A stretch of DNA of 43,243 nucleotides from Lachnospiraceae bacterium. GTDB lineage: Bacteria; Bacillota; Clostridia; Lachnospirales; Lachnospiraceae. A program made the translations under genes and the position numbers. The notes under the pieces are model-generated. The model made no database searches. It was not told the DNA's origin and was given only the letters and a program-made list of their open reading frames with translations. Below, one piece after another: positions 1-43,243 of this stretch; position 1 is the first letter of the stretch, and each line of letters opens with the position of its first letter. The DNA lies in assembly GCA_021205385.1 (NCBI GenBank), contig JAJPXQ010000026.1:1-43243 (forward strand). Reading direction: 5' to 3'.

Positions 1-38
1 GTTTGTTTGCTATACCCTTTTTGCTTTCTAACCGCCAC
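1..38 (-). CDS. spoIIIAE: Possible 5' end of spoIIIAE (stage III sporulation protein AE), partial
   Basis: Directly downstream of spoIIIAD on the minus strand, a reading frame opening at a GTG at 36-38 stays open to the window edge and encodes a short basic start (V-A-V-R-K-Q-K-G-Y-S-K). In every known spoIIIA operon the next gene is spoIIIAE, a polytopic membrane protein of the feeding-tube complex, and a basic N-terminus before a signal or membrane segment would fit. No strong ribosome binding site is visible and only about 12 codons are present, so the call rests mainly on gene order. The true start could lie beyond the edge. Confidence 0.35.
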   Translation of the reverse strand, partial: MAVRKQKGYSKQ

Positions 39-54
39 GTTCCAGTTTCAAACT

Positions 55-438
55 TTATCCCCCGAGGAATCCATGTATCGCATCAAGCAGCGCGGAGAAA
101 ACCGGCATGCTCACCGCCAGAACGGTCAGCTTGCCAAAAATCTGGATCTGCCCTGCAATCGTCTGATATCCTGCATCCTTACACAGATCTGACGCAAATT
201 CTGCGATATAGCTGATCCCGACAATCTTCATCAATATCTGCAGATAACCGGTATTCAGCGGCAGACTTTCCTGAATTGCCGCAAGTGTATCCATGATCAG
301 CGCCAGCTGCTCTGTCAGGCTCAGGAAGATCAGCAGGCTGACACCCAGACACAGATAAACCGCGAACTCCGATTTCAGAGCTTTCAGCTGCTGTGCCAGC
401 AGAACGCCGACGATTCCCAACAGGGCGATCCGCACCAT
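55..438 (-). CDS. spoIIIAD: Stage III sporulation protein AD
   Basis: Small integral membrane protein (127 aa), one of the eight SpoIIIA proteins that join SpoIIQ in the channel linking mother cell and forespore during engulfment. The sequence is almost entirely hydrophobic helices with a short charged loop (K-D-A-G-Y-Q-T near residue 85), typical of SpoIIIAD. I chose the ATG at 438 rather than the GTG at 447, because the ribosome binding site AGGAGG at 448-453 touches that GTG but sits nine bases before the ATG. It follows spoIIIAC closely and is part of the same operon. Its family resemblance and its place between AC and the expected AE make the call secure. The exact start is the only doubt. 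Confidence 0.93.
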   Translation of the reverse strand: MVRIALLGIVGVLLAQQLKALKSEFAVYLCLGVSLLIFLSLTEQLALIMDTLAAIQESLPLNTGYLQILMKIVGISYIAEFASDLCKDAGYQTIAGQIQIFGKLTVLAVSMPVFSALLDAIHGFLGG

Positions 439-450
439 CTCATCCACCTC

Positions 451-645
451 CTAGAGCGTGAAGAGCTCCTGCATCATTTCAAAGAGTTCATAGACATAGG
501 GAATCAGCCAGAACAGTACCAGAAGAAGCCCTGCCAGACTCGTCAGAAATGCCTGCTCGTCCCGCCCGCTGTGTTTCAGTACCTGCGAGAGCACAGAAAC
601 CAGAATCCCCACCGCGGCAATTTTAAAGATCAGCGTTACGCTCAT
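451..645 (-). CDS. spoIIIAC: Stage III sporulation protein AC
   Basis: A 64-residue membrane protein with two hydrophobic helices separated by a short polar loop (H-S-G-R-D-E-Q-A), the usual size and pattern of SpoIIIAC. SpoIIIAC and SpoIIIAD are small related membrane proteins of the mother-cell to forespore channel. The gene starts at an ATG with the ribosome binding site AAGGTGGG about six bases upstream. It lies between spoIIIAB and spoIIIAD with almost no spacing, so translation is likely coupled along the operon. The order AA-AB-AC-AD is the canonical one, which supports the assignment despite the short length. Confidence 0.94.
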   Translation of the reverse strand: MSVTLIFKIAAVGILVSVLSQVLKHSGRDEQAFLTSLAGLLLVLFWLIPYVYELFEMMQELFTL

Positions 646-657
646 AACCGTCCCACC

Positions 658-1173
658 TTACAGAATAAAAACCGCCACCAGCGCTCCGCTCAGGATCCCC
701 AGATAACGGTACAGCTTTTTTCGCTTCTTCGCGTCCTCCACAGCATCATCCAATGCGCGGTTCAGATTTTCCTGATAATAGTCCAGCGCCCCAAGCTGCT
801 GCTTCACATCCAGGCATCCCAGCATGCCGCCCAGTTCCTTCAGCTCTCTCACATCCTGCTCTGTCAGATGAAGCTCCCTGACGCAGCTTTTCAGATTCCT
901 CTCCCAGATAATCTGTGCACTCTGTCCGTTTCGTCTTCTAAGATCTTCCGCCACACGTCGGAAGAAGTCCTGAAACGGCGGCTGCGACCTCTTTTCCACA
1001 CTGCTGAACGCTTCCGGCAGCGGCCGGTGAAGATAACGGATCTCCCCATTCAGAAGCAGGACAATCTGCTGTAATGACTGCAGCTCCCGGATCCTCATAT
1101 CCAGCTCATCCGCCATACGCATGCCGAGCCCGCCCGTTCCTGCCAGAAGCAGAAGAATCCCGAGCCACCTCAT
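658..1173 (-). CDS. spoIIIAB: Stage III sporulation protein AB
   Basis: SpoIIIAB (171 aa) has a hydrophobic N-terminal segment (about residues 1-17), a helical soluble middle containing the family pattern L-x-x-L-N-G-E-I-R-Y near residues 40-49, and a C-terminal membrane helix (about 153-171). Its fold is compared in the literature with GspF-type secretion platform proteins, which suggests it works with the ATPase SpoIIIAA in channel assembly at the outer forespore membrane. The start ATG overlaps the TGA of spoIIIAA by four bases (ATGA), so the two are translationally coupled. Length matches the family and nothing looks damaged. Confidence 0.94.
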   Translation of the reverse strand: MRWLGILLLLAGTGGLGMRMADELDMRIRELQSLQQIVLLLNGEIRYLHRPLPEAFSSVEKRSQPPFQDFFRRVAEDLRRRNGQSAQIIWERNLKSCVRELHLTEQDVRELKELGGMLGCLDVKQQLGALDYYQENLNRALDDAVEDAKKRKKLYRYLGILSGALVAVFIL

Positions 1174-2078
1174 ACTTTTATGTTCCGGTATTGTCCGTCC
1201 AGAATCATTCTGATACGCCCCGGCTCCTTCCCATTTTTCAGAAACACATAGCGCTCAAACAGGGCAGTCTCGATCATCTCAGCCAGTACCGGCTTTCTTT
1301 TCAGCTCCTCCGGCGAGTCGCCGTGTGCGGTTGCCAGCAGCGTGCAGCCACAATTCATTGCATGCCGCAGCGCCGCCAGTTCTTCCGGGCTTCCCACCTC
1401 ATCCGCTGCCACTACGTCCGGGGACATCGAACGGATCAGCATCATCAGTCCCTCCGCCTTCGGGCAGCCGTCGAGCACGTCCGTTCTCAGCCCGACATCA
1501 TTGGATGGAATACCGCAGAAAGAACCTGCAATCTCCGATCGTTCGTCGACAAGCCCGACTGTCATGCCCGGATGCTCATCGCCCCCATCGGAAATCTGCC
1601 GGATACAGTCTCGAAGCAGCGTCGTCTTCCCTCTGCCCGGTGCAGACACGAACAGCGTATGACACAACCGCCCGCCTTCCCATAAATGTGGAAGCACCCC
1701 ATCCGCGCAGCCCTTCACCTCGTGTGCAAAACGGATATTCAGGGAAGAGACCTCGGACAACGTGCGTACTTTCCCACATTCCAGCACCGTCTTCCCGGCA
1801 ATGCCAACGCGATGTCCTCCCGGAAGAGAAAGGAAGCCCTGCCGGATCTCATCCTCCCAGGCATACAGAGAATAATTTCCCAGATATGTCAGGATCTCAC
1901 CGATCTCCGCCCCTGTAAAACGCCGATCCAGTATTCGTTCCCGTCCGCTGCAGTTCACAATGAGCGGACGCTCTGCGCGGATGCGAAGCTCCCGAAGATT
2001 TTGCTGTGTAAATCCTCCATGTACAAGCGGCTGCCGCAGCATCTCCGGAAATATTGAGAAAATATCCCGTTTCTTCAT
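1170..2078 (-). CDS. spoIIIAA: Stage III sporulation protein AA (channel ATPase)
   Basis: Cytoplasmic ATPase of the SpoIIIA-SpoIIQ channel, related to secretion ATPases of type II/IV systems. The 302-residue protein has a Walker A motif S-A-P-G-R-G-K-T-T-L-L near residues 144-154, a Walker B-like V-V-A-A-D-E-V-G near 220 and the H-G-D-S segment near 250. It is the first gene of the operon, with a likely sigma-E promoter directly upstream (2099-2126). Its ribosome binding site AAGGGGACAGG lies inside one arm of a perfect inverted repeat whose other arm falls in the promoter spacer; see that feature. Full length and intact. In known spore formers the operon is switched on in the mother cell by sigma E. 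Confidence 0.96.
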   Translation of the reverse strand: MKKRDIFSIFPEMLRQPLVHGGFTQQNLRELRIRAERPLIVNCSGRERILDRRFTGAEIGEILTYLGNYSLYAWEDEIRQGFLSLPGGHRVGIAGKTVLECGKVRTLSEVSSLNIRFAHEVKGCADGVLPHLWEGGRLCHTLFVSAPGRGKTTLLRDCIRQISDGGDEHPGMTVGLVDERSEIAGSFCGIPSNDVGLRTDVLDGCPKAEGLMMLIRSMSPDVVAADEVGSPEELAALRHAMNCGCTLLATAHGDSPEELKRKPVLAEMIETALFERYVFLKNGKEPGRIRMILDGQYRNIKV

Positions 2079-2082
2079 AATC

Positions 2083-2118
2083 CCTGTCCCCTTGTTTCAA
2101 TATATGAAAGGGGACAGG
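2083..2118 (-). repeat. Perfect 11-bp inverted repeat covering the spoIIIAA ribosome binding site
   Basis: CCTGTCCCCTT at 2083-2093 and AAGGGGACAGG at 2108-2118 are exact complements with a 14-base loop. Read on the minus strand, the second-transcribed arm (2093 down to 2083) contains the ribosome binding site. The first arm lies wholly between the -35 and -10 boxes of the proposed sigma-E promoter. Only RNA that enters from upstream could form the hairpin. Confidence 0.85.
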
Positions 2119-2126
2119 TTTTATGA
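2099..2126 (-). promoter_or_regulatory. Likely sigma-E promoter of the spoIIIA operon
   Basis: On the minus strand a -35-like TCATAAA (2120-2126) is followed after 13 bases by CATATATT (2099-2106). This fits the sigma-E pattern (kmATA... then CATAnAnT) and the known control of spoIIIA by sigma E. Transcription would start near 2092, giving a leader of only about 14 bases that begins at the ribosome binding site. Confidence 0.6.
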
Positions 2127-2131
2127 CAGAC

Positions 2132-2170
2132 AAAAAAATACGCAGTGGCTTTTTACAGGCCACTGCGTAT
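2132..2170 (-). terminator. Rho-independent terminator after the sorE-like gene
   Basis: A perfect 12-bp stem (ATACGCAGTGGC at 2138-2149 with GCCACTGCGTAT at 2159-2170) has a nine-base loop. On the minus strand it is followed by a run of seven T. It sits 16 bases beyond the dehydrogenase stop and separates that gene from spoIIIA. Confidence 0.93.
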
Positions 2171-2185
2171 TGTCTTCTGATGATC

Positions 2186-3451
2186 TTACTCGATCGGTTT
2201 TGCGTGGGACAGCAGGTACTTCTCCGCGTCGCCGTTCCACAGGCCGTTGTTCGCCTTTACCAGCTTGTCGAGCTCCGCAAACAGCGGATCCGTCTTTCCA
2301 AGCTCCTCAAAATCCGCAAGCGCCGCCAGCGGTAAATCGATCTGCGTGTAGATCAGCTTCTTGCCGCCCGGGATATTCGGCAGATTCAGCGTCGTCTCCG
2401 CCTCGGCGTTCAGACCGCCGATATGCGTCACCATCGCCGCCGGATTGATCCGTCCGCTGTTCATCATCTGGATCGCCTCGCGCATATCATCGGTATTTCC
2501 GCCGCTCGTTCCAACAACATGCGTGCTCGCATAATGCACATTGTAGAAATTGAACTCCGCCTTAAACTGCGTGTTCGTCGGACCCGCAAAGAAATTCAGG
2601 CAGCCGTCGTGTCCCAGGATACCGTCCGCCTGCTCCACAACCGATTTCACCGGGGCGAAGCAGATCACATCATCATAACCCGTGCCGCCGGTCAGCTCAC
2701 GGAGCGCTGCCACCGGATCGTCCGTCTTTCCGGTATTCACATAATGAAGCTCCACGCCGTTCTTCGCCGCATCCTCCACCGTGTAGATACTCTCCGCTCT
2801 CGCAAGACGCGCATCGTCAATATCGGTCACGACCAGCAGAGACGGACGGCGGTCGCAGTGCAGCGCATAGTCGATCGCGCCCAGGCCCATCGGTCCAACA
2901 CTCGCGAGCAGCGCCATCTTGCCGCCTTCCACAATGCCCATCTGATGCTCATAGCTGCCGGCCTTCGTGTGGTACATCGCGTGATAGGTGCCGATAATGC
3001 AGCTCATCGGCTCGGAAAGGGAACCATAGAAATAGACATCCGAATCATAAGGAAGCAGGCAGTCCATCTTCAGGGTCTCGATCGGAATGTTCGCATACTG
3101 CGAAGCGCCTCCGCAATAGGGATAAGAATAGCCCGGCGCCATCAGGGAACCCTTATAGAAATGAGCCGGCTGGATCGAAAAGCCGTCGCCCACCTGATAC
3201 TTATCCTTCCAGTTCTCGCCGACCTTCACGATCTGTCCGCAGAACTCGTGGCCAACGATCGTCGGATTTTTCTCGACATCATCCGGAACACGCTTGTGCT
3301 CGCCGCCCTCTACGGCCGCCTTCCAGGTGCTCATACAAATCGAATCCGATATGATCTTCACCTGTACGCCATCGGCATCAATCTCGGGGAGTTCGACCTC
3401 CTCAAGTCTCAGATCCATCTTTCCGTGTATCCTGACTGCCTTTGTCTTCAT
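2186..3451 (-). CDS. Zinc-type alcohol dehydrogenase, L-sorbose-1-phosphate reductase (SorE) type
   Basis: Medium-chain dehydrogenase of 421 residues. A GroES-like N-terminal domain carries candidate zinc ligands C39 and H68-E69 (in V-G-H-E-F). A Rossmann domain follows with A-S-V-G-P-M-G-L-G-A near residues 183-192. The length, the long stretch Y-S-Y-P-Y-C-G-G-A-S and the C-terminal G-G-K-K-L-I-Y-T segment resemble SorE and YjmD/YjjN-like reductases of ketose-1-phosphates or sugar acids rather than classical ethanol dehydrogenases. The start ATG has AGGAGG nine bases upstream. It has its own promoter and terminator, so it is monocistronic. No PTS or sorbose gene is nearby, so the substrate remains open; NAD(P)-linked oxidation or reduction of a sugar derivative is the safe statement. 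Confidence 0.8.
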   Translation of the reverse strand: MKTKAVRIHGKMDLRLEEVELPEIDADGVQVKIISDSICMSTWKAAVEGGEHKRVPDDVEKNPTIVGHEFCGQIVKVGENWKDKYQVGDGFSIQPAHFYKGSLMAPGYSYPYCGGASQYANIPIETLKMDCLLPYDSDVYFYGSLSEPMSCIIGTYHAMYHTKAGSYEHQMGIVEGGKMALLASVGPMGLGAIDYALHCDRRPSLLVVTDIDDARLARAESIYTVEDAAKNGVELHYVNTGKTDDPVAALRELTGGTGYDDVICFAPVKSVVEQADGILGHDGCLNFFAGPTNTQFKAEFNFYNVHYASTHVVGTSGGNTDDMREAIQMMNSGRINPAAMVTHIGGLNAEAETTLNLPNIPGGKKLIYTQIDLPLAALADFEELGKTDPLFAELDKLVKANNGLWNGDAEKYLLSHAKPIE

Positions 3452-3496
3452 ACTGTCATTCCTCCTGATATTTAGATGGTTGATTACTATCTTTAT

Positions 3497-3525
3497 ATTT
3501 TAACTCATTACATACCACATGTCCA
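3497..3525 (-). promoter_or_regulatory. Sigma-A promoter of the sorE-like gene
   Basis: Minus strand: -35 TGGACA (3520-3525), 17-base spacer, -10 TAAAAT (3497-3502), about 45 bases before the start codon. The AT-rich gap 3452-3568 shows no clear terminator for the glycosyltransferase upstream. Confidence 0.7.
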
Positions 3526-3568
3526 GCTAATCCCCTGGTCATTTTTTTCGATTTTTAAGAATATTTTT

Positions 3569-4591
3569 CTAATTGAAACCCATCACCCGGTTCGCCATCC
3601 TGTACAGCGCGACGGACACCTTACGCCCGCCCTTCCCGGGAAGGTTCATCGACCGTCCGAAAATGCTGAAATAATACAGGCGGTAATAGAGGCGGCGAGC
3701 CTTTTTCTTCAGATACTGCCAGAGATCTTTTTTCTTTTCCAGACTCTCCGGCGTCCCGGAACGGATCAGCATGATGGAGGACACGGTCATCATAATGCTC
3801 AGATAACTGACCATATAGTTCCGCAGCTTTTTATTCCGGATTTTTCCAATGTCATACTGGTCGATCATAATCTTGTTGACTTTGATCTGCTGGTCGACGC
3901 GGCTGATCATCACCTGCTCATTGACCGACTGATCCGCGCGCCCGATGAAATAATGATAGAGGGCTACATCCATATAATAGAGTGTCTTCACATGGGGCAG
4001 CGGATAGTAAACGAAAATATTGTCCACATAGAAGGTGTGCTTCGGCAGCTCCATCCCGCTCTCCTGCAGCATCCGCGTGCGGTAAATGACCGAATGCATC
4101 AGAATATACTGCCCCAGATGGAAATGCTTCACGTCCTTCCAGGTAAACAGCGTATCCTGCGGCAGCGCCGAAGTATAACGGACCGTTCGTTTATGTTTTA
4201 CTCCCTGTTTGTCGTAGATGTAATTGCAGAGCACCATGTCCGCGGTCTGCCCGCTGCGCACCAGCTCCGAGAGCCGCTCCAGCACCTTCGGATAATTCTC
4301 CTTGTCGAGCCAGTCGTCGCTGTCCACGACCTTGAAATAGACGCCGGTCGCGTGCTTCAGGCCGGTATTGACCGCCTCACCGTGCCCGCCGTTTTCCTGA
4401 TGAACCACCCTGACAATGTCCGGATACTTCGCGGCGTACTCATCTGCGATCTGAGGCGTCCGGTCCTTCGTGGAGCCGTCGTCCACAATGATGATCTCCA
4501 CGTCCTCCCCGCCGGGAAGCAGGGATTCGATGCAGTTTCGCATATAGCCTTCTGAATTATAGCAGGGTACCGCTATGGATAACAGTTTCAT
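3569..4591 (-). CDS. Family 2 glycosyltransferase
   Basis: Transfers a sugar from a nucleotide donor onto a growing glycan. The N-terminal GT-A domain shows L-S-I-A-V-P-C-Y-N-S-E-G, then I-I-I-V-D-D-G-S-T near residues 33-41, and the metal-binding V-D-S-D-D-W-L-D near residue 92. The C-terminal half is basic and aromatic, as in enzymes acting at the membrane. I use the ATG at 4591, seven bases after GAGAGG. A GTG at 4597 would overlap the glf stop by four bases (GTGA). Being directly behind the UDP-galactopyranose mutase gene, it may use UDP-galactofuranose for a capsule, wall or teichoic-type glycan. That donor is inferred from context only. Confidence 0.88.
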   Translation of the reverse strand: MKLLSIAVPCYNSEGYMRNCIESLLPGGEDVEIIIVDDGSTKDRTPQIADEYAAKYPDIVRVVHQENGGHGEAVNTGLKHATGVYFKVVDSDDWLDKENYPKVLERLSELVRSGQTADMVLCNYIYDKQGVKHKRTVRYTSALPQDTLFTWKDVKHFHLGQYILMHSVIYRTRMLQESGMELPKHTFYVDNIFVYYPLPHVKTLYYMDVALYHYFIGRADQSVNEQVMISRVDQQIKVNKIMIDQYDIGKIRNKKLRNYMVSYLSIMMTVSSIMLIRSGTPESLEKKKDLWQYLKKKARRLYYRLYYFSIFGRSMNLPGKGGRKVSVALYRMANRVMGFN

Positions 4592-4593
4592 TC

Positions 4594-5748
4594 TCACACC
4601 TCTCTCGTACTCTTGATCTTTTCTGCCAGCTCCAGCGCCTTCAGCACCATCGCGTCGATATTATAATATTTATACTCTGCCAGACGGCCGAGCAGATGTA
4701 CCTGCGGAACTCCGTCAAGCAACGCCTGATAACGCTCGTACAATGCCTGATTCGCATCATTTGCAATCGAGTAATAAGGAATCTCACCCGCCGCGCCTGT
4801 ATAGGCGAAGGGATACTCCCGCACAATCGTCGTTCCCGGCGCCTTCTGTCCGGTCAGATACTTAAATTCTGTAATTCTCGTGAAATCTTCGCTCACCGTG
4901 TAGTTTACCACACTGTGCCCCTGGAAATCCTCCCGGTCGAAATATTCAAAATCAAAGCGCAGCGAACGATAGGGCAGGCGGCCAAAACGGCAGTCAAAGA
5001 GCTCATCCAGCGGGCCTGTGTAAATGACCTCCCCCGCAAAAGGCGCGCCATCCAGCAATACCTCATGTTCCCGGATGGAAATGCGCGTGCGCGCGTCCAC
5101 GCCCGTCTGCACCGTGATCTTCGGGTGATCGAGCATCGCCTCAAACATCGCCGTATAGCCGTGCAGCGGCATGCCCTGGTATGGCTCCTGAAAATAGCGA
5201 TTGTCATGCGAGATCAGCACCGGTACGCGCCCGGTCACCGCCGGGTCGATCTCCTCCGGCGTCTGTCCCCACTGCTTCATCGTATAATGAAGGAAAATAT
5301 TCTCGTAGACAAACTCCGCGATCTCGCGGATCTGCGGGTCATCGTGTTCGCGCAGCTTCAGCACCGGTACTCGGCTGCCCTCTCCGAAGGCGTCGATCAG
5401 CTTCTTCTCGAGTTCGTCTGCCTTCGCCTCATCGTAGACCATATGCAGCGTGTTCAGATTGAAAGGCACCGGAATCAGCTTTCCGTGTACATTCGCCACA
5501 ACCTCATGCCCAAAGGCATACCACTCCGTAAAGCGGGACAGGTAGTCATAGGCCCGCTGCTCCTTCGTGTGGAAAATATGGGGGCCGTAGCGGTGGACCA
5601 GTATCCCGTGCTCATCCGGCTCATCATAGCAGTTGCCGCCAATATGGCCGCGCTGTTCGAGCACGAGCACGCTGCGTCCTGACTCCGCCAGCTCCCTTGC
5701 CGCTACACAGCCGGCCACGCCGGTCCCGATAATAATGCTGTCAAACAT
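4594..5748 (-). CDS. glf: UDP-galactopyranose mutase
   Basis: Flavoenzyme that interconverts UDP-galactopyranose and UDP-galactofuranose, the precursor of galactofuranose-containing surface glycans. The 384-residue protein begins with an FAD-binding fold (I-I-I-G-T-G-V-A-G-C, then V-L-V-L-E-Q-R-G-H-I-G-G-N-C-Y-D). It continues with the family hallmark R-Y-G-P-H-I-F-H-T near residue 55 and W-G-Q-T-P-E-E-I-D-P near 155. The start at 5748 (M-F-D-S-I-I-I-G) fits the conserved N-terminus; upstream in-frame codons add a non-conserved basic tail. It overlaps the end of mutY by eight bases and abuts the glycosyltransferase, suggesting one transcript. Confidence 0.95.
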   Translation of the reverse strand: MFDSIIIGTGVAGCVAARELAESGRSVLVLEQRGHIGGNCYDEPDEHGILVHRYGPHIFHTKEQRAYDYLSRFTEWYAFGHEVVANVHGKLIPVPFNLNTLHMVYDEAKADELEKKLIDAFGEGSRVPVLKLREHDDPQIREIAEFVYENIFLHYTMKQWGQTPEEIDPAVTGRVPVLISHDNRYFQEPYQGMPLHGYTAMFEAMLDHPKITVQTGVDARTRISIREHEVLLDGAPFAGEVIYTGPLDELFDCRFGRLPYRSLRFDFEYFDREDFQGHSVVNYTVSEDFTRITEFKYLTGQKAPGTTIVREYPFAYTGAAGEIPYYSIANDANQALYERYQALLDGVPQVHLLGRLAEYKYYNIDAMVLKALELAEKIKSTREV

Positions 5749-6829
5749 GCTCTTTCTCCTCCTCGTATTTCTCCTGTCCCAGTACAATATTCATATATCC
5801 CGCATAAGCTGCAAAAGCCGCCGGCATCGGATAGCGTTCCTGCGTCTCCTTCGCCTCGATAAAAAGCAGGCCGCTCTTCTCCATATCGTCCGTCTCCTCC
5901 AGGCTCACCGCATAGCCGCTCATGCGCCATTCTACATGGCTGAAAACATGCTTCGCATCGGCGAGCGGCAGAATGCGCAGTGGGGACAGCCCCCACTCCC
6001 GGAGCGCCTCCAGAACCTCGCGCTCTGACAGATGCCCCTCGAGATTCGGCAGCTCATAGAGTCCGGCCAGCAGTCCCTTCGGCGGACGCCTGCGGATCGC
6101 CACACGGCTGCCTTCCCGCAAGACCAGCACCGTCCGCTCCTCGATCCGGCGTTCCTTCGGCTGCTTTTTCTTCGGAAGCTCGTCCACCATGCCAAGCGCG
6201 CGCGCCCTGCAAAGCGAGGCAAGCGGACAGGAATCGCATTTCGCTTTTCCATTTGGTACGCAGACAAGCGCCCCGATCTCGATCAGAGCCTGCGTGAAAT
6301 CTCCTGCGCGATCTATCGGTATGATTTCCTGAATCTGCCGCTCAAACGCGCGTTTCACGGACTGCCTCAGAATATCGTCGCAGCTTGCCGTAAGACGCGA
6401 GAGCACACGCAGCACATTCCCGTCGACAGCCGGAACCGGAATCCCGAACGCGATCGAGGCGATGGCCCCTGCCGTGTAGCTGCCGATACCCGGAAGCGCA
6501 AGAAGCGCCTCATAGTCCGCGGGAAACTGCCCGTCATACTCCTCCACGATGATCTGCGCGGTCCGCTTCAGATTCCGCGCGCGGTTGTAGTAGCCGAGGC
6601 CCTCCCACAGCTTCAGAAGCTCATCCTCCGGACAGGACGCCAGGGCCTTCACATCCGGGAACGCTCTTAAGAAGCGTTCAAAATAAGGCCGGACCGCCTC
6701 CACGCGGGTCTGCTGCAGCATGATTTCCGACACCCACACACGATAGGGCGTCGGTTCCTCTCTCCAGGGGAGCGTGCGCGCATGCTCATCGTACCACGAA
6801 AGCAGTGGCCTTACAATCTGTTCCAACAT
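5741..6829 (-). CDS. mutY: A/G-specific adenine glycosylase
   Basis: Removes adenine mispaired with 8-oxoguanine or guanine in base excision repair. The 362-residue protein has the helix-hairpin-helix L-P-G-I-G-S-Y-T-A-G (112-121), the catalytic aspartate D136 in V-D-G-N-V, E35 in S-E-I-M-L-Q-Q-T, and four cysteines (190, 198, 201, 207) for the [4Fe-4S] cluster. The first spacing is seven residues, one more than in E. coli. The C-terminal third is the MutT-like domain that reads 8-oxoguanine, with F-S-H-V-E-W near 292. The ATG at 6829 follows GGAG by eight bases. It is the first gene of a group with glf and a glycosyltransferase, an unrelated pairing that probably just shares a promoter. Confidence 0.95.
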   Translation of the reverse strand: MLEQIVRPLLSWYDEHARTLPWREEPTPYRVWVSEIMLQQTRVEAVRPYFERFLRAFPDVKALASCPEDELLKLWEGLGYYNRARNLKRTAQIIVEEYDGQFPADYEALLALPGIGSYTAGAIASIAFGIPVPAVDGNVLRVLSRLTASCDDILRQSVKRAFERQIQEIIPIDRAGDFTQALIEIGALVCVPNGKAKCDSCPLASLCRARALGMVDELPKKKQPKERRIEERTVLVLREGSRVAIRRRPPKGLLAGLYELPNLEGHLSEREVLEALREWGLSPLRILPLADAKHVFSHVEWRMSGYAVSLEETDDMEKSGLLFIEAKETQERYPMPAAFAAYAGYMNIVLGQEKYEEEKEHV

Positions 6830-6854
6830 TCGTCCATCTCCTGCTCCAGAGTTC

Positions 6855-6884
6855 AGTATACCACAGCTACTTGATTTTCCTCAA
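6855..6884 (-). promoter_or_regulatory. Probable promoter of the mutY group
   Basis: Minus strand -10 TATACT (6855-6860) with a weak -35 TTGAGG (6879-6884) and an 18-base spacer. It overlaps the divergent promoter of the HAD gene, so the two compete for the same DNA face. Confidence 0.5.
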
Positions 6885-6899
6885 CGTTTTTTGTAGAAT
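6871..6899 (+). promoter_or_regulatory. Sigma-A promoter of the HAD phosphatase gene
   Basis: -35 TTGATT (6871-6876), 17-base spacer, -10 TAGAAT (6894-6899), followed 32 bases later by the start codon with its AGAAGGGAG ribosome binding site. Confidence 0.75.
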
Positions 6900-6930
6900 G
6901 ATTAACATATGGACAGAAGGGAGTACGGTT

Positions 6931-7566
6931 ATGAAGACTGACGGCATTATTCTGGACGTGGACGGTACGCTCTGGGACGCGACGCCTGCGGCGGCCGATG
7001 GGTATAATGACGCTATCGCGGCCCGGGGAATGACCTCGCCGCACGTTACTGCCGGGCAGCTGCGCGGTCTGTTCGGACGGCCCATACCGGCGATTGCCGA
7101 CGCGGTTTTCCCGGATCTCGTGCCGGATGATCGCTATGCGTTGATTGAAGAGTGTATGAAGTATCAGGGAAAACACCTGCAGGAAACGCAGCTCGACATG
7201 CTCTATCCCGGCGTGGCCGATACCATTCCGATGCTTGCAGGACAGATTCCGCTGTTCATCGTCAGCAACTGCCAGGCCGGGTATATTGAAACATTTCTGA
7301 AAAAATCCGGGCTTACGCCCTTCATAAAGGATCACCTTTGTCCGGCGGACACCGGACTTGTCAAAGGGCCGAATATCCGCCAGATTATAGAACGCTACCA
7401 GCTGGAAAAGCCGGTCTATGTCGGCGATATCGACGCGGATCGCAGCGCAGCAGAAGAGGCCGGCGCCGCATTCTGTTTTGCTTCCTATGGATATGGGGAA
7501 GCGCAGCGTGCGGACTATATTATTGATACATTTGCCGATCTGATCCCGCTGTTTTCCGATCGCTGA
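6931..7566 (+). CDS. HAD-family phosphatase
   Basis: Haloacid dehalogenase superfamily hydrolase of 211 residues. Motif I is L-D-V-D-G-T-L-W-D with the nucleophile D9 and the acid/base D11. Motif II is F-I-V-S-N-C near residue 110, motif III is the lysine in G-L-V-K-G near 142, and motif IV is V-Y-V-G-D-I-D-A-D near 163-171. An inserted helical cap between motifs I and II makes it a subclass I enzyme like phosphoglycolate phosphatase. The start at 6931 is fixed by AGAAGGGAG nine bases upstream. The gene is monocistronic, has its own promoter and converges on the amidohydrolase gene. The substrate cannot be told from sequence. Confidence 0.88.
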   Translation: MKTDGIILDVDGTLWDATPAAADGYNDAIAARGMTSPHVTAGQLRGLFGRPIPAIADAVFPDLVPDDRYALIEECMKYQGKHLQETQLDMLYPGVADTIPMLAGQIPLFIVSNCQAGYIETFLKKSGLTPFIKDHLCPADTGLVKGPNIRQIIERYQLEKPVYVGDIDADRSAAEEAGAAFCFASYGYGEAQRADYIIDTFADLIPLFSDR

Positions 7567-7570
7567 TCGT

Positions 7571-8425
7571 TTACCGGCGGAAGGTTTTCCGGATCTGTTC
7601 CTCCGTATCCCGGATGAGTCGGTCGGAGACACCTGCCTTCTGCAATGCGTGATATTCATCCACGGTTCCCTGCCCGTGCGGCACCATCCATGCCCCGGCA
7701 TCGCTGCCAAGGCCGATGCGCGCGCCCAACGCAGCCGCCTTCGACACCCGTTCCATCTGCATGGCAATATTTTCCCGCACTTCCGCATCCGGAAAGCGAT
7801 CATGTCCGAGAAGGCCGGTCACCGGTGCGAAAGTCGGCAGCCAGGCCGTTCTCTTCTCCGAGAGCAGTGCGAGCGTCTCATCCCCCATGAAAAATCCATG
7901 TTCCAGGCTGTCCACGCCCGCCTCCAATGTATCATAGCAGGTCCGGTCGCCGTTGCAGTGTGCCATGACAGCCATTCCCGCGTCATGTGCCGCGCCTATC
8001 ATCCTCCGGATCGATTCTCTGTCGAGGCCTTCTTCCGTCAGGACTCCCGCACGGGAAAAATCCAGAATGCCGCTGACCATGATCTTGATAAAATCCGCGC
8101 CCTCCGCCTTCGCGCGCTTCACCAGTGCTTCATACTCCGTCCAGTCATCGAAGGGCAGCCCCACGATACCGCCGTAATGATGTCTTTTATGAATCGCAAA
8201 AACCGGCGTCCGATAATCGATCCCATATTCCGGCGCCAGCTCTCTGGCAAGCTTCGATACATTCCTCGCATCACCGCCGTCACGGACAAAGGTAATGCCC
8301 GCGGCCCGGTACGCTTCCAGGTTCCGGCGAACCGCTTCCTCACAGACCTTCGTTTCATGCAGGGCAACCGCCGCTTTATAATTGACTCCGTCCATAATGA
8401 TATGGGCATGGCATTCTCCGAACAT
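7571..8425 (-). CDS. Metal-dependent amidohydrolase family protein
   Basis: TIM-barrel hydrolase of 284 residues related to imidazolonepropionase- and prolidase-like amidohydrolases. Visible metal and catalytic residues are H6 and H8 (C-H-A-H), a lysine in F-I-K-I-M-V-S-G, histidines in V-M-A-H-C-N-G and S-L-E-H-G-F, and the aspartate in G-L-G-S-D-A-G-A. I start at 8425 because GGAGGAGAAG precedes that ATG; an upstream in-frame ATG at 8446 would leave this site inside the gene. It is shorter than most members (about 400 aa) because the N-terminal beta-sandwich is missing. It lies 49 bases downstream of the LacI-type regulator and is probably co-transcribed with it. Substrate unknown. Confidence 0.82.
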   Translation of the reverse strand: MFGECHAHIIMDGVNYKAAVALHETKVCEEAVRRNLEAYRAAGITFVRDGGDARNVSKLARELAPEYGIDYRTPVFAIHKRHHYGGIVGLPFDDWTEYEALVKRAKAEGADFIKIMVSGILDFSRAGVLTEEGLDRESIRRMIGAAHDAGMAVMAHCNGDRTCYDTLEAGVDSLEHGFFMGDETLALLSEKRTAWLPTFAPVTGLLGHDRFPDAEVRENIAMQMERVSKAAALGARIGLGSDAGAWMVPHGQGTVDEYHALQKAGVSDRLIRDTEEQIRKTFRR

Positions 8426-8474
8426 AAACTTCTCCTCCACCCGCATCCTATCTTAGCCCCCACAATGCAGAAAA

Positions 8475-9488
8475 TCAAGTCGTCACGCAGCGATAGCAGC
8501 TCTCCCGCTGCACAATTCTGCAGGGAAATTCGATCCGTACCGGCTCTTTATGCCCCCGCGAGGTACGGTCGAGCAGAAGATTCACCGCCATATGTGCCAT
8601 CTCATCGCGTGGAATGTGGATCGTGGTGAGATAAGGTTTTGTGTTCTGCGCCTCTTCAATGTCATCGATCGAAATGACGGAAATTGCCTCGCGCAGCTTT
8701 TTCTTCTGCTGCGCAAGAATTTCCAGCACCCGCACTGCCGTCGCATCATTCGCGCAGAACACTGCTGAGAAATCAGCCTTTCCCGAAACCTTCTGTTCAA
8801 GGAGCTCCCGAAATGCGGGTTCCGCCTGCTCCCGCGTCTGATCCGTCGGCCGGATCAGACTGTAATCCATCGAGATATGATTGCGAAACAGCGTATTACA
8901 ATAGCCGACGTAACGACTCTCGTAGGAACAGTCGCCGATATAGGCGATCCGCCGGTGGCCGAGCGAAAGCAGATGGTTCATCGCGAGTTCTGCGGCCTTC
9001 TCTCCATCACAGACAACCTCGTCAACATGGAAATCCATCGGGTTGCGCCAGATGCCGACAATATTACGACTGCACGCGCTGATATGTGCAAGGAGCCGTC
9101 TGGAACAGCGCCCCAGAATAATAAATCCGTCGGATTCCATCGGATTCTCCGCCAGCGACTCTTCCGCATAGAGTGTCTGCCGGATCACCATGCTCTGCTT
9201 CATCAGCTCAACCTCGAGGCTGCGAAACAGCTCATAAAAAAACGGATCCGCCTCCAGGGAGGCGACACGCGCCATGACGATCGTAACGGATCGCGTCTCA
9301 GCCGGCGCTTCCGACGCCTTTTTCAGTTTCCGGGCTGTCTCGTTCGGCACATAGCCGATCGAACGCGCCGCTTCCCAGATCCGATCCTGCGTCTCGCGCG
9401 ACGCGCAGGCCGGCGAGGCATTGTTCAGGACTCTTGATACCGTGGAGGCGGATACCCCCGCCATCTCCGCAATTTTTTTCAGTGACAT
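8475..9488 (-). CDS. LacI-family transcriptional regulator
   Basis: Repressor-type regulator of 337 residues. The N-terminal helix-turn-helix and hinge (residues 1-60) read L-K-K-I-A-E-M-A-G-V-S then T-V-S-R-V-L-N-N, the standard recognition helix for operators centred on AACGTT. The rest is a periplasmic-binding-like effector domain. It is divergent from the sulfate-type ABC operon, and the gap carries a perfect 16-bp palindrome with an AAACGTTT core (9600-9615) plus a partial copy near its own start (9515-9524). The likely target is therefore the transporter and itself. A LacI protein controlling a sulfate-type importer is unusual, because effectors of this family are mostly sugars or nucleosides. 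The effector is unknown. Confidence 0.9.
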   Translation of the reverse strand: MSLKKIAEMAGVSASTVSRVLNNASPACASRETQDRIWEAARSIGYVPNETARKLKKASEAPAETRSVTIVMARVASLEADPFFYELFRSLEVELMKQSMVIRQTLYAEESLAENPMESDGFIILGRCSRRLLAHISACSRNIVGIWRNPMDFHVDEVVCDGEKAAELAMNHLLSLGHRRIAYIGDCSYESRYVGYCNTLFRNHISMDYSLIRPTDQTREQAEPAFRELLEQKVSGKADFSAVFCANDATAVRVLEILAQQKKKLREAISVISIDDIEEAQNTKPYLTTIHIPRDEMAHMAVNLLLDRTSRGHKEPVRIEFPCRIVQRESCYRCVTT

Positions 9489-9514
9489 AGTTCTACCCCT
9501 TTAAGCGCAGAAAG

Positions 9515-9524
9515 AAAACGTTTG
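9515..9524. promoter_or_regulatory. Partial LacI-type operator in the leader of the regulator gene
   Basis: AAAACGTTTG shares the AAACGTTT core with the perfect site at 9600 but loses symmetry outside it. It lies between the regulator's promoter and start codon, where binding could give autoregulation. Confidence 0.45.
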
Positions 9525-9536
9525 TGTAAATATCCC

Positions 9537-9564
9537 TTGTATTTTTCGATATTATCTATAAAAT
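9537..9564 (+). promoter_or_regulatory. Candidate promoter of the sulfate-type ABC operon
   Basis: -35 TTGTAT (9537-9542), 16-base spacer, -10 TAAAAT (9559-9564). The palindromic operator would lie about 30 bases downstream of the start point. The region is very AT-rich, so other choices are possible. Confidence 0.45.
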
Positions 9565-9593
9565 AGCATATCATATATCTGGTTTGCAGTCAA
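9565..9593 (-). promoter_or_regulatory. Promoter of the LacI-type regulator gene
   Basis: Minus strand -35 TTGACT (9588-9593), 17-base spacer, -10 TATGCT (9565-9570), about 77 bases before the start codon of the gene at 8475-9488. Confidence 0.6.
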
Positions 9594-9599
9594 TTTTTA

Positions 9600-9615
9600 A
9601 AGCAAACGTTTGCTT
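9600..9615. promoter_or_regulatory. Perfect LacI-family operator
   Basis: AAGCAAACGTTTGCTT is a 16-bp perfect palindrome with the central CG typical of LacI-family sites. It ends three bases before the CGGAGG ribosome binding site of the binding-protein gene and lies between the divergent regulator and transporter genes. Confidence 0.85.
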
Positions 9616-9631
9616 ATCGGAGGTTCTTACC

Positions 9632-10660
9632 ATGAAAAAGAAATCTGTACTCGCGATCACCGTGATGCTTCTTACGGCTTCCCTCGCCGCCTGCGGCGGC
9701 AGTTCTTCCACGTCTGAGGCCGATGACACCGACGCGATCACGATCACCAACGTCTCTTACGACCCCACGAGAGAGTTCTATGAGGCCTACAATGAACTGT
9801 TTGTAGAATATTATAAGGAAGAGAGCGGCGTGGACGTCGAGGTTGTGCAGTCGCACGGCGGCTCCGGCTCGCAGGCGCGTTCCGTCATCGAGGGCAGCGA
9901 CGCGGATGTCGTGACGCTCGCTCTGGCCCATGATATCACACTGATCGAGGAGGAGGGCCTGATCGAGGAGGGCTGGATCGACGAGTTCGACGGCAACAGC
10001 TCCCCCTACACCTCCACCATCACCTTTCTCGTCCGCGCCGGGAATGAGAAAAACATCCAGGATTGGGACGATCTTATCAAAGAAGGCGTCGACGTGATCA
10101 CGCCCGATCCGAAGTCCTCGGGCGGCGCCTGCTGGAACTTCCTCGCGGCCTGGCACTACGCCGACCTCGCTTATGACGGAGACATCGACGCGATCAAATC
10201 CTTCGTCTCGGCGCTCTATGCCAATGTGCTCGTCATGGACTCCGGCGCGCGCGGCGCGACCACGACCTTCGTCGAAAATGGACAGGGCGACGTACTGATC
10301 GCCTGGGAAAATGAGGCTCTTCTCGTACTTGAAGAATATCCGGGCGAGTACGAGATGATCACGCCGAGCGTCAGCATCAAGGCGGAGCCCTCCGTTGCCA
10401 TCGTCGATGAAAATGTCGACGAGAACGGCACACGCGAGATCGCGGAGGCCTATCTTAACTACCTCTACAGTGATGAAGCGCAGCAGCTTGCGGGCGAGCA
10501 TTTCTACCGCCCGGGCAACGAGGAGATTCTCAGCACCTTCTCCGATACCTTTGATCTCTCCGTCGAGCTCTGCACGATCGACGATTTCGGCGGATGGGAC
10601 CAGGCATACGAAGACTATTTCCAGGACGGAGCGATTTTCGATGAAATCTACGCATACTAA
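9632..10660 (+). CDS. Sulfate/thiosulfate ABC transporter, solute-binding lipoprotein
   Basis: Captures sulfate or thiosulfate outside the membrane for the CysT/CysW/CysA importer. The 342-residue protein has a lipoprotein signal ending in L-A-A-C with C21 as the lipidated residue, then an Asp/Ser-rich linker. Family hallmarks follow: N-V-S-Y-D-P-T-R-E-F-Y, H-G-G-S-G-S-Q-A-R near residue 78, T-L-A-L-A-H-D-I, and D-P-K-S-S-G-G-A-C-W-N. The start at 9632 has CGGAGG eight bases upstream. It is the first gene of the operon, preceded by the LacI-type operator. The end overlaps the start of cysT by 20 bases. The ligand is inferred from the family; other oxyanions are possible. Confidence 0.92.
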   Translation: MKKKSVLAITVMLLTASLAACGGSSSTSEADDTDAITITNVSYDPTREFYEAYNELFVEYYKEESGVDVEVVQSHGGSGSQARSVIEGSDADVVTLALAHDITLIEEEGLIEEGWIDEFDGNSSPYTSTITFLVRAGNEKNIQDWDDLIKEGVDVITPDPKSSGGACWNFLAAWHYADLAYDGDIDAIKSFVSALYANVLVMDSGARGATTTFVENGQGDVLIAWENEALLVLEEYPGEYEMITPSVSIKAEPSVAIVDENVDENGTREIAEAYLNYLYSDEAQQLAGEHFYRPGNEEILSTFSDTFDLSVELCTIDDFGGWDQAYEDYFQDGAIFDEIYAY

Positions 10661-11489
10661 GAGAAAACAGAAAAGCGTCATCCCGGGGCGGGGGCTCACC
10701 ATGGGCATCACCGTCACGATGCTCTCGCTCCTCATTCTGATCCCGCTGGCCTCGATTCTGACCTACTCCTTCCGCCTGAGTTTCAGCGAGTTTGTGGAAC
10801 TGATCACCCGGCGAAACGTTGTGCGCGCCTTTCAGACGAGCATTTCCTGCGCGCTCATCGCCGCGCTCATCAACAGTGTCTTCGGGCTCATCTTGGCCTG
10901 GGTGCTCGTGCGCTATGATTTCCCGGGAAAACGACTGATGGATGCGATGATCGAGCTTCCCTTCGCGCTGCCGACCGCTGTCGCCGGCATTACGCTCTCA
11001 AAAATGTATTCCGACAAGGGCCTGATCGGACAGTTCTTCGCAAAATACGACATCTCGATCTCCTACACGAAGATCGGCCTCACGATCGCGCTCGTCTTCA
11101 TCGGCATTCCCTTCGTCGTGCGCGCGCTGCAGCCCGTGATCGAGAAGCTGCCTCCCTCTCTGGAGGAAGCCTCCGCAATGCTGGGCGCGAGCCGCTCGTA
11201 TACCTTCCGGCGCGTAATTCTGCCGGAGCTGACGCCCGCGCTGCTGACCGGCTTCGGCCTGGCGCTCGCACGCGGCATCGGCGAATACGGCAGCGTGATC
11301 TATATCTCCGGCAACAGCGAGAAAAACGGGACGCAGGTCGTCTCCTACGTCATCATGCAGAAGCTGAATTCCGGCAGCGCGGACTACGAGGGCGCGGCGG
11401 CAATCGCGCTCGTCCTGCTGATCATCTCGTTCCTGCTGCTCTTCTTCATCAACATGGTGCAGCTGGCTGCAGGCCGCAGGGCGTCTTAA
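10641..11489 (+). CDS. cysT: Sulfate/thiosulfate ABC transporter permease CysT
   Basis: Membrane subunit of 282 residues with about six helices. The cytoplasmic coupling loop (EAA motif) reads E-E-A-S-A-M-L-G-A-S-R and then G-F-G-L-A-L-A-R-G-I-G-E-Y-G-S, as in CysT/CysU. A basic N-terminal tail (K-S-T-H-T-K-R-K-Q-K) precedes the first helix. The ATG at 10641 lies inside the last codons of the binding-protein gene, with GGACGGAG upstream. A later ATG just before the first helix is an alternative. It pairs with CysW to form the channel. Confidence 0.93.
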   Translation: MKSTHTKRKQKSVIPGRGLTMGITVTMLSLLILIPLASILTYSFRLSFSEFVELITRRNVVRAFQTSISCALIAALINSVFGLILAWVLVRYDFPGKRLMDAMIELPFALPTAVAGITLSKMYSDKGLIGQFFAKYDISISYTKIGLTIALVFIGIPFVVRALQPVIEKLPPSLEEASAMLGASRSYTFRRVILPELTPALLTGFGLALARGIGEYGSVIYISGNSEKNGTQVVSYVIMQKLNSGSADYEGAAAIALVLLIISFLLLFFINMVQLAAGRRAS

Positions 11490-11504
11490 AGGAGGAGGAA
11501 TCTT

Positions 11505-12350
11505 ATGAAAAATCAGAAGAAATCCATTGTTCCCGCTCTGCTGATCGCGATCAGCGTCGTCTTCTTCGTCGTCATGCTGGTGCTGCCGCTCGTCATCGTG
11601 CTCTACCGCTCGCTGAAGGACGGCCTTACGCTCTATGTCGAAGCAATCACCGCCCCCAATACTCTGTCCGCTCTGCGCGTGACGCTGATCGCTGCCTCGA
11701 TCGCGGTCCTCGTCAACACGTTTTTCGGCCTCTGTGCGGCCTGGCTGATCACAAAATTTGAATTTCGCGGGCGGCAGGTGCTCTCGACCCTGATCGACAT
11801 TCCCTTCTCGATCTCCCCGGTTATCGCGGGTCTGGCCTTCATCATGACCTTCGGACGGATGGGCTGGGCGACGCCCTTCATTGACTGGATCAACAGCACC
11901 TTCGGCACGGACATTGCGCTTGTCTTCTCAGTACCCGGCGTCGTGCTGGCGACAATTTTTGTCACCTTTCCCTTTATATCGCGCGAACTGATCCCGGTCA
12001 TGCAGGCGCAGGGAAACGCCGAGGAGGAGGCCGCCGCGATGATGGGAGCGAAGGGATTCACAATCTTCCGGAAAGTCACCTTCCCTCATATTAAGTGGAC
12101 GCTGCTCTACGGAATCATTCTCTGCGCCGCGCGGGCCATCGGGGAATTCGGCGCGGTCTACGCCGTTTCCAAGACACGCGGACAGACCTTCACGCTGACG
12201 CTCGAGGTCGATGCGCTCTACATGGCGGGAGGCGCGGACTCGATCACACAGGCCTTCGCCGTGTCGTCGCTGCTCGTGATTATCGCTGTCGCTATCTTAC
12301 TGATAAAACAGGTCGTAGAATACCGTGCGAAACGGACGGAGGAAGCATAA
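11505..12350 (+). CDS. cysW: Sulfate/thiosulfate ABC transporter permease CysW
   Basis: Second membrane subunit (281 aa), homologous to CysT, with about six helices and the coupling loop E-E-E-A-A-A-M-M-G-A-K-G followed by A-R-A-I-G-E-F-G-A-V. A strong ribosome binding site (AAAGGAGGAGG) precedes the start. It follows cysT by 15 bases, and its stop overlaps the cysA start by one base (TAATG), so translation is coupled. The heterodimer CysT-CysW is the usual pore of sulfate importers. Confidence 0.93.
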   Translation: MKNQKKSIVPALLIAISVVFFVVMLVLPLVIVLYRSLKDGLTLYVEAITAPNTLSALRVTLIAASIAVLVNTFFGLCAAWLITKFEFRGRQVLSTLIDIPFSISPVIAGLAFIMTFGRMGWATPFIDWINSTFGTDIALVFSVPGVVLATIFVTFPFISRELIPVMQAQGNAEEEAAAMMGAKGFTIFRKVTFPHIKWTLLYGIILCAARAIGEFGAVYAVSKTRGQTFTLTLEVDALYMAGGADSITQAFAVSSLLVIIAVAILLIKQVVEYRAKRTEEA

Positions 12351-13417
12351 TGTACGTACAGTTAAACCATATTACAAAAAAATTCGAGGATTACGAAGCG
12401 GCGAAGGACGTGAGCCTCGGCGTCGAGGAGGGCCGCATGGCGGCGCTCTTAGGGCCGAGCGGCAGCGGCAAGACAACGTTGCTGCGCATCATCGCCGGGC
12501 TTGAACAGCAGGATTCCGGCGACGTGCTGATAGATGGAAAAGTCGTCAACGATGTCCCCGCCGGGGAGCGTGGCATCGGCTTTGTCTTCCAGAACTACGC
12601 GCTGTTCCGCTACATGACAGTCTATGAAAATATTGCCTTCGGGCTGCGCGTACAGAAGCGTAAGAAAGAGGAGATCGACGCGCGCGTCATGGAGCTCGTC
12701 CACCTGGTCGGGCTCGACGGCCTCGAGAAGCGCTATCCGAACCAGCTCTCCGGCGGACAACGTCAGAGGGTGGCTTTCGCGCGCGCTCTCGCACCGGAGC
12801 CCAGCCTGCTGCTGCTTGACGAACCCTTCGCGGCCATCGACGCGAAAGTGCGTAAAGAGCTGCGTCTCTGGCTCAGAAACATGATTTCCCAGGTCGGCAT
12901 CACGAGCATCTTCGTGACCCATGACCAGGAGGAGGCCGTCGAGGTCGCCGACGAGATCCTCGTCATCAACGAGGGAAGACTCGAGCAGGCCGGCGCTCCG
13001 ATCGACATCTACAAGAACCCGAAGACCTCCTTCGTCGCACAGTTCATCGGCAGTTCCGCGGTACTCTCCGACTTCAGAGGGCTGAAGGGCTTTGAGGATG
13101 TCCCGGCCGGCCGACAGGCCGTCGTCCGCCCCGAGTTCGTCGAGGCCTTCAAGAGCGACAATGAGAAATTTAAGAGCCTGATCGCGGATACGGAATCCGG
13201 TGTGATTACCAATATCGCCTTCCGTGGCAGCTACCTCGAGCTGACGCTCGACGTGAACGGCATACAACTCACGACCAACCGCTCGCTCGAACGCCGCCCG
13301 GTGCACGTCGGCGAGCCGATGTGCGTTCTCATCTATCGTGCCTATATTCTGGACGGGGAAAATACGCGTATCTATGAGAACAGGCGGCTGGAAGGTGTGG
13401 ACGTCGAATCACTGTGA
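12350..13417 (+). CDS. cysA: Sulfate/thiosulfate ABC transporter ATP-binding protein CysA
   Basis: ATPase of the importer, 355 residues. Walker A is G-P-S-G-S-G-K-T (35-42). The Q-loop F-Q-N-Y-A-L-F is near 83, the signature L-S-G-G-Q-R-Q-R-V near 134, Walker B L-L-L-L-D-E-P-F-A near 154, and the switch histidine in V-T-H-D-Q-E-E-A near 190. A C-terminal TOBE-like domain of about 100 residues follows, as in CysA. The start overlaps the last base of the cysW stop codon, with GGAGGAAGC upstream. No convincing terminator was found after the stop, so some transcription may run into the next ABC gene. Confidence 0.93.
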   Translation: MYVQLNHITKKFEDYEAAKDVSLGVEEGRMAALLGPSGSGKTTLLRIIAGLEQQDSGDVLIDGKVVNDVPAGERGIGFVFQNYALFRYMTVYENIAFGLRVQKRKKEEIDARVMELVHLVGLDGLEKRYPNQLSGGQRQRVAFARALAPEPSLLLLDEPFAAIDAKVRKELRLWLRNMISQVGITSIFVTHDQEEAVEVADEILVINEGRLEQAGAPIDIYKNPKTSFVAQFIGSSAVLSDFRGLKGFEDVPAGRQAVVRPEFVEAFKSDNEKFKSLIADTESGVITNIAFRGSYLELTLDVNGIQLTTNRSLERRPVHVGEPMCVLIYRAYILDGENTRIYENRRLEGVDVESL

Positions 13418-13461
13418 GCCGCCGTCCACATAACTGCCGTCCGGGGTTTTTATGAAACTTA

Positions 13462-13490
13462 TTGAAAATTTTTATCACGGGCTTTATAAT
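13462..13490 (+). promoter_or_regulatory. Sigma-A promoter of the ABC exporter operon
   Basis: -35 TTGAAA (13462-13467), 17-base spacer, consensus -10 TATAAT (13485-13490). Start point expected near 13497. The spacer contains one arm of an inverted repeat whose partner covers the ribosome binding site. Confidence 0.88.
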
Positions 13491-13520
13491 AGTCCCTATA
13501 CATCAGAAGGAGCCCGTGAT
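13474..13520 (+). repeat. Perfect 10-bp inverted repeat linking promoter spacer and ribosome binding site
   Basis: ATCACGGGCT (13474-13483) lies between the -35 and -10 boxes. Its exact complement AGCCCGTGAT (13511-13520) begins inside the AGAAGGAG ribosome binding site, with 27 bases between the arms. Only RNA arriving from cysA would contain both arms. It could also be a two-site DNA operator. Confidence 0.8.
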
Positions 13521-13525
13521 ACCAT

Positions 13526-14359
13526 ATGATCGAACTTCAGAACCTGACAAAAAAATTTGAGAATTTCACCGCGGTCGATTCTTTAAATCTCCGGATCGAG
13601 AGCGGTGAATTTTTTGGCCTGCTCGGACCGAACGGCGCCGGAAAGACGACGACGATCGGCATGCTGTCCACCCTGCTCCTGCCGAGCAGCGGGCAGATTC
13701 TCATCGACGGCGAGCGCCTCACCCGGCAGCGCCAGGATCTGAAGCGAAAGGTCAGCGTCATCACACAGGAATACTCCATGCGTCAGGACATGGACATGGA
13801 TGAGATCATGGAATATCAGGGGCGGCTCTACTATATGCCGGTTCGCCAGATCCGCGCGAAGACCGAGGAACTTTTCGAGTTTGCCAATCTCACGAGCCAC
13901 CGGCGAAAGACGATCCGCCAGCTCTCCGGCGGCATGAAACGCAAGCTGATGGTCTGCCGCGCGCTGCTGACCGACCCGCAGATTCTGCTGCTGGACGAGC
14001 CGACCGCCGGTATGGACGCAATTTCACGCCGGCAGATGTGGAACCTGCTGCGCCAGCTGAACGAACAGGGACTGACCATCCTTCTGACCACGCACTACAT
14101 CGAAGAGGCGCAGTCGCTGTGCGGCCGGGTAGCACTGATGAACGGGGGAAAACTGACCGAAGTCAATACGCCCGCAGGATTTATCGAAGATCTTGGAGCC
14201 TGGGCGGTCGACCAGCAGCTCCCGGACCGACTCTGCAGCCGCTATTTTCATGATCGGAAGGAAGCCATCGCCTGTCTTTCCGAACTCGACGGACAATGCG
14301 CGATGCGCGATACAACCCTCGAAGACGTGTTTATCGAGCGGGTGGGCAGAAGTTTATAA
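13526..14359 (+). CDS. ABC transporter ATP-binding protein (DrrA/NodI type)
   Basis: ATPase of an ABC-2 exporter, 277 residues. Walker A is G-P-N-G-A-G-K-T (34-41), the signature L-S-G-G-M-K-R-K-L is near 133, Walker B is L-L-L-D-E-P-T-A-G near 155, and the switch histidine is in T-T-H-Y-I-E-E-A. A C-terminal extension of about 60 residues resembles those of daunorubicin-resistance and nodulation exporters. AGAAGGAG lies 12 bases before the ATG, partly inside an inverted-repeat arm. It forms an operon with the permease gene 13 bases downstream. The exported substrate is unknown; drugs, lipids and glycans are all exported by relatives. Confidence 0.88.
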   Translation: MIELQNLTKKFENFTAVDSLNLRIESGEFFGLLGPNGAGKTTTIGMLSTLLLPSSGQILIDGERLTRQRQDLKRKVSVITQEYSMRQDMDMDEIMEYQGRLYYMPVRQIRAKTEELFEFANLTSHRRKTIRQLSGGMKRKLMVCRALLTDPQILLLDEPTAGMDAISRRQMWNLLRQLNEQGLTILLTTHYIEEAQSLCGRVALMNGGKLTEVNTPAGFIEDLGAWAVDQQLPDRLCSRYFHDRKEAIACLSELDGQCAMRDTTLEDVFIERVGRSL

Positions 14360-14372
14360 AAGGGGAATTCTA

Positions 14373-15104
14373 ATGGGAATCGTGACAATTTTATGGGAAA
14401 AATGGAGAGAATTCCTGCGTGACTTCTCCAAAATCACACTGGCGGCGATGGTCTCGCCTCTCATGTACCTGATCGTATTCGGCTGGGGCATCCGTACGAC
14501 AATGAACGGCCAGCCTTATCTCTATTATCTGATTCCGGGCGTCGTATCCTTGAGCACAATGAACGGCAGCTTCAATGCGATTGCACAGAATCTGAACGTA
14601 CAGCGGCTCTATGAGAAGGCCTTCGATCAGGTCATCATCTCGCCGACTCCGCTGTGGCAGTTCGTCGCGGGACAGATCATCGCCGGAGCCCTGCGCGGCC
14701 TCTACGCGGGCGGCATCATCCTGCTGCTCGTCTGGCCGATCAAAACCGGTCTCATCTTCAACTGGCTCTCAATCCTGATCCTGTTCCTGAACGGCGCGGT
14801 CTTCGCCTCGATCGGCATTGTCGTGTCCTTCATTGCGAAGAATCACGCCGACGTGCCGCGCTTCTCAAATTATATCATCATGCCGATGTCCTATCTGTGT
14901 AATACTTTCTTTTCCACAGACACGATCCCGCACGGCGCACGCGAATTCATCGCGGCGCTGCCCCTCTCCCAGACCAGCCGGATCGTGCGCAGCATCGCCT
15001 ACGGCGAGACGCCGAATCTGTACGGGATTTTTGTCCTGCTGGCTTACCTCGTGGTCTTCACCGCGCTGGGACTGTACTTCGTATATAAAAAGAAAAACCT
15101 GTAG
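14373..15104 (+). CDS. ABC-2 type transporter permease (DrrB/NodJ type)
   Basis: Membrane subunit of 243 residues with six predicted hydrophobic helices. It begins with a cytoplasmic W-R-E-F-L-R-D-F-S-K segment, typical of ABC-2 permeases, and carries the family pattern near the fifth helix (P-M-S-Y-L-C-N-T-F-F-S). The start at 14373 follows AAAAGGGGAATTC. It pairs with the ATPase immediately upstream. No terminator is obvious in the AT-rich gap that follows. Confidence 0.87.
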   Translation: MGIVTILWEKWREFLRDFSKITLAAMVSPLMYLIVFGWGIRTTMNGQPYLYYLIPGVVSLSTMNGSFNAIAQNLNVQRLYEKAFDQVIISPTPLWQFVAGQIIAGALRGLYAGGIILLLVWPIKTGLIFNWLSILILFLNGAVFASIGIVVSFIAKNHADVPRFSNYIIMPMSYLCNTFFSTDTIPHGAREFIAALPLSQTSRIVRSIAYGETPNLYGIFVLLAYLVVFTALGLYFVYKKKNL

Positions 15105-15153
15105 TTATTTCCTATAATTCCATGTAAAAATGTTATCAATCAGCAGAATTTCG

Positions 15154-15182
15154 TTGTAATTTTTGCAATAACAGGCTATACT
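15154..15182 (+). promoter_or_regulatory. Sigma-A promoter of the first DUF4143-type ATPase gene
   Basis: -35 TTGTAA (15154-15159), 17-base spacer, -10 TATACT (15177-15182), 29 bases before the start codon. Confidence 0.72.
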
Positions 15183-15211
15183 ATTCTTATCCCGATTCCG
15201 GAGGTGTGTCC

Positions 15212-16519
15212 ATGTATCGAATCGCAATGGAAAAGCTGTTAAAATGGAAGGAAAGCAGACGCCGCAAGCCCCTGATCATCGAAGGCGCACGACAGGTTGG
15301 CAAAACCTGGCTGATGAAAGAATTTGGCAGACAGGCCTATGCGGATACGGTTTATATTAACTTTGATTCTAATTCCCGGATGGCGGAACTGTTTGCGTCC
15401 GATCTGGATACAGACCGGCTGATTATGGGGCTGGAGCTGTATGCAGGGCGTAAAATTGTCCCCGACAGTACGCTGCTGATCTTTGATGAAGTGCAGGAAG
15501 TCCCAAGGGCATTGACGTCACTCAAATATTTTTATGAAAATGCCCCGCAGTATCACATTGTCTGTGCCGGTTCCCTGCTCGGAATTGCTCTGCACGAGGG
15601 TACTTCCTTTCCTGTTGGCAAGGTTGATTTTCTGAAGCTCTATCCGCTGTCTTTCAAGGAATTTTTAATGGCGATCGACAAAGAACGTTTTGCAGAGCTC
15701 TTTGAGCAACTGGATTTTGAAATGATCACAAATTTCAGGCAGACATATATCGACGCCCTGAAATACTATTATTTTGTTGGCGGCATGCCTGAAGCAGTGC
15801 AGAGCTTTTCCGAAAATCAGGATTTTAATGAAGTACGGGAAATTCAAAAACGAATTCTGACGGCCTACGAGCAGGATTTTTCCAAACATGCGCCCAATGA
15901 AATCGTTCCGAAAATCCGCATGATATGGAACAGTATTCCTTCTCAGCTTGCAAAGGAAAACAAAAAATTCATTTATGGTCTTGTCCGCGAAGGCGCACGT
16001 GCCAAAGAATATGAGGCGGCAATTATGTGGCTTTCTGACTGCGGCCTGATCCATAAGATCAGCCGGGTTAATACGGCCAGGATTCCGCTGAAGGCCTATG
16101 AAGATCTGAAATCATTTAAATTATTCCTGGTAGATGTCGGCTTACTCGGCTGTATGGCAGGACTGCGCCAGCGCACGCTACTCGACGGCAATAATCTCTT
16201 CATCGAATTCAAGGGCGCCCTTACAGAACAATATGTCTGTCAGCAGCTTAAAACGATAGCGGATCTGGGCATCTATTATTACACCAACGACAGAGGGGCC
16301 TGCGAAGTTGATTTTGTTATTGATACAGGCGAACAAATTATTCCGCTTGAGGTAACAGCGGAGGTAAATCTAAAAGCCAAGAGTCTGAAAACCTACCGGG
16401 AAAAGTTCTCTCCTGCAGTATCTGTCCGCACTTCGATGGCTGATTTCAAAAAGGAAGATGGGCTGGTAAATCTGCCGCTGTATGCAATGGAAACGATTGT
16501 ATCCGCGACAGAATCATAA
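15212..16519 (+). CDS. AAA ATPase with DUF4143 C-terminal domain
   Basis: Protein of 435 residues. An N-terminal AAA-14 ATPase domain has Walker A G-A-R-Q-V-G-K-T (25-32) and Walker B L-L-I-F-D-E-V-Q-E near 89-97, then the sensor-like V-C-A-G-S-L-L-G near 116. The C-terminal DUF4143 region holds C-E-V-D-F-V and I-P-L-E-V-T about 15 residues apart, a pattern like PD-(D/E)XK nuclease folds. Such genes are abundant and mobile in clostridia and Bacteroidetes, and their role is unknown. The start at 15212 follows CGGAGG by seven bases. Codon use is less GC-rich than its neighbours. Its end overlaps the convergent mog-type gene by six bases. Confidence 0.85.
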   Translation: MYRIAMEKLLKWKESRRRKPLIIEGARQVGKTWLMKEFGRQAYADTVYINFDSNSRMAELFASDLDTDRLIMGLELYAGRKIVPDSTLLIFDEVQEVPRALTSLKYFYENAPQYHIVCAGSLLGIALHEGTSFPVGKVDFLKLYPLSFKEFLMAIDKERFAELFEQLDFEMITNFRQTYIDALKYYYFVGGMPEAVQSFSENQDFNEVREIQKRILTAYEQDFSKHAPNEIVPKIRMIWNSIPSQLAKENKKFIYGLVREGARAKEYEAAIMWLSDCGLIHKISRVNTARIPLKAYEDLKSFKLFLVDVGLLGCMAGLRQRTLLDGNNLFIEFKGALTEQYVCQQLKTIADLGIYYYTNDRGACEVDFVIDTGEQIIPLEVTAEVNLKAKSLKTYREKFSPAVSVRTSMADFKKEDGLVNLPLYAMETIVSATES

Positions 16520-17452
16520 AGTCCTCGCGCACTCCCCCTCCGTGCCCCGCAGGATCCCCAGTCCGTGTCCGAGATTCGGCAACAGGAATTCCAGCGCCTC
16601 CTGCACGGCCTTCGGGCTGCCCGGCAGGTTCACGATCAGCGTCCGTCCGCGGATGCCCGAAACCGCGCGGCTGAGCATCGCGCGCGGCGTGATCGTCATC
16701 GAGTAGGCGCGTATCGCCTCCGCAATCCCATTTGCCATGCGGTCGCAGACCGCGATCGTGGCCTCCGGCGTCACATCGCGCACGGAAAATCCCGTGCCGC
16801 CAGTCGTCATGATGACGCTCACCTGACGCTGATCAGCCAGGCGAATCAACTGCCGCTCCAGCGCTGCCTGCTCGTCCGCGAGCAGCAGCGTTTCCACGAC
16901 CTCATAGCCCGCTTCCGTGAGCAGACGCTCCACCTCCGGGCCGCTCCTGTCCTCTCGTTCTCCAGCCGCGCCCTTGTCGCTCAGCGTGATGACCGCTGCG
17001 GTGAAGGGTCTGTCCTTTTCGGGCGGAATCATTTCCACTTCGTCCCCTTTCTGAATCCTGCCGCCATGAAGCACGCGTGTAAAGACGCCCTCGCGCGGCA
17101 TGATGCAGTCGCCCATCTTCTTATAAATCGCGCAATGGCTGTGGCATTCCTTCCCAATCTGGGTCAGCACAAGCTCCGCCTCCCCGATCCGGAAATGCGT
17201 CCCGACCGGCAGCGCACGCAGATCAAATCCCTCCACAATCAGATTCTCCCCGAAAGCTCCCAGGTCAACCTCCGCGCCGCGCGCACGAAACTCCTCTATT
17301 TTTTCATAAGAAAGCAGGCTGATCTGCCGGTGCCAGTCTCCGCCATGGGCGTCACCCTCAAGGCCCCAGCCCTCCACGATCTCGCAGGCTTCAACCTCAT
17401 GTTTCGCCGTTCCCCGCTTCTCACTGATACAGATCCCTATAATCTTTCCCAT
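16514..17452 (-). CDS. MOSC domain - MogA/MoaB fusion protein
   Basis: Two-domain molybdenum cofactor protein of 312 residues. Residues 1 to about 145 are a MOSC domain (G-L-E-G-D-A-H-G-G, then S-L-L-S-Y, and C-H-S-H-C near 105). Residues from about 150 form a MogA/MoaB-like molybdopterin adenylyltransferase (A-V-I-T-L-S-D-K-G, T-T-G-G-T-G-F-S-V-R-D-V-T-P-E-A-T, and L-P-G-S-P-K-A-V). MogA activates molybdopterin by adenylation; MOSC domains bind or transfer sulfur or the cofactor. I chose the ATG at 17452, nine bases after GGGGG; the ATG at 17461 overlaps the moaA stop but touches the ribosome binding site. It is downstream of moaA in one operon. Confidence 0.9.
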   Translation of the reverse strand: MGKIIGICISEKRGTAKHEVEACEIVEGWGLEGDAHGGDWHRQISLLSYEKIEEFRARGAEVDLGAFGENLIVEGFDLRALPVGTHFRIGEAELVLTQIGKECHSHCAIYKKMGDCIMPREGVFTRVLHGGRIQKGDEVEMIPPEKDRPFTAAVITLSDKGAAGEREDRSGPEVERLLTEAGYEVVETLLLADEQAALERQLIRLADQRQVSVIMTTGGTGFSVRDVTPEATIAVCDRMANGIAEAIRAYSMTITPRAMLSRAVSGIRGRTLIVNLPGSPKAVQEALEFLLPNLGHGLGILRGTEGECARTL

Positions 17453-17457
17453 CTGTC

Positions 17458-18423
17458 TCATCCCCCGATCTTCGCCATCTCCTGACGCTCCGTGACCGCT
17501 CCTGTATTCTCAAAACAGTGCATCCGCGGCTTTCCCAGAATCGCCTTCTTCAGAATCTCACAAACTTCTGCATCACTGCCGTCCCTCAGAGCGCCGCGCA
17601 CGTCCAGACTGTCCTCATAGCAGAGGCAAGGCTTCAGCCGACCGGTTGATCCCAGCCGCAGTCGGTTGCACTGCCCGCAGAATTTTCCATGAATCGCACT
17701 GATGAAACCGACACTCCGCGGCCAGTCTGCGATGCGGTAATAGACAGCTGGTCCATTTCCATGGGAAACACCGTCTGCCGTGAGAGGTCCATAGTGCTCC
17801 TCTATCTTATGAAACAATCTCTCATTCGACACCATATGTCCATCCGCCCCGCGGCCAATCGGCATCAGTTCAATGAAACGGACATCCGCCAACCCCTCTC
17901 GCGCGAAGGACAAAAGACCGTCCCAGGCATCCTCATTCAGCCCCGTCTGCAGTACTGCGTTGATCTTGATGCGCAGTCCCGCCTCTGAAGCGACCCGGAT
18001 CGAGCGAAGCACCCGCGGCAACTCGTCGAAACCCGTGATTTCCTGATATTTCCCGCGATCCGTCGTATCAAGACTCACATTGATATCGGTAAGCCCCGCA
18101 CCCAGCAGCTCGCCCAGATACCGCTCCAGCAGGATCCCGTTGCTCGTCATCGTCACCTGCTCCACGCCCGGGATTTCCCGGATCATCCGCACCAGCGCCG
18201 GGCAGCCGCGCCGCACCAGCGGTTCGCCGCCCGTGATCTTGTACTTCGTGATCCCGAGCTTCACCGCCACGCGACACAACCGCGCGATCTCCTCGAATGT
18301 CAGGATCTCCTCCATCGGAATCCACTCGACACCATCCGGCATGCAATAACGGCAGCGCAGATTGCAGCGGTCCGTGACGGATATGCGCATATAGTCAATC
18401 TCTCTGCCATAAGAATCCCGCAT
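17458..18423 (-). CDS. moaA: GTP 3',8-cyclase MoaA
   Basis: Radical SAM enzyme that performs the first step of molybdenum cofactor synthesis, from GTP to 3',8-cyclo-GTP. The 321-residue protein has the N-terminal cluster motif C-N-L-R-C-R-Y-C (residues 19-26), the K-I-T-G-G-E-P-L loop near 73, and the C-terminal cluster cysteines in C-G-Q-C-N-R-L-R-L and K-P-C-L-C. It ends in the catalytically needed Gly-Gly. The start has GAAGGAG seven bases upstream. It heads a short operon with the MOSC-MogA fusion. MoaC, MoaE, MoaD and MoeA are not in the window. Confidence 0.96.
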   Translation of the reverse strand: MRDSYGREIDYMRISVTDRCNLRCRYCMPDGVEWIPMEEILTFEEIARLCRVAVKLGITKYKITGGEPLVRRGCPALVRMIREIPGVEQVTMTSNGILLERYLGELLGAGLTDINVSLDTTDRGKYQEITGFDELPRVLRSIRVASEAGLRIKINAVLQTGLNEDAWDGLLSFAREGLADVRFIELMPIGRGADGHMVSNERLFHKIEEHYGPLTADGVSHGNGPAVYYRIADWPRSVGFISAIHGKFCGQCNRLRLGSTGRLKPCLCYEDSLDVRGALRDGSDAEVCEILKKAILGKPRMHCFENTGAVTERQEMAKIGG

Positions 18424-18455
18424 GTCATGTCTCCTTCGTGTTCGTTGTTCCTCCT

Positions 18456-18484
18456 ATCTTAACGCATTTCGGGCGTTATTTCAA
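18456..18484 (-). promoter_or_regulatory. Sigma-A promoter of moaA with an inverted repeat in the spacer
   Basis: Minus strand -35 TTGAAA (18479-18484), 17-base spacer, -10 TAAGAT (18456-18461). A short inverted repeat AACGC/GCGTT (18461-18465 and 18473-18477) overlaps the spacer and could be an operator. Confidence 0.72.
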
Positions 18485-18523
18485 CAGAGAAGGAACGCAG
18501 TCTCCGGAGCAGACAAAACGCCC

Positions 18524-20095
18524 CTACATATGCCATACCCCTGTGATATCACCTGGGTTCAAAGTCCCCTCGTAACCACCGGTGCCCCATTCATTCGTTC
18601 CGTCACTGTAGAACTCTCCGCTGATGGTTCCATCCGTGGCAAAACTGATCGTCAACTCATAATCGCCATATCCCAAGTAGTCAAAGCCATACCCACCATC
18701 CGGACTGCCGATAAACACGCTTACACTCGACAGAAGACTGAGATCCTCCGAATACCTATAGACAATGACTCCGATGCAGCTCCCATCCTCCAGCGGGAGG
18801 CGATAGGCGGTCTCATACTCCCACCATGCCCATTCCTCATACTCATACGGCTCGCAGTTCGCGAGGAAATCCTCGTCGAGCATCACTGCCCTCACAGACT
18901 CAAAGTCGCTCGCCAAGAACGCGTCATAGATCCCCTGTATCCACGTGGCGGCGTCAGCCTCAGAGACTGCCTCTTCCTCCGCAATCTCCTCCTCCGGCTC
19001 TTCTTCTGCCGCCTCCTCTTCTATCTCTTCCACGACGATCTCCTCTTCCGAAGGTTCTTCCTCAATCTCCTCCGGAATCACTTCCTCCACTGCCGCGCTT
19101 TCGGTTTCCTCCGCCGAGTTTCCCATGCCGGAAGCAATCACAAAGCCCGCGCCGCCGATCACTGCGGCTGAGACAACCGCGATCGCTGCGATCTTCGCCG
19201 CTCCCAGCTTCGCCGCTCCGGCAGCCGTCTTGCCGACCGCCAGCTTTCCGGCTGCCGCCTCACCTGACACGACCTCGCCAGCCGCGCTCGCTGTCACCAC
19301 CTCGCCCGACACTGTCTCTCCGGCCATGCTTTCACCAGCCGCACTTCCCTCGGCGACTGTCTTTCCGGTACCGGCCTTCTGCATAATCGCGGAAAACGAG
19401 GCTGCACCTGAGCCGGCGGGAAGCGCCGCCACACCCTGACCCTCGAACTGACGCATAAGCCACAGGAAGAACGGAATTGGCGCGAGACCGTAGAGCTTCG
19501 TCCCCTGCTTCTCGAGCAGCAGTACCTTGTCTTTAATCTTTTTTTTGGCGTAGTTGACGTTGCTGTTCACCGTCCCTTTCGGGATTGCCAACCTCTCCGC
19601 AATTTCCGCCGTCGTTAGGCCCTCCTGCCACAATACAATGCACAGCCTCTGCATTTCAGGCAGATCGCCGATCATCTCATCGAGCAGACGCTTCGTCTCC
19701 GCCGCGTCCATCTGTTCCTGCGGATCTGCATAGTCTCCGCGCTCATCCGCTACAGAGAGCGTATCCATCCCTTCATACTCATCATCCGAAACAGAAGGGC
19801 GAAAATCGTCCTGTCCCCAGTGGCGCTGCGCGGTTCGGATATGGTGAAGCGCGGTGTTTTTGCAAATGGTCCTGCCCCAGCCAATGAAAGCCCCCGGTTC
19901 CTCGAGATTATCCAGATTTTTGAAGATCTGAACATAGGCCTCCTGCAGTACGTCCTCGATATCATACTCATTCTTCAGCATCGGGTAAATCGCCGCCCGG
20001 AAAAGCTGAACAGAATTATTGTACAGTTCCTCAAAAGCTGCGGTATCTCCCTGCCGCGCGGCTTCAACATCTTTGGCAAAGTCTATGTAATTCAT
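18524..20095 (-). CDS. Membrane-anchored ECF-type sigma factor with exported C-terminal domain
   Basis: RNA polymerase sigma factor of 523 residues, about three times the usual ECF length. Region 2 spans about 20-90 (D-I-E-D-V-L-Q-E-A-Y-V-Q-I-F) and region 4 about 133-190 (L-P-E-M-Q-R-L, T-T-A-E-I-A-E-R-L, G-T-V-N-S-N-V-N-Y-A). An Ala/Gly/Val-rich low-complexity stretch (225-298) follows. Next come one membrane helix (about 299-322), a Glu-rich stalk (329-379) and a Trp/Tyr-rich C-terminal domain (381-523) expected outside the cell. ATG at 20095 follows AAAGGAG; an upstream ATG at 20146 also has a purine-rich site. No separate anti-sigma gene is adjacent, so the extension may control the factor in cis. 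Targets unknown. Confidence 0.85.
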   Translation of the reverse strand: MNYIDFAKDVEAARQGDTAAFEELYNNSVQLFRAAIYPMLKNEYDIEDVLQEAYVQIFKNLDNLEEPGAFIGWGRTICKNTALHHIRTAQRHWGQDDFRPSVSDDEYEGMDTLSVADERGDYADPQEQMDAAETKRLLDEMIGDLPEMQRLCIVLWQEGLTTAEIAERLAIPKGTVNSNVNYAKKKIKDKVLLLEKQGTKLYGLAPIPFFLWLMRQFEGQGVAALPAGSGAASFSAIMQKAGTGKTVAEGSAAGESMAGETVSGEVVTASAAGEVVSGEAAAGKLAVGKTAAGAAKLGAAKIAAIAVVSAAVIGGAGFVIASGMGNSAEETESAAVEEVIPEEIEEEPSEEEIVVEEIEEEAAEEEPEEEIAEEEAVSEADAATWIQGIYDAFLASDFESVRAVMLDEDFLANCEPYEYEEWAWWEYETAYRLPLEDGSCIGVIVYRYSEDLSLLSSVSVFIGSPDGGYGFDYLGYGDYELTISFATDGTISGEFYSDGTNEWGTGGYEGTLNPGDITGVWHM

Positions 20096-20180
20096 GTCTT
20101 CAGTCTCCTTTGTACATCTGATTTTCAGTGTCGTATCCCTCTTCATATCCGCTTTCCTTTCAATTCTGTTTTTGATTCGC

Positions 20181-21980
20181 TTATTGATTCAGGGACTTGA
20201 GATATTCTTCCACATTAAGATACTGAACGCCCTCCGACTCGGCAGCTTCACCGCGATAGATGACATACCTTCCGGTTATCGTGCCGAAACGATGTTCCGC
20301 CGCGGCACATTTCTCCTGATCTACGAGATGCCGGTACTGGCCTGGAACCACCTCCCGGCTGTACTTGATCTCATAGATCCTGCAAGTCAGCGTAGCCGGA
20401 TCATGAACCACCATGTCAAACTCGCCTACGGCAAACTGAAGCTGAAAGACCTGCTTGTCCGGGTTCGTCAGAGAGGTTTCCAGCAGAACAATGTCCTCCA
20501 TCATACGGCCTTTTATCTCGCTGAAAATGCGGTCAAGAATGCGGCCGCGCTCCACGATGGACAGGGCGCTGAACTTCTCATCCTGAAGCAGGCTGCTGAC
20601 CAGGGCTTTTGCCTGAGCGTAACGCAGGCCAGGCTGACTGATAATCGTAATTTTCTCCCGAAGGCTGACATCGGGAAGGTGCAGCAGATCAACCTTCATG
20701 ACCAGATCCAGAAGAGTAAGGTACTCCTCAATTTGCCAGGCATGCGTATCGTCAATCTCTACCGTCTGCTCCTCTTTATTCAGAATATCCAGCAGATTTC
20801 TGTAAATATCCGTGACAGATGCATTGTCCATATTTTGCAGAAGATCAATCGGTTCTGTGCGGTCATGCAACAGATTTCGGGCTGAAATTGCCAAGTCACC
20901 GGATACAAACGTTCTCGTCAGAACCTCCTTCGTAAAGCGATGGTTCATGTCCTCCACCACACGGTTGATCGCGCTGGTCAGTTCTCCTTTCTGAAAGAAT
21001 TCATATAAATGCCGGAAATGTCCGCCATCCTGATAATATTGCAGCGAATGTTGAATATTTCGGGCAATCGCACTGTCGATGTATTCATCCGTACTTGTCT
21101 TGCTGGCAAAAGAAGATGTTTCATTGTAATGGACGCCGTCCATACTCATAGTACCGCCGTACTGGATATACTCGTCGATCCCCCTGATGCCAAGCACCGT
21201 CTCAAATTCCCGGTAGGGGATGAATGTCGTATGAAGGAGAATGCAGCGGTCGTACAACTGCTCATCCTTTGTGAAAATGAATCCAAGAGAATCCGTCCCG
21301 GAAAGCACAATCCGAATACCGCTGCAGGCATAAATATCAGAGAAAAGCGCCGCCCCCTCTATAAAATCCTCCATAAGAGTTACCTCATCGATGAACAGAT
21401 ACCGAAAGCCCTGCTTCTCCAGATATTTCAAATCAGAATTAATTTCAGAAAGCGTATCCCCATTTTTAACCTGCATGAAAGCCGCATGCTCCCGTTGCTC
21501 CGGCGTCATTTCCAGCAGAATTTGCCGGATCATTGTCGTCTTGCCGGTTCTCCGAAGGCCATAGAGGATAAATACCCGATCCTGTTGCTCCCCAAATATA
21601 TAATCATGCAGCTTGACATAGCACTCGCGCCTTCTGTACTTCTTTACCGGAGAGGCAAAACCCTGCAGCTGACGGCCAATGCGGGTATAGGTAAAGAATT
21701 CATGAGATGAAGTTTCTCCCGCCTCCACTTTTTCTGCCGGAAGTGCGCGCTGAAGTTTTTTCAGCTCTTTTTCCAGCGCTTTACGCTTTTCAATCTGCAC
21801 GCGAAGCTCCTCCACCCTGTCAAAGTCCACATAAGTCTCCGTTCGCTTCTTATTTTTTGTAACACGATGATAGTAATATTCCCTGCCCTTCACCATCTTG
21901 GCAGCAATACTGCCGGGCGGCAATACGCCAATTTCGCGTTCGAGCTCCTCTATGCGCGCGACGAGTTCGTTTTGATTCAT
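20181..21980 (-). CDS. AAA ATPase with coiled-coil N-terminus and nuclease-like C-terminus
   Basis: Protein of 599 residues related to the DUF4143/AAA-14 group. The N-terminus holds a leucine-rich helix, the segment L-P-P-G-S-I then G-R-E-Y-Y-Y-H-R-V (resembling small DNA-associated DUF6788-like proteins) and a charged coiled coil (55-85). The ATPase domain has Walker A G-L-R-R-T-G-K-T-T (141-149) and Walker B Y-L-F-I-D-E-V near 200. Near residue 555 the motif F-D-M-V-V ... Y-E-I-K-Y-S resembles PD-(D/E)XK folds. The start follows GAGGTG. Two tandem promoters lie upstream. Function is unknown; relatives often sit in variable genome regions. Confidence 0.83.
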   Translation of the reverse strand: MNQNELVARIEELEREIGVLPPGSIAAKMVKGREYYYHRVTKNKKRTETYVDFDRVEELRVQIEKRKALEKELKKLQRALPAEKVEAGETSSHEFFTYTRIGRQLQGFASPVKKYRRRECYVKLHDYIFGEQQDRVFILYGLRRTGKTTMIRQILLEMTPEQREHAAFMQVKNGDTLSEINSDLKYLEKQGFRYLFIDEVTLMEDFIEGAALFSDIYACSGIRIVLSGTDSLGFIFTKDEQLYDRCILLHTTFIPYREFETVLGIRGIDEYIQYGGTMSMDGVHYNETSSFASKTSTDEYIDSAIARNIQHSLQYYQDGGHFRHLYEFFQKGELTSAINRVVEDMNHRFTKEVLTRTFVSGDLAISARNLLHDRTEPIDLLQNMDNASVTDIYRNLLDILNKEEQTVEIDDTHAWQIEEYLTLLDLVMKVDLLHLPDVSLREKITIISQPGLRYAQAKALVSSLLQDEKFSALSIVERGRILDRIFSEIKGRMMEDIVLLETSLTNPDKQVFQLQFAVGEFDMVVHDPATLTCRIYEIKYSREVVPGQYRHLVDQEKCAAAEHRFGTITGRYVIYRGEAAESEGVQYLNVEEYLKSLNQ

Positions 21981-22007
21981 AATTACACCTCACATCCAGT
22001 TATACCC

Positions 22008-22035
22008 ATTATACCCGTTTTGCATCAAATGTAAA
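22008..22035 (-). promoter_or_regulatory. Proximal promoter of the 599-residue ATPase gene
   Basis: Minus strand -35 TTTACA (22030-22035), 16-base spacer, consensus -10 TATAAT (22008-22013), 27 bases before the start. Confidence 0.75.
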
Positions 22036-22057
22036 GGGATAACGGAATATATCGGTT

Positions 22058-22086
22058 ATTATAACAGTCGGTTTCTGCTAATTCAA
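22058..22086 (-). promoter_or_regulatory. Distal promoter of the 599-residue ATPase gene
   Basis: Minus strand -35 TTGAAT (22081-22086), 17-base spacer, consensus -10 TATAAT (22058-22063). It begins just after the terminator of the sugar operon. Confidence 0.72.
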
Positions 22087-22105
22087 TCGCGGATTCATTT
22101 ATCAA

Positions 22106-22149
22106 AACAGGGAGCCCCCACCGAACTCATCCGGCAGGGACTCCCTGTT
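22106..22149 (-). terminator. Terminator of the sugar transporter operon
   Basis: AACAGGGAG (22106-22114) pairs perfectly with CTCCCTGTT (22141-22149), with extra inner pairing (CCCCAC...). On the minus strand the stem ends in TTTT. It lies 22 bases after the stop of the DUF4867 gene. Confidence 0.85.
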
Positions 22150-22171
22150 CTTCATACCAATTTTATTTCGT

Positions 22172-22792
22172 TTACGCTTTCACCGAGATATTCTCTCCGA
22201 CAAGCCCCAGCGGCGAACCCTCGGGCAGGCCGCCCTCCGGGTGTCCGATGAGCCACTTATTCTTCGCGGTAAGCAGCCGGTCCTCCCAGCCCTCGTGGGA
22301 CGCTTCGAGCGACAGGTTTGTATCCTTCGGCAGCACGACCGCCACCTGAAAGCCGCTCTCAGACGCGCTGCACGGCGCATAATGAAGCGTCGTCGCATAG
22401 AGCTCGACTGCCGTCCCTTTCGGCACGAGGAAGGCCTCGACCAGAGAGGTGTCGTAGGTGAAATCGTCCGTCACGTCCTGCTGCGAGCCAACAAGGAGGA
22501 TCGCGTCCGTTCCCATCACGTTGATCTCGGAAGAGCGGTGATACTCCAGCGCGTTCAGGAGGTAATTCTTTCCGTTGCAGTAGCCGATCTGGATCGGCAG
22601 CTCGCCGTAGCATTTCGTCTGAATCTCCGCGAATACCTGCAGTTTCTCGAGCTCTTCCACGGAAGGCTCGTAGACCACGTCGTCCGGCAGCGGCGTCTCC
22701 TTCAGCGCCTCCACCAGCCCGGAGAAATCGATATTCTGCACGATCCGCCCGTATTTCCGGAAGGCCGGATCTGTCACTTTTTTGATTTCCAT
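22172..22792 (-). CDS. DUF4867 family protein
   Basis: Protein of 206 residues that I recognise as DUF4867, a beta-rich, probably cupin-like family of unknown activity. Visible features are Q-I-G-Y-C-N-G-K-N near residue 67, the segment L-N-A-L-E-Y-H-R-S-S-E-I-N-V near 80, V-E-A-F-L-V-P-K-G near 118 and L-H-Y-A-P-C near 135. The H and E residues could bind a metal. Family members occur in sugar catabolic loci. Here it is the last gene of the importer operon, 10 bases after the permease and just before the terminator. A role as sugar mutarotase or isomerase helper is possible but unproven. The start has AAGGAGAACGCT upstream. Confidence 0.8.
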   Translation of the reverse strand: MEIKKVTDPAFRKYGRIVQNIDFSGLVEALKETPLPDDVVYEPSVEELEKLQVFAEIQTKCYGELPIQIGYCNGKNYLLNALEYHRSSEINVMGTDAILLVGSQQDVTDDFTYDTSLVEAFLVPKGTAVELYATTLHYAPCSASESGFQVAVVLPKDTNLSLEASHEGWEDRLLTAKNKWLIGHPEGGLPEGSPLGLVGENISVKA

Positions 22793-22802
22793 AGCGTTCT
22801 CC

Positions 22803-23999
22803 TTAGCGCGTTCCGCTCTTGCGGCTGGAAACTACGTCGAAGATAACGGCGATCAGAAGCACGCCTCCCTTGACGACATACTGCCAGGAGTCACCGATAC
22901 CCATGATCGACATACCCATGTTGATGACGCCAAGCAGAAGAGCACCAATGATGACGCCGGGGATTGTGCCGCTGCCGCCATAAGCAGATGCGCCGCCAAT
23001 GAAGCAGGAACCGATAGCGTCCATCTCAAAGGAATTACCGGTCGAACCATTGACAGAACCGACACGCGCCAGGCAGAGGAGACCGCAAAGGCCTGCCAGG
23101 AATCCCATATTCGCGTAGGCGATGAAATAGACCTTGTTCGTATTAATGCCGGAAAGCTGCGTTGCCTTCTCATTGCCGCCGACCGCGTAGAAATAACGTC
23201 CAAATGCAGTCTTGGAGGTGATGAAATGATAAATCAGGCAGATCACGACTACCCATACGAGCATGACAGAAACGCCCTTGTACTGCGTCAGCATATAACA
23301 GTAAATCATGAGTACGACAGAGATCACCGCGCTGCGTCCAAAATCTGCGATGGCGCTATTCTGACGGTACCCCTTCTTCGCTTTCTTTGCTCTGGAAGAA
23401 ATTGTGCTGTAGAAGATCACAATCACCGCAATCACTCCTATGACCAGCGGAGAGAGAATGCGGCCGTCCGTATCCAGTCCCGGGATCTTGATATAGGCGG
23501 TGAAAATGTTGAGGAATGTCGTATCCTGGACGGAGACCGTCTTACTGTTCAGCACAAGACGTCCAAAGCCGCGGAAGATAAACATACCGCCCAGCGTCGT
23601 GATGAACGGAGGAATGCGGACATAGCCGATCCAGTAGCCCTGCCAGACGCCGGCAGCAAGGCCGAGCAACAGGCAGATGAGAATTGTCAGATATACATTG
23701 AAGCCCTGATTGGTGATCAGCACTGCCGCCACACCGCCGACAAAACAGATCACGGATCCAACCGACAGGTCGATGTTGCCGCCGGTCAGAATGCAGAGCA
23801 GCATACCACAGGCCATGACCAGTACGTAGCCGTTCTGCAGCAGCAGGTTGGACATATTCTGCGCGTACAGAAGACGTCCGTCTGTCAGGAAATAAAATAA
23901 AACAAATACGACGACAAGGGCGATGACCATACTGTTTTTGGTCAGAAAAGCTCCCAGATTAAACTGTGCGCCGCCCTGATTTTCTTTCTTCGTTGACAT
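22803..23999 (-). CDS. Sugar ABC transporter permease (MmsB/XylH/GguB type)
   Basis: Permease of 398 residues with about ten hydrophobic helices. The family signature is L-C-I-L-T-G-G-N-I-D-L-S-V-G-S near residue 75, and the coupling region contains F-G-R-Y-F-Y-A-V-G-G-N-E-K-A-T-Q-L-S-G-I. A soluble insert (Y-I-K-I-P-G-L-D-T-D-G-R, near 170) is typical of the large xylose/multiple-sugar permeases as opposed to RbsC. Start ATG at 23999 with AAAGGAG upstream. It works with the ATPase encoded 20 bases upstream and the binding protein before that. The likely substrates are pentoses or galactose-like monosaccharides. Confidence 0.9.
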   Translation of the reverse strand: MSTKKENQGGAQFNLGAFLTKNSMVIALVVVFVLFYFLTDGRLLYAQNMSNLLLQNGYVLVMACGMLLCILTGGNIDLSVGSVICFVGGVAAVLITNQGFNVYLTILICLLLGLAAGVWQGYWIGYVRIPPFITTLGGMFIFRGFGRLVLNSKTVSVQDTTFLNIFTAYIKIPGLDTDGRILSPLVIGVIAVIVIFYSTISSRAKKAKKGYRQNSAIADFGRSAVISVVLMIYCYMLTQYKGVSVMLVWVVVICLIYHFITSKTAFGRYFYAVGGNEKATQLSGINTNKVYFIAYANMGFLAGLCGLLCLARVGSVNGSTGNSFEMDAIGSCFIGGASAYGGSGTIPGVIIGALLLGVINMGMSIMGIGDSWQYVVKGGVLLIAVIFDVVSSRKSGTR

Positions 24000-24019
24000 G
24001 ATAATATACTCCTTTCGCT

Positions 24020-25555
24020 TTAATTATCAGCGCTGATAATATAGCTCATGATCTTCTCCTGCGTTGCTTCCTTCGCATCCAGCTCTCCACGCAGTTCTCC
24101 CTCGTTCATGACATAGATACGGTCGCACATACCGATCAGCTCCGGCATCTCCGAGGAGATCATGATGACCGATTTCCCATTCTCGACCATCTGATTGATC
24201 AGACAATAGATATCATATTTCGCACCGACATCAATACCACGAGTCGGCTCATCCAGAATCAGTACATCCGGCTCTGCGAACATCCACTTGCCAAGCAGCG
24301 CCTTCTGCTGGTTTCCGCCGGAAAGGTTGCCCACCTTCTGCTCGATAGACGGCGTCTTGGTTCCCATGGCCTCGGTCATATCCTCCGCGGCCTTCTTCTC
24401 CGCCGTTGTATCGATCACACCGCCCGAGCACACTTTGTCAAGCCGTGCCAGCGTCGTGTTAAAGCGAATGGATTCTCCCAGAATCAGGCCGTTCGTCTTT
24501 CGGTCTTCCGTCACGTAGGCAATCTTATTGTGAATCGCCTGCTCAGGTGTCTTCAGGTCGACCTTCTCTCCGTTCAGGTAGAGTTCGCCTGAAATGTTTG
24601 TGCCGTAGCTCCTGCCGAAGATCGACATGACGAGCTCCGTGCGTCCCGCTCCCTGCAGACCGGAGAAGCCCACGACCTCACCCTTATGTACATTGAAGGA
24701 AATATTATTGTCGACAACCTTTTCATGATAGAGCGGATGATGAACCGTCCAGTTCTTCACCTCCAGACTCACTTCCGGACTTACGTTGTGCTCACGCGCC
24801 GGATAGCGGTCGTCCATCGGGCGTCCGACCATGCCTTTGATGATTCGGTCCTCGCTGAATTCGTCCACGCCCTTGACCAGTGTCTCAATCGTGGAGCCGT
24901 CACGGATGATCGTTGCCTTATCGGCACAGTAGATAATCTCATTCAGTTTATGTGTGATAATAATCGATGTCAGGCCGTTTTTCTTGAATTCCATCAGAAG
25001 ATCGAGGAGCATCTTCGCGTCCTCGTCATTCAGTGAAGAAGTCGGCTCGTCCAGAATCAGCAGTTTCACGTTCTTCGAGAAGGCTTTTGCAATCTCGACC
25101 AGCTGCTGCTTGCCGGTGCCGATATCCTTGATCAATGTCTGGGCTGATTCCTGCAGGCCCACCTGCTTCATATGCTTTTCGGCCTCATTGTAGGTCATAT
25201 CCCAGTCAATGCTGCCGTATTTATTCTTCTTCTCATTTCCCAGGAACATGTTCTCACCGATCGTGAGAAGCGGAATGAGCGCGAGCTCCTGGTGAATAAT
25301 CACGATTCCCTTCGCCTCGCTGTCCTTCAGCGTCTTAAACTCGCAAAGCTCTCCATTGTAATAAATTTCCCCCGTATAGCTGCCAACGGGATAGGTTCCT
25401 GAGAGGACATTCATCAGTGTGGACTTTCCCGCGCCGTTCTCACCGATCAGCGCATGGATTTCTCCGCGCTCCACAACCAGATTGACATCATCCAGTGCTT
25501 TTACCCCCGGGAATTCTTTGGTGATGCTTTTCATTTCCAATATAATATCAGCCAA
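24020..25555 (-). CDS. Sugar ABC transporter ATP-binding protein (MmsA/XylG/GguA type)
   Basis: Tandem ATPase of 511 residues, the standard size for importers of ribose, xylose or multiple sugars. The first domain has Walker A G-E-N-G-A-G-K-S-T (about 38-46). The second has the degenerate G-L-Q-G-A-G-R-T-E-L near 300 and the signature L-S-G-G-N-Q-Q-K-A near 405, then L-I-L-D-E-P-T-R-G-I-D-V-G. I place the start at a TTG at 25555 (A-D-I-I-L-E-M-K-S-I-T-K follows), because AAAGGAGG is eight bases upstream and this matches the conserved N-terminus. A hairpin between it and the binding-protein gene probably lowers its expression relative to that gene. Confidence 0.92.
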   Translation of the reverse strand: MADIILEMKSITKEFPGVKALDDVNLVVERGEIHALIGENGAGKSTLMNVLSGTYPVGSYTGEIYYNGELCEFKTLKDSEAKGIVIIHQELALIPLLTIGENMFLGNEKKNKYGSIDWDMTYNEAEKHMKQVGLQESAQTLIKDIGTGKQQLVEIAKAFSKNVKLLILDEPTSSLNDEDAKMLLDLLMEFKKNGLTSIIITHKLNEIIYCADKATIIRDGSTIETLVKGVDEFSEDRIIKGMVGRPMDDRYPAREHNVSPEVSLEVKNWTVHHPLYHEKVVDNNISFNVHKGEVVGFSGLQGAGRTELVMSIFGRSYGTNISGELYLNGEKVDLKTPEQAIHNKIAYVTEDRKTNGLILGESIRFNTTLARLDKVCSGGVIDTTAEKKAAEDMTEAMGTKTPSIEQKVGNLSGGNQQKALLGKWMFAEPDVLILDEPTRGIDVGAKYDIYCLINQMVENGKSVIMISSEMPELIGMCDRIYVMNEGELRGELDAKEATQEKIMSYIISADN

Positions 25556-25583
25556 AAATGATTCCTCCTTTCTCCCTGCTAAG

Positions 25584-25612
25584 AAAAGGCGGGACAGACG
25601 CCCCGCCCTTTT
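25584..25612 (-). terminator. Intergenic attenuating hairpin between binding-protein and ATPase genes
   Basis: AAAAGGCGGG (25584-25593) pairs with CCCGCC followed by CTTTT (25602-25612), with one bulged base. On the minus strand the stem is followed by TTTTCTT. Its place inside the operon suggests partial termination or 3'-end protection, giving more binding-protein mRNA. Confidence 0.75.
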
Positions 25613-25640
25613 CAAAGGTCTAAATTATACCACTGTATGT

Positions 25641-26837
25641 TTACTGCACCGCGGACAGATATCCGTCCTCGCCCATCTCATACAGCCCCGTGTCGACCAG
25701 CTCCTGAAGGTTGTCAGCGGTGATTACGCTCGGAACCAGCAGGAAGGACGGGCACTTGTTGCCATCTGAGGTCTCATAAGACTCGGTATCAAACGCGCAG
25801 TCGATGCCGAAGGACGGAATCAGGGACTCATCGATGGTCTCGCCTGCCAGCATGGCCTGTGCCAGAGAAAGCGTAACGATGGACTCGTTACTCACGTTCT
25901 TGTAAACCGTCATAGTCTGCACACCGTCAACGATGTTCTTCAGGTTCGCCTCATCTCCGTCCTGTCCGGTGATGATCACCGTGTTAGAGCCGGCATAGTC
26001 AGAGGTGACAGCCTGCGCAACGCCAAGAGCGGTGGAGTCATTCGAGCAGAGCCACACATCGAGCTGCGTTCCATCCGCGTAGTAGGAAGAAAGCACGTTC
26101 TGCGCTCTCTCAAGAGCGGTGTCGGTGCTCCACTGATCAGTTGCAACCGTGTCGAAATCGGTCTGTCCGGACACAACGTTCAGAGTACCCGCATCCATGT
26201 AGGGCTGAAGAACATCGATCGCTCCCTGATAGAAATAACCTGCATTGTTGTCAGCCGGATCGCCCGCGGTGATCTCCATGTTGTACACGGTATCGCCTGC
26301 ATTGTCCAGATCAAGGGTCTCTACGATAAACTGGCCCTGCAGCGTGCCGACCGTGTAGTTATCGAAGGATACATAGTAAGAAACAGCGTCGTTCATGATC
26401 AGGCGGTCATACGCGATAACCGGTACGCCTGCCTCAGCCGCCTCGTTCATGGCGGTGTTCAGCGCCTCGCCGTCGATAGCAGCTACAATCAGAAGGTCTA
26501 CATTGTCAGCCAGCATGTTCTGGATGTCGTTGACCTGCTGTCCGGAGTCGTTGTCGGAATAGGTCAGGACCGTCTCAAAACCGGCGTTCTGGAACTGCTC
26601 ATCCAGGTACGCACCATCACGGTTCCAGCGCTCCAGGGACTGCGTCGGCATCGAAATACCGATCTTCTGGCCGGTTGCTTCTGCGGAAGCCTCCTCGCCC
26701 TCGTCTGTGCTCTCCTCAGCCGCCTCACTCGAAGCCTCCTCCGTCGAGCTGGAGCTCGAAGAAGAGCTTCCGCCGCAGGCTGTCAGTGCAGCCGTCATTG
26801 CAGCGATGAGCATTACACTAAGTAATTTTCTTTTCAT
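25641..26837 (-). CDS. Sugar ABC transporter substrate-binding lipoprotein (ChvE/MmsE type)
   Basis: Lipoprotein of 398 residues that delivers a monosaccharide to the MmsA/MmsB-type importer. The signal ends in L-T-A-C with C21 lipidated, followed by a Ser/Glu-rich linker (22-55). The periplasmic-binding fold begins at I-G-I-S-M-P-T-Q-S-L-E-R-W. Sugar-pocket hallmarks include V-I-A-Y-D-R-L-I (about 150), W-L-C-S-N-D-S-T-A-L-G, I-T-G-Q-D-G-D and T-V-Y-K-N, as in ChvE and XylF. The start at 26837 follows AGGAGGAACC. It has its own extended -10 promoter with a poor -35, fitting activation by the upstream YesN-type regulator. Confidence 0.92.
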   Translation of the reverse strand: MKRKLLSVMLIAAMTAALTACGGSSSSSSSSTEEASSEAAEESTDEGEEASAEATGQKIGISMPTQSLERWNRDGAYLDEQFQNAGFETVLTYSDNDSGQQVNDIQNMLADNVDLLIVAAIDGEALNTAMNEAAEAGVPVIAYDRLIMNDAVSYYVSFDNYTVGTLQGQFIVETLDLDNAGDTVYNMEITAGDPADNNAGYFYQGAIDVLQPYMDAGTLNVVSGQTDFDTVATDQWSTDTALERAQNVLSSYYADGTQLDVWLCSNDSTALGVAQAVTSDYAGSNTVIITGQDGDEANLKNIVDGVQTMTVYKNVSNESIVTLSLAQAMLAGETIDESLIPSFGIDCAFDTESYETSDGNKCPSFLLVPSVITADNLQELVDTGLYEMGEDGYLSAVQ

Positions 26838-26868
26838 CTTTAAGGTTCCTCCTTTTTTTGATATGCTC

Positions 26869-26877
26869 AATATACCA
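26869..26877 (-). promoter_or_regulatory. Extended -10 promoter of the transporter operon
   Basis: Minus strand TGG-TATATT (TATATT at 26869-26874 preceded by TGG). No good -35 lies at the expected distance, as expected for an activator-dependent promoter. Candidate regulator sites lie just upstream (26889-26928). Confidence 0.6.
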
Positions 26878-26906
26878 CAAAAGAAACTGGACAATTTTGT
26901 GTTTTT

Positions 26907-26928
26907 CTGTACATTTCGCGCAGTACAG
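26907..26928. promoter_or_regulatory. Candidate operator: CTGTAC inverted repeat
   Basis: CTGTAC (26907-26912) and GTACAG (26923-26928) form a perfect 6-bp inverted repeat with 10 bases between, 30-50 bases upstream of the -10 box. A related pair GGACAATTTTGT (26889-26900) and GGACAAATTTGT (26951-26962) also occurs here. Either could be the site of the AraC-type response regulator. Confidence 0.4.
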
Positions 26929-26942
26929 CCTGCTATTTCCGC

Positions 26943-26982
26943 AAAAAACAGGACAAATTTGTTCTCCGCAAATCTGTCCTGT
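26943..26982 (-). terminator. Terminator of the sensory operon
   Basis: ACAGGAC...(26948-26961) pairs with ...GTCCTGT (26969-26982) over 14 bases with one mismatch. The stem is followed on the minus strand by a run of six T. It lies 20 bases beyond the stop of the second sensory binding protein. Confidence 0.88.
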
Positions 26983-27001
26983 GCAAAAAAATCCTATTAC
27001 T

Positions 27002-28054
27002 TCATTTCCGTACGTTTCGGTAGATATCGCTCTCCTCGTGGTACTTCCCCGTAATGACCTCGTCCATGTTTTCCTTCGTCACCGCAACGGGTTCAAGCCT
27101 TTCAAAGGGGACATCATAGAAGCCATTGTTGATTGTCTCCTCCGTCTCAGCCTTTCCATCCTGCGCGAGATCCATCGCCATCTGTGCCGCCCGTCTGGCA
27201 AGCTGCTCAACCGGCTTGTAGACAGTCATGCACTGCGTTCCCTCCACGATCCGCTGACAGGCCTCCAGATCGGCGTCCTGCCCGACAACACAGACACTTC
27301 CTGCAAGGCGGTGCTCCGAAAGCGCGCGAATCGCCTGTCCGGCCAGTCCATCGTTTCCGCACATGATTCCTGCGAGGCTCTCTCCCACACCCATGCTGTC
27401 CAGGTAGCTTTCCGTCACAGAGAAACCGACCTCCGGCTTCCACTCATCCGCATGCTCCACCAGCTCAATCTCGATACTGCTTTCCCCGAGCACCTCCTCA
27501 AAACCGCTCATCACCTGCGGCACGTTGTAATCCACGAGCGGACCGCAGATCTGGATAATAGAACCTTCTCCACCAAGATGTTCCGTCATATGCTCGGCCA
27601 TCAGTCGGCCAACCTCCTCATTGTCAAAAGAAATATACAGATCCGCATCTGCGTTCAGGATCAGGCGATCATAACAGATGACCGGAATCCCCGCCTTTTT
27701 GGCTCTCGCCACTGCGGCTATCAGATCGTCCACCTCATCGCCGCTCGCCACCTGGATGATCACGATCACATCCATCTTTTTTTCTATAAAATAGTTCACC
27801 TGTGCGACCTGCTCGCTTAAATCCCCGTTCGCGCTCTGCACATTGACCTCTGCGCCAAGTTCCTGCGCCGCCGACACGAAGACGTCCCGGTCGCGCAGCC
27901 AACGGTCATTAACAAAGGAATCGAAGGTGATACCGATCTGCACCGTGTCATCCTGCTCCTCCTCCTGCGTATTCTGCCGGTTCTCCTGCGCACAGGATAC
28001 TGTGAAAACAACCAGCAACGCGGTCAGGGCGAGCAGCATAGCTACTCTTTTCAT
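27002..28054 (-). CDS. Second sugar-binding lipoprotein of the sensory operon
   Basis: Periplasmic-binding protein of 350 residues in the xylose/ribose class. The signal peptide ends at C21 in a lipobox with a non-ideal -3 residue (T-V-S-C). After a Gln/Glu-rich linker the fold starts at I-G-I-T-F-D-S-F-V-N-D-R-W. Pocket-type motifs are V-I-C-Y-D-R-L-I, M-C-G-N-D-G-L-A-G, V-V-G-Q-D-A-D-L and M-T-V-Y-K-P, close to XylF-like proteins. Its ATG overlaps the response-regulator stop (ATGA), and a terminator follows. No permease gene is coupled to it, so it probably helps the kinase sense sugar rather than feeding a transporter, although sharing the nearby importer is possible. Confidence 0.85.
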   Translation of the reverse strand: MKRVAMLLALTALLVVFTVSCAQENRQNTQEEEQDDTVQIGITFDSFVNDRWLRDRDVFVSAAQELGAEVNVQSANGDLSEQVAQVNYFIEKKMDVIVIIQVASGDEVDDLIAAVARAKKAGIPVICYDRLILNADADLYISFDNEEVGRLMAEHMTEHLGGEGSIIQICGPLVDYNVPQVMSGFEEVLGESSIEIELVEHADEWKPEVGFSVTESYLDSMGVGESLAGIMCGNDGLAGQAIRALSEHRLAGSVCVVGQDADLEACQRIVEGTQCMTVYKPVEQLARRAAQMAMDLAQDGKAETEETINNGFYDVPFERLEPVAVTKENMDEVITGKYHEESDIYRNVRK

Positions 28055-29652
28055 CGCTTCTCTCCTCCCCGGAACTCCGTCGGCGTCACGCCCGTGTTTT
28101 TCTTGAAAATACGGCTGAAATAATTCGGATCGCTGTAACCGATCTGCGCACAGATTTCCTTCATACTCAGCGTCTCGTCAACCAGCAGCTTCTTTGCTCT
28201 TTCAATCCGAAGGCTGGTCACATACTCCACAAAGTTGCTCCCGGTCTCCTCCTTGAAGAGCTTGCTGAAATAATAGGGACTGATATCGAGCTCCTTCGAC
28301 ATTTCATCGAGCGAGAGATCCTTCTGGAAATTCTCCTGAATATAGCTCTTTGCCCTGGCTACGAGTTGATTCTCGCGCACCGTGTTCTTCGCTGACATCT
28401 TACGGCTTGCGTCCCCGAATTTGCCGACAAACCACTCTCGCAGATCACTGTTTTTCTCCGCTCCGGTCACCAGTTCAAGATAGTTTCCTCTGTCACTGAA
28501 ATGATAATCAAGCCCCGCGTTCATATAGGCTTCATGTTCCGCCCAGAGCACGAACTCCAGGATCTTCAGACGCACGTTTTCGTCCTGTTCGTCGTAATTT
28601 GCCAGCATCCAGTCGAAGTATTCTCCTGCGCTGCGCTCGCAGTCCTCCACTGCTCCTTTTTTCAGTTCCTCGAAGAGTCTCCGTTCCAGCTCGATCGGAT
28701 ATTCCTCGTCGTAACGACACTGGATGGGCAGGTCATCCACATGGGCGACGCTCCCTGTCGAGCTCGCCAGAGCCTTGAGCGCTCCCTCATAAGACTCCAT
28801 GCTCTCACCCAGACTCCGGATCTGGCCGATGCCGATACGGAAAGCAATATCCATGCTGCGCTTCAGTCTGCGCGCCAGCTCCCGGCAGGTGTCGATCATG
28901 GCAATGCGCTCCTCATAGCCAATGCGGGTCTTTTCCATCGGAAGGAAAACCGGTATCCGGTTCGAGAGCACAGAGCCGACGATGCTGTCCGGAAAGGTTT
29001 CCTTGATAAGTTCACGCACCCGTGTGTAGTTCATCTGTGTCCGCACGCCGGCTCCGACCGCGTTCGTCATATGACTGCCCTTCTGATCATCCCCCATGAC
29101 GAACACCAGCATACAGCCGTATTCCGCCTTCAGATTCAACAGGAGCTTGTAATTTTCCGTGTCCTCTGTGGAGTATTCCTGGAACAGCATCGCATAAATA
29201 AAGCCATTCTCGATGATCGGGGCGACCGTCTCCATCTTCTCCTTGATCAGCAGATTCTCACTGCGCTTCCTGCGTTTGGAATCAATGCTGTGCATCGCCC
29301 GTTCCAGCACCTCAACGATCACGGCAGAGCTGAATGGCTTGTTCAGGTATTCCAGCACACCGAGGTTAATGGCCTCCTTCGCATAGTCAAATTTGTCATA
29401 AGCCGACAGAATAATGAATTCCACCGCAGGGTTGTTTTTTCGAATCTCCCGGATCGCCTCCATGCCATTGATGCCAGGCATCTGAATATCCATAAAAATA
29501 ATATCCGGGCTGAGGCGCTCTGAGAGTTCGATCACTGCACGTCCGGTCCTGGCCGTCTCAATCTCACACTGATCCGGAAAATGTTTCTCTATGATCATCT
29601 GCAGGGAATCCAGCACGATTCCCTCGTCGTCCGCCAGTATCACACGGTACAT
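28051..29652 (-). CDS. Response regulator with AraC-type DNA-binding domain (YesN type)
   Basis: Transcription factor of 533 residues. The receiver domain (1-125) has acidic residues D8-D9, phosphoacceptor D55 in I-I-F-M-D-I-Q-M-P-G, and the K in Y-L-N-K-P-F-S. A long middle region of about 300 residues follows, as in YesN-like regulators. The C-terminal AraC domain (about 425-533) has I-S-P-Y-Y-F-S-K-L-F-K-E-E-T-G and I-G-Y-S-D-P-N-Y-F-S-R-I-F-K. The ATG at 29652 lies inside the kinase gene, giving a 13-base overlap. Together with the YesM-type kinase it most likely activates the sugar importer promoter downstream. Confidence 0.92.
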   Translation of the reverse strand: MYRVILADDEGIVLDSLQMIIEKHFPDQCEIETARTGRAVIELSERLSPDIIFMDIQMPGINGMEAIREIRKNNPAVEFIILSAYDKFDYAKEAINLGVLEYLNKPFSSAVIVEVLERAMHSIDSKRRKRSENLLIKEKMETVAPIIENGFIYAMLFQEYSTEDTENYKLLLNLKAEYGCMLVFVMGDDQKGSHMTNAVGAGVRTQMNYTRVRELIKETFPDSIVGSVLSNRIPVFLPMEKTRIGYEERIAMIDTCRELARRLKRSMDIAFRIGIGQIRSLGESMESYEGALKALASSTGSVAHVDDLPIQCRYDEEYPIELERRLFEELKKGAVEDCERSAGEYFDWMLANYDEQDENVRLKILEFVLWAEHEAYMNAGLDYHFSDRGNYLELVTGAEKNSDLREWFVGKFGDASRKMSAKNTVRENQLVARAKSYIQENFQKDLSLDEMSKELDISPYYFSKLFKEETGSNFVEYVTSLRIERAKKLLVDETLSMKEICAQIGYSDPNYFSRIFKKNTGVTPTEFRGGEKR

Positions 29653-31127
29653 GTGCTTCCCTCCTTCGGTATGGTGATCAGGATCTCCGTCCCCTTATCC
29701 TTTCCTTCGCTCAGGATCTCCAGTTTCGCTCCTTCTTTATAATAAAGCTGCAGTCGTTCCATCACATTTCGCAGTCCCACACCATTCGAACCGGACGTGA
29801 CCGGGTCGCTTTGAATCGTTCCTTCGAGCACCTCCCGGATGCGTGACTCCTCCATCCCGTTTCCGTTATCCCAGATGCTGATGCAGATCGAATTCTCCTC
29901 CTGATAGACATCCAGCTCAATGCGCCCCTCGCGATCCAGCCCTCGGATTCCGTAGTTGACGGAATTCTCGACGATCGGCTGCAGGATCATACTCGGTACG
30001 CGTACGTCAAGAAGGCTCTCGTCAATCTCTTTCTGAAAGAGGATTTCCCCGGAAAAGCGAACGTTCAGAATATAGACATAATTGTCGACCAGCCGGATCT
30101 CATCCGCCAGGGCCGCGTCCTTCCCGTTCATGCGGACATTATAGCGGAAAAACTCCGCCGTGTTTTCCAGAAAGCATTCAGTCCTTTCAGCCCCTTCCAT
30201 CATCGCGAGCTGCACCCCCGCGTTGAGCGTATTAAAAAGAAAATGCGGGTTGATCTGCGCCTGGAAATATTTGAGCTGTGCATCCTTCAGGTGGCTCTGC
30301 ATCATCAGCTCCCGTTCCATTGTCTCCCGTAGCTGCTCGATATAATCGCGGATACTCACAACCATCTGGTTGAAGGCTCCCGCCACGATGCCGACCTCGT
30401 CCGTGCTTTGCACCTCCACTTTCTGAATGTCAAAATTTCCTTTCGCCACTTCATTCGCGGACTGGGCAAGCTGGTGAAGCGGCGCAATCGCCGATCTCGT
30501 GGTAAACAGAATCACCACCGTACTTCCCAGGATGACAGTAAGCAATACAGCCAGGCTGAACAGCTCCATGCCCTGCAGGGAACGGCGAAGCGCCTGATAA
30601 GTGTCCGCGTTCGCCTTAAACTGCTCATTATTCAGGCTGTAGACATAAGTGTGTATCTCATCGCAGAGCACCACAGCGTCCTCATAAAGCGAACCGTAGA
30701 GTTCCACGTTCCGATTGCGCTTCGCCTGAATCACCTCCGCGGCAGTATCCAGGTAGCTGAGCGAGAGATTCCGGATATTTTTCTGTGCCAGGAGAATCGG
30801 ATTGTCTGTGGCCTGCGTGTTCAGTTCTCCAACCAGTTCCCGGTACGCCTGATCATTCCGGTAATAGGCCTCCAGCGCCTCTGTGCTCTTCGTATTCAGA
30901 TAGTCCTCCATGCTCTCCTGCACGTCGTCCAGAGCATCACCCAGATCATTCAGACTCACATTACTGACATAGACCTGCTCGACCCGTCCGGTCATATAGT
31001 TAATCATTGTGTAAATACACAGATTGACCAGCAGGACAACCGCCGTCGTCAGTGCAAAGAGCAGTGTCAGCTTCTGTTGCAGCGTGAGATTGTTCAGTTT
31101 TTGGCTCACTGTCTTCACTGTCCTCAC
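29640..31127 (-). CDS. Sensor histidine kinase (YesM/LytS type)
   Basis: Kinase of 495 residues. A first membrane helix (about 20-45), an extracellular helical region (46-187) and a second helix (188-209) lead to a HAMP domain (210-262). The phosphorylated histidine is H295 in I-N-P-H-F-L-F-N-T-L. The ATPase domain carries I-V-E-N-S-V-N-Y-G, W-D-N-G-N-G-M and G-V-G-L-R-N-V. The extracellular part has no obvious ligand fold, so signal probably arrives through the two binding proteins encoded on either side. The GTG start at 31127 overlaps the upstream stop (GTGA); a GTG at 31118 is better spaced from GGGGAG and may be the real start. Confidence 0.92.
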   Translation of the reverse strand: MRTVKTVSQKLNNLTLQQKLTLLFALTTAVVLLVNLCIYTMINYMTGRVEQVYVSNVSLNDLGDALDDVQESMEDYLNTKSTEALEAYYRNDQAYRELVGELNTQATDNPILLAQKNIRNLSLSYLDTAAEVIQAKRNRNVELYGSLYEDAVVLCDEIHTYVYSLNNEQFKANADTYQALRRSLQGMELFSLAVLLTVILGSTVVILFTTRSAIAPLHQLAQSANEVAKGNFDIQKVEVQSTDEVGIVAGAFNQMVVSIRDYIEQLRETMERELMMQSHLKDAQLKYFQAQINPHFLFNTLNAGVQLAMMEGAERTECFLENTAEFFRYNVRMNGKDAALADEIRLVDNYVYILNVRFSGEILFQKEIDESLLDVRVPSMILQPIVENSVNYGIRGLDREGRIELDVYQEENSICISIWDNGNGMEESRIREVLEGTIQSDPVTSGSNGVGLRNVMERLQLYYKEGAKLEILSEGKDKGTEILITIPKEGSTCTV

Positions 31128-32128
31128 TCCCCACTCAGCAGCGCCTCCGCTTCCGCGGAGCCGATCAGCCGGATATCAACAGCCAGATAATTGTTCGTGT
31201 AACCGGTCTCATCATACTCATCCAGCGCCTGCACACACAGCGCTCCCATCTGTTCGGCGTCAAACGTAATCGTTGAGGCGACGATGCCCTTCGACACGGC
31301 TTCCAGGATCACATCCGAATCATAGTAGCCCAGAATCTCGACGTCTCCTACATTATTATAATCCACCGCCGCCTGGTAAGCGCAGCGGGTATAGACAGCG
31401 TTCAGGCAGACCAGAACGTCCGGCAGCTCCTCTGCGCTGAGAAAGATATCCCGGATCGACTCCTCCGGACTGAAGTCCCTGCTGTTGTCTATCGCCGCAC
31501 TCTCTACGACTAGCGGCGAGTCCGCGCCCAGACTTTCCTCCAGCGTCTCCCGGATGGCAAGAAGAATCAGGTTCTGTGAGGCGTCCTGCGCATCTGTGTC
31601 GAGCAGCACCAGAACATCCTGAATATCAGCGTCCCCGGACTGTTCGACCAGGTTCAGAATCTGCCGGGCATATTCCTGCCCGATACTGTAATTACTGCAG
31701 CCAACAAAACACTGCCGGCGACTTCCAGTGCTGTCCTGCAGCACCGTCACAACCGGAATTCCGGCATCCACCGCCTCATCGATCAGCGCAATCGTCTCCT
31801 CATCCTCATCACCGGTCGTAATGATGCCATCGACAGAGGCCTTAATCGCCAGATCGAGGATCTGGTCTCTTGTGTAGGGCACTGCCAGACTCTCGCCAAA
31901 GCGTTCCACATAGATGCCCCGTTCTTTTCCTTCCAAGAGCGCACTCTCATAGATTCGATCCCACAGTTCACTGTCCGTGCCGTCCGTGACCATCGCGTAG
32001 TGTCGTTCATAGGTCTCCCAGGTCTCGCTCTCCCCGATTCCGGAATTAAACACCATCCAGGCGAAACCGCAGCTGCTCAGCGCCAGCAGTACAAGGAGCG
32101 CAAAAAGGCTGATCCATCTTTTTTTCAT
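31124..32128 (-). CDS. Membrane-anchored periplasmic sugar-binding protein of the sensor system (XylFII-like)
   Basis: Protein of 334 residues with a hydrophobic N-terminus ending in a lipobox-like L-S-S-C (C20); it may be lipidated or stay as a helix anchor. The rest is a LacI/ribose-type binding fold (A-S-V-D-G-I-I-T-T-G near 94, G-I-P-V-V-T-V-L-Q-D-S near 120, V-G-C-S-N-Y-S-I-G-Q-E-Y). It heads an operon with the kinase, the AraC-type regulator and a second binding protein, all overlapping by a few bases. This is the order of the clostridial XylFII-LytS-YesN xylose sensor, where the anchored binding protein docks on the kinase. The ligand here is inferred. Confidence 0.85.
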   Translation of the reverse strand: MKKRWISLFALLVLLALSSCGFAWMVFNSGIGESETWETYERHYAMVTDGTDSELWDRIYESALLEGKERGIYVERFGESLAVPYTRDQILDLAIKASVDGIITTGDEDEETIALIDEAVDAGIPVVTVLQDSTGSRRQCFVGCSNYSIGQEYARQILNLVEQSGDADIQDVLVLLDTDAQDASQNLILLAIRETLEESLGADSPLVVESAAIDNSRDFSPEESIRDIFLSAEELPDVLVCLNAVYTRCAYQAAVDYNNVGDVEILGYYDSDVILEAVSKGIVASTITFDAEQMGALCVQALDEYDETGYTNNYLAVDIRLIGSAEAEALLSGE

Positions 32129-32139
32129 AATCTCCCTTT

Positions 32140-32183
32140 ATGATGGACGTCCCGCGCAGTTTCTGGACCACGCGGGACATCAT
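32140..32183 (-). terminator. Hairpin after the isomerase gene
   Basis: GTCCCGCG (32149-32156) pairs with CGCGGGAC (32171-32178), extended by ATGATG (32140-32145) with CATCAT (32178-32183, sharing one base). There is no clear T run, so it may allow read-through from the isomerase gene into the sensory operon or act as a 3' stabiliser. Confidence 0.55.
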
Positions 32184-32199
32184 TTCTATACGCTTATTT

Positions 32200-33684
32200 T
32201 CAGGCGAACGGATTCTCCGTCGGATAGCGCACGCCTGCCGGCTGGTTGTAACCGATATCTTTTACATCCACACCAATGTACTTGAATACTTCATATAATG
32301 CCTTCCCATAATGGCCGAAGGCGACCGCGCCGTGATGCGGGAAATTGCCCTCAATCAGCACATGGCGGTAGAAGCGCTTCATCTCCGGGATCGCAAAGAT
32401 ACCGATGCTGCCAAAGGAACGCGTCGCCACCGGCAGCACCTCGCCGTTCGCGATATAGGCGCGCAGCTGACTGTCCGCCGTGCTCTGCAGACGGTAGAAG
32501 GTGATGTCGCCCGGTGCGATATCGCCCTCAAGCGTGCCCTGCGTCACTTCCTCCGGAAGGCTTCTGGCCATGATGAACTGGTACTTCATCTCACAGGAGG
32601 AGAGCTTCTTCGAGCAGGTATTTCCACAGTGGAAGCCCATAAAGACGTCCGTGGCGGAGTAATCAAATTTCCCCTTGATATCCTCATTGTAGAGGTCGTA
32701 AGGCACGGTGTTGTTGATGTCGAGCAGCGTCACAATATCGTCGCTCACGCAGGTGCCGATGAACTCGCTGAGCGCGCCGTAGATATCCACCTCGCAGGAT
32801 ACCGGAATGCCGCGTCCGGTCAGGCGGCTGTTCACATAGCAGGGCACGAATCCGAACTGCGTCTGGAAGGCCGGCCAGCACTTACCGGCAATCGCCACAT
32901 ACTTACGATAACCGCGATGCTCCTCGACCCAGTCGAGCAGCGTCAGCTCGTACTGCGCGAGCTTGTGGAGCACTTCCGGCTTCTTGTTTCCCTCGCCGAG
33001 CTCCGCCGCCATATCTGCCGCGACCTCCGGAATTCGCGGATCGCCGTCATGCTTGTGATATGCCTCAAAAAGATCAAGCTCCGAGTTCTCCTCGATCTCA
33101 ACGCCCAGGTTGTAGAGCTGCTTTACGGGCGCGTTGCAGGCCAGGAAATTCAAGGGACGCGGACCAAAGCTGATGATCTTCAGCTCGGAAAGACCGATGA
33201 TCGCCCGCGCAATCGGAAGGAACTCGTGGATCATGTCCGCGCACTCGTCGGCGGTGCCAATCGGATACTCTGGAATATAGGCTCTGACATTACGCAGAGC
33301 CAGATTGTAGCTCGCGTTCAGCATGCCGCAGTACGCGTCTCCGCGGCCGCCGACCAGATCCTTTCCACTCTCCTCCGCAGCGGCAACGAACATCTTCGGG
33401 CCATCGAAATGTTTCGCGAGCAGCGTCTCGGAAATCTCCGGTCCAAAGTTGCCCAGATAGACAGCCAGCGCATTGCAGCCCGCAGCCTTGATATCCTCCA
33501 GCGCCTGCACCATGTGGATCTCGCTCTCCACAATGCAGACCGGACATTCATAGATATCCGCCGCATCATATTTTGCGGCGTAGGCGTCCACCAGCGCTTT
33601 TCTTCTGTTCACGGAAAGCGACTCCGGGAAACAGTCGCGGCTGACCGCCACGATACCGATTTTTACTTCTGGAATGTTGTTCAT
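32200..33684 (-). CDS. L-fucose/L-arabinose isomerase-family sugar isomerase (XylA-II-like)
   Basis: Aldose-ketose isomerase of 494 residues in the FucI/AraA fold. Candidate metal ligands are E298 (S-C-E-V-D-I-Y-G-A), D322 (L-L-D-I-N-N) and H352 (F-H-C-G-N). The N-terminal half shows Y-L-G-N-F-G-P-E and the S-F-G-P-R-P-L-N-F segment. It is 13 bases downstream of the xylulokinase gene and in the same operon. No classical XylA is present, so it may supply xylulose from xylose, like the fucose-isomerase-related XylA-II reported in Clostridium acetobutylicum (CAC2610, from memory). Isomerisation of another aldose to a kinase substrate is also possible. AGGAGG lies nine bases before the start. Confidence 0.85.
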   Translation of the reverse strand: MNNIPEVKIGIVAVSRDCFPESLSVNRRKALVDAYAAKYDAADIYECPVCIVESEIHMVQALEDIKAAGCNALAVYLGNFGPEISETLLAKHFDGPKMFVAAAEESGKDLVGGRGDAYCGMLNASYNLALRNVRAYIPEYPIGTADECADMIHEFLPIARAIIGLSELKIISFGPRPLNFLACNAPVKQLYNLGVEIEENSELDLFEAYHKHDGDPRIPEVAADMAAELGEGNKKPEVLHKLAQYELTLLDWVEEHRGYRKYVAIAGKCWPAFQTQFGFVPCYVNSRLTGRGIPVSCEVDIYGALSEFIGTCVSDDIVTLLDINNTVPYDLYNEDIKGKFDYSATDVFMGFHCGNTCSKKLSSCEMKYQFIMARSLPEEVTQGTLEGDIAPGDITFYRLQSTADSQLRAYIANGEVLPVATRSFGSIGIFAIPEMKRFYRHVLIEGNFPHHGAVAFGHYGKALYEVFKYIGVDVKDIGYNQPAGVRYPTENPFA

Positions 33685-33696
33685 GATGTTATCCTC

Positions 33697-35166
33697 CTAC
33701 TTTATGATATCGAACAGCGGTTTGCAGGCTGGGTAAATCTGCCTGAACTGCTGATACCGCTCCTCATACTTCGCAGCCAGCTCCGGCTCGGGCTCCACCG
33801 TGTCGATCACCCGCACCAGCTTTGCCGCCGCTTCCTCCACGCTTGCGTACTCGCCGCAGGCCACCGCCGCCAGCATCGCACCGCCAAGCGCCGGGCCTTC
33901 CTCATTCTCGACCACGTCCACCTTGATATTCATGATATTCGCGATCATCTTCTTCCAGAGCGCGCTCTTCGCACCGCCGCCGCAGATCTTTGTGCGCTCG
34001 ATTTTGATTCCCAGAGATTTCGCCACCTCGAAAGAGTCCCGCAGAGCAAAGGCCACACCCTCGAGCACCGCCTGTGTCATGTCCGCGCGCGTTGTATCCA
34101 TCGTCATCCCGATAAAGGTTCCCCGCGCATTGGGGTTATTATGCGGAGAACGCTCGCCCATGAGATAGGGCAGGAAATAGACATGATTTTCGCCCAGCTT
34201 TGCGATCTGCGCCTGCTCCGCCGCGTAATCCTCCGTGCCGATGATATCGCCGAGCCACCACTTATTGCAGGAGGCCGCGCTCAGCATGCAGCCCATCAGA
34301 TGATAGTGTCCGTCCGCGTGGGCGAAGGCGTGCAGCGCGTTATGCCTGTCCACGCCGAATTTCTCCGAAGAAATGAAGATCGTGCCGCTCGTACCGAGAG
34401 AAATATTGCACATGCCGTCTCCAACCGTGCCCGTACCGACCGCAGCCGCCGCATTATCCCCGGCGCCCGCCGCCACCTTTACGCCCGCAGATACGCCGAG
34501 CTCCGCCGCCACCTCAGGCAGCAGCGTTCCGACCGTCTCGTAGGACTCGTAGACCTTCGCCATCTGCTCCTCACGGATGCCGCAGATCTTCAGCATCTCC
34601 TGTGACCAGCAGCGATTCTTCACATCAAAGAGCAGCATGCCCGAGGCGTCCGAGACATCCGTGCAGTGCACGCCGGTCAGGCGATAGGCGATGTAGTCCT
34701 TCGGGAGCATGATCTTCGCGATACGCGCGAAATTTTCCGGCTCCTTGTTCTTCACCCAGAGCACCTTCGGCGCGGTGAATCCGGTAAAGGAAATATTCGC
34801 GGTGTACTCCGAGAGCTTCTCCCTTCCGATGATGTTGTTAAGATAATCGCATTCCTCGTATGTACGTCCGTCATTCCAGAGCAGCGCCGGACGGATCACG
34901 CGATCCTCACTGTCCAGGATCACCAGACCGTGCATCTGTCCGCCGAAGCTGATCCCGGCGAGCTTCTCCCCGCCAAAGCCGTCCAGCAATTCCTTCAGCC
35001 CCTGGATCGTCTGCGCATACCAGTCCTCCGGATTCTGCTCCGACCAGCCCGGATGTGGAAAATAAATCGGATATTCCCGGGAGACAATTTTCAAAATCCG
35101 GCCTGCGCCGTCCATCAGCAGCAGCTTCACCGCTGAGGTACCCAGATCGACTCCGATGTAGTACAT
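33697..35166 (-). CDS. xylB: Xylulokinase
   Basis: FGGY-family carbohydrate kinase of 489 residues that phosphorylates D-xylulose to xylulose-5-phosphate for the pentose phosphate pathway. The N-terminal phosphate loop is Y-Y-I-G-V-D-L-G-T-S-A-V-K, followed by the substrate region S-F-G-G-Q-M-H-G-L-V near 75 (the QMHG motif is typical of xylulokinases). The C-terminal signature has I-C-G-G-G-A-K-S-A-L-W-K. Start at 35166 with AGGAGG eight bases upstream; longer in-frame extensions run through the operator and are unlikely. A strong promoter with a palindromic operator at about +6 to +21 precedes it, so repression by the divergent LacI-type protein is likely. Confidence 0.92.
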   Translation of the reverse strand: MYYIGVDLGTSAVKLLLMDGAGRILKIVSREYPIYFPHPGWSEQNPEDWYAQTIQGLKELLDGFGGEKLAGISFGGQMHGLVILDSEDRVIRPALLWNDGRTYEECDYLNNIIGREKLSEYTANISFTGFTAPKVLWVKNKEPENFARIAKIMLPKDYIAYRLTGVHCTDVSDASGMLLFDVKNRCWSQEMLKICGIREEQMAKVYESYETVGTLLPEVAAELGVSAGVKVAAGAGDNAAAAVGTGTVGDGMCNISLGTSGTIFISSEKFGVDRHNALHAFAHADGHYHLMGCMLSAASCNKWWLGDIIGTEDYAAEQAQIAKLGENHVYFLPYLMGERSPHNNPNARGTFIGMTMDTTRADMTQAVLEGVAFALRDSFEVAKSLGIKIERTKICGGGAKSALWKKMIANIMNIKVDVVENEEGPALGGAMLAAVACGEYASVEEAAAKLVRVIDTVEPEPELAAKYEERYQQFRQIYPACKPLFDIIK

Positions 35167-35191
35167 AGTCAAACCCTCCTCGCTTCCTTTT

Positions 35192-35207
35192 CCGTGCACG
35201 TGCACGG
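35192..35207. promoter_or_regulatory. Perfect palindromic operator at the xylB promoter
   Basis: CCGTGCACGTGCACGG is a 16-bp perfect palindrome made of two overlapping CGTGCACG units. It covers about +6 to +21 of the xylB transcript, a classic position for repression. The core differs from the AACGTT core of ordinary LacI-family sites. Confidence 0.85.
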
Positions 35208-35218
35208 TCTTTACGTTC

Positions 35219-35247
35219 ATCATACACCCGCCCGTGATTTTTTTCAA
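35219..35247 (-). promoter_or_regulatory. Sigma-A promoter of the xylB operon
   Basis: Minus strand -35 TTGAAA (35242-35247), 17-base spacer, -10 TATGAT (35219-35224); start point expected near 35212. Confidence 0.85.
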
Positions 35248-35376
35248 CACACCACCTTGATTTTTCTTATTTTCGTGAGTTATGCACAATTTTCCGCGAT
35301 ATTTTATGTGAATCTGGTCTTTGTTTTTGGCTATTCTCACGGATAATCGCCGATAAATCAGTTTTCAAAAAGTGTT

Positions 35377-35385
35377 CGTGCACGG
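35377..35385. promoter_or_regulatory. Second copy of the CGTGCACG operator motif
   Basis: CGTGCACGG repeats nine bases of the xylB operator, 10 bases upstream of the -35 box of the regulator's own promoter. It could serve autoregulation or DNA looping with the site at 35192, about 180 bases away. Confidence 0.65.
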
Positions 35386-35394
35386 TTCGTCTGA

Positions 35395-35423
35395 TTGACT
35401 TTTTTCCCGTTTTCCTGTATGGT
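35395..35423 (+). promoter_or_regulatory. Sigma-A promoter of the LacI-type regulator gene
   Basis: -35 TTGACT (35395-35400), 17-base pyrimidine-rich spacer, -10 TATGGT (35418-35423). The spacer can pair with the purine-rich leader around the ribosome binding site (35447-35465). Confidence 0.72.
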
Positions 35424-35470
35424 GGTGATACAAGTACTTTTCAGATCGGGAAAACACAGGGAAAACATAT

Positions 35471-36484
35471 ATGACAACCATCAAGGACATCGCAGATCTG
35501 GCCGGCGTCTCCCGCGGAACCGTAGACCGGGTCCTCAATCATCGCGGCGACGTCAATCCGAAGACCGCGGCAAAAGTACAGGAAATCGCACAGGCACTGA
35601 ACTACCGTCCAAACAAGGCTGGTCTGGCACTCGCCGCGCAGAAGAAGAAATATAAGATCGGTGTTGTGCTTTTCAGTGAAAACAACCCTTTTTTTGACGA
35701 AGTGATGGAAGGCGTGGAGCAAAAATTCGAGGAGCTGAGAAGCTACGGCATCACGCTCGTGAAGCGTCGCGTGGAATTCGACGCGGCAGAGCAGCTCTCT
35801 GCAATCGAAGAACTCCTGCAGGAAGGCATTCACGGATTGATACTCGCTCCTTACAATGACAGTTCCGTCCGGGATAAGATCAATGAACTGGCGGACGCAC
35901 ACATCCCGGTCGTCACCGTGAATACTGACATCGACGGTTCCAGGCGCGTAGCCTACGTCGGCAGCGATTACGTGCAGGGCGGGTGTATGGCCGCAGGGCT
36001 TTTCGCTCTGATGACCGCGGGAGACGTGGAGCTCGGAGTCGTCACCGGTTCCACCGGTGTGCTCTGCCACAGCGAGCGCATTCGTGGCCTTGAGAAAACA
36101 CTTGCAGCCTCCTATCCGCGCATTCGCATCGCCGGTATCGTCGAAAATCACGACGACGACATTGAGAGCTATAACGCCACCCGGGAACTGCTCACGCAGC
36201 ATCCTGACATCGACGCGCTTTTCTTCGCCGCGGCCGGCGTCTATGGCGGCTGCCGCGCCGTGCAGAAGTCCGGGCTGCATCCGAAGATCGTCACCTTCGA
36301 TGACGTGCCCACAACGCTCGACATGCTGAAGAACGGCGTGATCTCCGCCACGATCAGCCAGCAGACCTCAAGGCAGGGTTCGCTCTCACTTGATATTCTG
36401 TTTGACTTTCTGACCGCCGGACTTACGCCGGAGCGGGAACTGAATTATGTGGAGCACACAATCCAGATCCGGGAAAATATTTAA
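35471..36484 (+). CDS. LacI-family transcriptional regulator of the pentose locus
   Basis: Regulator of 337 residues with helix-turn-helix T-T-I-K-D-I-A-D-L-A-G-V-S then R-G-T-V-D-R-V-L-N-H-R-G. The recognition helix has T-V-D-R where most LacI proteins have T-V-S-R, matching the unusual CGTGCACG operator core in front of it and xylB. The effector domain (about 60-337) resembles periplasmic sugar-binding proteins (I-G-V-V-L-F-S-E-N-N-P-F-F-D-E, G-L-I-L-A-P-Y-N). It is divergent from xylB and most likely represses it until sugar binds. The ribosome binding site AGGGA is modest. The stop codon shares the TTAA tetranucleotide with the convergent MATE gene. Confidence 0.9.
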   Translation: MTTIKDIADLAGVSRGTVDRVLNHRGDVNPKTAAKVQEIAQALNYRPNKAGLALAAQKKKYKIGVVLFSENNPFFDEVMEGVEQKFEELRSYGITLVKRRVEFDAAEQLSAIEELLQEGIHGLILAPYNDSSVRDKINELADAHIPVVTVNTDIDGSRRVAYVGSDYVQGGCMAAGLFALMTAGDVELGVVTGSTGVLCHSERIRGLEKTLAASYPRIRIAGIVENHDDDIESYNATRELLTQHPDIDALFFAAAGVYGGCRAVQKSGLHPKIVTFDDVPTTLDMLKNGVISATISQQTSRQGSLSLDILFDFLTAGLTPERELNYVEHTIQIRENI

Positions 36485-37827
36485 GGTTTTTGAAGGATCT
36501 TTCGCAGCAGGATGATCGCCACGACAGCGAGCACAAACTCCGCACATGCCTGGGCATAGGCAAGCCCATACAGAGGCCAGAGCCGGTTCAGGATGAAGAG
36601 CGCCGGGATTTCGAGAACGACTTTTCTGAGAATGGCAAAAATCAGCGAGGCCTTTCCCATGCCGCAGGCCTGAAATACGCCGACCGCAAGAAAGTCAATC
36701 GACAGGAACGTAAGACCGATGCACATTCCACGGAGGAAACGCCCGCCGTAGGCGATCACCTCCTCATTTTTCATGAAGAGCCCGATTAGGCCTTCCGCTC
36801 CCACATAGTAGACAACTGACATCAGAAGAATAAAAGAGATGCCGATTTTCGCGGTAAAGGTGATCGCTTTCCTCATGCGGTCGCGGTTGCCGCTGGAATA
36901 ATTATATCCTACCAGCGGCATAATTCCCTGCGAAATACCCATGGTAATATACATCGGAATCATATTGATTTTCTGTGTGATGCCCATGGCGGCAACGGCG
37001 GTAGAACCATAAGAAGCCGTGAAATTATTTAATACCGTCATGCCGGTCACATTCAGCAGATTCTGGATCGCGGCCGGAACGCCGACTCCGCAAATCTGCC
37101 GGAGGATTTTCCGGTCAAACGAAAATACCCTCGGATCAACGCACACCATCGTTTCTCTGCGCCGTACCCACAGTAAAATGAAAAAGTAAACGCAGGCCGC
37201 ACAGTTGGAAAGAAAAGTGGCAAGTCCCGCGCCGGTCGCTCCCATATTCAGCCCAAAGGGAAGAATGAAAATGGGGTCCAGAATGATATTCAGAATGCAG
37301 CCGCTCATGGTTCCGATACTGGCATGAAGGGAAGCTCCTTCCGCGCGCACCAGATTTGCCAGCACTACATTCAGGATTGCGGGGACAGCGCCGCAGACCG
37401 TTGTCCACCGAAGATACTGCCAGGTTGTCGCCGCCGTGTCCGCTGTCGTACCCAGAATTCCCAGCATCTGCGCATGAAAAACGGCGAAGGCCAACGAGAA
37501 TACAGCAGAAAAACCCAGAGCGCAGTAAAAACTGATGGCAGAGGTTTTCCGTACCGCCGCATATTCTTTTTGCCCGAGATAGCGGCTCATCAGACTGGAG
37601 CCGCCGACTCCGAACAGATTAATGACGGCATTAAACGCCAGAAGCACCGGAGCCGCCAGCGTGACGGCTGCATTCTCTATAGAATTATTCAGCATTCCCA
37701 CAAAATAAGTGTCTGCCAGATTATAAATAACCATCACCAACGAGCTCAGCACCGTGGGAATGGCCATCTTCATGACAGCCTGCGGGATTGGCATACGCTC
37801 AAATAATTCCGTTTTCTGTGCATCCAT
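36481..37827 (-). CDS. MATE-family efflux transporter
   Basis: Multidrug and toxin extrusion-type exporter of 448 residues with about twelve membrane helices. The N-terminal family signature is P-T-V-L-S-S-L-V-M-V-I-Y-N-L-A-D-T-Y-F-V-G, with the repeat-half motif around Q-N-L-L-N-V-T-G-M-T-V-L-N. I chose ATG at 37827 (M-D-A-Q-K-T-E-L-F) because AAAAGGAAG precedes it and relatives begin this way; an ATG at 37851 has only a weak site. It lies 40 bases downstream of the sugar kinase gene, perhaps on the same transcript. Substrates of this clostridial branch are unknown; cation-driven drug or metabolite export is the general role. Confidence 0.9.
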   Translation of the reverse strand: MDAQKTELFERMPIPQAVMKMAIPTVLSSLVMVIYNLADTYFVGMLNNSIENAAVTLAAPVLLAFNAVINLFGVGGSSLMSRYLGQKEYAAVRKTSAISFYCALGFSAVFSLAFAVFHAQMLGILGTTADTAATTWQYLRWTTVCGAVPAILNVVLANLVRAEGASLHASIGTMSGCILNIILDPIFILPFGLNMGATGAGLATFLSNCAACVYFFILLWVRRRETMVCVDPRVFSFDRKILRQICGVGVPAAIQNLLNVTGMTVLNNFTASYGSTAVAAMGITQKINMIPMYITMGISQGIMPLVGYNYSSGNRDRMRKAITFTAKIGISFILLMSVVYYVGAEGLIGLFMKNEEVIAYGGRFLRGMCIGLTFLSIDFLAVGVFQACGMGKASLIFAILRKVVLEIPALFILNRLWPLYGLAYAQACAEFVLAVVAIILLRKILQKP

Positions 37828-37867
37828 AGATGCTTCCTTTTCGCTGGACATGGGTAATTCTCTTTTC

Positions 37868-38809
37868 TTATTCGTCAAGATTATAAAACTCCACCTTAGG
37901 CATAAGCGCCTCAATTTGCACATACCCTGCAGCCTGTGATCCGCTGCACATCACATTGGCCGCGCCAGTGGCCGTGGACAGCCGAACCGCTTCTGCGAGG
38001 CTCATGCCGCGCGCTTCCGCCACCGCCATGGCCGCCACCACGCTATCGCCTGCGCCGACCGTACTCCCGACCGGCACCTTCAGGCCCCGCGCACGGATTG
38101 TCTCCTTCTCCGTCACATACAGGGCGCCCTCCGCACCGAGGGAGACGACGATCTTCGAGATTCCATACTTCTTACAAAGTCCATACGCGGCTTCGGCCAG
38201 TTCTTCCACGGTCTCCAGTCTCTGCCTAAGCATGACCCGCAGCTCGTGTTCGTTGGGCTTGATAAAATACGGTGTTGCCTGCACACCGGCGCCCAGAAGC
38301 GCACCATCCACATCGAGAAATACCTTTGCGCCCCTCTGACGGCATGCCTTCACCCAGATCCGGTATGTATCCGCGGGCGCACCCTGCGGCAGACTCCCCG
38401 AGAGCACAACCAGATCTCCGGAAACAATTCTGGCAGTCAGTCTTCCCAGGAGTTCATCCAGAAGCTCCTGCGATACTGTAAACCCCGGCTCATTGATGTC
38501 CGTGTTCGTATGGTTTACCGGATCAATAATCTTCAGATTCGTACGTGTTGTCTCACTCTCCACGAACAGGAAATCGCTCTCAATGCCCATGTTTTCCAGC
38601 GCACGCTCGATGGAATGTCCGATCGCTCCGCCCAGGATGCCGGTAGCAATGCTCTTGCCGCCAAGCTGTGCAATCACCTTCGAAACATTGATACCCTTCC
38701 CGCCGGGATCTGTTCGCATGCTCGTGATGCGGTTCACGCCGCCCGGCGTCAGCGATGGAATTTCGACGGTCTTGTCCAGCGCCGGATTCAAAGTTACTGT
38801 ATAGATCAT
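37868..38809 (-). CDS. 1-phosphofructokinase-type PfkB kinase
   Basis: PfkB/ribokinase-family kinase of 313 residues. It starts I-Y-T-V-T-L-N-P-A-L-D-K-T and has the G-G-K-G-I-N-V-S motif near 40 and the C-terminal V-G-A-G-D-S-V-V-A-A-M-A signature with the catalytic aspartate. This matches FruK (fructose-1-phosphate) and LacC (tagatose-6-phosphate) enzymes. No fructose PTS or FruR lies nearby, so the exact substrate is open. Start at 38809 with GAAGGAA upstream. Its leader has an AGGCAG/CTGCCT hairpin and an extended -10 promoter that is duplicated further upstream next to a decayed second copy of this gene. Confidence 0.88.
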   Translation of the reverse strand: MIYTVTLNPALDKTVEIPSLTPGGVNRITSMRTDPGGKGINVSKVIAQLGGKSIATGILGGAIGHSIERALENMGIESDFLFVESETTRTNLKIIDPVNHTNTDINEPGFTVSQELLDELLGRLTARIVSGDLVVLSGSLPQGAPADTYRIWVKACRQRGAKVFLDVDGALLGAGVQATPYFIKPNEHELRVMLRQRLETVEELAEAAYGLCKKYGISKIVVSLGAEGALYVTEKETIRARGLKVPVGSTVGAGDSVVAAMAVAEARGMSLAEAVRLSTATGAANVMCSGSQAAGYVQIEALMPKVEFYNLDE

Positions 38810-38844
38810 AAGAATTTTCCTTCTTCTTGGCAGTTTCGATAAAC

Positions 38845-38866
38845 AGGCAGCAAAATGCCCCTGCCT
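38845..38866 (-). promoter_or_regulatory. Leader hairpin of the pfkB-type gene
   Basis: AGGCAG (38845-38850) and CTGCCT (38861-38866) form a six-base stem with a ten-base loop in the untranslated leader. The T run after it is poor, so it may be structural rather than a terminator. Confidence 0.4.
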
Positions 38867-38869
38867 TCT

Positions 38870-38885
38870 GAAACAATATACCATA
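38870..38885 (-). repeat. 16-bp direct repeat containing an extended -10 promoter (copy next to intact gene)
   Basis: GAAACAATATACCATA on the plus strand; on the minus strand it reads TATGGTATATTGTTTC with the extended -10 TGG-TATATT. A weak -35 (TTGCGG) lies 18 bases further upstream. It is identical to 39044-39059. Confidence 0.8.
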
Positions 38886-38924
38886 TGACAGACTGCGTCC
38901 GCAACCTGCCAAATGCAAATGCGT

Positions 38925-39043
38925 CAGGGGAGACGACAGTCTTTGAGATCCCATACTGCTTACAAAGCCCATATACAGCTTCGGTCAACTACTCCACTGT
39001 CTCCATTTTCTGTCGAGCATGGCCTGCAGCTCGTGCTCGTTGG
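38925..39043 (-). pseudogene. Decayed fragment of a second pfkB-type kinase gene
   Basis: About 115 bases match the internal part of the intact kinase gene at 38141-38257, at roughly four of five positions by eye. On the minus strand it reads P-N-E-H-E-L-Q-A-M-L-D-R-K, then after a one-base frameshift M-E-T-V-E-stop-L-T-E-A-V-Y-G-L-C-K-Q-Y-G-I-S-K-T-V-V-S. The intact protein has P-N-E-H-E-L-R-V-M-L and E-A-A-Y-G-L-C-K-K-Y-G-I-S-K-I-V-V-S. The fragment abuts a copy of the kinase promoter repeat, suggesting a tandem duplicate that lost both ends. It cannot encode a working kinase. Confidence 0.88.
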
Positions 39044-39059
39044 GAAACAATATACCATA
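39044..39059 (-). repeat. 16-bp direct repeat containing an extended -10 promoter (copy next to pseudogene)
   Basis: Exact copy of 38870-38885, 174 bases away, immediately upstream of the decayed kinase fragment. It may still drive transcription into the fragment and on into the intact kinase gene. Confidence 0.8.
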
Positions 39060-39132
39060 AATCGAAAACTTTTAAGTTTATTTTAAGATAACCGTGTTAG
39101 AATAAATAAAAATATCAAGGAGGAGCTTTCCC

Positions 39133-41502
39133 ATGAGAAAATGGATTGCGCTTTTGTGCGCCTTCGCAATGGTTTTCAGCCTGACGGCCTGCGGCGGCAG
39201 TACAGAAAACGAGGATAGCGGTACGGTGTCCGAAGGCACCGAAGATACGGAAAATACTGGTACGGATTCGGGTTCCGCCCTGGTCTCCGACAAGGAATAC
39301 ATCGAAGAGACCCTGAATCTTGCCAACAACACGGACTATACCTGGAGCTACAGCGCCGATTCCGACGCCTGGACCATGTCCATTGTCTCCGCGGTCGCCT
39401 ATCCGGAAATTGAGGACGAGGAGGGCGTCTCAGTCTGCGTGCCCGGCGCTTACGTGAGCGGCATCGACACCAGCGGCGACGGAACCGTCGATGTGACAGC
39501 GGATAATTATTCCGACGCGGTGAACGGCGCGCTCGTCATTGATTACGACACTGAGATCACAAGCACAAATGGTCAGGTCTACACAGCCGCGACCGCCCCG
39601 ATCATCCTGAACACCGGCGCGGCGGGTTACAGTTCCTCGACCAACACGCAGGCTTCCTCGACCTACGCGGCCGAAGGCTACATCAACGTCTCCTGCGGCA
39701 ACCGCGGCAAGCAGGATACCGCTACCGACAGCGAGGGAAATACGTATTACACCGGCGACGCTCCCTCCTGCCTGTCCGACCAGAAAGCGGCGGCACGCTT
39801 CGTCAAGTATAATATTCTGCTTGGTAATCTTCCCGGAAATGTGGACTATCTCGTCTCCACCGGCGGTTCGGGCGGCGGCGCTCATGCGACGATGTTCGCG
39901 GCCACCTCGAATAACCCTGACTTCTATCCCTACCAGGAAGAAGTCGGCGCGGTCGGTGTCTATCTGACGGAGGACGGCTCCTATACGACGACCGTCACAA
40001 TCGACGGCGAGGAGGTCGATCTTTCCGACGGCGCATGGGGCTGCATCGCTTACAGCGCAATCACCTCGCTCTACGAAGCAGACATGGCGCTGGCCTTCGA
40101 GTACTATCTCGACACAGACTACAGCTTCGGCACGGACTTCCAGGCGCAGCTCGCCGAATACCTGTCGGAAGCCTATATGAACTATATCAATGAACAGAAC
40201 TTAAGCGTCGCCGAGGCCGATGTCGGCTTTGACCTCGACGGGGACGGCGCGCTCACAAGTACGATCGCGCTGACGATTGAATATGACGAGGAGCTCTATG
40301 CCGACACCAACGGCTACGGTGGCAGCTACCTCGATCTCTATCTGGCTGAATTCGTCTCGAATCTTCAGTGGTATCTCGACAATCTCGACTACGCGGAGGG
40401 CTGGACCTGGTTCGACGCGGACGGAAACGCACTCCCGGATGATGAGGTCGCGGCGATGACAACCGCGGATAAGGCGGAAGCTTTCCTGGAAGGCCGCTAC
40501 GCAGCGGCGAGCAGCGGAGGTATGGGTGGCGGTATGCCCGGAGCTATGGGCGGCGGCATGGGCCAGACCGATGGCATGCCTGGCGGCATGGGAGACGACT
40601 CTCTGCCCGATGGCCTTGACAGTAACAGCCTGCCAGATGGTGGTCTGGACGATGCAGACGCAGGCGACGGAGGCATGCGGGGAGGCAAAGGCGGCGGACG
40701 CGACAACCTGCCGGATGACACTTCGGGAAACACTTCCTCCATCACAAACGAAAACGTCGAAACCGCCGGCGACACGATGGATGTCGGCACACCCGACGCG
40801 GGCACAACGCAGTCTGCCTCCGGCTCGACCGATTCGACAAATTATTCCTCTTATGAGGAAATGCTGGAAGCCTATGAAGCCGACATCGCGGAAATTCTCG
40901 CTGGCGACGAATATGGAAACAACATCGTCTCCCTGTACAACCCGCTGAACTACATTGGCGAAGAAGATACGGAAAACCCGTCCTGGGTGCGTATCCTGAT
41001 GGGTGCCTCAGAGGGCGACATGTCAATGTTCACCTCCCTCAACCTGCAGATCGCCATGCTGAATGCAGGCGTTGACTGCAACATCGAGTGGCAGTGGAAC
41101 GGCGGCCATGTACCGTCCGAGATCTTCAGCAGCTCCTTCGCGCTCTACGTCGACCAGATGTACGCGGAATACGCGGCTGACGCGAAAGTCACGGAGATTA
41201 CCGCCGCGGCGGCGGAAGCGCAGACCACGAACGGCGACGCGACGGAGGCCACCGGCACGGATCTCAGCTCCTGGGTAAACTATGAAGACACGGCAAACGT
41301 CTCCTTCTCCCTCGCGGACGCGGCCTCCTACCGCACGGCAGGCGCAAGCAAGGCCATCCCCGGCTTCGACGTCATCGACTACGGTCAGGAGGACTACGTC
41401 TTCGGCAGCGACACGCAGGACGCACGTCACTGGGATACTTTCCTGCTTGAGATATTGCAGGAGCACGAAGATACCTTGTCCGAATTGTTTAACGCAAACT
41501 GA
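39133..41502 (+). CDS. Tannase-like alpha/beta-hydrolase lipoprotein
   Basis: Exported lipoprotein of 789 residues (signal ends L-T-A-C, C20) with an acidic linker. The body resembles bacterial tannase-family esterases: G-D-A-P-S-C-L-S-D-Q-K-A-A-A-R-F-V near 208-224, and the nucleophile S246 in T-G-G-S-G-G-G-A. The segment W-V-R-I-L-M-G-A-S-E-G-D-M-S (618-631) has D629 as the candidate acid, and W-N-G-G-H-V-P-S-E supplies candidate H659. A Gly/Met/Asp-rich insert (about 460-530) and a C-terminal extension after 690 are unusual. Likely an ester hydrolase on the outer face of the membrane; the substrate (gallate, feruloyl or other ester) is unknown. AAGGAGGAG precedes the start and a strong terminator follows. 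Confidence 0.78.
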   Translation: MRKWIALLCAFAMVFSLTACGGSTENEDSGTVSEGTEDTENTGTDSGSALVSDKEYIEETLNLANNTDYTWSYSADSDAWTMSIVSAVAYPEIEDEEGVSVCVPGAYVSGIDTSGDGTVDVTADNYSDAVNGALVIDYDTEITSTNGQVYTAATAPIILNTGAAGYSSSTNTQASSTYAAEGYINVSCGNRGKQDTATDSEGNTYYTGDAPSCLSDQKAAARFVKYNILLGNLPGNVDYLVSTGGSGGGAHATMFAATSNNPDFYPYQEEVGAVGVYLTEDGSYTTTVTIDGEEVDLSDGAWGCIAYSAITSLYEADMALAFEYYLDTDYSFGTDFQAQLAEYLSEAYMNYINEQNLSVAEADVGFDLDGDGALTSTIALTIEYDEELYADTNGYGGSYLDLYLAEFVSNLQWYLDNLDYAEGWTWFDADGNALPDDEVAAMTTADKAEAFLEGRYAAASSGGMGGGMPGAMGGGMGQTDGMPGGMGDDSLPDGLDSNSLPDGGLDDADAGDGGMRGGKGGGRDNLPDDTSGNTSSITNENVETAGDTMDVGTPDAGTTQSASGSTDSTNYSSYEEMLEAYEADIAEILAGDEYGNNIVSLYNPLNYIGEEDTENPSWVRILMGASEGDMSMFTSLNLQIAMLNAGVDCNIEWQWNGGHVPSEIFSSSFALYVDQMYAEYAADAKVTEITAAAAEAQTTNGDATEATGTDLSSWVNYEDTANVSFSLADAASYRTAGASKAIPGFDVIDYGQEDYVFGSDTQDARHWDTFLLEILQEHEDTLSELFNAN

Positions 41503-41518
41503 ATTTCCTGAACACTGC

Positions 41519-41563
41519 GCGGCGGGCGACTCCCAAGGGAATCACCCGCCGCCTGTTATTTTT
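41519..41563 (+). terminator. Rho-independent terminator of the tannase-like gene
   Basis: GCGGCGGG (41519-41526) pairs with CCCGCCGC (41545-41552), with further inner pairing (CTCCC/GGGAA). The T-rich tail TGTTATTTTT ends at 41562. It lies 16 bases beyond the stop. Confidence 0.93.
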
Positions 41564-41599
41564 CAGCTCTTCAACTTTTTCTAGTATCTGAAGTTTACA

Positions 41600-42451
41600 C
41601 TACTCTGCAAAAATCTTATAGTCAGAATTCGTAAACAGATAGGGAAGTATCTGCTCTGCCTCCTCCCCAACATACCTTTTATCAAGGGTGTTGCTCATCA
41701 GACTGCAGTCAAAATCTCGATAGATTGCATTTACATGACCATCCTTCGGAGCCAGTTCCGCCCACGGATCATCAACCGAAACTCCGATCTGCACCTCCGC
41801 TATTGCACGTTCTTCCTTATGAACAATGGTCTCTACCTGTGTATGTACCAGCTTCGGATCATCATAGACCATGGACTCATACGGATTTCTGGTGTTTCCA
41901 AAGCACTCCCGGTTATATTTCATATGAAACTCTGCACCTGCCATCGCAGTTTCCAATGGCGGAGCCGGGAAAAGGCGCTCCGCATTCGGAAGTGTCCTGT
42001 CTGAGATTTTCGCCTGCGCCTTCAGAACCTCCACATTATGCCTCACTACAGATGCTGTCACCTTATCTGCTTCTCTTTTCAGCTTTACTGTTCCTGTTTT
42101 CTTGGGATACCCATACTGCTCACGACCGTAGAAAATCGTCATATCGTCATTATCCGGAACCTGTCCGATAAATCCAATCGGGTAAGTTCCATACGCATCT
42201 CCATAATGACAGTTCATAGCAATCATTCCCACCGAGTAAGGCTTTCCTTTAAATCCGGGATGGTTGTGATTGATAACCATCGCCACCACAACCGGATCTT
42301 CCATTTCAAGACCGATGGGAAGAACCCTTCGAAACAACTCACGATCAATTTCCCAGCTCATAAACAGTCCTTCTGAATGGTGATACTGCGGATCAAGTCG
42401 ATGGGTGTTCTCGATTTCTTCTCTTGTTCTTACAAAACTGATATTACTCAT
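41600..42451 (-). CDS. Acetoacetate decarboxylase family protein
   Basis: Protein of 283 residues in the ADC superfamily, whose members use a lysine Schiff base. The hallmark F-Y-G-R-E-Q-Y-G-Y-P-K-K-T-G (108-120) carries the candidate lysine K117 with its neighbour K118, and R110-E111 correspond to pocket residues of ADC. P-P-L-E-T near 164 and the C-terminal Y-R-D-F-D-C segment also fit. It follows the nitroreductase gene by nine bases, so they are probably co-transcribed. Many ADC-like proteins act as aldolases or dehydratases, so acetone formation should not be assumed. GC content looks lower here than in the sugar locus. Confidence 0.85.
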   Translation of the reverse strand: MSNISFVRTREEIENTHRLDPQYHHSEGLFMSWEIDRELFRRVLPIGLEMEDPVVVAMVINHNHPGFKGKPYSVGMIAMNCHYGDAYGTYPIGFIGQVPDNDDMTIFYGREQYGYPKKTGTVKLKREADKVTASVVRHNVEVLKAQAKISDRTLPNAERLFPAPPLETAMAGAEFHMKYNRECFGNTRNPYESMVYDDPKLVHTQVETIVHKEERAIAEVQIGVSVDDPWAELAPKDGHVNAIYRDFDCSLMSNTLDKRYVGEEAEQILPYLFTNSDYKIFAE

Positions 42452-42460
42452 GATTACCTC

Positions 42461-43063
42461 CTACTCATTTGGTTTACTTTTCCATTCCACTACCATGTCC
42501 ATCGTTTTCCTAGGCCTTGATGCAGGCGCCTCATCAGCATAACCAATTGCCACTGCTGCAAACAGTTCTCCGCTGCAGCCAAGCCAATCGCACAACTCCC
42601 GGTACATATGAAATATGTCACATATCCAAAGACTGCCAAGCCCCAGATTTGTAGCTGTCAGGATCATATTTTCAATGGCCGCCCCCACAGACTGGGCATT
42701 GCATATCTCATCTACATGTTCCGATGTATCCAGGGAATCACGCAAATCTGTTCCCAACGGGTTCTCCACCATAATTACAACCGGAGCCTGCTCCATAATC
42801 CTTATTGAATTCTCCACTCCGCCCAGAAGCGGAACATCATCCGGCAAAAGCGGCTCCCGTTTTTCACGCTCCAGGCCCTTTCTCATAACTGCCACCATTT
42901 CTTCTTTCGCCTCGTCGGACACCACAATAAACCTCCACGGCTGGCGATTTCTTGCAGAAGGCGCAAGGATTCCTGCCTGGATAATCTCCTCTATCATATG
43001 CACGGGAACAGGCAATTTTTTATATTTTCGAATACTTCTTCTGTCTTTTATTTCCGACAGCAT
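42461..43063 (-). CDS. Nitroreductase family protein
   Basis: FMN-dependent oxidoreductase of 200 residues. The N-terminal R-R-S-I-R-K-Y (8-14) and A-P-S-A-R-N-R-Q-P-W-R-F (34-45) bind the phosphate of FMN. The region V-G-A-A-I-E-N-M-I-L-T-A-T-N-L-G-L-G-S-L-W is the dimer/FMN helix, and A-V-A-I-G-Y-A-D-E follows. Relatives reduce nitro compounds, quinones or enones with NAD(P)H. AAGGAGG lies upstream of the ATG. It heads a two-gene unit with the ADC-like protein. A divergent promoter and a tiny reading frame lie on its other side. Confidence 0.9.
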   Translation of the reverse strand: MLSEIKDRRSIRKYKKLPVPVHMIEEIIQAGILAPSARNRQPWRFIVVSDEAKEEMVAVMRKGLEREKREPLLPDDVPLLGGVENSIRIMEQAPVVIMVENPLGTDLRDSLDTSEHVDEICNAQSVGAAIENMILTATNLGLGSLWICDIFHMYRELCDWLGCSGELFAAVAIGYADEAPASRPRKTMDMVVEWKSKPNE

Positions 43064-43096
43064 ATCTGCACTTTCCTCCTTGTCGGGACAATACCC

Positions 43097-43124
43097 TTGC
43101 TTTTTTCAACAAATGTCATATAAT
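43097..43124 (+). promoter_or_regulatory. Candidate promoter divergent from the nitroreductase gene
   Basis: Consensus -10 TATAAT (43119-43124) with a weak -35 TTGCTT (43097-43102), 16-base spacer. It precedes the AGAGGAG ribosome binding site of a very short frame. Confidence 0.5.
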
Positions 43125-43154
43125 AGATTTATATACCTTTCAGAGGAGCCTGTA

Positions 43155-43196
43155 ATGAATCAAAACGTCTTTTTACAGTCGCAAAATTTAATATGA
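43155..43196 (+). pseudogene. Short reading frame, possibly the start of an interrupted regulator gene
   Basis: After AGAGGAG, an ATG at 43155 opens a 13-codon frame (M-N-Q-N-V-F-L-Q-S-Q-N-L-I) ending in TGA at 43194-43196. The same frame stays open after the TGA to the window edge (L-E-R-H-K-G-K-A-I-F-P-Y-F-T-I). One base change (CGA to TGA) would explain an interrupted gene. It could also be chance or a leader peptide. Beyond it an ATAAGGG/CCCTTAT inverted repeat lies at 43207-43232. Confidence 0.3.
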
Positions 43197-43243
43197 TTAG
43201 AGCGACATAAGGGTAAAGCCATATTCCCTTATTTCACAATACG

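Follow-up and report, generated by a model that had tools for sequence, protein, structure and literature searches.

Organization of the exporter promoter and leader

Does an inverted repeat that spans a promoter in front of an ABC exporter gene silence that gene in RNA arriving from the sulfate importer operon upstream? The question is raised by the window (the whole stretch of DNA analysed, 43,243 nucleotides of contig JAJPXQ010000026.1 from a Lachnospiraceae bacterium, genome G000), in which the spacer of a near-consensus promoter contains an exact complement of sequence at the ribosome binding site of the exporter. The features of this region are listed below; gene calls and starts derive from a home-made heuristic that allowed a Shine-Dalgarno (SD) spacing of up to 12, later 14.

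12350–13417, + strand: cysA-like ATPase gene, the last gene of the sulfate importer operon (TIGR00968 over cut-off on the ORF 12095–13417; start by heuristic)
13462–13490, + strand: sigma-70-type promoter-like site TTGAAA, 17-base spacer, TATAAT (11 of 12 consensus matches; present in five species of the genus)
13473–13483, + strand: 5′ arm TATCACGGGCT, within the promoter spacer (differs among species)
13505–13512, + strand: SD site AGAAGGAG (identical across the five species)
13511–13521, + strand: 3′ arm AGCCCGTGATA, filling the SD-ATG spacer (final two bases differ among species)
13526–14359, + strand: ABC exporter ATPase gene, DrrA-like but below the model cut-off (PF00005; TIGR01188, 246 bits against a cut-off of 312)
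14373–15104, + strand: ABC-2 type permease gene (PF01061 on the longer ORF 14193–15104; start by heuristic)

The repeat has a 10-base core in which ATCACGGGCT (13474–13483) is exactly complementary to AGCCCGTGAT (13511–13520), and one further base beyond those noted in the preliminary description brings the perfect arms to 11 bp (13473–13483 and 13511–13521) around a 27-base loop. As RNA it extends to 13 pairs, two of them G-U pairs on the loop side. The −35-like TTGAAA (13462–13467) and −10-like TATAAT (13485–13490) lie on either side of the 5′ arm, and the 3′ arm shares the last two bases of the SD, which ends 13 bases before the exporter ATG (13526), a long spacing. The 19 intergenic stretches of at least 30 bases in the window (2446 bases) contain five overlapping perfect 11-mer stems with loops of 3–60 bases, in two of the stretches, against a chance level of 0.04 on average and 2 at most in 200 shuffles. 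The second of these stretches, 2079–2185, precedes spoIIIAA and is presumably the other case in the window to which the preliminary description referred. No Rfam element reaches its gathering score anywhere in the window.

The sulfate importer identity of the upstream operon is given by NCBIfam, with CysT and binding-protein models over cut-off upstream of cysA, and a LacI-family regulator gene (window 8475–9488, − strand) is divergent from the operon. As described previously, cysA and the exporter are co-directional and no good terminator separates them, none being listed by the terminator scan on the + strand between 13418 and 13525. The exporter stem itself does not resemble an intrinsic terminator, as it has a 27-base loop and no T-run, and it is absent from the terminator-like sites of that scan.

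Elsewhere the exporter has different neighbours. A cobI-like (precorrin-2 methyltransferase) gene lies directly before it in 51 of 80 Lachnospiraceae and related loci (L058–L137; from the upstream ORF ends, by reading), often overlapping the exporter ATG, and is over the cobI_cbiL model cut-off in G003, G004, G001, and G009; the exporter may belong with cobalamin genes. The window's genome has a full-length cobI elsewhere (C120). We considered whether the exporter promoter and leader are the remnant of a decayed cobI-like gene, with the repeat then accidental, and rejected this, as the likeness is at chance level once the SD is excluded (z 0.8; reached by 38 of 200 shuffles, and equally good in 100 of 404 control genes). 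At one locus in another species (L077; exporter start 1782) a different hairpin, CTCACATGGG/CCCATGTCA, is located just before the SD of the exporter.

Predicted folding and conservation of the exporter repeat

The arrangement suggests how the exporter could be insulated from sulfate-operon read-through. RNA entering from cysA, if it crosses into this region, would carry both arms, which would fold over the SD-ATG spacer and the last bases of the SD and could lower translation of the exporter, whereas RNA from the exporter's own promoter would start past the first arm and leave the SD open; selection might then maintain the hairpin. We regard a read-through-silencing hairpin of modest strength as having a little under an even chance of being correct.

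Computed opening energies are in keeping with such a role in the window species: making the stretch from the SD to codon 5 accessible takes 16.5 kcal/mol in read-through RNA versus 5.3 in promoter RNA, and 3 of the 120 shuffled upstreams and 2 of the 120 taken from other genes give a cost as high. These energies were computed after a first, cruder measure of accessibility, the mean unpaired probability of AAGGAG, had given near-equal values in the same species (0.35 for the long RNA versus 0.41 for the short). The 146-base leader as a whole is not unusually stable relative to its own shuffles (z −0.73, with 40 of 200 shuffles at least as stable).

Exporter orthologues with 77–100% identity are present in ten genomes beyond the window's among the 61 searched, and among 17 genomes of the genus a DNA search detected the promoter in five species, those of G000, G013, G010, G016, and G011; in G015 the DNA match begins only at the exporter coding start. 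The closest relative, G013, is 2.2% apart from G000 over 600 bases of the ATPase gene (distances to G011, about 56%, were left out, being spoilt by an indel or unread bases). With the long RNA, the opening energy is 14.6 kcal/mol in G013 (reached by 8 of 120 shuffled and 4 of 120 other upstreams), 7.8 in G010 (52 and 41), 6.2 in G016 (112 and 95), and 9.6 in G011 (41 and 23). The exporter hairpin thus exceeds most controls only in the window species and G013, and G010, G016, and G011 have no special stem.

The leader is almost invariant across the five species, and the 5′ arm ranks with the less conserved segments of the promoter, with a C-to-T substitution in G013, G-to-T in G016, and T-to-C in G010 and G011. 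Pairing is retained in 89.1% of cells across 11 pairs and five sequences, and none of the 11 pairs is altered on both sides, in a set of five close species offering few changes. The genes upstream also vary. As in the window, cysA is directly upstream of the exporter in G013 and G016, whereas divergent ATPase-like genes precede the promoter in G010 and G011 (L032:6001–7581 and L033:7993–9573): in G010 the gene, as two ORFs, lies between cysA and the exporter, and in G011 it is a single ORF of 526 aa with weak AAA matches immediately before the exporter, with cysA not seen in the fetched piece. The insulation proposed in the preliminary description may operate at the exporter, but the stem stands out in only two of five species, is weak in G016 despite cysA immediately upstream, and shows no compensated pair.

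The same data bear on the alternative, also raised in the preliminary description, that the arms are DNA half-sites for a regulator straddling the −10 element. An exact inverted repeat does flank the −10, and all five species share the inner nine bases of the 3′ half-site, although that half overlaps the SD and leader, whose own constraint may account for its constancy, and the 5′ half-site drifts. The paired motif, TCACGGGC N10-30 GCCCGTGA, is found at one place in the genome and does not recur at other promoters, and there is no regulator among the scanned neighbours, the nearest being the LacI-type gene before the sulfate operon. A two-site operator is accordingly improbable.

At the exporter the analysis establishes two things: the geometry of the repeat and, for the window species and G013, a computed gap in opening energy between long and short RNA.

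A survey of stems covering SD sites

The preliminary description took the two cases in the window as signs of a general strategy in the lineage that a genome-wide scan should reveal. We scanned 851,205 bases (27%) of the window's genome and 400,000 bases each of G075, G057, and G015, counting perfect stems in which at least 2 bases of the SD fall within the 3′ arm. Genes were grouped as co-directional (lying 60 bases or more behind a same-direction gene), divergent, or packed (gap under 40), with gaps of 40–59 bases falling into no group in the stem scan, and expectations were obtained from dinucleotide shuffles and from swaps with the upstreams of other genes.

Among the 190 co-directional genes of G000 there are 10 stems of at least 7 bp (3.30 expected when shuffled, 7.20 when swapped), 8 of at least 8 bp (1.35 and 2.25), 5 of at least 9 bp (0.40 and 0.50), 4 of at least 10 bp (0.05 and 0.25), and 3 of at least 11 bp (0 and 0.15). 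Stems of at least 10 bp number 3 in the 93 co-directional genes of G075 (0.15 and 0.40 expected) and 1 in the 123 of G057 (0 and 0.20), and none of at least 9 bp occurs in the 139 of G015, which is of the same genus. The 71 divergent genes of G000 have 5 stems of at least 7 bp (1.70 and 2.10 expected) and none of at least 9 bp; at this latter length divergent genes elsewhere give 1 of 52 in G075, 0 of 31 in G057, and 0 of 37 in G015, and packed genes 0 of 267 in G000, 0 of 106 in G075, 0 of 91 in G015, and 1 of 86 in G057. In G075, perfect stems of 15 bp and 14 bp lie over the SDs of an acyltransferase gene (L224:6320) and a subtilase gene (L234:16859), respectively.

Pairing was also assessed by an own-partner test, in which each gene's upstream zone is compared by permutation with its own and other genes' start zones, groups above 130 genes being sampled to 130. 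The own-partner excess of co-directional genes is matched by 0 of 2000 permutations both in G000 (130 of the 190 genes) and in G075 (93 genes), and is absent in G057 (332/2000) and G015 (387/2000); the divergent and packed groups give no signal. When stems of at least 9 bp are removed the values become 239/2000 in G000 and 11/2000 in G075. Splitting lists of at most 140 genes by T-rich, terminator-like sequence before the start gives 0/2000 for 16 T-rich genes and 83/2000 for 140 others in G000, and 72/2000 for 8 T-rich genes and 8/2000 for 85 others in G075. The loss of signal in G000 without the long stems, together with its presence in 16 T-rich genes, shows that the class of SD-covering hairpins in this genome is small and rests on a few strong cases. 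The expectation of a general strategy thus holds in part: long stems are in excess in G000 and G075, only behind co-directional genes, but as few strong hairpins, with none in G015 and no significant signal in G057.

The five co-directional stems of at least 9 bp in G000 precede spoIIIAA (window, − strand, start 2078), the exporter, yabP (L144), a gene for a DUF1540 protein (L044), and a gene for a sigma region-4 protein (L142), with the yabP and DUF1540 stems alone followed by a T-run. Shorter stems are found before an ABC permease gene (L049) and the gene for a Gate-domain protein (L145), which we take to be spmA. Judged from sequence, the exporter belongs to this small class, in which the SD is predicted to pair with sequence 5′ of the likely transcription start, and it looks like a weak or recent member rather than a conserved one.

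These counts also bear on whether the exporter repeat is a coincidence, a nearly freely drifting promoter spacer having happened to match the SD region in two close species with no selection involved. The stem is notable in only two of five species, none of their pairs is compensated, the leader is of ordinary stability, and a swap control of 0.15 stems of at least 11 bp per 190 genes means that one such stem per whole genome is not rare. Set against this, the 190 co-directional genes of G000 carry three such stems, while no stem reaches even 9 bp in its 71 divergent or 267 packed genes, and the exporter stem is placed exactly across the promoter. We give coincidence a substantial probability, clearly short of even.

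The spoIIIAA and yabP hairpins

The second case in the window has the following features.

1170–2078, − strand: spoIIIAA gene (PF19568, 3.3e-110)
2083–2093, − strand: 3′ arm AAGGGGACAGG, covering the spoIIIAA SD
2099–2106, − strand: CATATATT, in the hairpin loop (from sequence)
2108–2118, − strand: 5′ arm CCTGTCCCCTT

The loop sequence CATATATT, presumably a sigma-E-like −10, is in the loop at spoIIIAA and at yabP alike. The spoIIIAA hairpin (2083–2118) had the largest difference in opening energy between long and short RNAs of those computed, 29.6 versus 6.7 kcal/mol, as calculated without shuffled controls. Across genera (22 of 30 loci plus the window, eight having been dropped by eye for an unclear start or promoter) own-partner pairing at spoIIIAA is matched by 239 of 5000 permutations with narrow zones and 2 of 5000 with wide zones, and within the genus (L339 dropped, at a contig edge) by 874 of 5000. 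The sequence CCTGTCC before the −10 is conserved in 11 of the 12 rows shown for the genus, and so the spoIIIAA pairing may in part be conserved promoter sequence.

Support is stronger at yabP. Over 23 family loci, chosen from 30 by the ending of the upstream gene and including some surely miscalled starts (L289, L307), the pairing energy of upstream and start zones is −15.34 kcal/mol with the own partner versus −11.54 with those of others, a difference matched by 0 of 5000 permutations. A class-wide set mixing yabP and a paralogue (29 of 30 loci) gives −10.85 versus −8.51 (0/5000), with 4/5000 for the seven loci having a yabP-like upstream tail and 22/5000 for the remaining 22. For 10 distinct rows from the genus, 92% of cells are paired and one pair is altered on both sides; the covariation score is reached by 35 of 500 shuffles and the count of both-side pairs by 458 of 500, and the own-partner test is weak (161/5000) because the sequences are alike. 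The median opening energy at 20 of the 23 loci, using a loose −10 pattern and no shuffled controls, is 12.8 for the long RNA versus 3.8 for the short. One of the stems in G075 is likewise at yabP (L230), with different letters. By these sequence comparisons yabP is the best-supported member of the class, with predicted pairing that is genome-specific over the 23 family loci.

At least four consecutive Ts precede the yabP ATG in 13 of 13 genus rows, and the hairpin here may terminate transcription as well as hide the SD. Extended to the whole class, this would mean that the hairpins simply terminate the upstream gene, their 3′ arm also serving as an SD and SD hiding being a by-product. The yabP T-runs in the genus are in keeping with it, as is the fact that the clearest G000 signal lies in the 16 T-rich genes. 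However, the exporter and spoIIIAA stems lack a T-run, one is present by eye at only about 7 of the 23 family yabP loci, and the G075 genes without T-rich sequence keep their signal; we consider this account of the class most unlikely. Some class members, yabP in the genus among them, do resemble intrinsic terminators in having a stem that ends in a T-run, unlike the exporter.

Relationship to known systems and implications

In phage T4 gene e and in the leaders of the IS10 and IS50 transposase genes, transcripts arriving from outside fold over the ribosome site and those from the inner promoter do not. These are lytic or mobile genes, whereas the exporter sits beside a metabolic neighbour.

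A closer parallel is sigG (spoIIIG) of Bacillus subtilis, where, according to PMC5942855, a hairpin was proposed to block translation of read-through RNA from the upstream operon (Masuda 1988 and Sun 1991, as cited there) and cannot form in RNA from sigG's own promoter. The exporter shares this layout, in that outside RNA would hold both arms and inner-promoter RNA only one: with the start placed from the −10, the 5′ arm is upstream of the start and the 3′ arm reaches the SD. The two differ in that the sigG hairpin has more than 20 pairs and its promoter is a forespore one, whereas the exporter has 11–13 predicted pairs and a sigma-70-type promoter. The suggestion in the preliminary description that the insulation principle might be undescribed is thus superseded. 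A description of the class of SD-hiding hairpins was not found in the partial literature searched, and as most subscription papers lie outside it this absence says little.

The broader class, clearest at yabP, is more interesting than the exporter case, which alone is of little consequence. We propose tentatively, and at somewhat less than even confidence, that Clostridia carry a compact recurrent insulator, a hairpin whose loop contains or adjoins the promoter and whose 3′ arm holds the SD, and which in some cases also acts as a terminator. It would stop or silence RNA from upstream and be bypassed by the inner promoter, whose RNA would lack the first arm, and it may be conserved at yabP, serve other sporulation genes as well, and have been adopted by ordinary sigma-70 genes such as the exporter. 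If the class is real, RNA abundance alone would overstate the expression of such genes, and gene design would gain a small insulator that bypasses itself. In that case an element of ~40–50 bases, promoter, insulator, and ribosome site in one, would protect genes that have to be kept silent next to active upstream genes, for instance sporulation genes downstream of growth genes.
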